DNA from: Rhodospirillales bacterium
GTDB taxonomy: Bacteria; Pseudomonadota; Alphaproteobacteria; Rhodospirillales; Magnetovibrionaceae
Assembly: GCA_024653965.1 (NCBI GenBank)
Contig: JANLGW010000109.1
Coordinates: forward strand, 1 to 62,709
Direction: 5' to 3'
DNA: 62,709 bases
Made by a program: the position numbers and the translations under genes. A model generated the notes under the pieces. The model had not been told where the DNA came from. It saw only the letters and a program-made list of their open reading frames with translations, and ran no database searches. Below, piece by piece: positions 1 through 62,709 of this stretch; the first letter of the stretch is position 1, and every line of letters starts with the position of its first letter.

Positions 1-1047
1 GTGGCCGACGTTGCGCACCATCAATAAGCTGCGGCCATGCACCGTCAGCTCGTCGCCGTCGGGGCGGGTGTAGACGCGGTCCGTCATCAAGCGGCGGACG
101 ATGGTCTTGCCGTTTTTTTCAAACGTATCGGTCAGGTTGCCTTTCATCAGGCCGAGCCAATTGCGATAAACGACGACCTTATCGTCGGCATCCACGGCGG
201 CTATGGAATCTTCGCAGTCTTGAATGGTGGTCAGGGCCGCTTCGACCACCACGTCTTTGATGCCTGCCGGATGATCGAGACCGATACGATGGTCGCGGTC
301 AATGTGCAGTTCCAGGTGCAGGCCATGGTTTTTAAGCAAGATGACCTGAGCAGCCCCCGCGTCGTCGGTAATGAAGCCCGTAAATTGTGATGGGTCGCGC
401 AAGTTTGTTGTGCGCCCGTCTTTGAGCGTGAGGGTGAGTGCGGTGTGTGTATTTGTGGTCGACAGGCCGTAGTTCACCACGTCGGCGTGTCCGCCGATTT
501 CCAGTGGCGTCGCTTGATCGAGAACGCTTGCGGCGTAGGCGAATACCGCCTGCCCGCGTTTGGGGTTGTAGCCTGCGCCTTTTTCGCGGCCAGCGTCTTC
601 GGCGATGACGTCGGTGCCGTATAACGCATCATAGAGGCTGCCCCAGCGCGCATTGGCGGCGTTCAAGGCATACCGGGCATTCATCACCGGCACCACCAGT
701 TGCGGCCCGGCCAGGGTGGCGATTTCCGCGTCTACGTTTTGCGTGCCGATGGTGAAATCAGGGCCTTCCGCGTGCAGATATCCGATCTCCTGTAAAAATC
801 GCTGATAGGCTGAGGCGTCGAAAGGCTTGGCCCGGTTGTGTAGATGCCAATCGTCGATTTGGCGTTGCAGGAGATCGCGTTTTTCCAACAACTGGCGAGA
901 GCGGGGGCCCAAGTCATGGATGATGGCGGAGAAGGCGCCCCAAAATTGATCCGCCGAGAGCCCGGTGCCGGGCAGAACCTCGTCTTTAATGAAGTTGAAA
1001 AGCACGGTGGCGACGTGAAGATCGTTCGTCTTTACGCGTTCCGTCAT
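1..1047 (-). CDS. glcB: malate synthase G, N-terminal part (cut by window edge)
   Basis: Condenses glyoxylate with acetyl-CoA to malate in the glyoxylate cycle (cytoplasm). I translated the minus strand myself: it opens MTERVKTNDLHVATVLF and runs open to the window edge, 349 codons, about half of the usual length of roughly 720 residues. Recognisable malate synthase G stretches include YNPKRGQAVFAYAASVLDQ, a DCEDSIAAVDADDKV segment, NWLGLMKG and, at the edge, GRSLLMVRNVGH. The start at 1047 has a good ribosome site (AAGGAG, eight bases upstream). The gene stands alone here; an inverted repeat lies about 113 bases upstream. The C-terminal half with the catalytic aspartate lies outside the window. 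Confidence 0.95.
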   Translation of the reverse strand, partial: MTERVKTNDLHVATVLFNFIKDEVLPGTGLSADQFWGAFSAIIHDLGPRSRQLLEKRDLLQRQIDDWHLHNRAKPFDASAYQRFLQEIGYLHAEGPDFTIGTQNVDAEIATLAGPQLVVPVMNARYALNAANARWGSLYDALYGTDVIAEDAGREKGAGYNPKRGQAVFAYAASVLDQATPLEIGGHADVVNYGLSTTNTHTALTLTLKDGRTTNLRDPSQFTGFITDDAGAAQVILLKNHGLHLELHIDRDHRIGLDHPAGIKDVVVEAALTTIQDCEDSIAAVDADDKVVVYRNWLGLMKGNLTDTFEKNGKTIVRRLMTDRVYTRPDGDELTVHGRSLLMVRNVGH

Positions 1048-1091
1048 TGCTTTCACTCCTTTTTGATTTTTTATGGGCGGTTCATTCGCAC

Positions 1092-1180
1092 TTGCGGCAG
1101 AAAAAAAGTATGGATCAAGCCTTCGCTTTGGCCAATGGGCCTGCCGCAAAAACGGATGACATTTCCATCATGTGGAAATG
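1092..1180. promoter_or_regulatory. inverted repeats upstream of glcB
   Basis: The 225-base gap before glcB holds two inverted repeats. CATTTCCA (1160-1167) and TGGAAATG (1173-1180) form a perfect 8-bp dyad with a 5-base spacer. TTGCGGCAG (1092-1100) and CTGCCGCAA (1141-1149) form a 9-bp arm pair enclosing a smaller GGCC/GGCC hairpin. There is no T-run after either on the minus strand, so these are not typical terminators. An operator for glcB is possible but inferred only from position. Confidence 0.3.
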
Positions 1181-1272
1181 AAAAAAAGGAATGCGGACGC
1201 CCCCTGTTTCAGGCGGCTACGGATGCCGCGCCGCCCGGCGATGCGCGGTTTTGGGGATAAGGTCGGCGATTT

Positions 1273-4005
1273 TTACACGCCGTCACCCTGTTTCATCGTA
1301 CGCAGAACGGGATGAAAGCGCTCGGGGTCGCCGGGCAGCATCGCCGCGATATGGCCGATCAGCCAGCACAGGGGCTCCATGACCCAGCGCACCGCCTTGC
1401 CCAGATGGTGCGGCTTGTCGCGCTCGCCCAACCGATGCGCGATCTCCAGCGCGCGCCAAGTGGCGACGGGTTCGATCAAGGCGGTGGCGAGTTTTGATTT
1501 GCGCATCAGGCGCACGTAGGGCACCGCCCACACATGATAGCCGCGCACCGTGACGGGGCTCAGTTCGCGGAGCGTGAACGCGACGTCGAGGCGTTGCAGG
1601 CGCGGCGCCATACGCCCCTGGCGCACCAACTCGGTGCAGATGACGCGGGTGTTGCTGCTGGAACTGGCGCCGTCCGCGTTCTTCCGCCCGACGATGTCGC
1701 GGGTGAACTGGCCGTAGGCGCCGATCTCACGCCCCTGGCCATCTAGGTCCACCCCGCCGGTGCTGTTGCCGTGGCTGGTTGTGCCGCTGGTATAATTGCT
1801 TGCGGCATCGTACTTGCCTGCGGTGCCCAACGATCCCGGGGACGACTTTTCACCGTACAGCGCTTCTTGGCCCCTTCGTGTCGCGGCAGCGCTTCGCGCT
1901 GAACCGTTCGCTCCGCCCGCGCCCGCTTTCGGACCATAGGTCAGGCCGCCGGTGTCGATGGCGCTGCCCAAATCCTGCGTGGCCCGCGCCCTGGCGCGTT
2001 GACGCGCCAAGGCGTCCTGGTACGACGCCGCGCCGCCGGCATAGGCTTCGCCCAACCCGCCAAAGCCGAGTTTGGTTCCCGCTTCGGGCGCATTTTGCGC
2101 ATCCCGTGCGGCGCTGATGGCGTTGTCGCCTAGCTTGTCGATCTTCGCGACGCCGATGGTGCGCTCAAGGACTGCGCTCGCCATGCCTATTTCCTCGTTG
2201 GCCGCCGCTCGGGCCACGCTTTTGGCGCGCGCCGCTTCCTTCCTGACGCGCTCGGCGTTGATTTGCGCGTTGTCCTTGACGACCTGGGCGGCACTCACGG
2301 CGTCTTGCTTAGCGATGCGTTCCAGTTGCTGGGCGCGCATCTTGCGGCCCGGCTCCTCCAGCGCGCTCTGGCGCCGGGGCGCGTCGGGCGCGTTGTCGGC
2401 GTAGGCCGCGCCGAAGAACGATTTCACCGCCCCGGTGGCGAAGTCGTTGAGCGGGTGAGCCTTGTTGGCGTAGGCGGGCGCGCGCATGGCCTGCTCGACC
2501 ATCGGGCGATCCATGATCAGGCCGGCGATTTTGGGCGCGTCGGGGTGGGCGCGCTTCGTACCGGGGGAGGATTGGGGCGCGGGCGTTTTGCCCGCCGCGG
2601 TGCGGTCGAACAGGCTTTTGATGTTCGCCAGCGCGTCGTCGAAGGCGGCGGCGAAGTCGGACAGCGAAGCCTGCTCGGGCAGGGTGGCCTTAAACGCGGT
2701 CCGGGCCTTAAGGGGATCGGGATGGATCGCCCTCAGTTTGCCGAGCGCGGCGGCTCGATCGAGCGGTGGGTTGAAATTCCCGGCGCTCAAGATTGCATGG
2801 TCGGGCACGCCCGAGATGGTGATCGGCCCGCCGTCGTAGGGCGTCGCATCCAGCAAGTTGAGGCTGACCCGCGCCGCCGCGCGGCGCTCTTCGAGCAGGC
2901 TGGCGTTGCGCGCCAGCTGCGCGCGGTTTTGCGCGGGCGTCATCGCGTCTTCGGGGCTGAACTCGGCGGATGGGCCGAGGGAGTTGCCGTTTTCAATGGC
3001 GAAGTTCATTCCCAAATTTTTGTATGCGCTAAGTGCGTCATAGACGAATTGGCCATTAACTTTCGCGCCCGCTGGAAGGGCAAGAACATCGCCGGAACGG
3101 ATCGCGTTCGGGCTTTTGATGTGCGGATTGACGCTCATCAGCGCGTTGACGGTGGTGCCATGGCGGTGCGCCAAAGCGGAAAGCGTATCCCCCGCCTTGA
3201 CGGTCATTGTTTTGGAAACATCCAGAACGCCATTGGCGCGGATTGTGCGTTGGACGTAATCGGCCAGCGCCGCATGTTGCTTTTGATCGATCGCCCCCGC
3301 TTCGGCGAGCTGATCCAACTGCTTCGTCATGCGCGTTCGCATGATCTTAGCCCCGGCCTGGTTATCCTGAGCGAAGCTATAGTTCCGCTGATAATCGACA
3401 AACGTATCCAAACCGAAAGATTGCTTCGCATCGAGCTGCAGCGGGTTGCCTTGACCGTCCTTGACCTTGAGCGTCGGCCGCCCTTTCACGTAACGGGCCA
3501 AATCCGTTGGCGAACCGTATTGGTTGGCGTTGTCGGCGACCAGGGCCTGAAACGCCTTGGACTCAATCGTCGCCCTGAACTTGGAATCGGTCTTGTAGCG
3601 CGGATTAATGCGGGCGGATTCAACGACTGTCCGCGTTCCAACAATCGCCTCAAGTGCAGCAATGCGGTCATATTTCGCCACGAGGCCCTGTCCATCCTTC
3701 GTTTTGAGGGCGGCGTTCACGGCATCGCGTTGGGCGGCGCTCAAGGCATCCGGTTTTCCCTTTGTCGCAAGAGCACTATCCAGGTCAGCGCTCTTGATTT
3801 CAGGATGCTGCCCGCTCGTTTTCCGAACCAATGTTGCTCTAGCGAATTGGTTTGCGGGAATAGACAAATCCACCTGCATGGCGCCGATGGAATAGCCGCT
3901 GTTTTTCGTACCCGCGTGACTGAGCGCATAGGGGTCGTGGTTGCCGATTTCGGTTTTCCGGCTCATGGCCAAGACATCGTCAATGGTAATCTTAAGATCA
4001 GACAT
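1273..4005 (-). CDS. large modular LysM protein with a possible muramidase-like N-terminus
   Basis: Protein of 910 residues. The start at 4005 (MSDLKITIDDVL) is chosen because AAGGAG lies just before it; a GTG 15 bases further up contains that ribosome site. No signal peptide is seen. Residues about 1-150 contain KTEIGNHDPYALS and SGYSIGAMQVD, which loosely resemble the active-site regions of phage-type muramidases, with Glu19 a candidate catalytic residue; this is a guess. A clear LysM domain (TVKAGDTLSALAHRHG to SGDVLALPAG) lies at about 266-312. Residues about 450-790 are Ala/Arg-rich and Gly/Ser-rich linker. The last 120 residues (ICTELVRQGRM, GYHVWAVPYVRLMR) form a separate module that I recall from alphaproteobacterial phage-like proteins, unchecked. 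It could be a peptidoglycan-targeting effector or a phage-derived protein. Confidence 0.75.
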   Translation of the reverse strand: MSDLKITIDDVLAMSRKTEIGNHDPYALSHAGTKNSGYSIGAMQVDLSIPANQFARATLVRKTSGQHPEIKSADLDSALATKGKPDALSAAQRDAVNAALKTKDGQGLVAKYDRIAALEAIVGTRTVVESARINPRYKTDSKFRATIESKAFQALVADNANQYGSPTDLARYVKGRPTLKVKDGQGNPLQLDAKQSFGLDTFVDYQRNYSFAQDNQAGAKIMRTRMTKQLDQLAEAGAIDQKQHAALADYVQRTIRANGVLDVSKTMTVKAGDTLSALAHRHGTTVNALMSVNPHIKSPNAIRSGDVLALPAGAKVNGQFVYDALSAYKNLGMNFAIENGNSLGPSAEFSPEDAMTPAQNRAQLARNASLLEERRAAARVSLNLLDATPYDGGPITISGVPDHAILSAGNFNPPLDRAAALGKLRAIHPDPLKARTAFKATLPEQASLSDFAAAFDDALANIKSLFDRTAAGKTPAPQSSPGTKRAHPDAPKIAGLIMDRPMVEQAMRAPAYANKAHPLNDFATGAVKSFFGAAYADNAPDAPRRQSALEEPGRKMRAQQLERIAKQDAVSAAQVVKDNAQINAERVRKEAARAKSVARAAANEEIGMASAVLERTIGVAKIDKLGDNAISAARDAQNAPEAGTKLGFGGLGEAYAGGAASYQDALARQRARARATQDLGSAIDTGGLTYGPKAGAGGANGSARSAAATRRGQEALYGEKSSPGSLGTAGKYDAASNYTSGTTSHGNSTGGVDLDGQGREIGAYGQFTRDIVGRKNADGASSSSNTRVICTELVRQGRMAPRLQRLDVAFTLRELSPVTVRGYHVWAVPYVRLMRKSKLATALIEPVATWRALEIAHRLGERDKPHHLGKAVRWVMEPLCWLIGHIAAMLPGDPERFHPVLRTMKQGDGV

Positions 4006-4021
4006 GGTGTGCTCCTTCACA

Positions 4022-4048
4022 TAAAAAACCCCGCACGCATGTGCGGGG
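4022..4048 (-). terminator. intrinsic terminator after the 4077-5054 gene
   Basis: Perfect 8-bp stem CCCCGCAC/GTGCGGGG with a GCAT loop; on the minus strand it is followed by six T. It ends the secreted-protein gene above it and separates that gene from the LysM gene, whose ribosome site starts immediately beyond. Confidence 0.9.
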
Positions 4049-4076
4049 CGGGGTTGAGGTGCAACTTCGGTGTTAT

Positions 4077-5054
4077 TTATTTTGGGTAGGGCGAGCCCCG
4101 CTGGTGCAGATAATCCGTCAGCAGTCCGTCGAAATAGCCCAGGGAATTGCTGTTGTGCTCATCCTCGTACTGCTTCGCCAGCGCCAGCAAAGGCTTCAGT
4201 TCTTCCACATCCACCACAAACAAGTCATCACGCTGTTCGAGAAACAGCGAGCGCAGGTTTTTGTCGAACCGGATCACGTAGGCATTATCAGTTTTTTCAA
4301 AGCCATAGGGGTTGGCAAGATACGTACCATCCTTAAGCATCAAGACTTCGGATGAACCCTCCAGGCTTTCCGTGTCGTTGGATGTGCTAGATGTAAATCC
4401 GAACTGAAGAAAATTAAAGTGCGAGTCAATCGTGACGAAAAAATTCGGATCCACGCCTTCACCTTCAGAGATTGCCCCGCAGTGCCTTCGGGCGAACTCT
4501 AGTTTTATGGGAGTTTTAAGTATTTGAACTAAATACCGTCGCCAGACCAGGTATCCATCTTTGTCTTTCAAAAATAACGCATCGGGCGCAAAACATCTTA
4601 GCAAGGCATCATAAAGTGTACCCAGATCAAAACCCGAGAGAAGGCCAAGCGCCGAACCGTCGGCAAACGGTGTTCTAGCGATGTAAGGCAAAGACCGATG
4701 CCCGTATGGGTAAATCTGACGCTTTCCATCATGGATGTACGGTTCCCACGTCCGCCCGCTGAAAAACTCCTGGGCCAGCATTTGCGGTTTGCCGTCTTTT
4801 CTATCTTTGGGCCACCAGACATGAATGGCAAACGGATCGTCCCCGCCTGCGTCGTAAAGAATGGAACTGCGGCTTTCGTCCGCCGCCCCCGGATTTTCCC
4901 GCCACCACACATCCGGGTAAGGCGGGTATTGGATCGTGCTTTGCGGGACCCAGTCCTTGGGCCACCCCGTCCATGAGGCCGGTTCTTCCGCCCCAGGCGA
5001 CGTCCAGGCCGCCAAGAATATGCTCAATATCAAACCCGTCAAAAATCTGATCAC
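4077..5054 (-). CDS. secreted protein of unknown function
   Basis: The frame is open from 5162, but I prefer the GTG at 5054: it begins MIRFLTGLILSIFLAAWT, a textbook signal peptide with likely cleavage near SPGA-EE, and has GAGGG eight bases upstream. The upstream ATG at 5162 would bury the signal peptide behind 36 residues. The mature part of about 300 residues is rich in Trp and aromatic residues (WTGWPKDWVPQ, HVWWPKDRKDG) with a few Cys. I do not recognise the family. It ends in its own terminator and precedes the LysM gene on the same strand, so a periplasmic partner or immunity role is conceivable but not shown. Confidence 0.7.
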   Translation of the reverse strand: MIRFLTGLILSIFLAAWTSPGAEEPASWTGWPKDWVPQSTIQYPPYPDVWWRENPGAADESRSSILYDAGGDDPFAIHVWWPKDRKDGKPQMLAQEFFSGRTWEPYIHDGKRQIYPYGHRSLPYIARTPFADGSALGLLSGFDLGTLYDALLRCFAPDALFLKDKDGYLVWRRYLVQILKTPIKLEFARRHCGAISEGEGVDPNFFVTIDSHFNFLQFGFTSSTSNDTESLEGSSEVLMLKDGTYLANPYGFEKTDNAYVIRFDKNLRSLFLEQRDDLFVVDVEELKPLLALAKQYEDEHNSNSLGYFDGLLTDYLHQRGSPYPK

Positions 5055-5091
5055 GCCTCGAGCCCTCAACCATATCGTGCAATTGAGCGTA

Positions 5092-5157
5092 TCACACCTT
5101 TGTCTGAAAATTAAAAGATAACCTCTGACGGAGAGGTGACTGATTTTCATCCGCCAT
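5092..5157 (-). CDS. possible 21-residue leader ORF
   Basis: AAAGGAG lies eight bases before an ATG at 5157 that opens a 21-codon frame (MADENQSPLRQRLSF to FQTKV) ending in TGA at 5092, 37 bases before the GTG chosen for the secreted protein. This ATG has much better spacing to the ribosome site than the in-frame ATG of the long frame at 5162 (three bases). It may be a leader peptide or an accident of sequence. Confidence 0.25.
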   Translation of the reverse strand: MADENQSPLRQRLSFNFQTKV

Positions 5158-5183
5158 GACATGTACTCCTTTGATTAAGGCAT

Positions 5184-5208
5184 AAAAAAAGCGGCGCTTT
5201 TGCGCCGC
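5184..5208 (-). terminator. intrinsic terminator after the 5238-5768 gene
   Basis: Perfect stem GCGGCGC/GCGCCGC with a TTTT loop, followed on the minus strand by seven T. It closes the gene for the 176-residue secreted protein and lies just upstream of the next ribosome site. Confidence 0.9.
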
Positions 5209-5237
5209 AGGGTTAAGCTAAGATGTAAACAAATGCG

Positions 5238-5768
5238 TTATTCGTAGATGTCCGGCGGAATCAGACCAACCATGCGGCCACGATCCGAATTGCGGACGGA
5301 ACTAGATAAATCACAATATGCGTTTTTCCCCCCGTTGTTGGGGAGTTTATTTTCCATGCGGATCAATTCTTCCATACCCTCTCGCGTGGTGCAGTTAATA
5401 AAATGCAACATGCATGAATGATTGGCATAGGTGAACGGAGATTTCGAGTACCGCAAATATACGTACGTGCTTAATTTGTGTTTCTTCGGAAGCCCTTGAA
5501 GCTCAAGATACGTATAGCCTTCCGGCGAGGTGCGCACCGTATACTTGAATGAACCATGGCGGTCGAAGGAAATGCTATCCCTGGTAAGGTTCATTTTTCC
5601 ATCAAGGAACATGCCCGTTTTATTAAACGGGTACCACAACTCGTAGGGCTGTTCCGGGCAGTACTCGACCACATTCATTTTGATGTCCGCCGCACCAGCG
5701 GGAAGCGCGGCGACCACCATGTTCAAGATCGCCGACAGCGCCGAAAGAACAAGCCGTCGCTTGATCAT
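5238..5768 (-). CDS. small secreted Cys-containing protein of unknown function
   Basis: I start it at 5768 (MIKRRLVLSALSAILNMVVA), a clean signal peptide with likely cleavage after AGA; 176 residues. The frame is open for 35 codons further up, but those codons do not look like a protein N-terminus. No good ribosome site is visible at 5768, so the start is uncertain. The mature part has scattered Cys (EYCPEQPYELW, CMLHFINCTTR, NAYCDLSSS) that suit disulfides in the periplasm. I do not recognise the family. A perfect -35 box (TTGACA) lies about 120 bases upstream with only a weak -10. It is followed by its own strong terminator. Confidence 0.6.
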   Translation of the reverse strand: MIKRRLVLSALSAILNMVVAALPAGAADIKMNVVEYCPEQPYELWYPFNKTGMFLDGKMNLTRDSISFDRHGSFKYTVRTSPEGYTYLELQGLPKKHKLSTYVYLRYSKSPFTYANHSCMLHFINCTTREGMEELIRMENKLPNNGGKNAYCDLSSSVRNSDRGRMVGLIPPDIYE

Positions 5769-6070
5769 ACAAGGTCGTGCGAAACCGTTCGGCATACTCA
5801 TCACAAAATGCAGTCCCTGGGTAATGGACAGACTCGTCCAGATCGTTGTGGATGACGCTACAGTATCCCTCATGCCGTGTCAAGGAATATTTTCCGATCA
5901 TGCCGTCCTCGCGAATGGCGACACCGACTTTTTTCATATGTGCGGACATCGTCCGCGCGAATGGACGCGCCGATAACCTCAAAGTCTGATTCGAGCGTAT
6001 TTCTTGACGGTCCAGCCGTTGCTGCCTTTAACGATGGCGGCGTAGCCGCATAAGATGGCTCTGGTTTTTT
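5769..6070 (-). pseudogene. possible frameshifted gene remnant
   Basis: This 300-base stretch has no intact gene. Read on the minus strand, protein-like segments follow each other in different frames: CGYAAIVKGSNGWTVKKYAR, then ESDFEVIGASIRADDVRTY, then KVGVAIREDGMIGKYSLTRH and EGYCSVIHNDLDESVHYPG. The last frame runs on into the signal-peptide region of the next gene. That pattern would fit a gene broken by two frameshifts, but I recognise no family and chance cannot be excluded. Confidence 0.25.
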
Positions 6071-6074
6071 AGGC

Positions 6075-6116
6075 AAAAAAATCCCCGGCCTTGGGGGAGG
6101 GAAACCAAGGCCGGGG
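6075..6116 (-). terminator. strong terminator after the 41-residue membrane peptide
   Basis: A 12-bp stem (6083-6094 with 6105-6116, CCCCGGCCTTGG and its complement) has a 10-base loop and is followed on the minus strand by seven T with one A before them. It lies 90 bases after the stop of the small gene at 6207. Confidence 0.9.
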
Positions 6117-6206
6117 AAGAAGAAAACGGGGTTGCTCTTGAGAGGAGAAGGGGGGGGGGGGAGTCTCAGGGGCCGTTTTCTACTTGTGCAGATTTTGTGC
6201 GATGCC

Positions 6207-6332
6207 TTAAGCCATTTGCGCCAAGCCCAGCAGGGCGGCGACGGCGGAGGAGAGGGCCACGGCGGCAACGATGGCGGTGGAGCCGATGGCAATACGCATT
6301 TTTTCGATCTGCTCTTGGGTGCGGATTTTCAT
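6207..6332 (-). CDS. 41-residue single-span membrane peptide
   Basis: An intact 41-codon gene: a charged N-terminus (MKIRTQEQIEKMRIA) followed by a hydrophobic Ala/Leu/Val helix (about residues 14-39) ending LLGLAQMA. A good ribosome site (CAGGAG) lies seven bases before the ATG, and a strong terminator follows 90 bases later, so it looks like a complete transcription unit. The orientation is probably N-in by the positive-inside rule. I do not recognise the family. It is short enough to be missed by standard gene callers. Confidence 0.7.
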   Translation of the reverse strand: MKIRTQEQIEKMRIAIGSTAIVAAVALSSAVAALLGLAQMA

Positions 6333-6624
6333 GGTTCGTCTCCTGTTTCTGTCGGGCCGCCTGCATTCAGGTTTGGTGTTGCGGTAAGGCCCTGTTCAAA
6401 TCGTGAGGACATATTGGCACGTGGCCACTGAACCAAGACTGAATTGAACCTGAAAGATAGATGAACAGAGCATTCATGCTCAGAGAGTAGAAGCGGGAAA
6501 AAACCTTGGAAATGTTAGTTTTTTTCGTTCAGACTTTGTCGCCAAACGGTGATCGAGAAAAGGGATGTCTGAATATTTTTGATTTTTTTATAAGGTGCAG
6601 AAAGATGCAAAAGAGGTTTAGGGC
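6333..6624. other. gene-free region between two small membrane-protein genes
   Basis: About 290 bases with no plausible gene. It must carry the divergent promoters of the 41-residue peptide (minus) and the 65-residue protein (plus); the right half (6490-6610) is AT-rich. I see no clear repeat or RNA structure. Confidence 0.5.
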
Positions 6625-6822
6625 ATGACACATGATAATGCCAAAGGGGGCGATAATACCCGAGGGGGCGACAATGCCCGAGGAAGCAAAAGCAAAGGGC
6701 TGTGGAAATACTTGTTTTGGGGTGTGGCCTCGGCGCTTTTGGCGGCGGTCCTAGCGTGGAGTGTTGTGCCTACCGTTCAAGTGGACCCTGCACAGACAGA
6801 ACCCGTGGTCCCTGTCCGGTGA
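6625..6822 (+). CDS. 65-residue membrane protein with GGDN repeats
   Basis: Short protein: a polar N-terminus with a near repeat (AKGGDNTRGGDNARGSKSKG), one transmembrane helix (about residues 27-49, YLFWGVASALLAAVLAWSVV) and a short Pro/Val tail. AAGAGG lies eight bases upstream of the ATG. It ends 13 bases before the stop of the convergent TolC-family gene. The family is not recognised; the low-complexity N-terminus lowers confidence. Confidence 0.5.
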   Translation: MTHDNAKGGDNTRGGDNARGSKSKGLWKYLFWGVASALLAAVLAWSVVPTVQVDPAQTEPVVPVR

Positions 6823-6835
6823 ATGGGCTGTGGTA

Positions 6836-8203
6836 TTACTGCGACGAAATCATGTAGGCGGGCATCAAGCGACCCATGGCGAGCAACAGCTGATAGATCG
6901 CCACCCGTTCGTCGTAGGACGCGGTGGTGTAGTTGATCTGCGCGTTGTTCACTTCGTTTTCAGCGTCTAAGACGTTGATGACGGTTTCTTTGCCCGCGTC
7001 ACGAAGCTTTTTGCGGCTGCTGGCCACTTCCGAGGCGATGTTCACGGCGTTGCCCAGCAATTCCTTGCGTTCGCGCGCTGTGATCAGCGATTGCCAGGAT
7101 AATCGTGTTTGTTCGATGACCTTGGAATATACGTAATCGTAATTATCCATCGAGGCATGATAGTCGATGTTGTTGCGTTCCATCAGGGCGAGCGACGAGC
7201 CGCCGGTAAAGATGTCCCAGTTGGCCGACAGGACTACCGAATAGTCGCGGCGGACGCCGTTGACAGTGTTGTTTTTGCGTTCAAAGTTTGCATCGCCCAC
7301 CAAATCGAGCGATGGATAGAGGCCGCTCGATGCGGTGCGGCGGCGTTCACGCGATATTTCCACCGTGGCCGCGCCGCCGAGCAACGCCGGGTTTTCGACG
7401 AGGGCGATTTCTACGGAGCGGTCCAGCGTTGAAGGAATAACGGTAGCGGGCGGTGCTGGGTCAATCATGGTGGTCAAATCCGGGACATGACCAAAGACTT
7501 GATCGTAGCGGCTAATGGCGTTGGCCAGCGAGCCTTCGTATCCGACGCGTTTTTCTTTGGAAATCTGCAGGCGCGATTTGGCCTGCAACACGTCGACCGT
7601 CACGCCGGAGCCGCGCCGTACCCGTTCATCTTCAAGGTTTAATTGCTGTTGAATGGTGCGTTCGTTTTCTCGCGATAGCTCCACCAAGCGACGCTGGCGC
7701 AACACATCGACGTAGGCGCGCACGCCTTCAAATAGGGTGTTTTGGCGGGTGCCTTCCAGCGAGATTGCGGCGATTTCGCGGTTGATGCGCGCCGCTTGGA
7801 CTTGGCTTTCGGTGCTAAAACCATCGAATAGATTTTGCCGGACGGTAAGGCCCGCGATATTTTTAACCCCCCGCCACGGATCGCCCTCAGCGTTATTGGA
7901 GCGTGTCGTGGGGCTGTCCACCACTTCGGGGCCGATTTGGCCGGTGGCGCTTACGGTCGGAAAATACTGCGCGGCGGCCTCCTTAATCGACACACTTCGC
8001 GATTCCAAGGTCTTTTCGGCTTCGTGAATTTTGGGGTGTTGCTCGATCAAGTATTTCAATTCGTCTTCGATAGGATTCGCAGCCGCCCCGCCCGCACTGG
8101 AAAAAAACCATCCGGTGGCGCCTAATGTGGCGCCAAAAATGGCGAGAATGCGCGGATATTTGACGAAAGCGGCCAATGCAAAAACCCCCAAAAACACCGT
8201 CAT
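6836..8203 (-). CDS. TolC-family outer membrane channel protein
   Basis: Outer-membrane/periplasmic tunnel protein for a type I secretion or efflux system. Features of the family: an N-terminal hydrophobic export segment, two internally similar halves with long heptad-rich helices (ERTIQQQLNLEDERVRRG, ERKELLGNAVNIASEV), the typical RRGSGVTVDVLQAKSRL and GKETVINVLDAENEV repeats, and TVRQNLFDGF and NWDIFTGG strands. About 455 residues, normal for TolC. The ATG at 8203 is preferred to a TTG two codons earlier; no strong ribosome site is seen. No inner-membrane or fusion partner gene lies beside it, so its transporter is elsewhere. Confidence 0.88.
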   Translation of the reverse strand: MTVFLGVFALAAFVKYPRILAIFGATLGATGWFFSSAGGAAANPIEDELKYLIEQHPKIHEAEKTLESRSVSIKEAAAQYFPTVSATGQIGPEVVDSPTTRSNNAEGDPWRGVKNIAGLTVRQNLFDGFSTESQVQAARINREIAAISLEGTRQNTLFEGVRAYVDVLRQRRLVELSRENERTIQQQLNLEDERVRRGSGVTVDVLQAKSRLQISKEKRVGYEGSLANAISRYDQVFGHVPDLTTMIDPAPPATVIPSTLDRSVEIALVENPALLGGAATVEISRERRRTASSGLYPSLDLVGDANFERKNNTVNGVRRDYSVVLSANWDIFTGGSSLALMERNNIDYHASMDNYDYVYSKVIEQTRLSWQSLITARERKELLGNAVNIASEVASSRKKLRDAGKETVINVLDAENEVNNAQINYTTASYDERVAIYQLLLAMGRLMPAYMISSQ

Positions 8204-8395
8204 GCGCAACGGATGCGCACCTGCACATCTTTAACACACTTGCCGGAAGGCGACAATCGTAGCGGTCCCGTTAGGCGAAACGATGATTAACGCCTGACAC
8301 ATTCAGCGAATTTCTCCCCTGGGCAAAAGGGGGGGCAATCTGCTTAAATGGCTCATAAACAACGATAAACATAAAATATTTGCTGGGGATTACGA

Positions 8396-9283
8396 ATGGG
8401 AACGGGAATGTGGCGATTTGAGCGCCTGCGTCGCGTGGCGCTGCGCGCGCCGCTGGTTTTAACGGTGGGGCTATTGGCCGTGGGTCTGAGCGCCTGTGCG
8501 CAGCAAGCCAAAACCGGGGCAACTGCAACGGCGGCAGCGCAGGAAGCGGCCCAAGGCAAAGATCTACCGACGGATGCGGATGCGTTGTATGCGCAGGCCA
8601 TGGTGCTGGTGCAAAGCGATCCGGCGCAGGCGGGCTTGATGTTGGAAGGCGCCGCCTTGCAGGGGCACGGCGATGCCGCCTATCAACTGGGATTGATGCA
8701 AACAGACGCCAATCGTCGGATAGAATGGCATTCCATGGCCGCTTCGCTGGGGCAGGTGGATGCCGAGTACGCCTTGGGCGAGGCCTATCTCAACGGCATT
8801 GGCACCGCCAAGGAACCCGCGTGGGGGCTGTCGTGGTTTGAACGCGCGGCGCGCGCGGGGCACGCCCCGGCGCAATATGCCTTGGGCATGGCCTTGAGCA
8901 CCGGGTTGACCGGCCCGGCCATGTACGAAGAAGCGTTGGTGTGGCTGCTGATCGCCAAGAAAAACGGCTTTGCCGACGCCGATTTGTTGATCGGCTTTTT
9001 GGAAGCGCGATTGAGTTCCAGCGTGTTGGCTTCCGTTCAGGAACGCGCCGATGCGTGGACCAACGAACCGGTGGGCGACGCCGAGGGGCGCGCGACCACA
9101 CGGTTCGCGCAGCATGCCTTAGGGCGTTTGGGTTTCGATGCGGGGCTGGCGGACGGCATTCAAGGCGGGCGCACCGACATGGCCGTCAGCGCGTTTCGCC
9201 AGTCGCAGGGTCTGGAGCCTGGGGGGCTGGATGGCCGCACGCTGGATGCGCTGCGCGAACGCCTTGCCGTCCTAAACCGCTGA
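8396..9283 (+). CDS. Sel1-repeat lipoprotein with C-terminal peptidoglycan-binding domain
   Basis: Lipoprotein with an N-terminal signal ending in the lipobox LSAC (Cys near residue 34). Residues about 75-185 carry Sel1-like repeats (AAYQLGLMQ, AEYALGEAYLNG, WFERAARAGHAPAQYALGMA). The last 60 residues match a peptidoglycan-binding type 1 domain (AQHALGRLGFDAGLADGIQG to GRTLDALRERL). It probably scaffolds protein contacts at the cell wall. An ATG at 8408 is an alternative start. It is divergent from the TolC-family gene and converges with the small gene at 9291. Confidence 0.85.
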   Translation: MGTGMWRFERLRRVALRAPLVLTVGLLAVGLSACAQQAKTGATATAAAQEAAQGKDLPTDADALYAQAMVLVQSDPAQAGLMLEGAALQGHGDAAYQLGLMQTDANRRIEWHSMAASLGQVDAEYALGEAYLNGIGTAKEPAWGLSWFERAARAGHAPAQYALGMALSTGLTGPAMYEEALVWLLIAKKNGFADADLLIGFLEARLSSSVLASVQERADAWTNEPVGDAEGRATTRFAQHALGRLGFDAGLADGIQGGRTDMAVSAFRQSQGLEPGGLDGRTLDALRERLAVLNR

Positions 9284-9290
9284 TCGGGTT

Positions 9291-9557
9291 TTAAGCCAGT
9301 TCTTCCAAAACGCCGTCCAAGGCGCGATCCAACTGGCGCTGTTCTTGGGGGTCGCGCTGCGGGTCGGAAAGCAGGCGGCGCAGGGCCCCGCGATCTTGCA
9401 ATGCGTTATCTTGCAACGCGCTTTTGCGGAACTGAATGTCGATGGTGCTGATTTCTTCGGCGAACGCTTCGGTGCTGGGCATGGCCGACAATGTAAGCGC
9501 CAAGACCAACGCGGCCAGCACGGAGATGAAATTGCGGGGGATGTCTAAATTGTTCAT
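9291..9557 (-). CDS. small exported protein of unknown function
   Basis: 88 residues with a signal peptide (ISVLAALVLALTLSAMPS, cleavage probably after AFA) and a short charged, Gln/Arg-rich mature part (RRLLSDPQRDPQEQRQLDRA). AAGGAG sits seven bases before the ATG. The charged helical tail suggests a small periplasmic helical protein. I do not recognise the family. It converges with the Sel1 lipoprotein gene. Confidence 0.65.
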   Translation of the reverse strand: MNNLDIPRNFISVLAALVLALTLSAMPSTEAFAEEISTIDIQFRKSALQDNALQDRGALRRLLSDPQRDPQEQRQLDRALDGVLEELA

Positions 9558-9671
9558 GACGCCGCTCCTTTTGTCGATTTAAAGCCATCCTATACCGGCG
9601 GGGCGGGGCCGGAGTATGATGGCCGTCACACCTAAAAAGCAGGCGCGCCCTTGCGGAAATGGGCGAACGCG

Positions 9672-9799
9672 CTAGAGTGCGATCGCCATAGATTGAAGCA
9701 TTTTTGCCTCAACCTATGGCGTGAATCGCCCTCTAACACATTGAATAGGGGCGGATTCACGCTTTAGCTGGGTTTCCAGCTAAAGCGATCCGACCCTAG
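9672..9799 (+). repeat. structured dispersed repeat, full copy 1
   Basis: A 128-bp element with four helices. The ends pair imperfectly (9672-9685, CTAGAGTGCGATCG, with 9786-9799, CGATCCGACCCTAG). Inside are hairpin a (9686-9700 with 9706-9719, loop TTTTT), hairpin b (9719-9732 with 9747-9762) and hairpin c (GCTTTAGCTGG 9761-9771 with 9776-9786, loop GTTT). Copy 2 is at 57026-57164 and a partial inverted copy at 54380-54437. No reading frame. It resembles a MITE or large REP-type intergenic element. Confidence 0.85.
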
Positions 9800-9842
9800 G
9801 TTCTTTGGGGAAAAAGCGTGCATTGACGGAGCGATCACTACA

Positions 9843-10598
9843 ATGAGTATTTGGGGCAAGGTGTTGGGCGGCGTCGCCGGTTTTGCGCTGGGCGGGCCGT
9901 TGGGTGCGCTGCTGGGCGCGGTGGCGGGCCATGCGGTCGATAAAATTCGTGGGCAGGACGTGGAACACGGCGCCCATCATGGCCATACCCGGCGCGATGA
10001 AGAGCGGCAGGTGGCCTTCACCTTGGCGGTGATTGCGTTGAGCGCGAAAATGGCTAAGGCCGATGGCATGGTGACCCGTGACGAAGTCGATGCCTTCAAA
10101 CGCTTGTTTCATATTCCCGCCCATGAAATGGCCAATGTGGCGAGCATCTTCGATCGCGCCAAAACCTCGACGGCGGGTTACGAAATGTATGCGCAGCAGG
10201 TGGCCAACCTGTTCCCGCACGAACCCCAGGTTTTGGAAGAATTGCTGGGCAGCCTGCTGCACATCGCCAAGGCCGACGGCGTGCTTCATCCTGCGGAAAT
10301 GCACTATCTGTGGAACGTGGCGCAGATATTCGGTTTCGATTTGGCGACCTTTGAGCGCCTGACCGCCACCCACGGCTCGGCCCCCGGTGCCGCCGATCCT
10401 TACGAAGTGTTGGGCGTTAAACACGATGCCACCGATGCGGCCATCAAATCGACGTACCGTAAACTGATCCATGAAAATCACCCCGATAAACTGATGGCCC
10501 AGGGCCTGCCCCAGGAGTTCATCGATCTCGCCAATGAAAAAATGGCGGCCATCAACGCGGCCTACGATGCGATCAAAAAGGCGCGGGGGTTGAAGTGA
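9843..10598 (+). CDS. djlA: DjlA-like co-chaperone (TerB and J domains)
   Basis: 251 residues. The N-terminus is a Gly/Ala-rich hydrophobic segment (GFALGGPLGALLGAVAG, about 12-30) that may sit in the membrane. Residues about 55-175 are a TerB-like helical domain containing two similar acidic turns (AKADGMVTRDEV, AKADGVLHPAEM). Residues about 185-251 are a J domain with the HPD motif (IHENHPDKLM), which stimulates DnaK ATPase. Length and order match DjlA. The last codons overlap the start of the next gene (GTGA), so the amidase is translationally coupled. Confidence 0.88.
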   Translation: MSIWGKVLGGVAGFALGGPLGALLGAVAGHAVDKIRGQDVEHGAHHGHTRRDEERQVAFTLAVIALSAKMAKADGMVTRDEVDAFKRLFHIPAHEMANVASIFDRAKTSTAGYEMYAQQVANLFPHEPQVLEELLGSLLHIAKADGVLHPAEMHYLWNVAQIFGFDLATFERLTATHGSAPGAADPYEVLGVKHDATDAAIKSTYRKLIHENHPDKLMAQGLPQEFIDLANEKMAAINAAYDAIKKARGLK

Positions 10599-11278
10599 AC
10601 GCGTCTTCGCCCAAGGTGCGGGTTTCTCCCAATTTCAACGATCGCCCCGAAGGTGTGCCCATCGATATGCTGGTGCTGCATTATACCGGCATGCAGACCT
10701 GCGACGCGGCGCTGGATCGTTTGTGTGATGCAGACGCAGGCGTCAGCGCCCATTATGTGATCGAGGAAGACGGCTCCGTACACCGTCTGGTGGACGAAGA
10801 CAAACGCGCTTGGCATGCAGGCGTGTCGTGGTGGCGCGGTGCTGCCGATATCAACGGGCGCTCCATCGGCATCGAGCTGGTGAACCCCGGCCACGAATTT
10901 GGGTACCGCCCATTTCCCCAGGCGCAGATGCAGGCACTCGTCGGATTGAGCCGCGCCATTCTCAATCGCCATCCCATTGCGCCGCGCAACGTGGTGGGGC
11001 ATGCCGATGTCGCGCCCCGGCGCAAACAAGACCCAGGCGAGCTGTTCGACTGGCAATTTTTGGCGGCGCGCGGCGTCGGCCTATGGGTAACGGATGCTCA
11101 GCCTGCGCGCGCCAGCGGTGAAGAATTGAACGCCATGTTGGCGGCGTTCGGTTATGAAATCGACGATCCGCACGCCACGCTGAGCGCCTTTCAGCGCCAT
11201 TTCCGCCCGTCGCGTGTGGATGGCCGGGCGGATGAAGAAACGCTTGGTATCCTCAAGGCCTTGCTGGACGGCTTGTAA
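10595..11278 (+). CDS. N-acetylmuramoyl-L-alanine amidase with C-terminal peptidoglycan-binding region
   Basis: Zinc amidase of the AmpD/Amidase_2 family that cleaves the bond between MurNAc and L-Ala. Zinc ligands are visible: His in DMLVLHYTG, His in VVGHADVAP and Asp in KQDPGELFDW; the catalytic Glu lies in SIGIELVNPG. The C-terminal 65 residues (ASGEELNAMLAAFGY to ETLGILKALLDGL) resemble a peptidoglycan-binding domain, as in AmiD. No signal peptide is present, so it may recycle muropeptides in the cytoplasm like AmpD. It starts with GTG overlapping the djlA-like stop. Confidence 0.9.
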   Translation: MNASSPKVRVSPNFNDRPEGVPIDMLVLHYTGMQTCDAALDRLCDADAGVSAHYVIEEDGSVHRLVDEDKRAWHAGVSWWRGAADINGRSIGIELVNPGHEFGYRPFPQAQMQALVGLSRAILNRHPIAPRNVVGHADVAPRRKQDPGELFDWQFLAARGVGLWVTDAQPARASGEELNAMLAAFGYEIDDPHATLSAFQRHFRPSRVDGRADEETLGILKALLDGL

Positions 11279-11295
11279 AAGCCTATTTTGCCCGC

Positions 11296-11685
<390 letters not shown>

Positions 11686-11740
11686 TTTTTATTTTTCCCG
11701 TTGGATGGTTCGCTCGCGTCGGGAACGATGGGCTCGCTTT

Positions 11741-14251
11741 TCAAGCAGCTTGTGAATACGACGCTTGGAGCGTAAGAGCATTACATTCATGCTCAAAAAT
11801 CCAAGCCTCATCATACTGAGGCTTGTTGTCATTTAAGTGTAGTCGGGCGCCTAATTCATCTCTCAATGAGATAAGGTTCGGGTCGTATTCTCTCTCTAAA
11901 GCATTATAGGCTTTTTCTGCCAATTGCATTTCACCCATTGATCCATAGATATGAAGAAGGAATACATTGCTCACTGCCCCCATGTTTGTGGGTATGATTT
12001 TCAATGCTTCATTAAATTCATGCTTTTGCATTTTTGCTAACGCTAGAGCTGAGACAAAGTAAGAGTTCTGATCAATAAATGTTATGTTATCAAGACCATA
12101 TTGGAAGACGTTAAGAGCATCAGCAACTTTTCCTACTTTTAAAAGCGCCATGCCCTTTATATGAAAGGCCACCCATTCTGACTTTGTCCTGGGGGTGTTA
12201 CAGGTCAGCTTTTCCAATGCCTTTTCATAGTTTCCTCGTACAACATGGACCGCAGCTATTGCTGCAGTAGTATTGAACGATGCTCTTTCATCTTCAACCA
12301 CCTCATACAACTCAATCGCTGTATCAAATTGCCCTAATTCCTTAAACAGATTTGCTTGGCCAAATTTGGCCGGAGAACTATTAGGGAATTTATATAATAT
12401 TTCACTATAAGCCTGTAAGGTTTTTTCAAGATCACCGGCTTCTTTATAGAGACTGGCACGCCTTAAATGTATGGGAACTTCATGCGGAAAAAGCTTAATT
12501 GCTTTACCGTATGCATCCATTGACAAGTCATTGCACTTTTGTGCGCGGTAAACTTCAGCCACTCCCTTAAATCCAGAATAATCGTAGGGGTGATCAGTCT
12601 GTAGCTGCTTATAAATCCGTAAAGAATTATCAAACTGCTCTAGTAGCAATAGGTCATATGCATACTCGCTAAACACATCTGACTCGTTTGGATAATAGTC
12701 ACATGCCTCTTTGACTATTTTAGTGGCTGTTTCGACATCTCCAAGCTCCCTATGAACTTGAGACATACCGATGTAGGCATCAGGTGATTTTCCGGCAAGA
12801 TCATTAGAATCCTTATAAGCTGCTAAGGCCTCATGGAGCTGTCCAATTTCTTTAAGAGTGGCAGCAAAACCACATCGTAATCTTGGCTCTGCAGGAAAGC
12901 GTTCAATTGCATCACTAAAAACTTTCAGTGATTGGTCATACTCCCCCAGATCACGGAGAACATCGCCAAGACCTAAGGAAGATGTCCATACATCCTCAGC
13001 AAACGAAAAATTATTTACAATTTCAGCGAAGGCTTCTTTCGCTTTAGATAGAAAGCCTTGATGTTTTAAAATTCTTGCACGCCCGTTTTCAGCAAAATGC
13101 CTTTCCCCCCAAAGCTCTGCTTTGCCTAATGCATTTTCAGCCTCTTCATACTTGTGCAAATCGATATATGCATCAGCTAGTTCGCCCCAGCTCCAACCAT
13201 CTTCTGGGTTGATCTCAACAGCTTTTTGAATGACCTCAAGAGAGAATGATTCTTGATAAACATCTCGTGCATATTTGCTGATGTTGCACAGAGACAAAAC
13301 CGCATATCCGTTATCGCCAGACTCTATTTGAGATGCGCAGAGTTCGTTTGCAAATTTGCGAGCCTTGGCCACATCTTGCAAACGCAGAAGTTTTTTAATT
13401 TCTTCAATTTGGGATTTTGCCCGAGAAAATTTCTCATGATTAGAAATTAAGCTACGGCTACGGTACGTCGTTTGTTGTTTTCGTTTTTTATGATTGTGTG
13501 CCTCTTGGTCGCCTTCTGTGATCAAGTTCTTGGCATCTGCTTTAGATGTTGCAGGTGTAATTGGGGCAAGCCATTGACGAAGCAGTTCACGATTTTGAGG
13601 GACGCTTAAGAAATCTCGAGATTTCAGTGCGGCGAACTGAGCCTGGTCAATTTTTCCTTTGTTGTTATCTGATATAGCCTGTGCCACCTCGTAAAAAACA
13701 CCAAGATCGACAAGAAGATCTTCGGCGACGGTTTTGTTTTCTGCACCATTACATATATCTGATGCAACACAATCCCAGGATTCCCGGCAAATAGATATTG
13801 CCCGCTGATCCCTATCTAAATGAGTCAACCATTTGGATAGGGCTTCATTCTTTGAACAGATACCAATTGCACCTTGAATGTCTCCCTTACCGTCAAGAGG
13901 AGCCCTATATAACTTGTAGTTTACGTACTGTTTCACTACATCAGTCGTGAAAAACTCATCTAATATATTTGCCGCCTCTAAACGAAATTCTGTACCTTCT
14001 TTAGCGTCGAGAAGCATTATAGCCATCAGCAACGCACGATCTTGGTTCTGCGCTAATTGAAGCGCATTCATGCCGACTTGTTCAGACTTGGGAGATATGT
14101 AGCGAACATCACTGAGGCCAGAAAATAAGTGACCTGCCTCAGAAATAGGAAACTCACGACCATTCTCAATGCCATTGAGATCTAAAACTTTGACGCTGGC
14201 TCCATAAAAAAAAGCAACGCGACCAGCCTGACCCGACATTAATGCGTACAT
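11741..14251 (-). CDS. large TPR-repeat protein of unknown function
   Basis: 836 residues from the ATG at 14251, which overlaps the stop of the upstream gene (TGATG), so the two are translationally coupled. The N-terminal 230 residues (MYALMSGQAGRVAFFYGASV) are not a family I know. A basic stretch (HNHKKRKQQTTYRSRS) follows at about 260. From about 285 to 800 run some ten or more TPR-like helical pairs (DGWSWGELADAYIDLHKYEE, RLRCGFAATLKEIGQLHEAL, PIHLRRASLYKEAGDLEKTL). No signal peptide or membrane span. Codon use is visibly AT-rich (many TTT, AAA, ATA) compared with its neighbours, which suggests horizontal gain. It may be the scaffold of a two-protein system with the zinc-ribbon protein. 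Confidence 0.75.
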   Translation of the reverse strand: MYALMSGQAGRVAFFYGASVKVLDLNGIENGREFPISEAGHLFSGLSDVRYISPKSEQVGMNALQLAQNQDRALLMAIMLLDAKEGTEFRLEAANILDEFFTTDVVKQYVNYKLYRAPLDGKGDIQGAIGICSKNEALSKWLTHLDRDQRAISICRESWDCVASDICNGAENKTVAEDLLVDLGVFYEVAQAISDNNKGKIDQAQFAALKSRDFLSVPQNRELLRQWLAPITPATSKADAKNLITEGDQEAHNHKKRKQQTTYRSRSLISNHEKFSRAKSQIEEIKKLLRLQDVAKARKFANELCASQIESGDNGYAVLSLCNISKYARDVYQESFSLEVIQKAVEINPEDGWSWGELADAYIDLHKYEEAENALGKAELWGERHFAENGRARILKHQGFLSKAKEAFAEIVNNFSFAEDVWTSSLGLGDVLRDLGEYDQSLKVFSDAIERFPAEPRLRCGFAATLKEIGQLHEALAAYKDSNDLAGKSPDAYIGMSQVHRELGDVETATKIVKEACDYYPNESDVFSEYAYDLLLLEQFDNSLRIYKQLQTDHPYDYSGFKGVAEVYRAQKCNDLSMDAYGKAIKLFPHEVPIHLRRASLYKEAGDLEKTLQAYSEILYKFPNSSPAKFGQANLFKELGQFDTAIELYEVVEDERASFNTTAAIAAVHVVRGNYEKALEKLTCNTPRTKSEWVAFHIKGMALLKVGKVADALNVFQYGLDNITFIDQNSYFVSALALAKMQKHEFNEALKIIPTNMGAVSNVFLLHIYGSMGEMQLAEKAYNALEREYDPNLISLRDELGARLHLNDNKPQYDEAWIFEHECNALTLQASYSQAA

Positions 14252-15135
14252 CAAACTTCCTCGTGCAGAATTCCCAGATCATCCAAAGTTTTTTTCAAAC
14301 TTTTAAACATCAGCTTATCTGCGCTTCCAGCCGTACTTTTTCCGGACATATTGGCCTTTGTGAACATTACCTTTTTCACGGCGTTGCGATTAAAGCCTCG
14401 ATAGATATGAACTTCAAGAAAATCTGTATTTCTGTCATCCGAAGCAACGCCCATTAATATATTAGCATAGTCACTTTGTTGAGTCGTCTGCGATATTTTA
14501 TGGTGCAGCTTAGCTTTTGCTAGCTTTCCTCGATCACTCCAAGAGGATCGATATCCATATGGAATTGGGGCGGTAATGCGGAGATTGTGCTTCTCCGCAA
14601 AAATATAGGTATTTGAATCAAAAACTGAGGCTCTGTGGGCAATCATTTCCTCTTTCAAAATGATTGAATGTCCTCCGTATTCTGGAGGTCCTTGATCATT
14701 AAGAGTAAGAGCCCCAAAAACGATATGGTCGTGATAGTGGGGGAAGAACGACGTATCTACGCTTTCTCGTCTCAGGTCATATTTGTTTTCCTCAGGCAAA
14801 CGCTGTCGGCCATCTCTTTGATTATAGAATGTGCTGTAAAGATGGTTCTGATTTTTGATCAGTTGAGCAATCAGTGCTAAGGGCTGGGAAATTGCAACAT
14901 TCGAATGCTCAACTGCAGCACCAAAATCATTTAAAACATTTTTACAGTTTCTCGCGTCTGTTTCTTTTTCTGCATGAGCCAAACGGTTGTTTAACGCTTG
15001 CACCTCATTAGGTAAATTTGCGGTCCTGACATTCGGTGGCTCGAGCAACTCTCTGCCACAACTTGGACATTCCTTTGCAAAATGCGGTATGGGCTCAGTG
15101 CTAGAGCAATGGGGACAAGTGTATGCCGTTGTCAT
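14251..15135 (-). CDS. zinc-ribbon protein, first gene of an AT-rich pair
   Basis: 294 residues from the ATG at 15135 (MTTAYTCPHCSS); the open frame continues 15 codons upstream but that stretch lacks the ribbon and a better ribosome site. A four-Cys zinc ribbon (Cys7, 10, 23, 26: CPHC and CPSCGREL) is followed by a coiled segment (about 40-65) and a C-terminal domain of about 190 residues beginning HDHIVFGALTLNDQGPPEYG, with IILKEEMIAHRASVF, SSWSDRGKLAKAKL and FLEVHIYRGFNRNAVKKV. The strand pattern and conserved-looking Arg, Tyr and Glu residues recall toxin-type enzymes such as ADP-ribosyltransferases, but I cannot assign it. AT-rich and coupled to the TPR gene. Confidence 0.7.
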   Translation of the reverse strand: MTTAYTCPHCSSTEPIPHFAKECPSCGRELLEPPNVRTANLPNEVQALNNRLAHAEKETDARNCKNVLNDFGAAVEHSNVAISQPLALIAQLIKNQNHLYSTFYNQRDGRQRLPEENKYDLRRESVDTSFFPHYHDHIVFGALTLNDQGPPEYGGHSIILKEEMIAHRASVFDSNTYIFAEKHNLRITAPIPYGYRSSWSDRGKLAKAKLHHKISQTTQQSDYANILMGVASDDRNTDFLEVHIYRGFNRNAVKKVMFTKANMSGKSTAGSADKLMFKSLKKTLDDLGILHEEV

Positions 15136-15243
15136 CAATCTACCCGCTTTATAACTTTCAGTTAAACAATCACAATGCACCGCAAAAGTTGATTGGAACC
15201 AACGAAGTTCCCGCGCAAGCTAACTCTAATCTATTTCCTCTGA

Positions 15244-15339
15244 CAAGGGTTCTATGTGGACTTGGCAGATGGTGCCTCCGAGATTATTGACCGTTATCTT
15301 GGAAGGCAACCCTCGCCTTTTGGCGAGGGTTTTTGTTGA
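15244..15339 (+). pseudogene. possible 3' fragment of a lost gene
   Basis: After a stop at 15241 the plus strand reads FYVDLADGASEIIDRYLGRQ and ends in TGA at 15337, inside a good terminator. It looks like the C-terminus of a real protein that lost its front. To the left of the AT-rich pair, just after rnpB, a short frame MGSLFKQLVNTTLGA (11729-11776) could be the matching N-terminus, which would make the pair an insertion into a small gene. This is speculative. Confidence 0.2.
15309..15334 (+). terminator. intrinsic terminator
   Basis: Perfect 9-bp stem ACCCTCGCC/GGCGAGGGT with a TTTT loop followed by TTTTG on the plus strand. No intact plus-strand gene precedes it, which supports a lost gene here. 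Confidence 0.8.
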
Positions 15340-15426
15340 TGGCCGATCTTGCAATTTTTCCTCATATGTGATATATATTCCTATCATCGGTTTTGTTTAC
15401 AGGGATGGGAGAGGGGCTGAAGATGC

Positions 15427-15502
15427 CCAAAAACGCTCCAAAAACGCTCCAAAAACGCTCCAAAAACGCTCCAAAAACGCTCCAAAACGCTCCAAAAACG
15501 CG
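15427..15502 (+). repeat. tandem 11-bp repeat with phased A-tracts
   Basis: Seven head-to-tail copies of CCAAAAACGCT (the sixth is one A short, the seventh ends in G). Each carries an A5 tract, so A-tracts recur every 11 bp, close to one helical turn. Such phasing gives intrinsically bent DNA. There are no spacers, so it is not a CRISPR array. Confidence 0.95.
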
Positions 15503-15598
15503 TTTTAAGGCCCAAAAAGGCTCCCAAAAGGGGTAAATGTGGTGAAAAAACGCGCGGTATCCAAGTAGGGGGCCATTGAAAAATAAGGATAAAAATGA

Positions 15599-15626
15599 CT
15601 TCGTTCCGTCACTTTTTTTTTATTTT
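15599..15626 (+). repeat. short dispersed motif, copy 1
   Basis: CTTCGTTCCGTCAC followed by a T-run and ATTTT. The same motif occurs inverted at 62419-62444, and the flanking ATAAAAAT is shared too. It lies just upstream of the MlaF-like gene. Confidence 0.7.
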
Positions 15627-15662
15627 CATCGTTTTTCGTGTTGTTGGGTATAGGTTTGGCTC

Positions 15663-16535
15663 ATGAGTGAAAGCAACACCATGGCAGATGTGGCGAATGT
15701 GAAGGTCGCGGATTGGGAAATCCGCATCGAAGGCCTGCACAAGGCGTTCGGCGCGCACAAGGTTTTGTGCGGCGTGGATTTGCACATCCGCCAAGGCGAG
15801 ATGGTGGCGTTTGTCGGCGGTTCGGGCTGCGGCAAAACGGTGCTGCTCAATCACATCCTCAGCCAGCTGCAGCCGGATGCGGGCACGGTGCGGGTCGCCG
15901 ATCACGATGTGCCCGGCGCACCGTTGGTGGATTTGGTGGACTTGCGCGGCAGCGAGTTGGATCGCCTGCACACCCACTGGGGTGTGGTGTTTCAACGCAA
16001 TGCGCTGTTTTCCGGTTCCGTCGAAGGCAACATCAAATTGTGGCTGGATGAAATCCGCCACATGAACGATGCCGATATGCGCGCCGTCGCCAAGCGTGTG
16101 CTGGCGGCGGTGGCGCTGGATAATGACGACGCCTTTCTCGATACCGACGTCAACGATCTGTCCGGCGGCATGGCCAAGCGGCTGGCGGTGGCGCGCGCGC
16201 TGGCCCAGGAACCCAACGTGATTTTTTACGACGAACCCACCACCGGGCTCGACCCCACCAGCGCCGCGCAAATTCAAGATTTGATCCAGGCTATGCATGT
16301 GGATGGCGAGCATCAAAAACGCACCACCATCATCATCACCCACGACAAGGATCTGCTCAACCGGTTGCAGCCGCGCACGGTGATGTTGTTTGAAGGTCAA
16401 GTGCATTTCGACGGCCCGTTCCGCGACTTCGCCAAATCCACATCGATCATCATTCGCCCGTATTTTGAATTGATGCCGGTGTTCCACCAGGGGCATGGGT
16501 CGCGAGATTCAGGGGTTGGGGGGCGGCATGGCTGA
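15663..16535 (+). CDS. ABC transporter ATPase of the MlaF/Ttg2A type
   Basis: Cytoplasmic ATPase subunit of a lipid-transport (Mla-type) importer/exporter. Walker A GGSGCGKT (about 52-59), signature LSGGMAKR (166-173), Walker B VIFYDEPTTGLDP (186-198) and the switch His in IIITHDKDL are all present. The signature LSGGM and the FYDEPTTGLDP stretch are characteristic of the MlaF branch. No mlaE permease, mlaD or mlaC lies next to it, so it is an orphan ATPase or works with subunits encoded elsewhere. ATG at 15681 (MADVANVKV) is an alternative start. The 3' end overlaps the GFA-family gene by 8 bases. Confidence 0.88.
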   Translation: MSESNTMADVANVKVADWEIRIEGLHKAFGAHKVLCGVDLHIRQGEMVAFVGGSGCGKTVLLNHILSQLQPDAGTVRVADHDVPGAPLVDLVDLRGSELDRLHTHWGVVFQRNALFSGSVEGNIKLWLDEIRHMNDADMRAVAKRVLAAVALDNDDAFLDTDVNDLSGGMAKRLAVARALAQEPNVIFYDEPTTGLDPTSAAQIQDLIQAMHVDGEHQKRTTIIITHDKDLLNRLQPRTVMLFEGQVHFDGPFRDFAKSTSIIIRPYFELMPVFHQGHGSRDSGVGGRHG

Positions 16536-16959
16536 CGTTAAACAAATCGTTCATGAAGGCGGCTGCCTGTGCGGTCAGGTGCGCTTTGCGGTGGTCGGCG
16601 AACCGTGCGAACCCGTGGGCAATTGCCATTGCCGGGTGTGTCAGAAAGCCTCCGGCGCGGCGTTCATCACGTGGGCGATTTTCCCGATGGAGGCGGTGAC
16701 GTGGCTGGGCGCCGAGCCCCAATGGTTTAGCTCCACCGATTTTGCCGAGCGCGGCTTTTGCCCGCAGTGCGGCGCGTCGGTTACGATTCACGATTTTGCG
16801 GCGCGCACGTTGGATTTGCCAGTGGTGCTGTTCGACGATCCCGACGCTTTTGTGCCGCAAGAAGACATCTGGCTGGCAAGCCGCCGCCCGTGGGTGGCGC
16901 TCGATCCGCGTTTGGCCCACTTTCAACAGGCGGGCCCCGAGGACGACAAAGAATCTTAA
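16528..16959 (+). CDS. GFA/CENP-V family zinc protein
   Basis: 143 residues from MADVKQIVHEGG, overlapping the ATPase gene end. The family fold (glutathione-dependent formaldehyde-activating enzyme-like) is shown by its Cys pattern: GGCLCGQVRF, CHCRVCQKASG and CPQCGASV, which bind zinc. Enzymatic function is unproven for most members. It is probably co-transcribed with the ABC ATPase, but no functional link is evident. Confidence 0.9.
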   Translation: MADVKQIVHEGGCLCGQVRFAVVGEPCEPVGNCHCRVCQKASGAAFITWAIFPMEAVTWLGAEPQWFSSTDFAERGFCPQCGASVTIHDFAARTLDLPVVLFDDPDAFVPQEDIWLASRRPWVALDPRLAHFQQAGPEDDKES

Positions 16960-17394
16960 CTGAGCATTTGAAGCGTCGGTTCCAAAATTATTTGGAAGCG
17001 GAATCGTTACAGGTAAGAAAGGAACAAAAACAGAACATATGCACACCTATGGGCTGAGACACTACATGTTGTAGTTTTGCTGGCGTAAAGGGGCATCATG
17101 GTGGTTTTTTGAGGTCCGGATGGAGCAAAAACCGGAGCGGAAAGCTAAGTAAAACCCAATAAAAACCAAGGGTTCCCATTGACGCCCATTATTTCCCATG
17201 TTATCCCATAGTATCCCAAATGTACCCCCGCGTTCAGTTTCCCCTGGGCGTGTGGGTCCGGGGCTTCACTGGGGCCAGGTTCCTGAATTCGAATAGGGGG
17301 CAGGGTCTGAAGTCCGGGCTTTGGGGCAGGGTCTGGCGGCGGTCAAAGGGCGCGCACCGGAAGACCCGTGATGCATCGAACCCCGGGGGGAGAC
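16960..17394. other. regulatory region upstream of mraZ
   Basis: About 435 bases without a gene. Besides the MraZ box array (17174-17218), it holds a TTGACG -35-like box (17179-17184) overlapping the first boxes, with only a weak -10 match. The stretch 17219-17394 is GC-rich leader. Nothing else stands out. Confidence 0.6.
17174..17218 (-). promoter_or_regulatory. five MraZ boxes
   Basis: On the minus strand the motif TGGGN occurs five times at exact 10-bp spacing (plus-strand NCCCA at 17174, 17184, 17194, 17204 and 17214). E. coli MraZ is known to bind TGGGN repeats separated by five bases upstream of mraZ, so this is very probably the autoregulatory operator of the dcw cluster. A sixth degenerate unit follows at 17224. 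Five boxes exceed the three known in E. coli. Confidence 0.85.
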
Positions 17395-17877
17395 ATGGCG
17401 CTGCTGGTCGGCCGTCATCTCAATAAGATCGATAAAAAGGGCCGGGTATCCATCCCCAAGCCTTTCCGTGAAGCTTTTCTTTCAAAAGGCTTCATGGGCG
17501 TGTTTGTCTATCCCTATTTCAAATATCCCGCCTTGGAAGGCACCGACGAAGCGTTCATGCAGCGCGTCACCGACAGTATTGAAGGCAATCTGGATCTGTT
17601 TTCGGAAGATCAGGATGATCTGGCCTCCATTACCTTGGAATATACCTTCCAGCTGGCGTTTGATCCGGAAGGCCGGGTCAATCTGCCGCGGGAACTGTGC
17701 GAACACGCAGGCCTCGACGACGAAGCGTTGTTCATCGGGCGCGGTTCGCGGTTTCAGATTTGGTCGCCGGAACTCTACAAAGAGCACCGCGGTGGTGCGT
17801 TCGAGCGCGCCAAGGCCAAGGGGGCGACGCTCACCCTGACAGCGGATCGGTCGGTCGACCGCCTGCGGGGGGAATAG
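17395..17877 (+). CDS. mraZ: division/cell wall cluster transcriptional repressor MraZ
   Basis: 160 residues. Start at 17395 (MALLVGRHLNKIDKKGRV) after GGGGAG; a GTG 27 bases upstream would add residues not seen in the family. Two AbrB-like halves, each with the swapped-hairpin DNA-binding core (KIDKKGRVSIPKPFR and DPEGRVNLPREL). It forms a ring-shaped oligomer that represses its own promoter, fitting the five boxes upstream. First gene of the dcw cluster; four bases separate it from rsmH. Confidence 0.95.
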   Translation: MALLVGRHLNKIDKKGRVSIPKPFREAFLSKGFMGVFVYPYFKYPALEGTDEAFMQRVTDSIEGNLDLFSEDQDDLASITLEYTFQLAFDPEGRVNLPRELCEHAGLDDEALFIGRGSRFQIWSPELYKEHRGGAFERAKAKGATLTLTADRSVDRLRGE

Positions 17878-17880
17878 CCC

Positions 17881-18846
17881 ATGCCCAGGCCTCATGTCCC
17901 GGTGCTGCTCGACGAGGTTCTGGATGCCCTCCATCCCCGCGATGGCGGCGTTTATGTGGACGGCACCTTCGGCGCGGGCGGTTATGCCCGGGCCATCCTG
18001 GGGGCCGCCGATTGCCGGGTGTGGGGTATCGACCGCGATCCCGACGTGATCGCCCGCGCCCAGGTCATGCAAGACGAGTTTCAGGGCCGCCTGCGGGTGG
18101 TCGAAGGGCGCTTCGGCGATATGTCTGAATTGCTGAGCGCCGAGGGTGTGTCAGGCGTCGATGGCGTGGCGCTGGATCTGGGCGTCTCGTCCATGCAGAT
18201 CGATCAGGGCGCGCGGGGCTTCTCGTTCCAGGTCGATGGACCGCTGGACATGCGCATGGAGCAGGCGGGCATGAGCGCCGCCGATGTGGTCAACGAACTG
18301 GGCGAAGAAGAGCTCGCCAATGTCATTTATGAGTTCGGCGAAGAACGCCGTTCGCGCCATGTGGCTCACGCCATCGTGCTGGCTCGCGCCGAAGCGCCGA
18401 TTACCCGTACCCGCCAATTGGCCGAGATCGTGCGTCGCGTGGTGAAGAAGTCCAAAGACGGCATCGATCCCGCGACCCGTACCTTTCAGGGCTTGCGCAT
18501 CTATGTGAACGACGAGCTGGGCGAGGTCGACCGGGGTTTGATCGGCGCAGAAAGGTTGCTGGCCCCCGGGGGCTGTTTGGCGGTGGTGTCGTTCCACTCG
18601 CTGGAAGACAAAAGGGTCAAGGCGTTCTTGAATGCGCGTTCGGGCAACCTGCCCAACCCGTCGCGCCACGTCCCCGATGCTGGGGTCTCTGCCCTTGAGC
18701 CGACATTCAGGCTGATCAAAAAAGGCGCGATCAAACCCGGTGTTGCCGAGTGTAAGAGCAACCCGCGTGCGCGTTCCAGCCGGTTGCGCATCGCGATGCG
18801 AACGGCTGCCCCGGCGTGGAACACCAACGAAGGGAGAGCCGCATGA
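17881..18846 (+). CDS. rsmH: 16S rRNA (cytosine(1402)-N4)-methyltransferase
   Basis: SAM-dependent methyltransferase (MraW) that modifies C1402 in the ribosomal decoding centre. The N-terminus [13 protein letters not shown] and the SAM loop [14 protein letters not shown] are typical, as are [29 protein letters not shown] and [13 protein letters not shown] near the C-terminus. 321 residues, normal length. The stop overlaps the ftsL start (ATGA). Confidence 0.97.
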
Positions 18847-19220
18847 CCCAGCTCAAGCGCTCTGCCCTGTTGCGCCATACGACGGTGCTGTTTTTGCTAT
18901 TGGCGGGTGGTATTTCGGTGGTGCTGTTTTCGGTCAAATATCAGGTTCACGATTTGGAAGAAGAGCAAAAGCGCTTCGTTGGCGAATTGGACCGAGAGCG
19001 CCGCGCGATGCATGTGTTGCGGGCCGAATGGGCGACATTGAATGATCCCGAACGTATTCGTGAATTGGCGCAGGTGCACTTAGGCTTGGTTCCCATTCGT
19101 CCCGAACAAGTGATCGGCCTGGATGGCGTTCAGGCCATTGCCGTGCGGGCGCTGAAAGTTGAATCCGTCGGCGAAAGCGTACCATCGGTCAATCCGCCGA
19201 ACGAGGAGGGCGTTCAATGA
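18843..19220 (+). CDS. ftsL: cell division protein FtsL
   Basis: 125 residues from the ATG overlapping the rsmH stop. A short cytoplasmic N-terminus, one transmembrane helix (about 15-35, [18 protein letters not shown]) and a periplasmic coiled coil ([20 protein letters not shown]) followed by the conserved [15 protein letters not shown]. With FtsB and FtsQ it forms the complex that activates FtsWI. Sequence conservation is low in this family, but position and layout are decisive. Confidence 0.9.
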
Positions 19221-21022
19221 AACGCGCCATTCCTCTACAGCAGGAAATTTCCTTTGATGCCTTGGACCCGCAGCGTATTCGCATGGAAAGCGCGCGCAAA
19301 AAGGCGTTGGACTTGGGCCGCACGCGCTTGCTGGTGACGGGGGTCATGTTTGCGCTGGCATTTTCCGTGTTGGGGGCCAGGCTGGTGGACTTGTCGCGGC
19401 ACGGTAAAGAAGGTGTGCCCAAGTGGCGCACTGCCGCTCAGGCGGAAATCGCGCCTCATGTGGTGGCGCGCGGCAATGTGTTGGATCGCGACGGCCTTAT
19501 TCTCGCCACGTCGTTGCCCACGCAATCGCTTTATGTTGACCCGTTGGAAGCATATGGCGCGGTTGATCCCGTCGAAGCGGCGGACCAGCTGATTTCCGTT
19601 CTGCCCAATCTCAACCGCGAACAAATCATCGAGCGCATGAATAAACAGGGTCATTTTGAATGGGTTGCGCGGAACTTAACCCCGGAGCAGGTGTGGGCGG
19701 TAAATCGCTTAGGATTGCCGGGTTTTGGTTTTCGTGATGAAGAGCGGCGGGTTTACCCCTTTGGTCCCACGTTCGCCCATGTGTTGGGTTATACCGATAC
19801 GGATGGTCGCGGCATCTCGGGGATCGAGCAGGAGTTTGAACATCGCTTAGGCGCCGAAGGTGAGCCGGTAACGCTTTCATTAGACCTGCGGGTGCAGGCC
19901 ATTTTACATGATGAGTTGATCCGCACGAAGGCTAACTTTGAAGCGTTGGGTACCGCGGGTGTGGTGATGGACGTCAACACCGGCGAAATTTTGGCGATGG
20001 CTTCATTGCCCGATTTTGATCCGAATCAGCCCGGCTCGGCCCGGGGTGAAAGCGGCTTTAACCGGGCGACCAAGGGCGTGTATGAGATGGGCTCCACGTT
20101 CAAGTTGTTCACCACCGCCATGGCGTTGGATTCAGGGGCCGCCAGTCTGACAGACGGTTACGATGCGACCAATCCTATTCAGATTGCACGGTTCACCATT
20201 ACCGATTTTCACGGCAAAAAGCGCTGGTTGAGCGTTCCTGAAATTCTCACCTATTCGTCCAATATTGGTACCGCCAAGATGGCACTGGATGTTGGCGCTA
20301 CGCGTCAAAAAGATTATCTCGCTCGGTTTGGTTTGTTGGAAGCATCCAAAGTTGAACTCCCCGAAGTCGGCGGCCCGCTATACCCGGCGCGGTGGAGCGA
20401 CATTTCCACCATGACCATTGCCTATGGGCACGGCATCGCCGTCAGTCCTCTGCAGCTTGTGACAGGGGTGTCGGCGTTGGTAAACGGCGGTGTCATGCGC
20501 CAACCGACCTTGATCAAGGTGGCGGATCCGGATCAGCCGCGCGGTACCCAGGTGATCAGTGAAAAAACGTCTGCCTCCATGCGTGCGCTCATGCGCAAAG
20601 TGGTGCGCGACGGTACGGGAGAAGCCGCCAATATTCCGGGATATCTGGTGGGGGGTAAGACCGGCACGGCGGATAAGCAGGTGGGCGGCGGTTATGACAA
20701 AAACGCCCGCATTTCCAGTTTCATCGGCGTGTTTCCCATGACCGCTCCGCGGTACGTGGTGTTGGTGGTGGTCGACGAACCCAAAGGCACTAAAGAAACG
20801 TTCGGTTATGCTACGGGTGGTTGGGTGGCTGCACCGGCGGTGGGGAATGTGATCTCGCGCATTGGACCGCTGTTTGGTTTGGCGCCGGATCAGTCTAGCG
20901 CTGTGGCCGAAATTGAAGTTGGACACCCGATGTATCTGCCGGAAGCAAAGGCGCCGCGCAGTACCGCGCGTATCGACGGTAACGGTAATGTCGTCGGGAG
21001 CATAAGTGATGTGGCTTACTGA
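19217..21022 (+). CDS. ftsI: penicillin-binding protein 3 (septal transpeptidase)
   Basis: Crosslinks septal peptidoglycan on the periplasmic side. One N-terminal transmembrane helix (about 38-58), a dimerisation/pedestal domain (about 70-220) and the transpeptidase domain with SxxK (Ser293, GSTFKLF), SxN (YSSN, about 347-349) and KTG (Lys481, GGKTGTADK). 601 residues, normal. Overlaps ftsL by four bases. Confidence 0.97.
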   Translation: MKRAIPLQQEISFDALDPQRIRMESARKKALDLGRTRLLVTGVMFALAFSVLGARLVDLSRHGKEGVPKWRTAAQAEIAPHVVARGNVLDRDGLILATSLPTQSLYVDPLEAYGAVDPVEAADQLISVLPNLNREQIIERMNKQGHFEWVARNLTPEQVWAVNRLGLPGFGFRDEERRVYPFGPTFAHVLGYTDTDGRGISGIEQEFEHRLGAEGEPVTLSLDLRVQAILHDELIRTKANFEALGTAGVVMDVNTGEILAMASLPDFDPNQPGSARGESGFNRATKGVYEMGSTFKLFTTAMALDSGAASLTDGYDATNPIQIARFTITDFHGKKRWLSVPEILTYSSNIGTAKMALDVGATRQKDYLARFGLLEASKVELPEVGGPLYPARWSDISTMTIAYGHGIAVSPLQLVTGVSALVNGGVMRQPTLIKVADPDQPRGTQVISEKTSASMRALMRKVVRDGTGEAANIPGYLVGGKTGTADKQVGGGYDKNARISSFIGVFPMTAPRYVVLVVVDEPKGTKETFGYATGGWVAAPAVGNVISRIGPLFGLAPDQSSAVAEIEVGHPMYLPEAKAPRSTARIDGNGNVVGSISDVAY

Positions 21023-22460
21023 CGTGTTGAAAGGAATGGAAGGTATGATCGCCAATGGAGCCCATGATTTGGGCATGGATATCGCGGGTTTGACCTGTGA
21101 TAGCCGTGCTGTGGGTTCGGGTTATCTGTTTGCGGCGCTTCCAGGAACGCAGTCGGATGGTCGCGATTTCATTACCTCGGCGGTTGAAAAAGGGGCGGTG
21201 TGTGTATTGGGCCCGGTGGGCACCGTCGCGGCTGTCCCCGTGTTGGAAAGCGACAATCCGCGCAGTGTTTTTGCGCGTATGGCGGCTAATTTTTATCCGC
21301 GCCAGCCTGAAACCATCGCCGCGATCACCGGCACCAACGGCAAGACTTCGACCGCATTTTTTCTGCGCCAAATTTGGACGCAGTTGGGACGCAAAGCCGC
21401 AAGTTTGGGCACCATCGGCGTGCATGGCGCAGGCTTTAATGAGCCGGGGAAATTGACCACTCCCGATCCGGTGAAGCTGCATGAAACCTTGCAGCGTCTT
21501 GCTGACGCAGGCGTGAGCAATCTTGCGATGGAAGCATCCAGCCATGGCTTGGAGCAGTTTCGTTTGGATGGTGTGCGCGTGCGCGCGGCGGGCTTTACCA
21601 ACATTACGCGCGATCATCTGGATTACCACGGCACCATGCAGGCCTATCTGGCGGCAAAATTGCGGTTGTTTTCGGACGTGGTGGAAATTGGTGGCGCCGC
21701 GGTGATTAACGCCGATGTGCCGGAGGCTCAGGAGGTCGTGGCCACCGCGCGGAAAAGGGGCCTGGAAATCATCACCTATGGCCGCGCGGGCAATACTATT
21801 TGTGTGGTGGAGCGTGAAGCGAAGGCAGGTGGCCAGCGTTTGTCGTTGAGGATCGGCAGTCAAAATTTCACCATCCATCTGCCGCTGGCGGGAAAGTTTC
21901 AGGCGGAAAACGCCCTGTGCGCGTTGGGTCTTGCCATCGGGTTGGGTGCCGATGTGGCGGATGCCGTGGCCGCGTTGGAAAAGCTCGAAGGCGTGCCCGG
22001 TCGCATGCAGTACGTGGGGGCAGTCAACGGCGCAGACGTGTATGTCGATTATGCCCATACTCCTGATGCGTTGGAAAATGTGTTGAGCGCCCTGCGCCCG
22101 CATACTCAAAATAAATTGCATGTGCTGTTCGGATGCGGCGGCGACCGCGATCCGGGTAAGCGCGCCGAAATGGGGGCTATCGCGGCCAAGTTGGCAGACG
22201 TTGTCATCGTTACGGATGATAATCCGCGCAGTGAACAACCCGCTGCCATTCGCGCTCAGATTTTGACCGTAGCACCTGGGGCGCAGGAAATTGCCAACCG
22301 TCACGATGCGATCCGCACCGCTGTGGCCGCGCTCGGTCATGGCGATGTGTTGGTGTTGGCCGGCAAGGGCCATGAACAGGGGCAAATCGTGGGTGCGGAG
22401 GTGTTGCCATTTGACGACGTGATGGAAGCCAAGGCTGCAATCGGGGAGGTTCAAGCGTGA
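21009..22460 (+). CDS. murE: UDP-MurNAc-L-Ala-D-Glu:meso-DAP ligase
   Basis: Adds meso-diaminopimelate to the peptidoglycan precursor in the cytoplasm. The ATP loop ITGTNGKTSTAFF, the DHLDYHGTM motif, YVDYAHTPDALE and the DAP-specificity motif DNPRSEQPA (DNPR) are all present, so the third residue is meso-DAP as expected of Gram-negatives. I use ATG 21009 (MWLTDVLKG), inside the ftsI end; a GTG one codon earlier is an alternative. The end overlaps murF. Confidence 0.96.
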   Translation: MWLTDVLKGMEGMIANGAHDLGMDIAGLTCDSRAVGSGYLFAALPGTQSDGRDFITSAVEKGAVCVLGPVGTVAAVPVLESDNPRSVFARMAANFYPRQPETIAAITGTNGKTSTAFFLRQIWTQLGRKAASLGTIGVHGAGFNEPGKLTTPDPVKLHETLQRLADAGVSNLAMEASSHGLEQFRLDGVRVRAAGFTNITRDHLDYHGTMQAYLAAKLRLFSDVVEIGGAAVINADVPEAQEVVATARKRGLEIITYGRAGNTICVVEREAKAGGQRLSLRIGSQNFTIHLPLAGKFQAENALCALGLAIGLGADVADAVAALEKLEGVPGRMQYVGAVNGADVYVDYAHTPDALENVLSALRPHTQNKLHVLFGCGGDRDPGKRAEMGAIAAKLADVVIVTDDNPRSEQPAAIRAQILTVAPGAQEIANRHDAIRTAVAALGHGDVLVLAGKGHEQGQIVGAEVLPFDDVMEAKAAIGEVQA

Positions 22461-23887
22461 ACATGATCAAAGCCGTGACCTCCCTTTGGACATCCGCCGA
22501 TGCCGCCGAAGCTACCGGCGGAAGCGTATCGCGGGCATGGCGGGCGACGGGTGTGTCCATCAATACCCGCACGCTCAAACCGGGAGACTTATTCGTTGCC
22601 TTGGTCGGCCCCAATGCGGACGGTCACGATTATGTCGCCGATGCGTTTGAAAAGGGAGCCGTGGCGGCGTGTGTTTCTCACCGCCCGCCGGTGTTGGACC
22701 CGGACGCGGCGCTGTTGATTGTCGACGACACGCAAAAAGCTTTGGAAGATTTGGGCCGCGCGGCTCGGGCGCGCACCGCTGCGCGTGTTATCGCGGTGAC
22801 CGGATCGGTCGGCAAGACCGGCACCAAGGATGCGTTGAAAACCGTATTGTCCGCACAAGGGAAAACGACAGCCAGCGAAGGAAGTCTCAATAACCACTGG
22901 GGCTTGCCGCTGAGCTTGGCACGCACGCCGATGGATGCCGCTTTCGCGGTTTTGGAAATGGGTATGAACCACCCGGGCGAGTTGACGCCGCTTTCGGCCA
23001 TGGCGCGCCCGCACGTGTGTTTGATCACGACCATTGCCCCGGCGCATACCGAATTTTTTGCATCTACGGATGAAATTGCCGATGCCAAGGCGGAAATTTT
23101 CAAAGGCGCTGAACCCGGTGCAGTGGCGGTATTGAATGCCGACATTGCCGAGTTTGATCGTTTGTTCGAGGCCGCCCGCGGCGCAGGCATGGCCAGCGTC
23201 GTAACCTTCGGCGAAAGCATTGATGCCGATTTTCGCGTGATTGCCTATTCGCTCGGGCCCCTCGGCTCGAAGATTACCGCGCTGACGCCGGTGGGTCGGG
23301 TGAATTATACCATTGCTTCGCCGGGCAAACACTGGGTGGTGAACTCGCTGGGCGTGCTTGCTGCCGTGTTCTCTGCCGGTGGTGATGTTGTACGCGCTGC
23401 TGAAAGTCTGGCTCATGTGACTCCGCCCTCAGGGCGTGGCGAACGTTTTCAGATCGCCTTGAAAAAGGGCAGCTTCACCTTGATCGACGACAGTTATAAC
23501 GCTTCACCCACCGCCATGCGCGCCAGCCTAGCGGTGTTGGGCGCGCAACCGGTGGAACCCGATCACCGTCGTATCGCGGTATTGGGCGATATGTTGGAGT
23601 TGGGCGAGGACACCCCGCGCCTGCACAGAGAATTGGCCGATGCGGTGCTGGCGAACAAAATCGATACCGTCTTTTTGGCGGGAGAAGCGATGGCGAATTT
23701 GTGGGAAGCCTTGCCCAAGCGCATTCACGGTCACCATTCCGTGACGGCTGAGCTGTTGACCGACGTGGTGCTTAAGGCTGTGCGCCCGGGCGATGTGGTT
23801 ATGGTTAAAGGATCCGCCGGATCACGTATGGGCCTGATCGCAAATAGGCTCAAAAGGCTTGATCATCACACAAAGGGGAAAACCTGA
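22457..23887 (+). CDS. murF: UDP-MurNAc-tripeptide:D-Ala-D-Ala ligase
   Basis: Completes the UDP-MurNAc pentapeptide. Family features: substrate region SINTRTLKPGDLFVAL, ATP loop VTGSVGKTGTKDALK, EMGMNHPGEL, DDSYNASPTAMRASL and VLGDMLELGE near the C-terminus, then MVKGSAGSRMG. 476 residues, normal. GTG start overlapping the murE stop (GTGA); an ATG two codons later is possible. Confidence 0.96.
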   Translation: MNMIKAVTSLWTSADAAEATGGSVSRAWRATGVSINTRTLKPGDLFVALVGPNADGHDYVADAFEKGAVAACVSHRPPVLDPDAALLIVDDTQKALEDLGRAARARTAARVIAVTGSVGKTGTKDALKTVLSAQGKTTASEGSLNNHWGLPLSLARTPMDAAFAVLEMGMNHPGELTPLSAMARPHVCLITTIAPAHTEFFASTDEIADAKAEIFKGAEPGAVAVLNADIAEFDRLFEAARGAGMASVVTFGESIDADFRVIAYSLGPLGSKITALTPVGRVNYTIASPGKHWVVNSLGVLAAVFSAGGDVVRAAESLAHVTPPSGRGERFQIALKKGSFTLIDDSYNASPTAMRASLAVLGAQPVEPDHRRIAVLGDMLELGEDTPRLHRELADAVLANKIDTVFLAGEAMANLWEALPKRIHGHHSVTAELLTDVVLKAVRPGDVVMVKGSAGSRMGLIANRLKRLDHHTKGKT

Positions 23888-23890
23888 TCC

Positions 23891-24979
23891 ATGCTGTACC
23901 ATTTGCTTTTCCCCTTGGCTGATCAGTTTCCGTTGTTCAACGTTTTTCGCTATTTGACGTTTCGCACCGGCGGCGCGGTGATGACCGCATTGATCATCAG
24001 CTTTCTGATTGGCCCGTCTTTGATCCGCACCTTGCACATGCGTCAAAAGGGTGGGCAGCCGATCCGCGATGACGGTCCGGCGAGCCATCTGTTGACTAAA
24101 CAGGGGACGCCGACCATGGGCGGTCTGATGATTTTGATCGCGGTGGCGTCGTCCACCCTGTTGTGGGCCGATCTGAGCAATGGTTTTGTGTGGGTGGCGC
24201 TGGGCGTTACCGTGTCTTATGGCGTGATTGGGTTTTTGGATGATTATTTGAAGGTCAGCCGCCGTAATCATAAGGGTCTTCCGGGAAAGGCCAAGCTGGT
24301 TTTGCAGGTAGCATTCGCTTTGGCGGCGGTGCTGTGGACCATGCGCATGATGCCCGGTGAATATTCCACCACTCTGGCCGTGCCGTTTTTCAAAAATCTG
24401 TTGCTGCAATTGGGCTGGTTCTTTCCCATCTTCGCGGTGTTGGTGATGGTTGGTTCTTCCAACGCGGTGAACTTGACCGATGGTTTAGACGGTTTGGCTA
24501 TCGTGCCAGTGATGATCGCCGCAGGGGTGTTCGCCCTGATTGCTTATTTGGTGGGTAACGCCGTGTTCGCGGGTTATCTGCAATTGCATTATGTCCCTGG
24601 TACCGGCGAGCTGGCGGTGTTTTTAGGCGCGCTGTTGGGTAGCGGCTTGGGCTTTTTGTGGTACAACGCGCCGCCTGCGCGGGTGTTCATGGGCGATACC
24701 GGCTCGTTGGCTTTGGGTGGGGCGCTCGGTTCGGTCAGTGTTATGACCAAACACGAACTGGTGCTGGCCGTCGTCGGCGGTTTGTTCGTGCTGGAAACGG
24801 TGTCGGTCATCGTGCAAGTGATTTCCTTCAAGCTGACCGGCAAACGCGTATTCGCCATGGCGCCGTTGCACCATCACTTTGAAAAGAAAGGTTGGGCGGA
24901 ATCGACCATCGTCATCCGCTTTTGGATTATCGCCACCATTTTGGCCCTGGTCGGATTATCGACCTTGAAGTTGAGGTAA
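23891..24979 (+). CDS. mraY: phospho-MurNAc-pentapeptide transferase
   Basis: Integral membrane enzyme with about ten helices that moves phospho-MurNAc-pentapeptide to undecaprenyl phosphate, making lipid I. Conserved signatures: [32 protein letters not shown] (Asp pair), [13 protein letters not shown] and the histidine loop [13 protein letters not shown]. 362 residues, normal. Three bases after murF. Confidence 0.97.
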
Positions 24980-24991
24980 GAGAGAAAACGC

Positions 24992-26422
24992 ATGATTTCG
25001 TGCGAAGGGTTAGCCACCAAACACGTCGTCGTCTTAGGGTTGGGAAAATCCGGGCTGGCAGCGGCACGCGCGCTGTGTCGCAGCGGCGCAAGGGTCTTGG
25101 TATGGGACGATAACGAAGCGTCACGCAACGCGGCCAAGGCGGAAGCTTTACCCGTGCGCGAACCTGAACGCATCAACTGGGCGGCCATGGATGCTTTGGT
25201 GATCAGCCCCGGTATTGCACACACCTATCCTAAGCCGCACCCGGCCGCGCGTATGGCCAAGGATGCCGGCGTGCCGATTATCGGCGACATGGAATTGCTG
25301 GCGACATCGGGCGCCAATGCGCCGTTTGCCGCGATTACGGGCACCAACGGCAAGTCAACCACGACGGCGTTGCTGGGTCATGTCATGGAAGAAGCCGGAC
25401 GTGATGTCGAAGTCGGCGGTAACTTAGGCCCCGCGATTTGCGACATGGCGATGATGGAACACGATGGGCTTTATGTGTTGGAGCTGTCGTCCTATCAGTT
25501 GGAACTGTGCCCGTCGGCGCGTTTTAAGGTGGCGGTGCTGCTCAATGTCACGCCCGATCATATCGATCGTCACGGCGATATGGGCGGCTATGTGCATGCC
25601 AAGAAAAATATCTTTCACAATCAAGGCTCCGGCGATGCCGCGATCATCGGCGTAGATACCGCGGTAATGCGCGAGATTTATGAAGAACAAAAAAAACGCA
25701 ACGGACGCAAAGTGCTGCCGATCGCCACACAGGCACCTGCGCCGGGCGGCGTATATGTGGCGGACGGCAACTTGATCGACGACATTGACGGTCAGGCTCG
25801 CACGGTCATGACGTTGAGCGATGCGCCGAATTTGCCGGGTATTCACAATGCGCAGAATATCGCCGCAGCTTATGCCTCTGCGCGCATGCTGGGTGTGGAC
25901 GCGGCTGATATTGTGCAAGGCATTAAAAGTTTTCCCGGTCTTGCTCACCGTCAGGAAGTGGTGGCTCACTTTACCGGTGTCACCTATGTCAACGACAGCA
26001 AGGCTACCAACGCTGAGGCGACCGCTAAAGCATTGGCGTGTTACGACGACATTTTCTGGATTGTGGGCGGGCGCGCGAAGGAGGGCGGGCTGGATGGTCT
26101 AGAGCTTTTGTATTCTCACGTGCGCCGGGCTTTTTTGATCGGCGAAGCGGCGAACGATTTTGCTAAGCAGTTGGACGGTAAGGTTGCCTATGAACACTGC
26201 GGCGATCTGGATACCGCCACTCATCGCGCGCGCGAAGCAGCATTGGCGTCTGGGTGTGCCAGCCCGACGGTATTGTTATCGCCCGCGTGTGCGTCATTCG
26301 ACCAGTTTAACAATTTTGAACATCGTGGCGATACGTTCCGCGATATTGTCGAGGCGATGCGTGTCGATCATCCGGGCGGCCATGTCCATCTTGCAAAATC
26401 GGCGGAGGGATTGTCGTCATGA
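24992..26422 (+). CDS. murD: UDP-MurNAc-L-Ala:D-Glu ligase
   Basis: Adds D-glutamate to UDP-MurNAc-L-Ala. Shows the N-terminal Rossmann motif VVLGLGKSGLAAARALC, the ATP loop ITGTNGKSTTTALL, ELSSYQLEL, NVTPDHIDRHG and NDSKATNAEATAKAL, and the C-terminal LLSPACASFDQFNNFEHRGD. 476 residues, normal. The stop overlaps ftsW. Confidence 0.97.
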   Translation: MISCEGLATKHVVVLGLGKSGLAAARALCRSGARVLVWDDNEASRNAAKAEALPVREPERINWAAMDALVISPGIAHTYPKPHPAARMAKDAGVPIIGDMELLATSGANAPFAAITGTNGKSTTTALLGHVMEEAGRDVEVGGNLGPAICDMAMMEHDGLYVLELSSYQLELCPSARFKVAVLLNVTPDHIDRHGDMGGYVHAKKNIFHNQGSGDAAIIGVDTAVMREIYEEQKKRNGRKVLPIATQAPAPGGVYVADGNLIDDIDGQARTVMTLSDAPNLPGIHNAQNIAAAYASARMLGVDAADIVQGIKSFPGLAHRQEVVAHFTGVTYVNDSKATNAEATAKALACYDDIFWIVGGRAKEGGLDGLELLYSHVRRAFLIGEAANDFAKQLDGKVAYEHCGDLDTATHRAREAALASGCASPTVLLSPACASFDQFNNFEHRGDTFRDIVEAMRVDHPGGHVHLAKSAEGLSS

Positions 26423-27558
26423 GTACGTTTACCCGCACCGATACGTCGCTGCTCAGCCGTTGGTGGTGGACCATTGATCGCTGGACCTTGACGGCGGTGA
26501 TGGCCATTGCGGGGTTGGGGGCGATTTTGGTGTTGGCGGCATCGCCTGCCGTTGCCCACCGCATCGGCTTGGAGAACTTCCACTTTGTTCACCGGCATTT
26601 TATCTTTTTGCCGCTGGGATTGTTGTTGATGCTCGGCGTATCCATGATGACCCCGCGCGGGGTGCGGCGGTTGGCGTTGGTGATGTTCGTCGGCGCGTTG
26701 CTTGCCATGGTGCTGGTGTTATTTATTGGCGTTGAAACCAAAGGCGCGACGCGCTGGTTGTCGGTTGCGGGCTTTTCGTTGCAGCCGTCCGAATTCATCA
26801 AGCCGAGCTTCGCCGTGGTGGCGGCTTGGATGTTTTCGGCGCAAAAACTGGATGACGATGTGCCAGGCTACGCCATCGCCATCGGCCTGTTTGTATTGGT
26901 GAGCGGCTTGCTTTTGTTGCAACCCGACTTTGGCATGGCCATCGTGATTTCATGTGTGTGGGCGGTGCAGTTTTTCATCGCCGGATTGCCGTTGGTTTTA
27001 GTCGGCGCAATTGCGCTGCTGTTTATATTGGGCGGCTTTGGCGCATACTTGACGTTCGATCACGTGCGTTTGCGCATTGATCGTTTTCTCGATCCGGTGG
27101 GTGGCAAGGGCTATCAGGTCGAACGTTCTCTCGACGCTTTCGTCAACGGCGGTTTGTTGGGACGGGGGCCGGGCGAGGGGCGGGTGAAGGAAGTCCTGCC
27201 TGACGCACACACCGATTTTATTCTCGCCGTCGCTGGCGAAGAATTTGGCCTGTTGCTGTGCCTGTTGATCGTGGCGCTGTTTGCCTTTGTGGTGATGCGG
27301 GGTTTCTCTCGGGTATTTAGAGATTCCGACTTTTTCGTCATGGTCGCGGTGGCAGGACTGCTGACGCAGTTCGCACTGCAGGCGATTATCAACATTGCTT
27401 CAACCACCAACTTGGTTCCGCCTAAGGGCATGACATTGCCGTTTATATCCTACGGCGGTTCCAGCACCCTGGCGCTGGCATTGGGCATGGGCATGGTGTT
27501 GGCATTGACCCGCGTGCGGCCGGGCTCGAACTCAGGATATGGAGGTGGTTATCGATGA
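26419..27558 (+). CDS. ftsW: peptidoglycan glycosyltransferase FtsW (SEDS family)
   Basis: Multi-span SEDS polymerase that builds septal glycan strands with FtsI. About ten helices; signatures include KGATRWLSVAGFSLQPSEFI, LLLQPDFGMA, GRGPGEGRVKEVLPDAHTDF (split loop with the key Asp) and MTLPFISYGGSSTLALA. 379 residues, normal. Four-base overlaps with murD and murG. Confidence 0.96.
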   Translation: MSTFTRTDTSLLSRWWWTIDRWTLTAVMAIAGLGAILVLAASPAVAHRIGLENFHFVHRHFIFLPLGLLLMLGVSMMTPRGVRRLALVMFVGALLAMVLVLFIGVETKGATRWLSVAGFSLQPSEFIKPSFAVVAAWMFSAQKLDDDVPGYAIAIGLFVLVSGLLLLQPDFGMAIVISCVWAVQFFIAGLPLVLVGAIALLFILGGFGAYLTFDHVRLRIDRFLDPVGGKGYQVERSLDAFVNGGLLGRGPGEGRVKEVLPDAHTDFILAVAGEEFGLLLCLLIVALFAFVVMRGFSRVFRDSDFFVMVAVAGLLTQFALQAIINIASTTNLVPPKGMTLPFISYGGSSTLALALGMGMVLALTRVRPGSNSGYGGGYR

Positions 27559-28670
27559 CGAAGCCTCATGTCTTGTTGGCGGCTGGCGGTACTGGGGGCC
27601 ATGTGTTCCCAGCCGAAGCCTTGGCCAATGAGCTGATGAACAGAGGTTATCGTCTGGGGCTCGTTACCGACAAACGCGGCAAAGCCTATGGCGGCGCGTT
27701 GGGCGCGTTGGAGCAACATCGTATTTTGGCAGGCGGCATTGCGGGTAAAAGCGTGCCGGCGCGCATCAAAAGTATTGCTGAATTGGGCATCGGCACATGG
27801 CAGGCGTGGCGTTTGTTGCAACGGCTTAACCCCGATGCGGTGGTGGGCTTCGGCGGTTATGCCTCGGTGCCGACCATGCTGGCCGCGACGTTTACATCCA
27901 CCCCTACCGCCATTCACGAACAAAATGCACTGCTGGGGCGCGCCAACCGCTTGTTGGCGGGACGGGTGAATGCCATTGCGACTTCGTTCGCCGATACACG
28001 CGGTATTCCGCATGGTGCCGAGAGCAAAGTTCAAATGACCGGCATGCCGGTGCGCGCCAACATTGCGGCCAAGGCAGGAACGCCCTACCCTGCGACTGAG
28101 GGTGATGCCCGTTTGGGCGTGGTGGTACTGGGCGGTTCGCAAGGGGCGACGGTGCTGAGCCAAGTGGTGCCCGCGGCTCTGGCCAAGTTGCCGGATGCAA
28201 TCAAGGTGCGCCTTGATGTAACCCAACAATGCCGCGAAGAAGATTTAGGCGACGTCAAGGTCGCCTACCAGCAAAGCGGTATTCGCGCGCATCTGGCCTC
28301 ATTCATTGACGATGTGCCGGAGCGATTGGCGAACGCACACGTGTTGATTTCGCGCGCGGGTGCGTCTTCGGTGGCCGAGGCTTTGGTTGTCGGGCGCCCG
28401 ACCATTTTGGTGCCGTACCCATTTGCGGCAGATGACCATCAAACTTATAACGCTCAGGCCGTGGACGCCGCAGGTGCGGGTTGGATCATGTCGCAGGAAA
28501 ACTTCACCGTTGATGCCCTGGCCGCGCGTTTGGACAGTCTATTGGATTTACCCGCCGTGCTGGAAAAAGCGGCGCGCTGCGCCGCCGATTTGGGGCGAGC
28601 CGATGCGGCGGGACGATTGGCCGATATGGTGGAGAGTTTAATTCACGCAAAACAAGGAGCCGTATCATGA
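27555..28670 (+). CDS. murG: UDP-GlcNAc:lipid I GlcNAc transferase
   Basis: Adds GlcNAc to lipid I to give lipid II on the inner face of the membrane. GT-B fold: N-terminal [16 protein letters not shown] loop, [47 protein letters not shown] and the donor site [20 protein letters not shown]. 371 residues, normal. Confidence 0.97.
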
Positions 28671-30100
28671 GGGCGTTGCCATTATCCATCGGAACCCTTC
28701 ATTTCGTCGGCATTGGCGGTATTGGCATGAGTGGCATTGCCGAGGTGCTGCACAATCTCGGTTATGTGGTGCAGGGATCCGATCAGGCCGACAACGCCAA
28801 CGTCGCGCGCCTGCGCGAATTGGGCATCAAGGTCTTCGTCGGTCACAGCGAAGACAATATCGGCGATGCTGGTGTGGTGGTGATTTCCAGCGCCGTCAAA
28901 CCCACCAATCCTGAGGTGGTCGGCGCACGTAAACGGCTGCTTCCGGTAGTGCGGCGCGCCGAAATGCTTGGCGAGTTGATGCGGTTGAAGTGGTCCATTG
29001 CGGTGGGTGGCACCCACGGCAAGACCACTACCACATCGTTGATTGCGCAGTTGCTGGATTGTGCTGGGCTTGATCCTACGGTCATCAACGGCGGCATCAT
29101 CAACGCTTGGGGGTCGAACGCGCGGCTCGGTAGCGGCGATTGGATGGTGGCCGAAGCTGACGAAAGCGACGGCACTTTTTTGAAGTTGCCCGCGACCATT
29201 GCGGTGGTGACCAATATCGATCCAGAACATTTGGATCACTACGGTAATTTCGACGCCCTGCGCAAAGCATTTGTGCAGTTCGTCGAAAACATCCCGTTTT
29301 ATGGTTTTGCCGCCTTGTGCATCGATCATGCCGAGGTGCAGGCGTTGATTCCGCGAGTGTCGGATCGGCGCATCATCACGTATGGATTTTCACCGCAGGC
29401 CATGGTGCGCGGTTCCAATGTACGCCCAGGTCCAGATGGTATGACCTTCGACATCACCTTTGTCGAATGGGGCGATGAAGATTTGTATACCATTCACGAC
29501 GTGAAGTTGCCCATGTATGGATCGCATAATGTGTTGAATGCGCTTGCCGCTTCCGCCATTGCGCGCGAAATGGGCATCGATATGGCGGTGTTGAACAAGG
29601 CGTTCGGCGGTTTTAAGGGCGTGAAAAGACGCTTTACCAAAACCGGCGTCGTGGATGGCGTCACCATCATCGACGACTATGGCCACCATCCGGTTGAAAT
29701 CGCGGCAGTTCTGAAGGCGGCGCGTGGCGCGGTGGGCGATCATCAAGTGATCGCCATCGTACAGCCGCATCGCTATACCCGGTTGCGTGATTTGTTTGAA
29801 GAATTTTGCACCTGTTTTAACGACGCCGATGCCGTGTTGGTGGCCGATGTCTATGAAGCGGGCGAAATGCCGATTGAAAACATCGATCGCGATCACTTGG
29901 TGGCGGGGCTGCGTGAACACGGTCACCGTACGGTGATGCCGTTGGTGAACCCTGATGAATTGCCGGAAATCATCAAAGACATGACCCGCGAAGGCGACAT
30001 GGTGGTGTTCTTGGGCGCGGGCAACATCACCCAATGGGCAAACGCATTGCCCGAACGGTTGCGTAAAGTTCGTCATGGTGGAAAAGGAACGGCTGAATGA
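28667..30100 (+). CDS. murC: UDP-MurNAc:L-Ala ligase
   Basis: First amino-acid ligase of the pathway. Signatures: [20 protein letters not shown] loop [53 protein letters not shown] and [15 protein letters not shown]. 477 residues, normal. The order murG-murC-murB-ddl is usual for alphaproteobacteria. Confidence 0.97.
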
Positions 30101-31032
30101 TGGCTGCGACTGCCCATCGCACCGATTTGATCGCAAGCCTTCCGCCCGTGCGCGGACGGTTGAGCGAGAACGCGTCACTCGCCAAAGTGACGTGGTTTGG
30201 TGTGGGCGGTCCGGCAGAAGTGTTGTTTAAGCCCGCCGATGCGGATGATCTGGCGGCATTTCTGAAAGAAAAACCGAAAGACTTGCCGGTGACCGTGATT
30301 GGCGTGGGGTCTAATTTGTTGGTGCGTGACGGCGGCATACCCGGTGTCGTTATCCGTTTGGGCCGGGAATTTGCCAAGATCGAAGTAGACCATGCCGACA
30401 TCATCTGCGGCGCGGGTGCGTTGGACGGTAACGTCGCGCGCGCGGCTCAGGAAGCGGGTGTAACGGGGGTGGAGTTTTTGTCCGGCGTGCCGGGCACCGT
30501 CGGCGGGGCGCTACGCATGAACGCTGGAGCCTACGGTGCGGAAATGCACAATGTCGTGGTTGGCGCGGTGGCGCTGGATACGCAGGGTAACCGCCATGAA
30601 CTCAGCGCCGAGGATTTAGGCTTCAGTTATCGCAAAAGCGCCGTACCGGAAGATTGGATTTTCATTGAAGCGCACCTATTGGGCCATGCAGGCCACGCTG
30701 CGGATATTCAGGCGCGCATGGATGACATCAAAAATGCGCGCGAAGACAGTCAGCCGCTGCGCACCAAAACCGGCGGCTCTACGTTCAAAAATCCTGAAGG
30801 TCTGAAGGCCTGGAAGTTGATTGACGAAGCGGGCTGCCGGGGGTTGCGTATCGGTGGGGCGCACGTGTCGGAAAAGCATTGCAATTTTTTAATCAATGAC
30901 GGTGACGCCACGGCGGCGGATCTGGAGGCATTGGGTGAGGAAGTACGCAGGCGCGTGAAGGAAACCTCAGGCGTTGAACTTCAGTGGGAAATTCGGCGCA
31001 TCGGTGTTTCGGCCAAAGGGGGCAAACCATGA
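30097..31032 (+). CDS. murB: UDP-N-acetylenolpyruvoylglucosamine reductase
   Basis: FAD enzyme that reduces the enolpyruvyl group to make UDP-MurNAc. FAD-binding motifs [20 protein letters not shown] and [21 protein letters not shown], the YRKSAVP region with the substrate Tyr, and [11 protein letters not shown]. 311 residues without the Tyr loop insertion, as in type II MurB. Overlaps murC and ddl by four bases. Confidence 0.96.
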
Positions 31033-31934
31033 CCAAGCAAGTGGCGGTTCTGATGGGCGGCTGGTCGGCGGAACGCAATGTCTCGCTGGTGTCGGGCGCG
31101 GCGTGTGCCAAGGCGCTGCAACGCGCGGGTTATTCGGTTACCGCTATCGATGTGCAACGCGATGTTGGCGCGTTGTTGTCGCGCCTTTATCCGCATCCTG
31201 ATGTGGTGTTCAACGCGTTGCACGGACGTTGGGGTGAAGACGGGTGTATGCAGGGGCTGCTTGATATTTTAGGCATTCCCTATACCCATTCCGGCCTTAC
31301 TGCATCGGCGCTGGCGATGGACAAACCTTTGGCCAAGCGCTTGTTTCGCGATGCGGGTATTCCCGTGGCTGAAGATAAGGTTGTGACCCGCGACGAAGTG
31401 CTGGCGGGCGATGTGATGAAGCCGCCCTACGTGGTCAAGCCGTTGAATGAAGGTTCCAGTGTCGGCATCCATATTATTCGCGAAGGCGCCAATGAGCTGC
31501 CGTTCGCCAACGATAGCTGGCCTTATGGCGACGCCGTGATGGTGGAGCGTTATATACCCGGGCGCGAATTTACCGTCGCGGTGATGGGCGATAGGCCTTT
31601 GACCGTCACGGAAATCATGACGGAACGGGAATTTTACGATTACGACGCAAAGTATGCCACGGGTGGTTCCAGCCATCAGGTGCCGGCGAACGTGGATAAG
31701 GGCGTTTACGATGAGGCCATGCGTCTGGCGCTGTTGGCGCATCAGACGTTGGGTTGCCGAGGGGTGAGCCGCGCGGATTTCCGCTTCGATGGTGAAACGC
31801 TGTACATCCTTGAAGTCAATACCCAGCCGGGTATGACGCCGACGTCGTTGGTTCCTGAACAGGCTCTGTTTGCAGGCATCAGTTTCGAGGAGTTGGTCAC
31901 ATGGATGGTGGAAAACGCGGAGTATGATGCATGA
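31029..31934 (+). CDS. ddl: D-alanine--D-alanine ligase
   Basis: ATP-grasp enzyme that makes the D-Ala-D-Ala dipeptide used by MurF. Start at 31029 ([16 protein letters not shown]), overlapping murB; 301 residues. Signatures: [37 protein letters not shown] and [20 protein letters not shown]. Confidence 0.96.
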
Positions 31935-32872
31935 TAAAATTGCTGACACGCGTATGGGGAACAAATTCTGCTGCGGAAGGAAGTACCTTTGGTACGCCGG
32001 AATTGGAGCGTGACTTATCCTCTGGCTCATTGCACGACACGCCTAAGCGCAAGAGTGTTGTACCCCTTTGGCGGTTGCGTTCAGTTCAGGCGGCCGGGGT
32101 ATTGACGGGCATTGCTCTGTTGGGCGCTTTAGGCATGTGGGCGGAGAAGACGGGCTGGGTCGCAGATACGCTCAATCAAACCAAGTGGGTGATGATCAAA
32201 GTTTCCGCCGAACAGGGGTTCACGGTTGAGGACGTCTTGGTCACGGGGCGTGTGGAAACCAAACGCGACGATTTATTGAACGCCATGGGCATTGCCCGTG
32301 GGGCACCTATTTTGGCGTATGACTTTGAAGCCGCAAAAGCACGCGTGGAAGGGTTGCCGTGGGTATTGACCGCGCGCGTCGAGCGATTATTGCCCGATAC
32401 CTTAGTGGTGCATCTGGTCGAACGCCGTCCTATGGCGTTGTGGCAGAACCAAGGGCTGTTCGCACTTATCGACGAAGAAGGGAAAGTCATTACCCGCGAA
32501 GAGCTGGGACGATTTGCACAGCTCATCCATGTGGTGGGAGAGGATGCGCCGCTCCATGTGGGCGGACTGCTGGAACTGCTGGACACGCAGCCGGAATTGA
32601 AAAAGCAGGTGAAGGCTGCCGTACGTGTCGGCGGGCGGCGGTGGGATTTGATGCTTGCTGGCGGCGTCGATGTGCGCTTGCCGGAAATTAACGTGCCGCA
32701 GGCATTGGCCCGGCTGGTCGATTTTGAACGGGAAACCGGCGTCATGGGGCGTGAGGTTAAGGTATTGGATCTGCGCACCCCAGATCGGGTGATCGTGCGT
32801 AAAGGTGTAGCGCGCATTCCTCAGAATACGACGACCGATACGCCTAAACTTACGCCGGGACAAGAAACTTAG
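31931..32872 (+). CDS. ftsQ: cell division protein FtsQ
   Basis: Bitopic division protein that binds FtsL/FtsB. A cytoplasmic N-terminus of about 50 residues, one helix (about 55-75), then a POTRA domain ([19 protein letters not shown] to the [20 protein letters not shown] strands) and the FtsQ C-domain with [18 protein letters not shown]. 313 residues. A strong GGAGG lies just after the stop, 23 bases before the ftsA start. Confidence 0.93.
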
Positions 32873-32899
32873 GAGGCTCCGAGAAACGGGGCAATATAG

Positions 32900-34168
32900 A
32901 TGCATCGGGAACAAAAACAGGCAAAACCGAGAAATGGACTGGTTGCCGCGCTGGACATTGGAACCACCAAGGTAACTTGCCTGATTGCGAGGCAGGAGGG
33001 CACGCGTCCGCCACGTATTATCGGCGTCGGTCATCACGTTTCGAAGGGGGTGCATCATGGCGCCATCGTCGATATGGATGAAGTCGAAACGGTGGTGCGC
33101 GCCGCCGTGGGCGCCGCCGAGGAAATGGCGGGAGCCAATGTGCACGATGTCTGGGTCGCGGTTTCTGGCGCACACTTTAAGTCGCGTCTGGTGGCTTATG
33201 ATATCGGTATTTCCGGCCACGAAATCGGCGATCAGGATTTACGTAAAATTTTAGATGCAAGCCGTTTGACGGGGGAGCTTCCCGCAGATCAAGAGGTCGT
33301 CCATTCCATCCCTGTGGGGTATTCCATTGACGGCAATAAGGGCGTGCGCGACCCACGCGGCATGTTTGGCAACCGTTTGGGCGTTAATTTGCATGTGGTG
33401 ACGGCAAGTACCAATGCGTTGCGTAACATTGAAACCTGCCTCCACCGTTGTCACCTCGGTATCGGCGGGCGTGTGATCTCGCCTTATGCCTCGGCCATGT
33501 CGGCGTTGGTGGAAGACGAGATGAAGTTGGGCGTGACGCTGATCGATTTAGGCGGCGGCACGACATCGATTTCGGTGTTTTTCGACGGCGAGCTGATCCA
33601 TGCCGACTGTGTGCCGGTAGGCGGCGCGAACGTCACCAATGATATCGCCCGAGGTCTGTCGACTCCGGTGCAGCACGCCGAGCGCATGAAGACGCTATAT
33701 GGCAACTGTATGCCATCGCCCAGCGACGACCGTGAAGTGATTAAGGTGCCGTTGATCGGCGAAGAACAAACCGGTGAAACCAATACGGTGCCACGCAGCA
33801 TGCTGGTGGGGATCATTCGCCCCCGCATGGAAGAAACGTTTGAGTTGGTGCGTGATCGTCTCAACGCGGCAGGGTTCGAAAAATTATCCGGCCCGCGCGT
33901 GGTGCTGACGGGTGGAGCGAGTTTATTGCCGGGAGTGCGCGAGATGGCGGGCGAGGTGTTGAACAAGGCTCAGGTACGCATGGCCAAGCCTCGTTACTTG
34001 GAGGGAATGGCCGAAGCGGCGAGCGGGCCGCAGTTCTCAGTCTGTGCAGGGTTGATCAGCCATGCTATTGAAACTCCAGGACGAATTATAGGTCGCGCAT
34101 ATCAGCCCAAGGTGCAATCGGCAAGCCGTTTGGGCCGGATTGGACAGTGGTTCCGGGATAATTTCTAG
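32900..34168 (+). CDS. ftsA: cell division protein FtsA
   Basis: Actin-like protein that anchors FtsZ to the membrane. ATPase motifs: AALDIGTTKVTCLIA, LGVTLIDLGGGTTSISVF and VVLTGGASLLPGVREMA. The C-terminus ends in an amphipathic basic helix (ASRLGRIGQWFRDNF), the membrane tether. 422 residues, normal. A 154-base gap follows before ftsZ, unlike the overlapping genes upstream. Confidence 0.96.
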   Translation: MHREQKQAKPRNGLVAALDIGTTKVTCLIARQEGTRPPRIIGVGHHVSKGVHHGAIVDMDEVETVVRAAVGAAEEMAGANVHDVWVAVSGAHFKSRLVAYDIGISGHEIGDQDLRKILDASRLTGELPADQEVVHSIPVGYSIDGNKGVRDPRGMFGNRLGVNLHVVTASTNALRNIETCLHRCHLGIGGRVISPYASAMSALVEDEMKLGVTLIDLGGGTTSISVFFDGELIHADCVPVGGANVTNDIARGLSTPVQHAERMKTLYGNCMPSPSDDREVIKVPLIGEEQTGETNTVPRSMLVGIIRPRMEETFELVRDRLNAAGFEKLSGPRVVLTGGASLLPGVREMAGEVLNKAQVRMAKPRYLEGMAEAASGPQFSVCAGLISHAIETPGRIIGRAYQPKVQSASRLGRIGQWFRDNF

Positions 34169-34180
34169 GCACCAAGTATA

Positions 34181-34247
34181 GATTCAATACACGAGTCAGA
34201 AATTCCTAAGGAGTCCGCTTAGAAAAAGCCAAGGCGAATCGAGAATC
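34181..34247. promoter_or_regulatory. group of five GANTC sites upstream of ftsZ
   Basis: GANTC occurs at 34181, 34193, 34211, 34236 and 34243, five sites in 67 bases against about one in 256 expected by chance for a 4-base-defined site. GANTC is the target of the alphaproteobacterial cell-cycle methylase CcrM, and in Caulobacter a GANTC site in the ftsZ promoter makes transcription depend on methylation. The same logic is likely here, by inference. Confidence 0.7.
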
Positions 34248-34322
34248 AATTCATAAAAAGAAACTATTTTTTAAGGGTTTGTGGGCGAAAAGTATAGAAA
34301 CGGGCGGAGTGAGGATACCACC

Positions 34323-36035
34323 ATGAGCATCAACTTAAACGTACCGCGAAATGAGGCTGTCGAGCTGAAGCCCCGTATTACCGTAATCGGTGTCGGCGGC
34401 GCGGGCGGAAACGCCGTGAACAACATGATTAACGCGAAACTGGAAGGCGTCGATTTCGTTGTTGCGAATACCGATGCTCAGTCGCTGGCGTTTTCCAAAA
34501 CCGACCGACGAATTCAACTCGGCACCGGTCTTACCCAGGGGCTTGGCGCGGGGTCTAAGCCTGAGATCGGGCGCGCTGCGGCGGAAGAGACCATCGACGA
34601 AATCAACGCGCAGATCAAAGGCTCGCACATGGTATTTATCGCTGCGGGCATGGGCGGCGGCACCGGTACCGGCGCTGCGCCGGTGATTGCGCGCGCTGCC
34701 CGTGACTTGGGCGTGTTGACCGTTGGCGTGGTGACCAAGCCGTTCCAGTTTGAAGGCATGCATCGCCTGCGCCTCGCCGATAAGGGGATCGAGGAACTGG
34801 AGCAGTACGTCGATACCTTGATCATCATTCCCAACCAGAACCTTTTCCGTGTCGCCAACGAAAAGACCACCTTCGCCGATGCCTTCAAAATGGCCGACGA
34901 TGTGCTCTATTCCGGCGTGCGCGGTGTGACCGATTTGATGGTCATGCCGGGGCTGATCAACCTGGACTTCGCCGATGTGCGCTCGGTTATGAGCGAGATG
35001 GGCAAGGCCATGATGGGTACCGGCGAGGCCGAAGGCGATCGTCGTGCGCTTGATGCCGCCGAAGCCGCAATTTCCAATCCGCTGCTGGATGATAGTTCCA
35101 TGGCGGGCGCAAACGGCGTGCTGATCAACATTACCGGCGGGTCCGATATGACCTTGTTTGAAGTCGACGAAGCTGCCAATCGTATCCGTTCGGAAGTGGA
35201 TGAAGATGCATATATCATCTTCGGTTCCACCTTTGACGATTCGATGGAAGGCCGTATGCGCGTGTCCGTCGTGGCCACCGGTATTGCTGCCGAGCGGTCG
35301 CGTCGTGCGGAGCCGTCCGTATTGTCCGTACATTCGGTCGCCGTTGCCTCCAAACCTGTTCCGGCTGCGCCGCACCAAGCCTTTGCATTTGAAGCGACCG
35401 TCGCTCAGGCGCCGACTGAAAAGCCGGGCACAGTTGAAGATCCGGTGGACGAGCCCGTTATGCGTCTTGATGTCGTCGTTGATGAAGGCGTTGAACACGA
35501 AAACGCCGTTCACGATGATTCGGATATGACGAACGTCGAGGCTGAGGCTGAATTTGAAGCCGAAGTTGCCGCCGAAGCGCCCGTAATGGAGCCGGTGTGG
35601 GTGCAGCCTGCCCCGGCAGCTATGCCGAGCGCGCTCAATGAAGATGCCTATATTCCGTCTGCGCCCGCCGCGCATACGGCACAGGAAGAAGCCCATATCG
35701 ATCCGATGGCTGAAGCCGCGCTGATGAACGGTGCCGAAGTTTCCGCTAAGCCGAAGGGGTTGAGCCTGTTCGAGCGTGTAACCGGTGGCGCCAAAAATAA
35801 GGTTTCGATGTTCGGTCAGGCCAAATCTGAGCCGCAGGCCCCGGCGATCAAGGCGGAACCGACGATGTCATTCGGTCCGGCTCCGAAACCGGCAATGCGC
35901 AGCACCGGCGGTGGTCAGCAGGCCTTGCTTGAACCGACACTGGGTGGGTTGAATCCTGAAGAACGCCTGCAAACCTCGCCGTCTGAAGATGATTTGTTGG
36001 ATATTCCGGCATTTCTGCGCCGCCAAGCCAATTGA
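34323..36035 (+). CDS. ftsZ: cell division GTPase FtsZ
   Basis: Tubulin-like GTPase of the division ring. Start at 34323 ([18 protein letters not shown]) after GAGG eight bases upstream; an ATG/GTG-type start 14 codons earlier adds an unlikely leader. GTP-binding [15 protein letters not shown], the tubulin signature GGGTGTG (about 111-117) and the T7 loop [11 protein letters not shown] are intact. After the globular core (about 320 residues) comes a linker of about 230 residues rich in Ala, Pro and Glu, then the conserved tail [15 protein letters not shown] that binds FtsA. 570 residues; a long linker is usual for alphaproteobacteria. Confidence 0.97.
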
Positions 36036-36084
36036 TGGTCGATGAACGGTTTGATTTGTAACAAAAGGTAACACTCTTTGATTT

Positions 36085-36127
36085 GAGCGCTTCGGGACAG
36101 GGTGATACACCCATTACTGGAGCGCTC
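36085..36127 (+). promoter_or_regulatory. nested hairpin in the lpxC leader
   Basis: GAGCGCT (36085-36091) pairs with AGCGCTC (36121-36127) around an inner stem GGGTG/CACCC (36100-36104 and 36108-36112). It lies between ftsZ and lpxC, about 50 bases before the lpxC start. No T-run follows, so it is more likely a leader structure than a terminator. Confidence 0.35.
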
Positions 36128-36175
36128 TGTCTTTGTGGGGCGCATGAATCTAAGAGATCAAAAGTGAGACCGTCC

Positions 36176-37150
36176 ATGGGGGGCACCCAAAATACCGCGC
36201 AAAATACGGCAGTGATGCAAAAGACTCTGAAAAGCGTCATTAGCTGCACCGGTATTGGCCTGCATTCTGGGGACAAAGTCTCCATGACCCTCCATCCTGC
36301 CGCCGTCAACACAGGCATCGTGTTCCGCCGTACCGACGTTGCGGGCGAAGGCGTCGAAATCCCCGCCGCCTATCATCAGGTCGTTGATACTCTCATGTGC
36401 ACGACCCTTGGCGCTAAGGGCAAGACAATTGGTACCGTTGAACATCTGATGGCCGCGCTTGCCGGCGCGGGTGTGGATAACGCGTTGATCGAAGTTGGCG
36501 GCGCCGAAGTTCCGGTTATGGATGGCAGTGCCGCGCCATTTCTGTTTTTGATCGAATGTGCCGGCGTGGTTGAGCAAGATGCTCCCCGCAAGGCCATTCG
36601 TGTGCTCAAGTCCGTATCCGTCGTTGATGGCGAAAAAATGGCCAGCTTGGTTTCTGCCGATGGTTTTTCGCTGGACTTCAAGATTGATTTTTCTAGCCCC
36701 ATCATTGGCGCTCAGGCCATGACCTTGGGCATGACAAATGGCAATTTCAAAGATGAAATCGCCCGTGCCCGCACCTTTGGCTTTCTGCATGAAGCGGAAA
36801 TGCTGTGGGCCGCTGGTTTGGCCAAAGGGGCCTCGCTGGATAACGCCGTAGTGGTCAGTGGCGATAAAGTTCTCAACGAAGATGGCATGCGTTTCGATGA
36901 TGAATGCGTGCGCCACAAAATCCTAGATGCGATTGGCGATTTGTATTTAGCCGGTGCGCCGATTTTGGGCCATTACTCTGGCGACCGTTCCAGCCATGCG
37001 CTGAACAATGCGTTGCTGCGTGAATTGTTTGCTAACCCTGAAAATTACGAAATCGTTGAAATGACCGATGCCGATACTCGGTCCAAGGTGCTTCAGGGTG
37101 GTTCGTCGTGGACTAAGAAAAATGTCGCCGCCAGCCCGGCGATGGCCTAA
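36176..37150 (+). CDS. lpxC: UDP-3-O-acyl-N-acetylglucosamine deacetylase
   Basis: Zinc enzyme committing UDP-GlcNAc to lipid A. Start taken at 36176 ([16 protein letters not shown]) with a partial ribosome site; MQKTLKS at 36212 is a shorter option. Signatures: [25 protein letters not shown] (zinc His), [23 protein letters not shown] and [17 protein letters not shown] (zinc His). About 325 residues, somewhat longer at the N-terminus than E. coli LpxC. A terminator follows. Confidence 0.95.
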
Positions 37151-37183
37151 GACCGAACTGATTTTTTTCGATTCGTGACAAAG

Positions 37184-37206
37184 CGCGCCATCCGGCGCGT
37201 TTTTTG
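37184..37206 (+). terminator. intrinsic terminator after lpxC
   Basis: Stem CGCGCC/GGCGCG with an ATCC loop followed by six T. It ends the dcw transcript after lpxC; bamD then begins 170 bases later with its own promoter region. Confidence 0.85.
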
Positions 37207-37374
37207 TTTTATCCCTCGGGGAAAAAAGCCCGGAAACAGGGAGAAAACCAGCCCAAAATGTAAGCTGGCGGGGTTGTAGACACAGCCCCCAAAGCCCATG
37301 ATATAATCCGCGCGCGATCAATTTCTGCACAACCTCGGCATTTGCCCTGCTGACATTTGAAAACCGGATTAGAC

Positions 37375-38181
37375 ATGGCCTTTCGCACATCTCACTTCGT
37401 TTCGGCGTTTGCACTGGCGGGCGCGATTATCCTCGGCGCTTGTTCAGGTAACAAGACCACCGACCAAGCATACGAAGAAGAGCCGGTGACGCAGCTTTAT
37501 AACGCCGCCGTGGATCAGTTGCAGCAGGGTAATTTCGATGCGGCATCCGTGAAATTCGATGAAGTCGAACGCCAGCATCCCTATTCCAACTGGGCGGTTA
37601 AGGCCCAGGTGATGGCGGCCTATAGCCTCTATATGGCCAACAAATACGATGAGGCTGTGGTGGCGCTGGATCGGTTTATCCAGTTGCATCCGTCTAATAA
37701 GGACGCGCCGTATGCGTATTACCTGAAGGGCTTGTGTTATTACGAGCAGATATCAGACGTGGGCCGCGATCAGTTGATGACCCAGTTGGCGTTGAAGACG
37801 CTGAAGGAACTGATCACGCGTTATCCCGAAAGCGAGTATTCCCGCGATGCCCAACTGAAGATCGAACTGACCTACGATCACCTGGCGGGCAAGGAAATGA
37901 AAATCGGGCGTTATTATCAGTCGCGCCAGCAGTGGCTCGCCGCCATTAATCGTTTTGATTCCGTGGTTGATAAATATCAAACCACCACCCACGCACCCGA
38001 AGCGTTACATCGTCTGGTGGAAAGTTATTTGGCGTTGGGCTTGCGTGAGGAAGCGAAGAAAAATGCCGCCGTGTTGGGGCACAACTTCCCTTCCAGCAAG
38101 TGGTATCTGGAAACCTATGCGCTACTGGAAGATCCGTCCATCAAAGCGCCCCAGGACGAACCCTGGTACAAAATGTGGTAA
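37375..38181 (+). CDS. bamD: outer membrane protein assembly factor BamD
   Basis: Lipoprotein of the BAM complex that inserts beta-barrel proteins in the outer membrane. Start at 37375 (MAFRTSHFVSAFALAG); lipobox LGAC gives a lipidated Cys near residue 23. Five TPR-like repeats follow (LYNAAVDQLQQGNFDAASVK, FDEVERQHPYSNWAVKAQV, GRYYQSRQQWLAAINRF). 268 residues, normal for the family. Followed at 24 bases by recN. Confidence 0.95.
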   Translation: MAFRTSHFVSAFALAGAIILGACSGNKTTDQAYEEEPVTQLYNAAVDQLQQGNFDAASVKFDEVERQHPYSNWAVKAQVMAAYSLYMANKYDEAVVALDRFIQLHPSNKDAPYAYYLKGLCYYEQISDVGRDQLMTQLALKTLKELITRYPESEYSRDAQLKIELTYDHLAGKEMKIGRYYQSRQQWLAAINRFDSVVDKYQTTTHAPEALHRLVESYLALGLREEAKKNAAVLGHNFPSSKWYLETYALLEDPSIKAPQDEPWYKMW

Positions 38182-38205
38182 GGGACGTTTAGGGGACCAA
38201 GGCCC

Positions 38206-42002
<3,797 letters not shown>

Positions 42003-42007
42003 GGGAC

Positions 42008-42280
42008 ATGCGGACGTGGATGAAGATGCTTTGTGTCTTGCCGATATTGGCCGCGTGTTCCAGCTCTGCACAAGGCCAGACTCCACCCGCTTTCGCTTCC
42101 TGCGAAGCGGCGGCGGTTTATTACAAAAGTCTAATCGGTAAGCCGTTGGCCGGGACCATAACCTTTAAGCCGCACCGAGTGATTAAGCCCAATAGCGCCG
42201 TGACCATGGATTTCAACCCTGGGCGGCTGAACATCTATACCGACGCCAAGGGTGTGATCATCGACGCGCGCTGCGGCTGA
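42008..42280 (+). CDS. I78-family peptidase-inhibitor-like lipoprotein
   Basis: 90 residues from the ATG at 42008 after TTGAGGGAC. Lipoprotein signal (MKMLCVLPILAACSSSA) with lipobox LAAC. The mature part has the I78 inhibitor pattern: a Cys near the front (SCEAAAVYYKSLIGKP), then TMDFNPGRLNIYTD and a final DARCG with the paired Cys. It may protect the periplasm from elastase-like proteases; the real target is unknown. Confidence 0.8.
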   Translation: MRTWMKMLCVLPILAACSSSAQGQTPPAFASCEAAAVYYKSLIGKPLAGTITFKPHRVIKPNSAVTMDFNPGRLNIYTDAKGVIIDARCG

Positions 42281-42296
42281 TTACATGATTGCTGTC

Positions 42297-42343
42297 TTGA
42301 CAAGAGAGGCGAACTATATAAATATGTAATAACTTACTTATTA
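42297..42343 (+). promoter_or_regulatory. promoter and palindromic operator of the TetR gene
   Basis: A perfect -35 box TTGACA (42297-42302) is followed about 16-17 bases later by an AT-rich -10 region (TAAATA/AAATAT). Just downstream is the dyad TAATAA-N5-TTATTA (42327-42343), 10 bases before the TetR start. This is a typical place for TetR autoregulation. Confidence 0.6.
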
Positions 42344-42353
42344 TGGGGATGTC

Positions 42354-42932
42354 ATGGCGCGGGTGAAGACCATTGATGACGATTTGATTCTGGCGGCGGC
42401 TAGGGAAATCCTCTTGCGCGACGGTTTAGGCGCTTCGACCAAATCTATCGCCACACGCGCCGGTGTCTCCGAAGGTGTTTTGTTTCAGCGATTTGGCACC
42501 AAGAATAATTTGGTGCTTTCGGCACTGACCACGACATGCGTTTCCATTCCTGAGTTTTCAAGTGGCGTGCAGGGTTTTTCGCCCAAGGCACGCGTACATG
42601 CGGTGACGGATGCGGTGATGACGTATTACCGGGCGGCCTTGCCGTGCGAGTTGCTTTTGTTGACCCACCCGGAGTTTGACGTGTCCGCATGGCGCAAGAC
42701 GTTCCACGGTTCGCCGTCGGAGCACTTGGCCATGAATCTTATCGCCTACATTGAACGAGAAATAGAAAACTCTCGGCTACCCATTGTCGATCCGATGGCG
42801 GTAGGGATTGCCTTAATGTCATGCTTGCATAGCGCGGCGCTGTTTGAGTTGCAAGGTGCGCACGGGGGTAAGATCGAGGACGAGTTCATCCTTCGAATTG
42901 TGGATGTCATTTGTCGGGATTTTCCGGACTGA
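42354..42932 (+). CDS. TetR-family transcriptional regulator
   Basis: 192 residues. N-terminal helix-turn-helix DNA-binding domain (LILAAAREILLRDGLGAST, IATRAGVSEGVLFQRFGTKN, about 10-58) and a C-terminal ligand domain with a Cys-containing last helix. It probably represses itself and the hydroxylase gene 12 bases downstream, through the palindrome upstream. The inducer is unknown; a lipid is a reasonable guess from the neighbour. Confidence 0.9.
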   Translation: MARVKTIDDDLILAAAREILLRDGLGASTKSIATRAGVSEGVLFQRFGTKNNLVLSALTTTCVSIPEFSSGVQGFSPKARVHAVTDAVMTYYRAALPCELLLLTHPEFDVSAWRKTFHGSPSEHLAMNLIAYIEREIENSRLPIVDPMAVGIALMSCLHSAALFELQGAHGGKIEDEFILRIVDVICRDFPD

Positions 42933-42944
42933 AGAGGGGAAGCC

Positions 42945-43823
42945 ATGTTGCAGCGTACAATTTTGCGTGACGTGCTTAGTCTGACGCTTTATCCGATATA
43001 TTTGTTCGGTTTTTTGGGGTTGGGCACCGCGGCTATCATCTTGGGATGGTCGTACGAGACAACTTACGGTGCCACGGCAATCTGCATTATGGCGAGCCTT
43101 GCAGGTCTTGAGGCGGTGTTCCCTCTGGATAAGCGATGGTCCATGACATGGACCTCTTTCAAGAGGGACTTGAAATATATTATCTCGGGCCTAGCCTTAA
43201 CAGTGGCTGTCCGTTTCGTTGGTCCTTACATTGCGTTTTATCTAGCGGGGGAAAGTTCCGGTCCAATGCGTGATTGGCCGCTCCTCCCCGCCGTATTGGC
43301 GCTTCTTTTAGGGTATGAATTTTTTCAGTATTGGTATCATCGTTTGAGTCACGAACTCGGAGGGCCAATTGGGCGTTTCCTGTGGCGGGTACACGCCGCA
43401 CACCATCTGCCAGACCGCGTTTACATCTTGATGCATGCGGTTGGCCATCCTTTGAATTTTATGGTCGTGCGCTGGGTGATATATGCCGGAGTGGTGTATC
43501 TTCCGGGGTTCTCCCCGGAGGTCGTGTTGCTGATGAATATTATCATGGGGGTGAATGGGGCTTTCTCACATTTCAATATGGATATCCGCGCCGGATGGCT
43601 CAATTATTTGTTTATCGGCACGGAGCTTCACCGCTACCACCATAGCGCTGACTTCAGCGAGGCCAGGAACTACGGAGCGATCACGCCGTTTTGGGATATG
43701 ACGTTTGGAACCTTCATATACAAACCTAGCGAAAGCCCATCTCGATTGGGTGTCGATAAACCCGAAAACTACCCCCGATCAGAGGAGTTCTGGAAAGTGG
43801 TGTTTCTGCCTTTCAAGTCCTAA
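42945..43823 (+). CDS. sterol desaturase / fatty acid hydroxylase family protein
   Basis: Membrane di-iron enzyme of 292 residues with four or five hydrophobic segments. The histidine clusters that bind iron are present: YHRLSHE (HxxxH), VHAAHHLPD (HxxHH), a lone His in ILMHAVGHP and GTELHRYHHSAD (HxxHH). Family members hydroxylate or desaturate lipids. GAGGGG lies before the ATG. It is in one unit with the TetR gene and ends at a bidirectional terminator shared with atpF. Substrate unknown. Confidence 0.9.
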   Translation: MLQRTILRDVLSLTLYPIYLFGFLGLGTAAIILGWSYETTYGATAICIMASLAGLEAVFPLDKRWSMTWTSFKRDLKYIISGLALTVAVRFVGPYIAFYLAGESSGPMRDWPLLPAVLALLLGYEFFQYWYHRLSHELGGPIGRFLWRVHAAHHLPDRVYILMHAVGHPLNFMVVRWVIYAGVVYLPGFSPEVVLLMNIIMGVNGAFSHFNMDIRAGWLNYLFIGTELHRYHHSADFSEARNYGAITPFWDMTFGTFIYKPSESPSRLGVDKPENYPRSEEFWKVVFLPFKS

Positions 43824-43837
43824 CGTGCGTGGAAAAG

Positions 43838-43870
43838 AAAAAGCCCCCACTCATTGAGCAGGGGCTTTTT
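43838..43870. terminator. bidirectional terminator between hydroxylase and atpF
   Basis: AAAAAGCCCC (43838-43847) pairs with GGGGCTTTTT (43861-43870), with an inner CTC/GAG helix. T-runs are present on both strands, so it serves the plus-strand hydroxylase gene and the minus-strand ATP synthase operon. Confidence 0.9.
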
Positions 43871-43893
43871 GATGGTTTGGCTGGCGCTGAAAC

Positions 43894-44460
43894 TCAGTGC
43901 AGCTTGCCGTCTAGGTCCTGGATGGCCTTGTCGACCAGGGCATCGGCCTTTTTACCGCTCAGGTCGCTTTCCAAGATGCGCTTGGCGGCATCCATGGCGA
44001 GGCTTACGGCCTGGGCTTTCACTTCGGCGATTGCCTGGGCTTCGGCTTGAGCGATGCGGTCTTTGGCGAGCTGCTCGGAACGCTTGAGGCTGCTTTCCAG
44101 TTGCTGGGCGGCCTCGGTGGCGAGGCGTTCGGCTTCTTCCTTGGCGGCCGAGACAATGGCTGCGGCTTCTTTTAGCGCTTCGTGCTGCTTTTTCTCGAAT
44201 GATGCCAAAAGATCCTGAGCTTCTTCGCGCAGGCGGGTGGCCTGCTCGATCTCGTCGCTAATTTTCTGTGCGCGGTTGTCGAGCATGGCGCCCATGGCGT
44301 TGCCCAATTTTTTGCCGAAGATGATGAAGAACAGCACGAATGCAACGGCAACGAAGAACGTCGGGTCTTCGTAAAACGCATGAGGTGCGGCCGCTCCGTG
44401 GCCCGCCTCAGTGGTGGCCTCGGTCGTGGTTTCTTCGGCGTGGGCTTGGCTAATCAACAT
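43894..44460 (-). CDS. atpF: ATP synthase F0 subunit b
   Basis: Peripheral stalk subunit. One transmembrane helix (about 30-50, DPTFFVAVAFVLFFIIFG) followed by a long charged coiled coil (LDNRAQKISDEIEQATRLRE to the C-terminus). 188 residues. Assigned b rather than b' by position: last gene of the order atpI-B-E-X-F. GGGAG lies upstream of the ATG; the next gene starts 11 bases away. Confidence 0.92.
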   Translation of the reverse strand: MLISQAHAEETTTEATTEAGHGAAAPHAFYEDPTFFVAVAFVLFFIIFGKKLGNAMGAMLDNRAQKISDEIEQATRLREEAQDLLASFEKKQHEALKEAAAIVSAAKEEAERLATEAAQQLESSLKRSEQLAKDRIAQAEAQAIAEVKAQAVSLAMDAAKRILESDLSGKKADALVDKAIQDLDGKLH

Positions 44461-44471
44461 ATCGCTCTCCC

Positions 44472-45050
44472 TCAGGCCCGGCTTTTGAGCGCGGCTTGAA
44501 TGGCCCCGCTCACAGACTTGCCATCCGGTGCCTCACCGACCAGCTTTTCAATGACGCTGGAAGCCACGTCGGTGGCGACGTCTTTGATGCCTGCCAACGC
44601 TTCGTCACGGGCCGACGCGATGGCCTTTTCGGATTCGGCGATCTGGGTTTTCAGCTTGTCGTGCAATGCGCTTTGGCGGGCGGCGGCTTCGCCTGCGGCC
44701 TTTTCCTTGACGTCGCGGATGGCGCCTTGCGCCTTCGTGCGGGCAGTGGAAAGGGACGTTTCATAAGCCTGAGCAGCGGTGTCGGCCTGGGCCTTCAACT
44801 CTTCGGCTTTGGTCAGGTTGTCGTCGATTTTGTTCTGGCGTTCTTCTAAAACCTCGCCGATGCGCGGCAAGGCCATTTTCGCCATCAACACGTAGAGAAT
44901 GACGAACGTAATGACCAGCCACACCACTTGCGCGGAGTAGGTGGAAGCATCCAGCTGCGGCAGACCCGCGGCAGAAGCCGGAGAAACAGCGACTAAGCTG
45001 CTCGCCAGGGTGCCGAGGCCCATTGCAATGGTCGAATTCAGAATCCGCAT
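44472..45050 (-). CDS. atpX: ATP synthase F0 subunit b'
   Basis: Second peripheral stalk subunit, found in alphaproteobacteria and photosynthetic bacteria. Start at 45050 (MRILNSTIAMGLGTLASS) after AGGAG; the open frame continues 24 codons upstream without a ribosome site. An unusual N-terminal Ala-rich segment resembles a signal peptide, then the family core YSAQVVWLVITFVILYVLMA and PRIGEVLEERQNKIDDNL, and a coiled coil. 192 residues. Confidence 0.93.
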   Translation of the reverse strand: MRILNSTIAMGLGTLASSLVAVSPASAAGLPQLDASTYSAQVVWLVITFVILYVLMAKMALPRIGEVLEERQNKIDDNLTKAEELKAQADTAAQAYETSLSTARTKAQGAIRDVKEKAAGEAAARQSALHDKLKTQIAESEKAIASARDEALAGIKDVATDVASSVIEKLVGEAPDGKSVSGAIQAALKSRA

Positions 45051-45143
45051 GTGCGGGCTCCTGCCTGTCTGTTGGTGAAGATCCGTTTGGCGGTGAGCGT
45101 TCACCGATAGGCTTTCGCCCACCGCCGAAAAATCGGATCTAAA

Positions 45144-45371
45144 TTAAAATGCGAACAGGATCAGGAACGCGATCACGAGCGCATACAGTGCAACGGCTTC
45201 AACCAGGGCGAAGCCCAGGATGGCGCGGCCAAAAGCTTGGCCTTCGGAAGCGGGGTTGCGGGCAATAGCGCTGATCAGGGAGGCAAAAATGTTGCCGATA
45301 CCGGCACCAACGCCACCCAGGCCGATAACGGCCAGACCAGCACCAATCATCTTCGCGGCTTCAATTTCCAT
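45144..45371 (-). CDS. atpE: ATP synthase F0 subunit c
   Basis: Proteolipid of the rotor ring, 75 residues, two helices joined by the polar loop ARNP. The ion-carrying acid is Glu in [14 protein letters not shown] (helix 2). [14 protein letters not shown] in helix 1 is the Gly motif that packs the ring. No Na+-specific residues stand out, so proton coupling is expected. Product is highly expressed relative to its neighbours in most bacteria. Confidence 0.96.
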
Positions 45372-45436
45372 GGTTTAATTCCTTTAGTGGCTCAACTTGA
45401 ACAAAGATTAGGGTTTATGTGTTCGTTTCCTGCGTC

Positions 45437-46159
45437 TTAGTGCAGGTGGATCGCGTCATGCAGATAGAGGCAGGTCAACACCGTGAAGACGTAGGCCTGC
45501 AAGAACGCAACCAGCAATTCAAAGCCCACCAAGGCGACGTCGACGACAAACGGCGCAATGCCGAAAACGCCCAGCGGGATAATAAAACCAGCAAACACCT
45601 TCATCATGGTGTGACCGGCAGTCATGTTGGCGAACAGACGTACAGCCAAGCTCACCGGACGCGAGAGATACGAAATGATCTCAATCGGAATCATCAGCGG
45701 CATAACGGCCATCGGTACGCCCGAGGGCACGAAGTACGAGAAGAAGTGACCGCCGTGGCGCACCAAGCCGACGATGGTTACGCCGATAAACACGACCATG
45801 GCCAAGACGAAGGTCACAATGATGTGGCTGGTGGTGGTGAAGGCGTAAGGCAGCAGGCCCAACAGATTCGCGAATAAGATGAACATGAACAGCGAAAAGA
45901 TGAAGGGGAAGTAGCGGCGGCCTTCGGAACCGACGTTATCGCGCAGCAATCCGGCAATGAACTCGTAGCTCAGTTCTGCCATTGATTGCCAGCGCCCGGG
46001 GATCAGATCGCGTTTGCGCATGCCTAAAACCAAGAACGCAGTAATGGCGACGACCGTCAGCACCATGAAGGCGCCGGAATTGGTGAGAGAAGCGTCAACG
46101 CCGCCAAGATTCAGCGGGATCAGAGTTTTCACTTCAAACTGTGCAATAGGGTTGGCCAC
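45437..46159 (-). CDS. atpB: ATP synthase F0 subunit a
   Basis: Stator channel subunit, 240 residues, five to six helices. The essential Arg lies in RPVSLAVRLFANMTAGH; other signatures are PFIFSLFMFILFANLLGLLP and the C-terminal GFELLVAFLQAYVFTVLTC. Upstream of atpE by 65 bases, as is usual in F0 operons. Confidence 0.96.
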   Translation of the reverse strand: MANPIAQFEVKTLIPLNLGGVDASLTNSGAFMVLTVVAITAFLVLGMRKRDLIPGRWQSMAELSYEFIAGLLRDNVGSEGRRYFPFIFSLFMFILFANLLGLLPYAFTTTSHIIVTFVLAMVVFIGVTIVGLVRHGGHFFSYFVPSGVPMAVMPLMIPIEIISYLSRPVSLAVRLFANMTAGHTMMKVFAGFIIPLGVFGIAPFVVDVALVGFELLVAFLQAYVFTVLTCLYLHDAIHLH

Positions 46160-46287
46160 GTCTTTGTCTCGCCTGATCAGGTTGCGGTCGGTCTTTAGTC
46201 GGTTGGCGCATACAAAAAATGCGCCCCTTTCCTATACGTGATGGACGGTTAGAGCAAGCCCCAGCCGCATGAAAAAGGGTGAATTAC

Positions 46288-46689
46288 TCATTTTTCATGC
46301 GCTTTGGTGCTCGAATCTTCTTTTCCAGCGCCCAAAGGCTTGTTTTCCGTCCCTACTTCTGGCCCGGTTTCGGGCCCGTCTTGCGCTTCCGCAGCCATGC
46401 TCATGGCCGTGCGGAAAACGTTTAAAATGCCTGCCGCGCCGCCTAAGAAGATGAAAATGATCATCATCAAAGGTTTGGTGTCGAACCAGCGGTCAAAAAG
46501 CCACCCTAAAATGGTCCCAACCACCAGACCCGAAATCAATTCGGCTCCAACGCGCATTGCCTGGCCAAAACCCGACGCCTCACCGCGTAAACCAGGAGCC
46601 CTAGGGGCCTTGCCCTGTAAGGCTTGGCGCGCTTGTTTGAGGCGCGCGTCTAGCGTACTCGATGTCCGTTCGGAGTCTTTTTCATCCAT
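46288..46689 (-). CDS. atpI: ATP synthase accessory protein AtpI
   Basis: Small membrane protein thought to help c-ring assembly. Start at 46689 (MDEKDSERTSSTLD) with GGAGG upstream; the frame is open 29 codons further up. A charged N-terminus (about 45 residues), two helices (GAELISGLVVGTILGWLFD and PLMMIIFIFLGGAAGILNVF) and a polar tail. First gene of the F0 operon. Confidence 0.85.
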   Translation of the reverse strand: MDEKDSERTSSTLDARLKQARQALQGKAPRAPGLRGEASGFGQAMRVGAELISGLVVGTILGWLFDRWFDTKPLMMIIFIFLGGAAGILNVFRTAMSMAAEAQDGPETGPEVGTENKPLGAGKEDSSTKAHEK

Positions 46690-46828
46690 ATGAAATCGCC
46701 CTCCCACGGGGTGCCGGGCCGATGGCCGGAAGCGGGGGCATAATAGCCGGATGCACCCCTCTGTCAAGGCCGGCAATCTCTAATATAAGTAACTGATAAT
46801 AAAGACGATATCGGTCGAATTGAGACGC

Positions 46829-49800
46829 CTATGCGGCACCCTTGGCCGACTCGTGGATTTGCTCGGCTTGTTCCAGGTTTACGCTGACCAATTGCGACAC
46901 CCCGCGTTCGGCCATGGTGACGCCGAACAGGCGCTCCATACGGGCCATGGTCATGCGATGGTGGGTAATGATCATGAAACGCGTGGTGCCTGCGGTGGCG
47001 ATTTCTTCCAGCAACGTACAGAATCGGTCAACGTTGGCATCGTCGAGCGGTGCGTCGACTTCGTCCAGCACGCAGATGGGGGCTGGATTGGTCATAAACA
47101 CGGCAAACAGCAGCGCGGTTGCCGTCAGGGCCTGTTCGCCGCCCGATAGCAACGACAACACCTGCATGCGTTTGCCCGGCGGGCTGGCCATGATTTCCAG
47201 GCCCGATTCCAAGGGGTCTTCGGCCTCGATCAGTTTTAGGTGCGCCTGGCCACCACCAAACAGGCGCACGAACAGTTCCTGGAAATGTTTGTCCACTTCC
47301 TTGAAAGAGGTCAGCAGCCGTTCGCGGCCTTCGCGGTTGAGTTCGTTGATGCCCCGGCGCAGTTTTTCGATGGCTTCGATCAGATCGCCGCGCTCGGTTT
47401 TAAGGGTTTCGATCTGTTCGTCCATTTCGCGCGATTCTTCTTCGGCGCGCAGGTTGACGGGGCCCATGGTGTCGCGTTCGCGTACTAAGCGCTCGACTTT
47501 GCTCTCAGACGATTCCAGATCGGGCAGGGCTTCGCCTTCTTCCAGTTCGGCAATGCCCACCAGATCGTCGGGTCCGCAGTCCAACTTTTCTTTGACGCGT
47601 TCGGCAATCGATGCGCAGGCCTGTTTGCCCTGTTCTACGGCGCCTTCGATGCGCACGCGGGTTTCGCGGGCGGTGCTTAGAGCGCTTTCGGCGTCGCGCA
47701 ATTCCTTGTTGGCTTCGGCCAGCTTGGCTTCAGCTTCGGCCAGTTGATCGGCAGCGGTCTTGCGCTTGTTTTGCGATGCGTCGATCAAGTCGAGCAGTTG
47801 CCCGCGTTTTTCGCGGATTTCTTCTGGACGTTTGGCCAATTCGGCCAGTTCTTCGCGGATTTGCTGGGTGCGCGCTTCCAAATCTTGAATGCGTTTGGCA
47901 GCACCCTCGCTGCGCTGTGTCCATGAAGTAAGCTCGGTCTGGATGTCGGACTGACGGCGGGTGCGTTCTTCCGCCGCGCGTTTAAGGCCCGCGTGAACAC
48001 CTTGGCGTTCCACTTGAATGGCGCGTTTTTCCGCCAGCTCTTCGCGCACCTTCATGACGGCTTCGCGGGCCAAGTCGGTGTCGGGCAGGTTGGCTAAAGT
48101 TTCGACGGCTTCGGTTTTGTGGGCCTCGGCTTCGGCGATGTCGTGTTCGGCAGTTCGCATGGCCGCGCCCACGGCTTCGAGCTTGGAATTTTGCTCGGCG
48201 ATTTTGGCGCGGATGGCGTTGACGGTTTCGCGCGCCTGATTATGAGCTTGCTCGCGTTCGCGCAGGGTTTGGCGGGCGGCGCGTTCGGCGTTGCGGGCGT
48301 CATCGGCTTTGATGCGCGCGTTGTCGGCTTTGATTTGTGCATCGTTCACGCCGGAACGCGCGCCGTCGAGACCGGCACGGATATCTTTGAGGCGGTTGAG
48401 CTGTTCCAGGCGCGCCGCTGCGGCGGTTTTGGCACCTTCGGTGATGGTGTAACCATCCCAGCGCCACAATGCGCCGTCGCGGCTGACTAGGCGCTGGCCT
48501 TGTTTCAGTTCACGCGCCAAACGTTCGCCGGTGGCGACATCATCGACCACGCCGATCTGGCTCAAACGGCGGTTCAGCGTCGCCGGAGCTTGAGTGACTT
48601 CGGATAGGGCGCGCGCCCCTTGGGGCAGGGCGGGGGCGTCGCTGTAGGGTTCCAGAAAAGTCCAATGCACCGGAGCGGCATCGTCGCTGGAAGCGTCGAG
48701 TTCTTCGCCCATCGCCGCGCCCAACGCGGCTTCGAAGCCTGCGTCGACGGATACGGCGTCGATCATCGGTGGCCACATTTCTGGCTCGCCGCTTTCCAAA
48801 ACCTTGGTCAGCGCTTGCTCTTCGGCTTCCAGACGCGACAGGCTTAACCGGGCCTCTTGCAGGTGATGACGGGCTTCTTCCGAGGTGTCGGAAGTCGTTA
48901 CGCTGCTGCCTTCGGCCTTTTCCAGCGTTTCGCGCGCTTGGGCGATGGCGGCTTCGGAGCGGGTGATTTCGGCTTCGGCTTCGTTTAGGCCACTGGCTTC
49001 GGCGGCTTCGCGTTCCAGATGGCGATGTTGGGCACTCAGTTCACGCAGGCGGTGGTTCAGGCGATCGATGCGCGCTTCTAAATCTTGCACCGCGCGGGTT
49101 AGGCTGGTGCGCTGGGCTTCGTCGTTAGCCAGTTTCTCAGTCAAATTGGTGTGTTGAGTGTCCAGTTCGGTCACTTCAACGGTGATGTCTTGCAGTTGCA
49201 GAGCGGCTTCGGTGATGGCGGTTTCTTCGCCGTTGCGCGCACGTTCGATTTCGGCCTGTTCGGTGTTGAGGCGTTCCATCGCCTGGGCGGCGTCTTCGGC
49301 TAAATTGCGCTCGCGCGCGATGTCGTGGCTGACTTGTTCAGAACGATGCACACGATCGAGTCGCGCTGCTTCGATGCGCTTAACTTCCTCGTCGAGGCCG
49401 TCGCGCGCCAACGTCAGGCGTTGCAGTTCGGCCGCTGCTTCGGTTTCCGTCTGGCGCAGGCCGGGCATGATTTCCGCCGCATTGATTTGCTGGGTCGAAG
49501 CGGCCGCAGCGCGGGCCGTCAGTTCGTTGACCAGCGCCTCGGCTTCTTTCAGATGATCGCGGTTTGCTTCCAGTCCATCCAGCGCTTGAATCCAGCGCAG
49601 GTGAAAGAGCATTGCCTCGGCTTTGCGGATGTGGTCGGACAAGTTGCGATAGCGGGTCGCCTGACGGGCTTGTTTTTTCAGGCTTTGCAGTTGGCCGTCC
49701 ATAGTGACGAGAATATCGTCAAGCCTAGAGAGGTTGGTTTCCGCACCGCGTAGGCGCAGTTCGGCTTCGTGACGGCGCGAGTGCAGGCCGGTGATGCCCG

Positions 49801-50305
49801 CCGCTTCTTCCAACAAGATGCGCCGGTCGGCGGGCTTGGCGGAAATGATCTGACCGATTTTGCCCTGGCTCACCATGGCCGTGGAGCGTGAGCCCGACGC
49901 GGCGTCGGCAAACAGCAACTGCACGTCTTTGGCGCGGACTTCCTTGCCATTGACGCGATAGCTTGAGCCTTGATCGCGTTCGATGCGGCGCACCACTTCC
50001 AGTTCGTCGGCATCGTTGAACATGGCCGGCGCAACGCGCGAGGCATTATCTAAGTGCAGCACCACCTCGGCGACATTACGCGCCGGGCGGTTGCTTGAGC
50101 CACCGAAAATGACGTCGTCCATCGAGCCGCCACGCATCTGCTTGGCGGACGTTTCGCCCATAACCCATTTGAGCGCCTCGACCAAGTTCGACTTGCCGCA
50201 CCCGTTGGGGCCGAGCACGCCGGTTAGGCCGGGCTCAATCTTGAGCTCGGTCGGGTCGACGAAGGATTTGAACCCCGTCAGTCTGAGCTTGGTGAAGCGC
50301 AGCAC
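46829..50305 (-). CDS. smc: chromosome segregation protein SMC
   Basis: Condensin ATPase that organises the nucleoid. Walker A LGPNGCGKSNLVEALK (about 31-46), long coiled coils on both sides of a hinge (about 500-640), then signature LLSGGEQALTATALLFA and Walker B ICVLDEVDAPLDDANVDRF near the C-terminus. 1158 residues, normal. Starts 31 bases after the DsbA-like gene ends, so dciA, dsbA-like and smc form one unit. Confidence 0.97.
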   Translation of the reverse strand: MLRFTKLRLTGFKSFVDPTELKIEPGLTGVLGPNGCGKSNLVEALKWVMGETSAKQMRGGSMDDVIFGGSSNRPARNVAEVVLHLDNASRVAPAMFNDADELEVVRRIERDQGSSYRVNGKEVRAKDVQLLFADAASGSRSTAMVSQGKIGQIISAKPADRRILLEEAAGITGLHSRRHEAELRLRGAETNLSRLDDILVTMDGQLQSLKKQARQATRYRNLSDHIRKAEAMLFHLRWIQALDGLEANRDHLKEAEALVNELTARAAAASTQQINAAEIMPGLRQTETEAAAELQRLTLARDGLDEEVKRIEAARLDRVHRSEQVSHDIARERNLAEDAAQAMERLNTEQAEIERARNGEETAITEAALQLQDITVEVTELDTQHTNLTEKLANDEAQRTSLTRAVQDLEARIDRLNHRLRELSAQHRHLEREAAEASGLNEAEAEITRSEAAIAQARETLEKAEGSSVTTSDTSEEARHHLQEARLSLSRLEAEEQALTKVLESGEPEMWPPMIDAVSVDAGFEAALGAAMGEELDASSDDAAPVHWTFLEPYSDAPALPQGARALSEVTQAPATLNRRLSQIGVVDDVATGERLARELKQGQRLVSRDGALWRWDGYTITEGAKTAAAARLEQLNRLKDIRAGLDGARSGVNDAQIKADNARIKADDARNAERAARQTLREREQAHNQARETVNAIRAKIAEQNSKLEAVGAAMRTAEHDIAEAEAHKTEAVETLANLPDTDLAREAVMKVREELAEKRAIQVERQGVHAGLKRAAEERTRRQSDIQTELTSWTQRSEGAAKRIQDLEARTQQIREELAELAKRPEEIREKRGQLLDLIDASQNKRKTAADQLAEAEAKLAEANKELRDAESALSTARETRVRIEGAVEQGKQACASIAERVKEKLDCGPDDLVGIAELEEGEALPDLESSESKVERLVRERDTMGPVNLRAEEESREMDEQIETLKTERGDLIEAIEKLRRGINELNREGRERLLTSFKEVDKHFQELFVRLFGGGQAHLKLIEAEDPLESGLEIMASPPGKRMQVLSLLSGGEQALTATALLFAVFMTNPAPICVLDEVDAPLDDANVDRFCTLLEEIATAGTTRFMIITHHRMTMARMERLFGVTMAERGVSQLVSVNLEQAEQIHESAKGAA

Positions 50306-50336
50306 TTAAATCATTCCCCCAAATGGTGTAGGCGCG

Positions 50337-50993
50337 TTATCGAGCGCCCTTGGCGGCAAGCGCCTGGTCGAGTTTTTCTTTAAAGGCGTCGAAAGATTGG
50401 GCGCCCACGATGAGATTGCCGTCCAAGATGAACGATGGTGTAGATTCAATTTTATAAAGATCCGTGGCGCTGGTGCGCGCTTCGACGATGGCGTTCATCA
50501 TCGTTTCGTTGGTGAGGCACGTGTTCACATCCGCGCCGTCCATGCCGTAAAATCTCGCCAGCGCCACCAGGGCACCGCGTGGGTTGGTGGCACGCGACCA
50601 GTCGGCTTGAGTTTCGTAGAGCATGTTGAAAAAGTCGATGTTCCGTTCCGGGCCTGAGCAGCGCACGATCATCAATGCCGCCAGCGCTAGGTTGTCGAGC
50701 GGGAAGTCGTGAAACACAATGCGCACCTTGCCAGTGTCTACATACTCTTTTTTGATGGCGGGCAGGGTATCGGCATGGAAGGCCGCGCAGTGCGGGCAGG
50801 TCAGGGACGAATATTCGTGCAGGACCACTGGCGCGTCTGCCTTGCCGATGGACATTTCACTTAATGCCACATTGGTAGACGCCACTTCGGCCCGCACGGT
50901 TGCAGGCGAAAGGCCCAGCAAAGCGCCGCCGCCCATGCTGACGATGGCGGCGAAAAGGGCGAAGCCTCGCAATGTGTTCGCATATGTGGGCAT
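50337..50993 (-). CDS. DsbA-family thiol-disulfide oxidoreductase
   Basis: 218 residues from the ATG at 50993 after GGAGG. Signal peptide (LRGFALFAAIVSMGGGALLG) and thioredoxin fold with the CPHC active site in SSLTCPHCAAFHADTLP and cis-Pro in KIESTPSFIL. It probably oxidises or isomerises disulfides in the periplasm. The CPHC motif matches E. coli DsbA, but the layout is that of the broader DsbA/thioredoxin_4 family. The dsbA-smc pairing is common in alphaproteobacteria. Confidence 0.9.
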   Translation of the reverse strand: MPTYANTLRGFALFAAIVSMGGGALLGLSPATVRAEVASTNVALSEMSIGKADAPVVLHEYSSLTCPHCAAFHADTLPAIKKEYVDTGKVRIVFHDFPLDNLALAALMIVRCSGPERNIDFFNMLYETQADWSRATNPRGALVALARFYGMDGADVNTCLTNETMMNAIVEARTSATDLYKIESTPSFILDGNLIVGAQSFDAFKEKLDQALAAKGAR

Positions 50994-51126
50994 TAAAGCC
51001 TCCTGCACTACTAGATGTTGATGAATATAGGGTACTGTCCGATGGCGCTCAAGCGCCGCAAGCCCGTAAAACCACAACATGTTGTGGATAACTGGCGGGG
51101 GAGGGGGCAGAATGTGGCATAATCGT

Positions 51127-51702
51127 TTATTCCGGTTCGGTTTTTTGGGTGTTAGCCCGGCCCATGATGGATTGTCCTAAGCGTTCCAAGGCTTGACGCA
51201 ACTCGTCGTCATCTACGTTTGCCACCGTTCCCGCCAAATTCTTCGCTTCGTCCGCGCTTAAGGGGCGTGGGGCTTTTGCCATCGGTTCCCCCTTGGATTT
51301 GGGTAGCGGGCCTTGAACCAATTTGATGCGCACCACGGCTTTGTAGCCAAAAAAGGTATTGATGCGCTCCAGAATCTGGGGTTCCAAGTGCTGTATCTCG
51401 GTCGCCAAGGCGCCCGATGCACAGCGCAAGTGAAGTATGCCGCCGCTGACCCCGTCGCGCGAAAAGACGATCTTTTCCGGTTGGGTGTGTCTGGCCATAT
51501 CATTGCCGACAATTTCAGGCCATTTTGTGACGATGGCGCCGTGGGCGAAACCGTGTCGTCCCAGCATGGATTTGGTCAGCCGATCCACCATGCCCGCCAA
51601 CGGCTTAGGCGCGCGCGTGCGAATGTCGCTGGGCACGATGCCTTTGGGCTTGTCTGCGGCCTTGGGTTTGCCGGGTGCTGTCGAGGTGGGTTTCTTGGTC
51701 AT
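51127..51702 (-). CDS. dciA: DciA family protein (DUF721)
   Basis: 191 residues from MTKKPTSTAPGK at 51702; the frame is open upstream but overlaps mutY. The DciA core is seen in GIVTKWPEIVGNDMARHTQP-type sequence (IVTKWPEIVGNDMARHT), ILHLRCASGALATEIQHL and ILERINTFFGYKAVVRIKL. DciA loads the replicative helicase DnaB in bacteria lacking DnaC. A basic, disordered N-terminus and acidic C-tail flank the core. Divergent from mutY, only 16 bases apart. Confidence 0.88.
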   Translation of the reverse strand: MTKKPTSTAPGKPKAADKPKGIVPSDIRTRAPKPLAGMVDRLTKSMLGRHGFAHGAIVTKWPEIVGNDMARHTQPEKIVFSRDGVSGGILHLRCASGALATEIQHLEPQILERINTFFGYKAVVRIKLVQGPLPKSKGEPMAKAPRPLSADEAKNLAGTVANVDDDELRQALERLGQSIMGRANTQKTEPE

Positions 51703-51718
51703 GCGCTTATGGTAGGGT

Positions 51719-52819
51719 GTGGCGAGTTTGGAAACAATCGCCGTGAGTGCCGTGGACGCTTTTCCCACCAAGCCCCTTACCGACGGGCCCCTTACCGATA
51801 GGCTGCTGGCCTGGTTTGACGACCAGCACCGCGTTTTGCCGTGGCGCGATGCGCCGTGCGGGGCGCGCGATCCGTACCGGGTATGGTTGGCGGAGGTCAT
51901 GCTGCAGCAAACCCAGGTCGCCACCGTCATTCCTTATTATGAGGCTTTTCTGGCCAAATGGCCGAACGTCAAGGCTTTGGCCCGGGCAAACGACGATGCC
52001 GTGATGCACGCTTGGGCTGGGCTGGGGTACTACGCCCGTGCGCGCAACATGTTAAAATGCGCGCGTGCCGTGGCCGATGAGCGTCAGGGCGTTTTTCCCC
52101 GCGATGAAGCCGATTTGTTGAAACTTCCCGGCGTCGGCGCATACACCGCTGCTGCCATTGCTGCCATTGCGTTTAACGGCCCAACGGTGGCGGTGGACGG
52201 TAATGTGATCCGCACGCTTTCGCGCCTTTATGCCATTGATGCTGAAATGCCCAAGGGTAAGGATGCGGTGGCGCACAAGGCTCGCGCCCTGTTGCCGATG
52301 GCGCGTGGCGGCGATTTTGCCGAAGCCCTGATGGATTTGGGCGCAAGAGTGTGCCGACCGAAAAATCCAGATTGCCCAGCGTGCCCATGGGCAGATGCCT
52401 GTCTTGCCTTGGCGACGGGCGATCCTTTGGCCTATCCGAGAAAGGCCGTCAAAAAAACCAAACCGACACGACGCGGCTGGGTCTTTTGGGTAGAGCGCCA
52501 AGATGGCAGCGTGGTGCTGGAAAAGCGCCCCGGCAAGGGACTGTTGGGCGGCATGATGGGCTTTCCCACCACCGCATGGCAGGCCGATGTACTTAGCGCC
52601 GAGGCCGCCGCCCAATCTTGGCCCTCTCAATCCTGCGTCGTCTTGCCCGGGCGGGTTACGCATACCTTTACCCATTTCCATTTGGAGCTTCAGGTTATGC
52701 GCGTCACCTCGGAAGATGCGGGCGCGGGACAGTGGTGCCATCCAGACGAATTGAGCGCACACGCCTTGCCCAGTCTGATGCAAAAAGTCGCTCGTCACGT
52801 TTTAGCGCTTAGGGTTTAA
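51719..52819 (+). CDS. mutY: adenine DNA glycosylase
   Basis: Removes adenine opposite 8-oxoguanine. Helix-hairpin-helix with LPGVGAYTAAAIAAIAF and catalytic Asp in TVAVDGNVIR; catalytic Glu in LAEVMLQQTQV. The [4Fe-4S] Cys set is CRPKNPDCPACPWADAC. The C-terminal MutT-like domain (VTHTFTHFHLELQVMRV) reads the 8-oxoG. 366 residues. GTG start at 51719; a later GTG at 51743 is possible. Overlaps the Hpt gene tail to tail by 4 bases. Confidence 0.94.
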   Translation: MASLETIAVSAVDAFPTKPLTDGPLTDRLLAWFDDQHRVLPWRDAPCGARDPYRVWLAEVMLQQTQVATVIPYYEAFLAKWPNVKALARANDDAVMHAWAGLGYYARARNMLKCARAVADERQGVFPRDEADLLKLPGVGAYTAAAIAAIAFNGPTVAVDGNVIRTLSRLYAIDAEMPKGKDAVAHKARALLPMARGGDFAEALMDLGARVCRPKNPDCPACPWADACLALATGDPLAYPRKAVKKTKPTRRGWVFWVERQDGSVVLEKRPGKGLLGGMMGFPTTAWQADVLSAEAAAQSWPSQSCVVLPGRVTHTFTHFHLELQVMRVTSEDAGAGQWCHPDELSAHALPSLMQKVARHVLALRV

Positions 52820-53187
52820 TTTTGCGCTTGGCTGCGCACGGCCTCGATGGCGGCATCGACTTCGCCGGGAATGATGTTTAGCAGTTCTTGGGTTTTGCGC
52901 TGGATGGCCTCTGTGTCGCCCGCGTCGCAGGCTGCTTGCAGTTCCATCGCCACATCGCCCGCTCTGGGCGCGCCATAGGTGCGGCATAGGCCTTTTAAGG
53001 AATGCGCCTGGAGGCGCAGATCTGCTATGTCGCCGCCGTTTTTCTGATAATCGCGGATAGCCTGAATACGTTTTTCGACGTCGCTCTTGAAAAGGGTCAT
53101 GAGCTTTAGCGCCGCGTCTCTGCCAACATCTTCGATCAATTGGTGGATGATCTCCAGGTCAGGCACAGCGCGGGCTCCAGCATTCAA
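52816..53187 (-). CDS. histidine phosphotransfer (Hpt) domain protein
   Basis: 123 residues made of one Hpt four-helix bundle. The phosphorylated His lies in LQAHSLKGLCRTYGA (about residue 62). It passes phosphate between a hybrid kinase and a response regulator. Its partner is not next to it; a lone receiver protein is encoded 4.5 kb away (57707-58072). It starts 8 bases after apt ends, so the two are co-transcribed. Confidence 0.88.
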   Translation of the reverse strand: MNAGARAVPDLEIIHQLIEDVGRDAALKLMTLFKSDVEKRIQAIRDYQKNGGDIADLRLQAHSLKGLCRTYGAPRAGDVAMELQAACDAGDTEAIQRKTQELLNIIPGEVDAAIEAVRSQAQN

Positions 53188-53195
53188 GATGGGGT

Positions 53196-53711
53196 TTATT
53201 CGTCGTAGGCGATCAGCGATTCAAAAGGCGCTTTCAATTTGGCGCGACCGCCGAGGAACGTAAGTTCTATGATTGCCGCCGTGCCGACTACGTTGCCGCC
53301 GACTTTATTGCACAACTCGATGGCGGCGTTCAGCGTACCGCCAGTGGCGAGCAGGTCGTCCAAAATGACCACACGCTGTCCGGGGTGGATGGCATCGTCT
53401 TGAATTTCGATTTTGTCAGTGCCGTATTCCAGCTCGTATTCGTAACTGATGGTTCCGCCGGGCAGCTTGCCCGCCTTGCGCGCCATGGCAAATCCACAGC
53501 CCAACTTCAATGCCAGGGGTGCTGCAACTAAAAAGCCGCGTGATTCGATGCCGACTAAAATGTCCGGCTGATAGGCACCCACGATGCGCGCCATGCGTCC
53601 CATGGCGACCTGCCACGCGTCGGGGTGGGCCAACAGGGTGGAAATGTCATAAAATAAGATGCCGGGTTTGGGGAAATCGGGAATGCCGCGAATGTATTCT
53701 TTAATGTCCAT
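53196..53711 (-). CDS. apt: adenine phosphoribosyltransferase
   Basis: Salvages adenine to AMP with PRPP. PRPP loop [21 protein letters not shown]-terminal [19 protein letters not shown] and [14 protein letters not shown] are typical. 171 residues, normal. In one unit with the Hpt gene. Confidence 0.96.
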
Positions 53712-53786
53712 GTGCGCTAGGTCCTGTTCGGTTCTCGGCTGCGGAGTGTGTTCAGGATGATCTTACGCTACGGTCTAGCCATAAGA

Positions 53787-53815
53787 AAAGAGCCCTGCGC
53801 TAGGCCGGGCTCTTT
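53787..53815. terminator. terminator after the first cytochrome c gene
   Basis: AAAGAGCCC (53787-53795) pairs with GGGCTCTTT (53807-53815); it can work on both strands. It lies just after the stop of the 53839-54210 gene and before apt. Confidence 0.85.
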
Positions 53816-53838
53816 AAGGGATCATAATTTGATTGGAC

Positions 53839-54210
53839 TTAGTTATCTTTGCCCGTGATGTAAGCGATGATTGCGGCGCGTTCATCGTCTTTTTTGACTT
53901 TGACGGTCATCGCGGTTGGTTTGCCGATGAATTTTTTCGGATCGGCAATCCACTCATTAATGTTTTCAAGGTTCCAGGTGAAGCTGGCTCCCTGTAGAGC
54001 CTTGTAATTCGCGAAGTTGGTGCCGCCAGCTCGGCGGCCGATGATGCCCGCTAACGAAGGGCCGACTTTATGCACGCCCTGCTCCAGTGAATGGCAGGTG
54101 CCGCATTTTTTGTTGAACAGCGTTTCGCCGTCGCTTTCGGCAAATGCCGCGCCGCTGGAAAGGGCGATGGCGGCGGTAATGCTAAGCGCCAGAAATGGGG
54201 GGGTCTTCAT
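53839..54210 (-). CDS. class I cytochrome c
   Basis: 123 residues: signal peptide (LALSITAAIALSSGAAFA) then a c550/c2-type fold with heme site CGTCH, HKVGPSLAGIIGR and the axial Met in GKPTAMTVKVKK. Periplasmic electron carrier. The second cytochrome gene 306 bases upstream is a paralogue of similar length. The promoter region holds a 15-bp tandem repeat. Confidence 0.92.
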   Translation of the reverse strand: MKTPPFLALSITAAIALSSGAAFAESDGETLFNKKCGTCHSLEQGVHKVGPSLAGIIGRRAGGTNFANYKALQGASFTWNLENINEWIADPKKFIGKPTAMTVKVKKDDERAAIIAYITGKDN

Positions 54211-54331
54211 AAGGTGGGCCTCCTATAAACTCTTGAAAAGTGACGCTTAAACCAGATTTTTCGTAAAATCAGGCGCCTCTCAATACCGTACCCCCTCTAG
54301 CTTAGCAACAGTCCACAAAGATTAGGTCATA

Positions 54332-54361
54332 TAAATAGAGTTTATCTAAATAGAGTTTATC
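54332..54361 (-). repeat. perfect 15-bp tandem repeat
   Basis: TAAATAGAGTTTATC occurs twice head to tail (54332-54346 and 54347-54361), about 120-150 bases upstream of the cytochrome start at 54210. Two helical-phase-related copies suggest a regulator binding site; the regulator is unknown. Confidence 0.85.
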
Positions 54362-54379
54362 GCGATTTTGTGACTTATG

Positions 54380-54437
54380 GGGTGATTCACACAATAGGTT
54401 GAAGCAAAAATGCTTCAACCTATTGTGATCGCAACTC
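54380..54437 (-). repeat. structured dispersed repeat, partial inverted copy 3
   Basis: Contains the perfect hairpin CACAATAGGTTGAAGCA/TGCTTCAACCTATTGTG with loop AAAAA plus the flanking GATCGCAACTCTAA and GGTGATTCAC, which match the left third of the full element read on the minus strand. Hairpins b (mostly) and c and the right end are missing. Confidence 0.75.
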
Positions 54438-54442
54438 TAACG

Positions 54443-54475
54443 AAAAAAGCCCCGCCGAAATTCGACGGGGCTTTT
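54443..54475. terminator. terminator after the second cytochrome c gene
   Basis: AAAAAAGCCCCG pairs with CGGGGCTTTT (loop of CGAAATTCGA with its own short helix). T-run on the minus strand after the cytochrome gene ending at 54517; also workable on the plus strand. Confidence 0.88.
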
Positions 54476-54516
54476 AAAGTCGGTCAACAAGGCGCATGCC
54501 TTAGTTGTAGCTGGCC

Positions 54517-54912
54517 TTAGTCGTGGCTGGCTTTCAAGTATTCGATGATCGCGGCGCGTTCTTCGGGTTTCTTGATTTTGGCGGACATGGCAGTCTTTTG
54601 AGCGCCAACGACGCCCTCATTGTCCTTCAAGAAGGCCTTCTGATCGGTGATCCAAGCGTCCATCTTCGCATCATCCCAGGAGAAGGAAGCGCCCTTCATG
54701 GCCTGGTACTTGCCATAACCTTCGGCGGTGCCAGCGGCGCGGCCAATAACACCAGCCAACGACGGCCCGATTTTGTGTTCGCCGGCTTTCACCGAGTGGC
54801 ACGATCCGCATTTTTTCTTAAACAGATCTTCACCACCGTCGGCCATGGCGGAACTGCTGATGGTGGCAATGGCGGCGGCAAGGCCAAGCGCCAAAAATTT
54901 TGTGGTCTTCAT
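54517..54912 (-). CDS. class I cytochrome c, paralogue
   Basis: 131 residues from the ATG at 54912 after GGAG; the ATG five codons upstream includes the ribosome site. Signal peptide (FLALGLAAAIATISSSAMA), heme site CGSCH, HKIGPSLAGVIGR, and axial Met in GAQKTAMSAKIKKPEER. Close to its neighbour in layout (SF.W in GASFSWDDAKM against GASFTWNLENI), so the pair arose by duplication. Confidence 0.92.
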   Translation of the reverse strand: MKTTKFLALGLAAAIATISSSAMADGGEDLFKKKCGSCHSVKAGEHKIGPSLAGVIGRAAGTAEGYGKYQAMKGASFSWDDAKMDAWITDQKAFLKDNEGVVGAQKTAMSAKIKKPEERAAIIEYLKASHD

Positions 54913-55094
54913 GTGTTGCGTCTCCATAATTTTATTTGTGATGCGTCCCCTGAATTCGGTCTCCCCTGAACTCGGTCGCTTTTCAATAGCAAATACGCCC
55001 CCCTTTTGGCAACAGCCCGTAACTGGCGCATTGTGCGATGGGGGGATTATAGGGGGGAAAGGGCTAATTTGCTAGAGTCTGAGCGTTTAGGCCG

Positions 55095-56273
55095 TTAGGG
55101 GCGGCTTAAATCTCGCCATATGGCGTAATCGCGGCGAAATTTTTGCAATGAATTCCATATGTTAGCAAAGTCGGAATCTTGTTGGGACAGTTCATGCCGG
55201 GTTTCTTTCCAGGCCGATTGGAGAGCGCCAAGAACTGGATCTGGCCAACGGCGGATGTGAACGCCAGCCAAGCCTAAATCTTTTAATGCGTCGAATTGCA
55301 GGGCATCGGCGCGGGTAAGGGCAAAACGAACATTGTCTCCGCAGGTTTGTTCGACGGCTAAACGTGCGTTTTGCGAAAGGCTGCTCCATACATCTTCATT
55401 GATTGCCAATGCGAACAGGGTGACTGGCCGTTGCCAACCGGGAAAATAATAGTGGCGGGCGAAGCGGTTGAAGCCCATCTGGGCGTCCACGACGGGGAGC
55501 GAGTATTCGGCGCCATCGAGTCGATGATCTTCAAGTGCCGCTAAGATAGTGTCAGCATCCATGTCGAAAATATTTGCGCCCATTTTTTTCAGCACGTTTG
55601 CGCTTAACCCGAAAGCGCGAATGTTGAGGCCCTTGAAATCATCCGGCTTGTGAATGGGTTCGCGGTACCAACCGGAGCCTTCCGGAGGGATCGCTCCGCA
55701 GAGTACGGCGTGTACTCCTCGGCGTTGGAATAAGTCCTCAAACAAATCGCGCCCGCCGCCATGGTAAAACCACGCCAGCAATTCATCTGCTTGAGGGCCG
55801 AAGGGAATGGCGGTGAACAGCTGCAATGCGGGTGAGTCAGGCGCCCATTGGCCGGGGGTGGTGAAGACCGCTTCGACTGTTTCCGACGTTACGGCGTCGA
55901 ATGTATCGGTTGTGGGCACCAGTGCTCCGGCAGCAAAAATTTGTGCGTCGATGGCGCCACCCGACGTCGCGGCCAGACCCTGTTCAAGGCGTAAGGCCAT
56001 TTCGCCCAGCACGGGGAGTTCGGGTGAAAATAGGCTGACGATGCGCAATCGGACGGCATTGTGGGTTTGTGGCGTGGCGCGGGAGGGGGAGGTAGGGGCG
56101 GCATTCGTTTCGTCTATTTTTTGGGCGGCATTTGCAATCGGCAAAGTTTCTGAATTTGGAATGGCATCGGGTGGCGCGAGGCGCGCCTTTTGCAGGCTGG
56201 GTGCGACGAACGTGGTGCCAACCATGACACCAATAATCACACCGCTGATGATGCCAATTAGGATTTTGCGCAT
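55095..56273 (-). CDS. membrane-anchored TRAP-type substrate-binding protein (DctP family)
   Basis: 392 residues. An N-terminal hydrophobic helix (ILIGIISGVIIGVMVGTTFV) with no clear cleavage site suggests a membrane anchor, followed by a Pro/Ala linker (about 30-75). Residues about 75-390 match the DctP fold: PGQWAPDSPALQLFTAIPF, GWYREPIHKPDDFKGLNIRA, LDGAEYSLPVVDAQMGFNRF and PGWQRPVTLFALAINEDVW. No DctQ/DctM permease genes are adjacent, so it is an orphan; it may be a sensor or pair with distant permeases. Confidence 0.85.
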   Translation of the reverse strand: MRKILIGIISGVIIGVMVGTTFVAPSLQKARLAPPDAIPNSETLPIANAAQKIDETNAAPTSPSRATPQTHNAVRLRIVSLFSPELPVLGEMALRLEQGLAATSGGAIDAQIFAAGALVPTTDTFDAVTSETVEAVFTTPGQWAPDSPALQLFTAIPFGPQADELLAWFYHGGGRDLFEDLFQRRGVHAVLCGAIPPEGSGWYREPIHKPDDFKGLNIRAFGLSANVLKKMGANIFDMDADTILAALEDHRLDGAEYSLPVVDAQMGFNRFARHYYFPGWQRPVTLFALAINEDVWSSLSQNARLAVEQTCGDNVRFALTRADALQFDALKDLGLAGVHIRRWPDPVLGALQSAWKETRHELSQQDSDFANIWNSLQKFRRDYAIWRDLSRP

Positions 56274-56548
56274 GCCAGAGGACCGCTTGGGTCGGCCGCT
56301 ACTCCTTTGGAATTTTGGATCAAATTCAGAGGAAGGATAGCAGCGGCTGAGGGGCGGGAAAAGGGTCCGATTACTCTTTAAAATTATCCCGGAACCCTTA
56401 CTACTCTAGAATCAGTGTAAAACATTTCACTGTATTTTATGGTAAAATTTGATTATAAAAGACTAATCTAAGATGTCTTAGCTGGGCGTATTTGAAATGA
56501 TGCTCGAGCCGTTTGGTGTTGGGCTGTCGCAAGAGAAGGAACGGTTTA

Positions 56549-56872
56549 ATGGCTCCGTTGGATAGCGCTTTGTCGCTTCGTAAACAGCAACTTCAAGAAG
56601 CGCTCGATCTGTTGATTGAGAAACACGGCGCACAGAGCGAAACCGTAGCGGTGATTCGTGCGCGCCTTGACGAAGTTCATGATGAATTGGCGAGCGTTAC
56701 GTTGACGAGGGATGCCAATCATGCTGCGGGCAGCGCTGATGTGATTTCGATGATGGGTGGCCCAAAAGTTAAAGACGCAGCTTTGATGTTCGTGATTTTG
56801 GGCGGCATCCTGATTTTCGCGTTTGGTGGCGTATCGACCATGTTCGTCATTATGATGGCGGTGAAGTGGTAA
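56549..56872 (+). CDS. small membrane protein with coiled coil
   Basis: 107 residues from MAPLDSALSLRKQQ, with AAGGAA eight bases upstream. A helical coiled-coil region (about 5-55, LQEALDLLIEKHGAQSET) and a C-terminal transmembrane helix (DAALMFVILGGILIFAFGGV). Family not recognised. Upstream 56380-56475 is AT-rich, likely the promoter; a strong terminator follows. Confidence 0.7.
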   Translation: MAPLDSALSLRKQQLQEALDLLIEKHGAQSETVAVIRARLDEVHDELASVTLTRDANHAAGSADVISMMGGPKVKDAALMFVILGGILIFAFGGVSTMFVIMMAVKW

Positions 56873-56944
56873 AGCGGCAGCGGCATTGATCTAAAACCTC
56901 CTCCGCAGATGGGCTCTCTCCCCCCTTGAGCCCTAATGCACAAA

Positions 56945-56977
56945 AGCCCGGAGCATAGCCTCCGGGCTCTTTTTTTG
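56945..56977 (+). terminator. intrinsic terminator after the small membrane protein
   Basis: AGCCCGGAG pairs with CTCCGGGCT, followed by CTTTTTTTG on the plus strand. Confidence 0.9.
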
Positions 56978-57025
56978 TGTTTTTGATGGATGGTTATGGA
57001 GGAAATGCGGGGAGTTGACCGATGC

Positions 57026-57164
57026 CTAGAGTGCGATCGTAATAGGTTGAAGCATTTTTGCTTCAGCCTATGGCGTGAATCGCCCTCTAATATATTGATA
57101 GGGGCGGATTCACGCTTTAGCTTGGACTACATAAATGATTCCACCTAAAGCGATTCGACCCTAG
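57026..57164 (+). repeat. structured dispersed repeat, full copy 2
   Basis: Same architecture as 9672-9799: left end CTAGAGTGCGATCG (57026-57039), hairpin a with TTTTT loop, hairpin b (GCGTGAATCGCCCTCT to GGGGCGGATTCACGC), hairpin c extended in its loop (CTTTAGCTTGGA to CCACCTAAAG) and right end CGATTCGACCCTAG (57151-57164). 139 bp; differences fall mostly in loops or keep pairing. It lies just before gpt. Confidence 0.85.
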
Positions 57165-57220
57165 GGATCGGCCACGCTGCAACACACCGTTTGATGTTCA
57201 ATGGGCGAGAACCCTGCGCC

Positions 57221-57712
57221 ATGGCAGACAAAATAGACGAAGAACAAAGCCGTATCGTGACCTGGGACGAGGTTCACCGCGACGCTCGTTTTTTGGTGCG
57301 TAAGCTGATGAAAGTGGGGCCGTGGAAGGGTATCATTGCGCTGACCCGGGGTGGTTTGGTTCCGGCTGCCATAGTTGCGCGGGAAATGGATATCCACATG
57401 ATCGACACGCTGTGCATTTCAGCGTATGCCGATCAAAAAATGGGTGCCGTCAATGTGCTAAAAGAGCCTTGGCAAGCGGTTAAGGAGCAAGGCGAGGGCT
57501 GGTTGGTGGTGGACGATCTGGTGGATACCGGGGCCACCATGAAAACCGCGCGAAACCTTTTGCCGAAAGCTTACTTCGCCACCGTTTACGCTAAACCGAA
57601 TGGTGCGGGTGTGGTCGATATGTACGTTCACGGCGTCGAGCAGGCGACCTGGGTGTATTTCCCGTGGGATACAGAAACCCGTCCGGTTACGCCCTTAGCG
57701 CGAGACTTATAG
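57221..57712 (+). CDS. gpt: xanthine-guanine phosphoribosyltransferase
   Basis: 163 residues from MADKIDEEQSRIVTW at 57221. PRPP loop WLVVDDLVDTGATMK, catalytic TRGGLVPAAIVAREMDI and the C-terminal VYFPWDTETRPVTPLARDL are typical of Gpt. Salvages guanine and xanthine. The last 6 bases overlap the end of the receiver gene on the other strand. Confidence 0.93.
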   Translation: MADKIDEEQSRIVTWDEVHRDARFLVRKLMKVGPWKGIIALTRGGLVPAAIVAREMDIHMIDTLCISAYADQKMGAVNVLKEPWQAVKEQGEGWLVVDDLVDTGATMKTARNLLPKAYFATVYAKPNGAGVVDMYVHGVEQATWVYFPWDTETRPVTPLARDL

Positions 57713-58072
57713 GTTTAGCGCTTTGTCCACGGATTTTTGCAAAGATTGCATATTTACAGGCTTTCTGAGGTATCCGGCAGGCTTGAATTCCGCCACGACG
57801 GAATTCAATTCATCGAGGTCGTGAACGGTGTAGATAATCACCGGAATGTCTGCCGTGTGGGTTTGGGCTTTTAGTTTCTTTAAAAACTCACCGCCGTCCA
57901 TGCCCGGCATGGCCATGTCCAGAATGATCAAGTCGGGGCGGTTGGTTGAGGCCATTTCAAGGCCTGCGAGCGCAGATGTGGCAGAGAGAACCTCATGGTT
58001 CGCATCTTCTAAAAACAATGGAATGATTTGATGCATGTTTTGGTCATCGTCAATGAGCAGAATCTTTGCCAT
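57707..58072 (-). CDS. stand-alone response regulator receiver
   Basis: 121 residues from MAKILLIDDDQNMHQ at 58072. CheY-like receiver: acidic pocket DDD near the front, phospho-acceptor Asp in LIILDMAMPGMDGGEFL (about 53), Thr in VIIYTVHDLDE and Lys in YLRKPVNMQSL. No output domain, so it signals by protein contact. A candidate partner is the lone Hpt protein (52816-53187) or the DUF2336 protein upstream. Confidence 0.93.
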   Translation of the reverse strand: MAKILLIDDDQNMHQIIPLFLEDANHEVLSATSALAGLEMASTNRPDLIILDMAMPGMDGGEFLKKLKAQTHTADIPVIIYTVHDLDELNSVVAEFKPAGYLRKPVNMQSLQKSVDKALNL

Positions 58073-58168
58073 GAGAGGTCCTATAAGATGTGCAAAATGC
58101 AAAAAGAAACGGTAACGGAAGCGTGAGTTTCAACAAGGATGTCAAACAACTGCGGTTAAAATTTAAGC

Positions 58169-59419
58169 TTAGTCGCGCAGAAATTCCAATTGCCACTCCA
58201 TTTCACTGGATGACATTGAGTATTCTCCGTTTTTGGGTTGGATGATGTTTTTAGGCTGCACCCGGCCCAGGCGCTGCTGCACGGTGACGGAAACGCTGGA
58301 TTCCAGCCCGGCTTTCCAACTGAGCGCCACCAGGCCCTTGGCGCTGCCGGCGCTGGAAACGGTTTCTACCGTGCGCATGGAAACATTTGCCAGCACCGCC
58401 AAGGCGGCCATGGCGTATTCTCGCTGTCCGGCTTTTAGGGCGCTGTTGACCATTTGGGGTTCCAAACGCCCCTCGCCATGCAGGCGTTTAGCCTTGGCAT
58501 AAGGGGCTTCATGTTCGGCAGCCGCTTCTTCTTCTGCCGCGATATCTAGGCGCGTCGATACTTCCTGGCGCACTGCGTCGGCGATGGCGGGGTCTAAATC
58601 TTTGCGGTTGAGCAACGCCTTAATCAGATGATCGGCGACAAAATCCGCCAGACGCAAGGCAACCGCCTTGGGCAATTGAGGGCGGTGGATCATGGGTTCT
58701 TGCAGTGATTTCACCGTGCGCGATTTGTCGCAGATGCGTTCCAGCAAATTTTCTTTGATCGATACCGAAGAATTGCCCAACAGCGTCGCCACGGCGGCGA
58801 TGTCGTTGGAAGCGAAGATTTCCTCCATCACTTCGTCGGGCAGGGTCTTGCGCTGTGAAATGGCGCTGATGGCGCCGTCGACGGGGTTTAAGTTGATGAT
58901 CTGGATCAGGTCGCGATCGGTAAGGACCGGCAAATTTTCCAGCACTGGCGCACACACCACCAGTTCGGTATCTTCCGCCAGACGGCGAATGACTTCGGGC
59001 GGCGCGTCGGCCATGTCTTGCAAGGTTTCGGCGACAACCTGACGAACCTTTACCGCCTGGTCGCGCGCCAGTTTTTCCAGCGCCTCGTAAGTCATGCGGC
59101 GCAGGTTGTCGACTTCGTGGGCGGTTAGTCCCGGGGCCAAAGCGGCAATTTTGGTCGCCAATACGCCGCGCACGCTTTCGTCGGCATCGTTGGTGAGCAA
59201 CAGGTCGGCATGGTGCGGGGTGGCATCGTTCTTAGCGATGATGGTGCGCACGGAAGCGGCGCGATCTTGAGCCAGGAAATAGAGGATTTCCGGTTGGACG
59301 TTTGGCTTTTGCGCTAGTTCCTCGCGCACCTTGACGTCGTTGCTCTGCGCCAATTGTTTGGCTTCTTCGTAATCGAGCCGCGAACCTTTTCTGAACTTTT
59401 CCAGCAAACCCTTGAGCAT
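58169..59419 (-). CDS. DUF2336 domain protein
   Basis: 416 residues, cytoplasmic, alpha-helical and HEAT-like throughout (KLARDQAVKVRQVVAETLQD, AEDTELVVCAPVLENLPVLT, LGNSSVSIKENLLERI). It matches the alphaproteobacterial DUF2336 family. The function of the family is not known. It lies upstream of the receiver gene on the same strand, with 96 bases between them. Confidence 0.85.
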   Translation of the reverse strand: MLKGLLEKFRKGSRLDYEEAKQLAQSNDVKVREELAQKPNVQPEILYFLAQDRAASVRTIIAKNDATPHHADLLLTNDADESVRGVLATKIAALAPGLTAHEVDNLRRMTYEALEKLARDQAVKVRQVVAETLQDMADAPPEVIRRLAEDTELVVCAPVLENLPVLTDRDLIQIINLNPVDGAISAISQRKTLPDEVMEEIFASNDIAAVATLLGNSSVSIKENLLERICDKSRTVKSLQEPMIHRPQLPKAVALRLADFVADHLIKALLNRKDLDPAIADAVRQEVSTRLDIAAEEEAAAEHEAPYAKAKRLHGEGRLEPQMVNSALKAGQREYAMAALAVLANVSMRTVETVSSAGSAKGLVALSWKAGLESSVSVTVQQRLGRVQPKNIIQPKNGEYSMSSSEMEWQLEFLRD

Positions 59420-59513
59420 TATGACTTTCCGTCCCCGGCCAAATATCGCCTACCGCTTGGTATAATTCACCGAATTGGCGATAACGGCAAGAGGCAGGGT
59501 AGAACGGGCCGGG

Positions 59514-59702
59514 TTAGGAATAGGCGACGGTAGTCACGCCTGCGGCGGCCCACATGAAAAGCGCAACCATGCCGATCGCTTTCAAGATGCCGAGGCTGAC
59601 GGGGATGCCTTCGGATTTCTTGCGGCTGTACTGCGCCTGGGCGACGATCAAACCGGCAACCGTGGCCATGACCGCGTAACCGATGAAGTAGAGGGCGTGC
59701 AT
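59514..59702 (-). CDS. 62-residue two-helix membrane protein
   Basis: AGGAG lies six bases before the ATG. Two hydrophobic helices (YFIGYAVMATVAGLIVAQA and GILKAIGMVALFMWAAAGVT) joined by a basic loop (YSRKKSEG). Unknown family. A perfect CRP-type site is 60 bases upstream, so it may be under cAMP or FNR-type control. Too short for many gene callers. Confidence 0.7.
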   Translation of the reverse strand: MHALYFIGYAVMATVAGLIVAQAQYSRKKSEGIPVSLGILKAIGMVALFMWAAAGVTTVAYS

Positions 59703-59761
59703 TTTAGGCTCCTGTTTACCGGGTAGCTTTGGATGCTTTATAGGCTCTGGAGCTTAGGCGC

Positions 59762-59777
59762 TGTGACGGTCGTCACA
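59762..59777. promoter_or_regulatory. perfect CRP-type palindrome
   Basis: TGTGACGGTCGTCACA fits the CRP consensus TGTGA-N6-TCACA exactly, with a 7-bp perfect dyad. It sits between the end of modC (59792) and the 62-residue gene (start 59702), at about -60 of that gene. CRP-family binding is inferred from the consensus. Confidence 0.75.
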
Positions 59778-59791
59778 ATGTGGCCAAAGGC

Positions 59792-60886
59792 CTAACCCAG
59801 CACCGCGACGGACTTGATCTGCGCCCATACGGCCTTGCCGGGGGCCAAGTCCAATTCATGAGCCGAACGCGCGGTCAGGCGCGCCACCAAGGGCGTGCCG
59901 CCCACGTCCACGCGCACCAGCCGCACACCCGGATGGCCGTTGGCGGCGATGTCGGTGACGGTCGCGGCCAAGCTGTTCATGATCGAACTGTTGGTGTTTT
60001 GCTGCAGGGCCAAGCTGACGTCGCGGGCCAAAACGCGCAGCCGCACCCGGTGTCCGATGGCCAGCCCTGGGTCGCGCACCCAGATGGAGCCGCCGGCGAA
60101 CGCGGCGCGGGTGAGGTGCCAGTGCTCGTCGCGCTCGGCAATGACCGCTTCGATGGCGACGCCCGCATTGTCGTCGTGGCGGATGGGCAGATCCAGCCGC
60201 GCCAACGTCTCGGTCAAGGGGCCGCTGGCGAGCACGCGGCCTTGCTCCAGCACCACCAGATGATCGGCCAGCCGCGCCACTTCTTCGGGGGCGTGGGTGA
60301 CGTATAAAATGGGGATCGACAAGGTGTCGTGCAGGCCTTCCAGGTAGGGCATGATTTCGTTTTTGCTGGCGTGATCGAGGGCCGAAAGCGGTTCGTCCAT
60401 CAGCAAAATTTTGGGCCGTGTCAGCAACGCCCGCCCGATGGCGACGCGCTGGCGTTCGCCGCCCGATAGATTGGCGGGTGCGCGTTCCAACAAATGGCCC
60501 AAGCCCAGCAGCGCCACCAAGTCGTCAAAGTCCACCGGCCCGGCCTGCGTTTTATCGGCCTGCGTGTTTTGCCGCGCCGCGCGGGTCGCGCCGAACAGCA
60601 AATTGTCGCGTACCGATAAATGGGCGAACAGGTTCGCATCCTGAAACACATAGCCCAAGGCCCGTTTGTGCGGGGCTAAGAAGATGCGTTCGTTCTGCCA
60701 TGGCTCGCCGCCGATTTCGAACCGTCCAAAATCCAGGCGATTAAGCCCGGCGATGCATCTCAGCAGCGTCGTTTTGCCGCACCCCGACGGGCCGAACAGC
60801 GCGGTCACGCCACGGGCGGGAAAACTGAACCGGGCATCCAGCGTGAAGCTGCCTTTTGATCCTACGAAGTGCGCGGCGAGCGTCAT
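59792..60886 (-). CDS. modC: molybdate ABC transporter ATPase
   Basis: Powers molybdate import. Start at 60886 ([14 protein letters not shown]), overlapping the modB stop (ATGA). 364 residues: Walker [13 protein letters not shown] (about 31-42), signature [17 protein letters not shown], Walker [13 protein letters not shown], then a C-terminal TOBE domain (about 290-360) that may bind molybdate for feedback. Order modA-modB-modC on the minus strand. Confidence 0.95.
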
Positions 60887-61551
60887 GTGAGGCGGCTCCT
60901 CATGCGCTTTTCGGTGACCATCACGCTCAAAATGACGAAGAACGAAAAGACCACCATGCCCGCCGATAGCACATGCGCCTTGCCCCATTCCAAGGTTTCC
61001 ACGTAGTCGTAGATGGCGACCGACAGCACCTTGGTTTCGCCGGGGATGTTGCCGCCGATCATCAGCACCACGCCGAACTCGCCCACGGTGTGCGCAAAGC
61101 CCAGCACCGCGCCGGTCAGCATGCCGGGCCGCGCCAACGGCAGCGCCACGTTAAAGAACGTATCCAACGGCGAGGCGCGCAACGTCGCCGCCGCTTCCAG
61201 CGGGCGCTCGCCGAAGGCTTCAAACGCATTGCGGATGGGCTGCACGACAAACGGCAACGAATAGATGACCGAACCGATCACCAATCCTTCAAACGTGAAC
61301 GGCAAGGTCTGGCCGAACAGCGCCTGCGCCGCTTGGCCGATGGGGCTGTGAGGGCCGAGCGCGATCAGCAGATAAAAGCCCAGCACCGTGGGCGGCAGCA
61401 CGATGGGAAGGGCGACCACCGCGCCCACGGCTTCTTTCCACCACGCCTTGGAACGCGCCAACCACCACGCGATGGGCGTGCCGACGACCAGCAGCACGAT
61501 GGTGACGAGGGTCGCCAGTTTGAGCGTCAAAACGATCGCGTCATCCCACAA
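60883..61551 (-). CDS. modB: molybdate ABC transporter permease
   Basis: 222 residues, about five to six helices, with the permease EAA-type loop ([20 protein letters not shown]). Start is TTG at 61551, the only in-frame start after a stop just upstream; GGGAG lies ten bases before it. The adjoining GTG is out of frame. Typical ModB sequence includes [19 protein letters not shown] and [18 protein letters not shown]. Confidence 0.93.
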
Positions 61552-61573
61552 GGTTTTTAGTCTCCCGCTTCGC

Positions 61574-62338
61574 TCACTCTAGACCATAACCGTATGAGGC
61601 GATGATGGCGCGCGCCGCGTCGCTTTGCAAATAGGCGAGGAACGCCTGGGCGGCTTCATTGTTCATGCCCGTCTTCAACAATACCGCGTCTTGGCGGATG
61701 GGGGTATAGAGGCTTTCGGGAACCAGCCACATCGATCCCGTGTTGTCGTGGATCACCTGCGCGTAGGCGACGAAGCCCAGTTGCGCGTTGTGCGTCATGA
61801 TGAACTGGTGCGTTTGGGCGATGCTGTCACCCTGGACGATCTGATCTTTCAATCCATCATACACGCCTAAGTGTTTCATGGCCTCGACCGCCGCCGCGCC
61901 ATAGGGCGCGCTTAAGGGGTTGGCGATGGCGATTTTGCTGAATGCGGCGGGGGTACGCAACACGTCTGCGGCGCTATCCACAACGGCGGCATCGGCGCTG
62001 AACAATACGATCTTGCCCTTGGCGTAGGTGAAGGCCGTGCCGGGCGCGGCTAGCCCTTCGTCCGCGGTTTGTTTTGGCGTTTTGGCGTCGGCGGACAGGA
62101 ACACGTGGAACGGCGCGCCGTTGGCGATCTGCGCATAAAGTTTGCCGGTGGAACCGAAGACCAGCACCGCCTTGTGCCCGGTCTCGGCCTCGAACGCCTT
62201 GGCGATGTCATTGGCGGCGGCGGTGAAGTTGGCCGCCACGGCGACGGTCGTTTCCGCCGCGTCAGCGTTGGACGATAGGCACAGGGCCGTAAGGGCGAAG
62301 GACAGGATGGCCTTGATCTTGGGCATGGTCGGGGACAT
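61574..62338 (-). CDS. modA: molybdate-binding periplasmic protein
   Basis: 254 residues: signal peptide ([20 protein letters not shown]) then the ModA fold with [55 protein letters not shown] and LGFVAYAQV. Hands molybdate (or tungstate) to ModBC. MPKIK at 62326 is an alternative start. First gene of the operon; 22 bases before modB. Confidence 0.95.
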
Positions 62339-62709
62339 GGTCGAGTTCCATTTTGGGGCTTTATAAAGGGGTCTTCATTTTCCTACGTTTTTACCCGTCC
62401 GCCGCCTGCAAAAGGCGTAAAATAAAAAAAGTGACGGAACGAAGCCAAATTTTTATTTGTTTTCAAAGGGCGGTATTTTTTCATTTCGTCAAGCCAACGG
62501 TTTTCTTCGGGCCAAATTATTAGGAAAATATGCCACAAAAAAGTTCAAAAGTCAAGTTCTGATGCCGTATCCGTGAATGCGGGTCTTTGAATGCCCTTTG
62601 TCGGCAGTTCACATCCGATACCAGCAAAGCCCATGCCATATGGGCATTATTTGTAATTTCAAGGGGTTGGCAATGCACCGCGCTCGCGAATTCAAGGCGC
62701 TGTCGTGAA
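62339..62709. other. gene-free region upstream of modA
   Basis: About 370 bases to the window edge. It contains the second copy of the shared CTTCGTTCCGTCAC motif (inverted, 62419-62444), AT-rich sequence likely to hold the modA promoter, and a GCCCAT/ATGGGC hairpin near 62630-62646. No ModE box or molybdenum-cofactor riboswitch could be recognised. A start-stop frame of 11 codons at 62673 is probably not a gene. Confidence 0.5.
62419..62444 (-). repeat. short dispersed motif, inverted copy 2
   Basis: On the minus strand reads CTTCGTTCCGTCAC followed by TTTTTTTATTTT, matching 15599-15626 almost exactly apart from T-run length. It lies about 85 bases upstream of modA. Confidence 0.7.

Follow-up and report, generated by a model that had tools for sequence, protein, structure and literature searches.

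A palindromic repeat that recurs in the 62,709-nucleotide stretch of DNA analyzed here (the window) is a non-autonomous, MITE-like mobile DNA element, as follows from a burst of copies in a related genome, G098, and from two empty sites in relatives that imply duplication of TA. The element is approximately 139 bp long; an approximately 10-bp linker separates its two palindromic units, which are inverted relative to each other. It carries no gene, in agreement with the lack of coding potential in the original prediction. Its target, the implied duplication, and its end sequences together suggest that it inserts at YTAR-like sites and is probably moved in trans by an IS427-group (IS5 family) transposase.

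Both full copies lay exactly where they had been predicted, and the predicted partial inverted copy was recovered as unit 1 only (Table 1). A pattern describing the unit 1 hairpin gave three matches in the window versus 0.00 expected. The consensus reads YTA-GAGTGCGATCG-stem 1-CGTGAATCGCCCTC-TA, linker, TA-GGGGCGGATTCACG-stem 2-CGATCCGACCC-TAR. Both units follow a single design when each is read from its own ends, the second being inverted: a foot is followed by a single mismatch, five base pairs, an inner-strand TCA left unpaired, and a variable stem. Both sides of each unit resemble transposon ends. The outer unit ends lack GANTC and begin, after the TA, with GAGTGCGATCG or GGGTCGGATCG, while the inner ends carry GANTC at base 7 and begin, after the TA, with GAGGGCGATTCACG or GGGGCGGATTCACG. 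The outermost ends of the element, GAGTGCGATC and GGGTCGGATC, form imperfect terminal inverted repeats that are alike at 7 of 10 positions, as is seen in MITEs. In one copy from another genome (L194 in G081), unit 1 is a perfect palindrome devoid of the TGA bulge and its GANTC. Elsewhere in the window, the stretches 53865-53913 and 54543-54591 were 82% alike in one search and are apparently a local paralogue pair, and an RNase P RNA of bacterial class A lies at 11299-11686.

Table 1. Coordinates of the element and its parts in the window
Feature	Position	Strand
Full-length copy, 128 bp: unit 1, linker, and unit 2	9672-9799	+
Unit 1 hairpin, TAGAG ... CTCTA, TA at both ends	9673-9735	+
GANTC (CcrM-type) at unit 1 bulge, inner end	9723-9727	.
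Unit 2 hairpin, TAGGG ... CCCTA, inverted relative to unit 1	9746-9798	+
GANTC at unit 2 bulge, inner end	9754-9758	.
Full-length copy, 139 bp	57026-57164	+
Unit 1 hairpin of the 139-bp copy	57027-57089	+
GANTC of unit 1, 139-bp copy, inner end	57077-57081	.
Unit 2 hairpin of the 139-bp copy	57099-57163	+
GANTC of unit 2, 139-bp copy, inner end	57107-57111	.
Solo unit 1 (half copy); outer-end TA at 54438-54439, GANTC at 54384-54388	~54379-54439	-

The minimum-energy fold of both full window copies was a pair of adjacent hairpins. When compared to 200 dinucleotide shuffles each, the full copies had folding energies with z scores of -9.8 and -7.4, and the half copy scored -8.1 and -9.2 on its two strands; no shuffle folded as well as any window copy. 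The original prediction had described paired ends enclosing three internal hairpins. Such a four-way fold, having paired ends, an inner hairpin, and the two stems, can form because the four arms are all related to one another, and it came near the centroid of the second copy. It was nevertheless rejected as the conserved fold: across 48 copies, each the best match of one of 48 loci (some of them from the same genome), the feet could pair four-way in 675 of 957 cells (70.5%) versus 921 of 957 (96%) when paired within units. The predicted arrangement thus survives as an alternative, with two adjacent hairpins favored.

The source genome (G000; 2.99 Mb in 153 contigs) contains approximately 41 loci of the repeat, 26 of which cover both units, and the three sites originally proposed were therefore too few. 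The 43 BLAST rows were read as 40 distinct loci, three rows being second matches at or beside listed copies, and one further locus, C88:2244-2311, fell outside these rows. At the remaining loci, units of either kind occur alone or in truncated form. The full copies measure 124-156 bp and, as for MITEs, are short, non-coding, and dispersed in large number. When frames of at least 80 codons were called crudely, 25 of the 26 proved intergenic and one overlapped a frame; 14 of the intergenic copies lie between co-oriented frames, six between convergent frames, and five between divergent frames. Five of the source genome's copies have a flanking frame whose stop codon lies within the terminal YTAR, which is expected for a YTAR target. 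The linker region of one copy (L030, on contig C1) has a direct duplication, with CCCTCTAAATATATTG present twice.

Searching relatives with the consensus by BLAST gave matches in 4 of 60 genomes, including the source genome. Four other genomes of the same genus, 59-86% complete, had no match in this search; G011, from another genus of the same family, had 14, and weaker matches were found in G022 and G042. Scanning genome contigs with a pattern identified 34 stretches from Magnetovibrio, Pelagibius, Denitrobaculum, Thalassobaculum, Elstera, Kiloniellaceae, and others, as well as one Acidocella and one Hyphomicrobiales MAG. A covariance model built from 36 aligned copies was positive at E 0.001 in 34 of 199 Rhodospirillales genomes, including the source; at most 16 candidates were scored per genome, making the copy numbers lower bounds. 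A plasmid search with the consensus and a scan of a genome collection with one exact 20-mer each returned no match. One Kiloniellaceae contig (L063, 7220-7488) holds a head-to-tail array of the element with a period of 113 bp, 2.4 copies, and a 98% match, while no tandem array was called in the Pelagibius locus L077.

We then considered whether the conserved fold reflects constraint on DNA or RNA. Compensatory change was evaluated in 36 full copies from two genomes, 24 from the source genome (L029 and L030 were left out) and 12 from G011. Nineteen of 54 pairs had changed on both sides, a value reached in 1 of 500 shuffles. Double-changed cells numbered 106 compared to a shuffled mean of 41.6, and the covariation score was 0.181 compared to 0.093, with none of 500 shuffles as high in either case; sliding the partners reduced the score to 0.053 or less. 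In 200 simulations of unpaired evolution on the maximum-likelihood tree, double-changed cells did not exceed 53 and summed mutual information did not exceed 5.24, versus an observed 7.01. Covariation, which the original prediction had proposed testing, was therefore found beyond both shuffles and a phylogeny-aware null; with the further loci in the genome, this runs counter to the refuting outcome named there, three copies genome-wide with no covariation. The variable stems drift in sequence yet stay self-complementary through compensatory changes. Selection could yield such compensation, as could repair in which one arm of the palindrome serves as template for the other.

Strong hairpins with compensatory change would also be expected of a transcribed structured RNA retained for its fold, such as a terminator, an mRNA stabilizer, or a small RNA, and the five of 26 source copies that start or end in the stop codon of a flanking frame could be read in the same way. 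However, plus-strand stem mismatches were about equally GT (72) and AC (55; P 0.16), and remained so (57 versus 51) after removal of one column pair fixed as GT. The constraint therefore looks like one on DNA, and a wobble-tolerant RNA strand is not indicated. Conservation, moreover, resides in the ends and in the unpaired bulge rather than in the stems: among 25 copies, one from each of 25 other genomes, the TGA/TCA bulge bases were conserved in 22-24, compared to 8-21 at the sixteen 5'-arm positions of stem 1. The copies also occur in all gene orientations, and their presence among genomes is patchy. At the Rfam gathering score, only RNase P reached threshold in the window, and 9640-9830 gave only sub-threshold matches, mostly to miRNA hairpins. 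The intergenic RNA fold put forward as one of two original readings is unsupported by these results, and we regard an RNA function as very improbable.

The other original reading, a MITE-like element, gained support from the dispersed copies, the patchy distribution, the lack of coding capacity, the TA duplication implied at two empty sites, and the amplification seen in G098. This relative carries at least 16 near-identical copies that are only a few bases apart. Twelve are full, one (L209) has a damaged right end, and three (L210-L212) share one internal deletion in unit 2, which measures 29 bp in L210 and L211. All 16 have TA at their left end and 15 have it at their right end, while both the base preceding the left TA and the base following the right TA vary. 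The element has thus undergone recent amplification in G098.

Empty sites were sought by joining the flanks of ten G098 copies and searching 13 genomes of its genus (its own included), and likewise for five sites from g47 against 17 genomes. Most of the 15 queried sites had no match across the junction among the matches listed. Of the ten from G098, alignments covered L198, L202, and L207, as well as L211 with paralogues. At L207, a single ATAG in G216 corresponds to ATA-element-TAG in G098. At L169, a single TTAG in G174 corresponds to the element in G126 (93% identity over 604 query bases). These two clean empty sites with a single TA imply duplication of TA upon insertion at YTAR-like sites, a conclusion drawn from copies in two relatives rather than from those in the window. 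The target-site duplication of a MITE, which the original prediction had proposed looking for, and the YTAR-like target with 2-bp duplication of an IS427 derivative are both seen at L207 and L169, with exceptions at L169, L171, and L173. Other relatives have TTCAG (G224 and G133) or TTAA (G220) at L169; four relatives that align across L173 with 84-92% identity have AT, GT, or AC in place of TA; and one relative (76%) carries TG for TA at L171. L198 and L202 each have a stop codon at the target, and conservation there is essentially limited to one flank.

Two further attempts at empty sites were discarded. The L211 copy lies in a histidine-kinase-like frame, and five paralogous stretches have CA or GA for TA. 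Same-genus synteny was unusable for the window copies, as matches of 100 bases or more were just 63-75% alike. Some G098 copies adjoin what may be other repeats. L170, L199, L205, and L212 share the same or nearly the same flank of about 30 bases, which may be the end of a different repeated element; the arrangement looks as if one element had used the terminal YTAR of the other as its target. L200 and L205 adjoin an IS427-type end, CCCTAATTGAGTACGGACC followed by CTAG.

As to what moves the element, we take DUF4096 (PF13340) transposases to represent the IS427 group of the IS5 family, and IS711 to be a member of this group. Many resolved ends of the group in our data have TA outside and GRGYCYG-like first bases; examples are GGGTCGGGACTCAATT and GAGCCTGACTCAAAAG, each preceded by TA, and the outside dinucleotide is mostly TA or near-TA. 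One such IS (L109, 849 bp) has two overlapping frames, as the group should. IS427-group elements are described as having two overlapping frames, and 10 of the 11 rows of the group considered from Table 2 of the source have 2-bp duplications (PMC3281130). IS711 is reported to duplicate the TA of YTAR and to prefer Bru-RS palindromes (PMC2266754). In three ISs (L107, L160, and L163), the right end agrees with an inner arm of the element in 11 of 12 bases, as with GAGGCTGATTCA in the element compared to GAGCCTGATTCA and GAGGCTGACTCA in ISs. The likeness is confined to the first 7-12 bases. Matches at 10 or more of 12 bases numbered 17 versus a mean of 6.1 and a maximum of 14 in 40 column-permuted controls, a moderate excess in which several of the 17 are internal GTGATTCAA motifs and not termini. 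A GTGATTCAA-like motif recurs shortly upstream of the DUF4096 frame in many elements (L138-L167 and others).

The mobilization scheme suggested by these likenesses is one in which an IS427-group transposase would act in trans on the ends of the element as double-stranded DNA, inserting it at YTAR-like sites with duplication of the TA. Where the target happened to be a stop codon, the duplicated TA would restore the stop and the copy would presumably be harmless. The matching transposase that the original prediction had proposed looking for was not found in the source genome, which yielded no PF13340 or PF01609 transposase; as a MAG of 153 contigs, it may miss IS copies. The carrier G022 also gave no PF13340 match, and G098 gave a single one with no convincing end pair despite recent activity of the element. 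DUF4096 was present in 10 of 12 carrier entries (two of these, G011 and G061, being the same genome, in which just a fragment is present) and in 91 of 199 genomes sampled from the order. By a hand tally that assumes the same 199 genomes for both and ignores kinship, it occurred in 21 of the 34 genomes with the element versus 70 of the 165 without it (one-sided P 0.03, two-sided 0.06), a weak association.

Two other kinds of transposase were weighed against the IS427 group. A REP/BIME (REPIN) moved by a RAYT would depend on a Y1_Tnp enzyme recognizing imperfect hairpins in single-stranded DNA, and the two inverted imperfect hairpins, conserved asymmetric bulge, and variable stems of the element are REPIN-like, as is the head-to-tail array of 2.4 copies of a 113-bp unit in the Kiloniellaceae contig; the source genome even has one Y1_Tnp gene. 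RAYT was nonetheless rejected as the main mobilizer. Y1_Tnp was found in just 8 of 17 carrier entries (again counting G011 and G061, one genome, twice) and is missing from G011 with its 14 or more copies, and 18 Y1_Tnp loci scanned over flanks of approximately 1.5 kb each, or to the contig end, showed isolated short motif matches and no unit. REPs are tagged with GTAG (or CGTC) at one end, as defined in PMC3733652, whereas the ends here are mostly YTAG and CTAR, with 2 of 38 copies beginning GTAG. A TA duplication is also implied at the empty sites. Mobilization by RAYT is accordingly highly unlikely. A MITE of another TA-duplicating family, above all IS630/Tc1-mariner, is a better candidate that we still consider unlikely. 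IS630 elements duplicate TA. There is precedent in RUP, thought to be moved by IS630-Spn1 since their ends are alike (PMC2229807), but the target of our element is YTAR-like and not plain TA, and its GRGYCYG-like first bases and one-ended GANTC fit the IS427-group ends found in the same order.

The distribution of GANTC, the CcrM site (PMC2229807), parallels that in IS427-group ends. The source genome has its own CcrM orthologue (6pbd, E 2.5e-160), and GANTC is depleted in the window, with 85 sites versus 219 expected. In the 36 aligned copies, GANTC stands at base 7 of the inner end in 33 for unit 1 and 34 for unit 2, versus 0 and 1 of 36 for the respective outer ends. The inner-end sites were retained in 20 and 21 of 25 model-found copies, one from each of 25 other genomes; loci from the pattern scan were excluded from these counts because the pattern itself demanded the motif. 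In most units, therefore, GANTC is present at one end and missing from the other, so that the unit looks like an IS427-group element in miniature.

For DUF4096 elements from the order and other carriers, an automatic search of 47 loci gave 38 end pairs, retaining some that are probably spurious (e.g. L144, L145, L151, L152, L154, and L283). GANTC occurred at base 5-8 of the right end in 17 of 38 and of the left end in none (P 1.5e-5, kinship ignored); the right ends of L167 and L281, with GANTC only at base 1, are outside the 17. Among resolved plasmid ISs, right-end GANTC was found in 9 of 11 from Alphaproteobacteria, counting Paracoccus and A. rubi ISs with weak or shifted end pairs, versus 1 of 10 from others (Fisher one-sided ~0.0016, by hand), and left-end GANTC in none of the 21. 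Four plasmid ISs were set aside: Acinetobacter sp. L335, whose best end pair is poor and has its GANTC on the left, Streptomyces L338, Cupriavidus L341, and Pacificitalea L347. The single exception among the non-alphaproteobacterial ISs is ISKpn12 on an E. coli plasmid, the ends of which are alpha-type. Because of this exception and the differing IS clades, the effect of host is confounded with that of IS clade, and the presence of CcrM in the hosts of the plasmid ISs is assumed.

From these sequence patterns, we tentatively raise the possibility, itself rather doubtful, that CcrM gates transposition of alphaproteobacterial IS427-group elements and their palindromic miniatures. Many such ISs have a right end with GANTC 7-8 bases from the terminus and a near-identical left end without it (for example, GGACTC versus GGACCC), and the miniature follows the same rule as a tail-to-tail dimer with both GANTC ends inside and one GANTC end and one GANTC-free end per unit. 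Methylation would inactivate one end or mark freshly replicated DNA. Dam acts likewise on IS10 and IS50. If true, jumps would be tied to passage of the replication fork, and the conserved CcrM sites of CIR-type repeats would be explained.

Alphaproteobacteria have been known for two decades to carry two-armed palindromic repeats with CcrM sites. The element adds empty sites, a fresh burst of copies in one genome, and an end pattern common to a specific transposase group. Whether IS427-group transposases move such repeats, and whether CcrM methylation controls that movement, are now directly testable, and GANTC at one end only suggests a cheap rule for finding such elements. Among the titles and abstracts listed from the open-access literature, we found no description of this two-hairpin family or of CcrM sites in IS427-group ends.

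The nearest known kind is the CIR and Bru-RS palindromic repeats, compared with the element by description. CIR (Chen and Shapiro 2003) are CcrM-associated intergenic repeats of Caulobacter and other Alphaproteobacteria, including Brucella. A 2007 review (PMC2229807) gives them two arms, a linker, TA termini, and a conserved GANTC, lists their TSD as unknown and TIR as absent, treats their mobility as not established, and calls for more information on how they move. Like CIR as portrayed there, the element is intergenic, approximately 110-140 bp long, and free of a transposase, with two long inverted-repeat arms around a linker, TA termini, and conserved GANTC. Unlike CIR, in which one arm has GANTC at its terminal loop or partly inside it, the element has GANTC at the bulge in the stem foot of both arms, and it is therefore not filed as a CIR; the TA duplication implied at two sites and the IS427-group-like ends set it further apart. 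Bru-RS1, Bru-RS2, and the rhizobial RIME resemble it as dispersed palindromic repeats of Alphaproteobacteria, and no mobilizer for them is named in the passages considered. REP/BIME/REPIN sequences also form inverted pairs of imperfect hairpins, and the element has one tandem array, but it lacks a RAYT beside its units and the GTAG/CGTC tag, and has the implied TA duplication. With the IS427 group, the element shares TA outside many of the ends, a YTAR-like target, GRGYCYG-like starts, and often GANTC at base 7 or 8 of one end only; the ISs, however, are autonomous and mostly approximately 800-970 bp long, whereas the element is geneless and has two end-pairs in inverted order.
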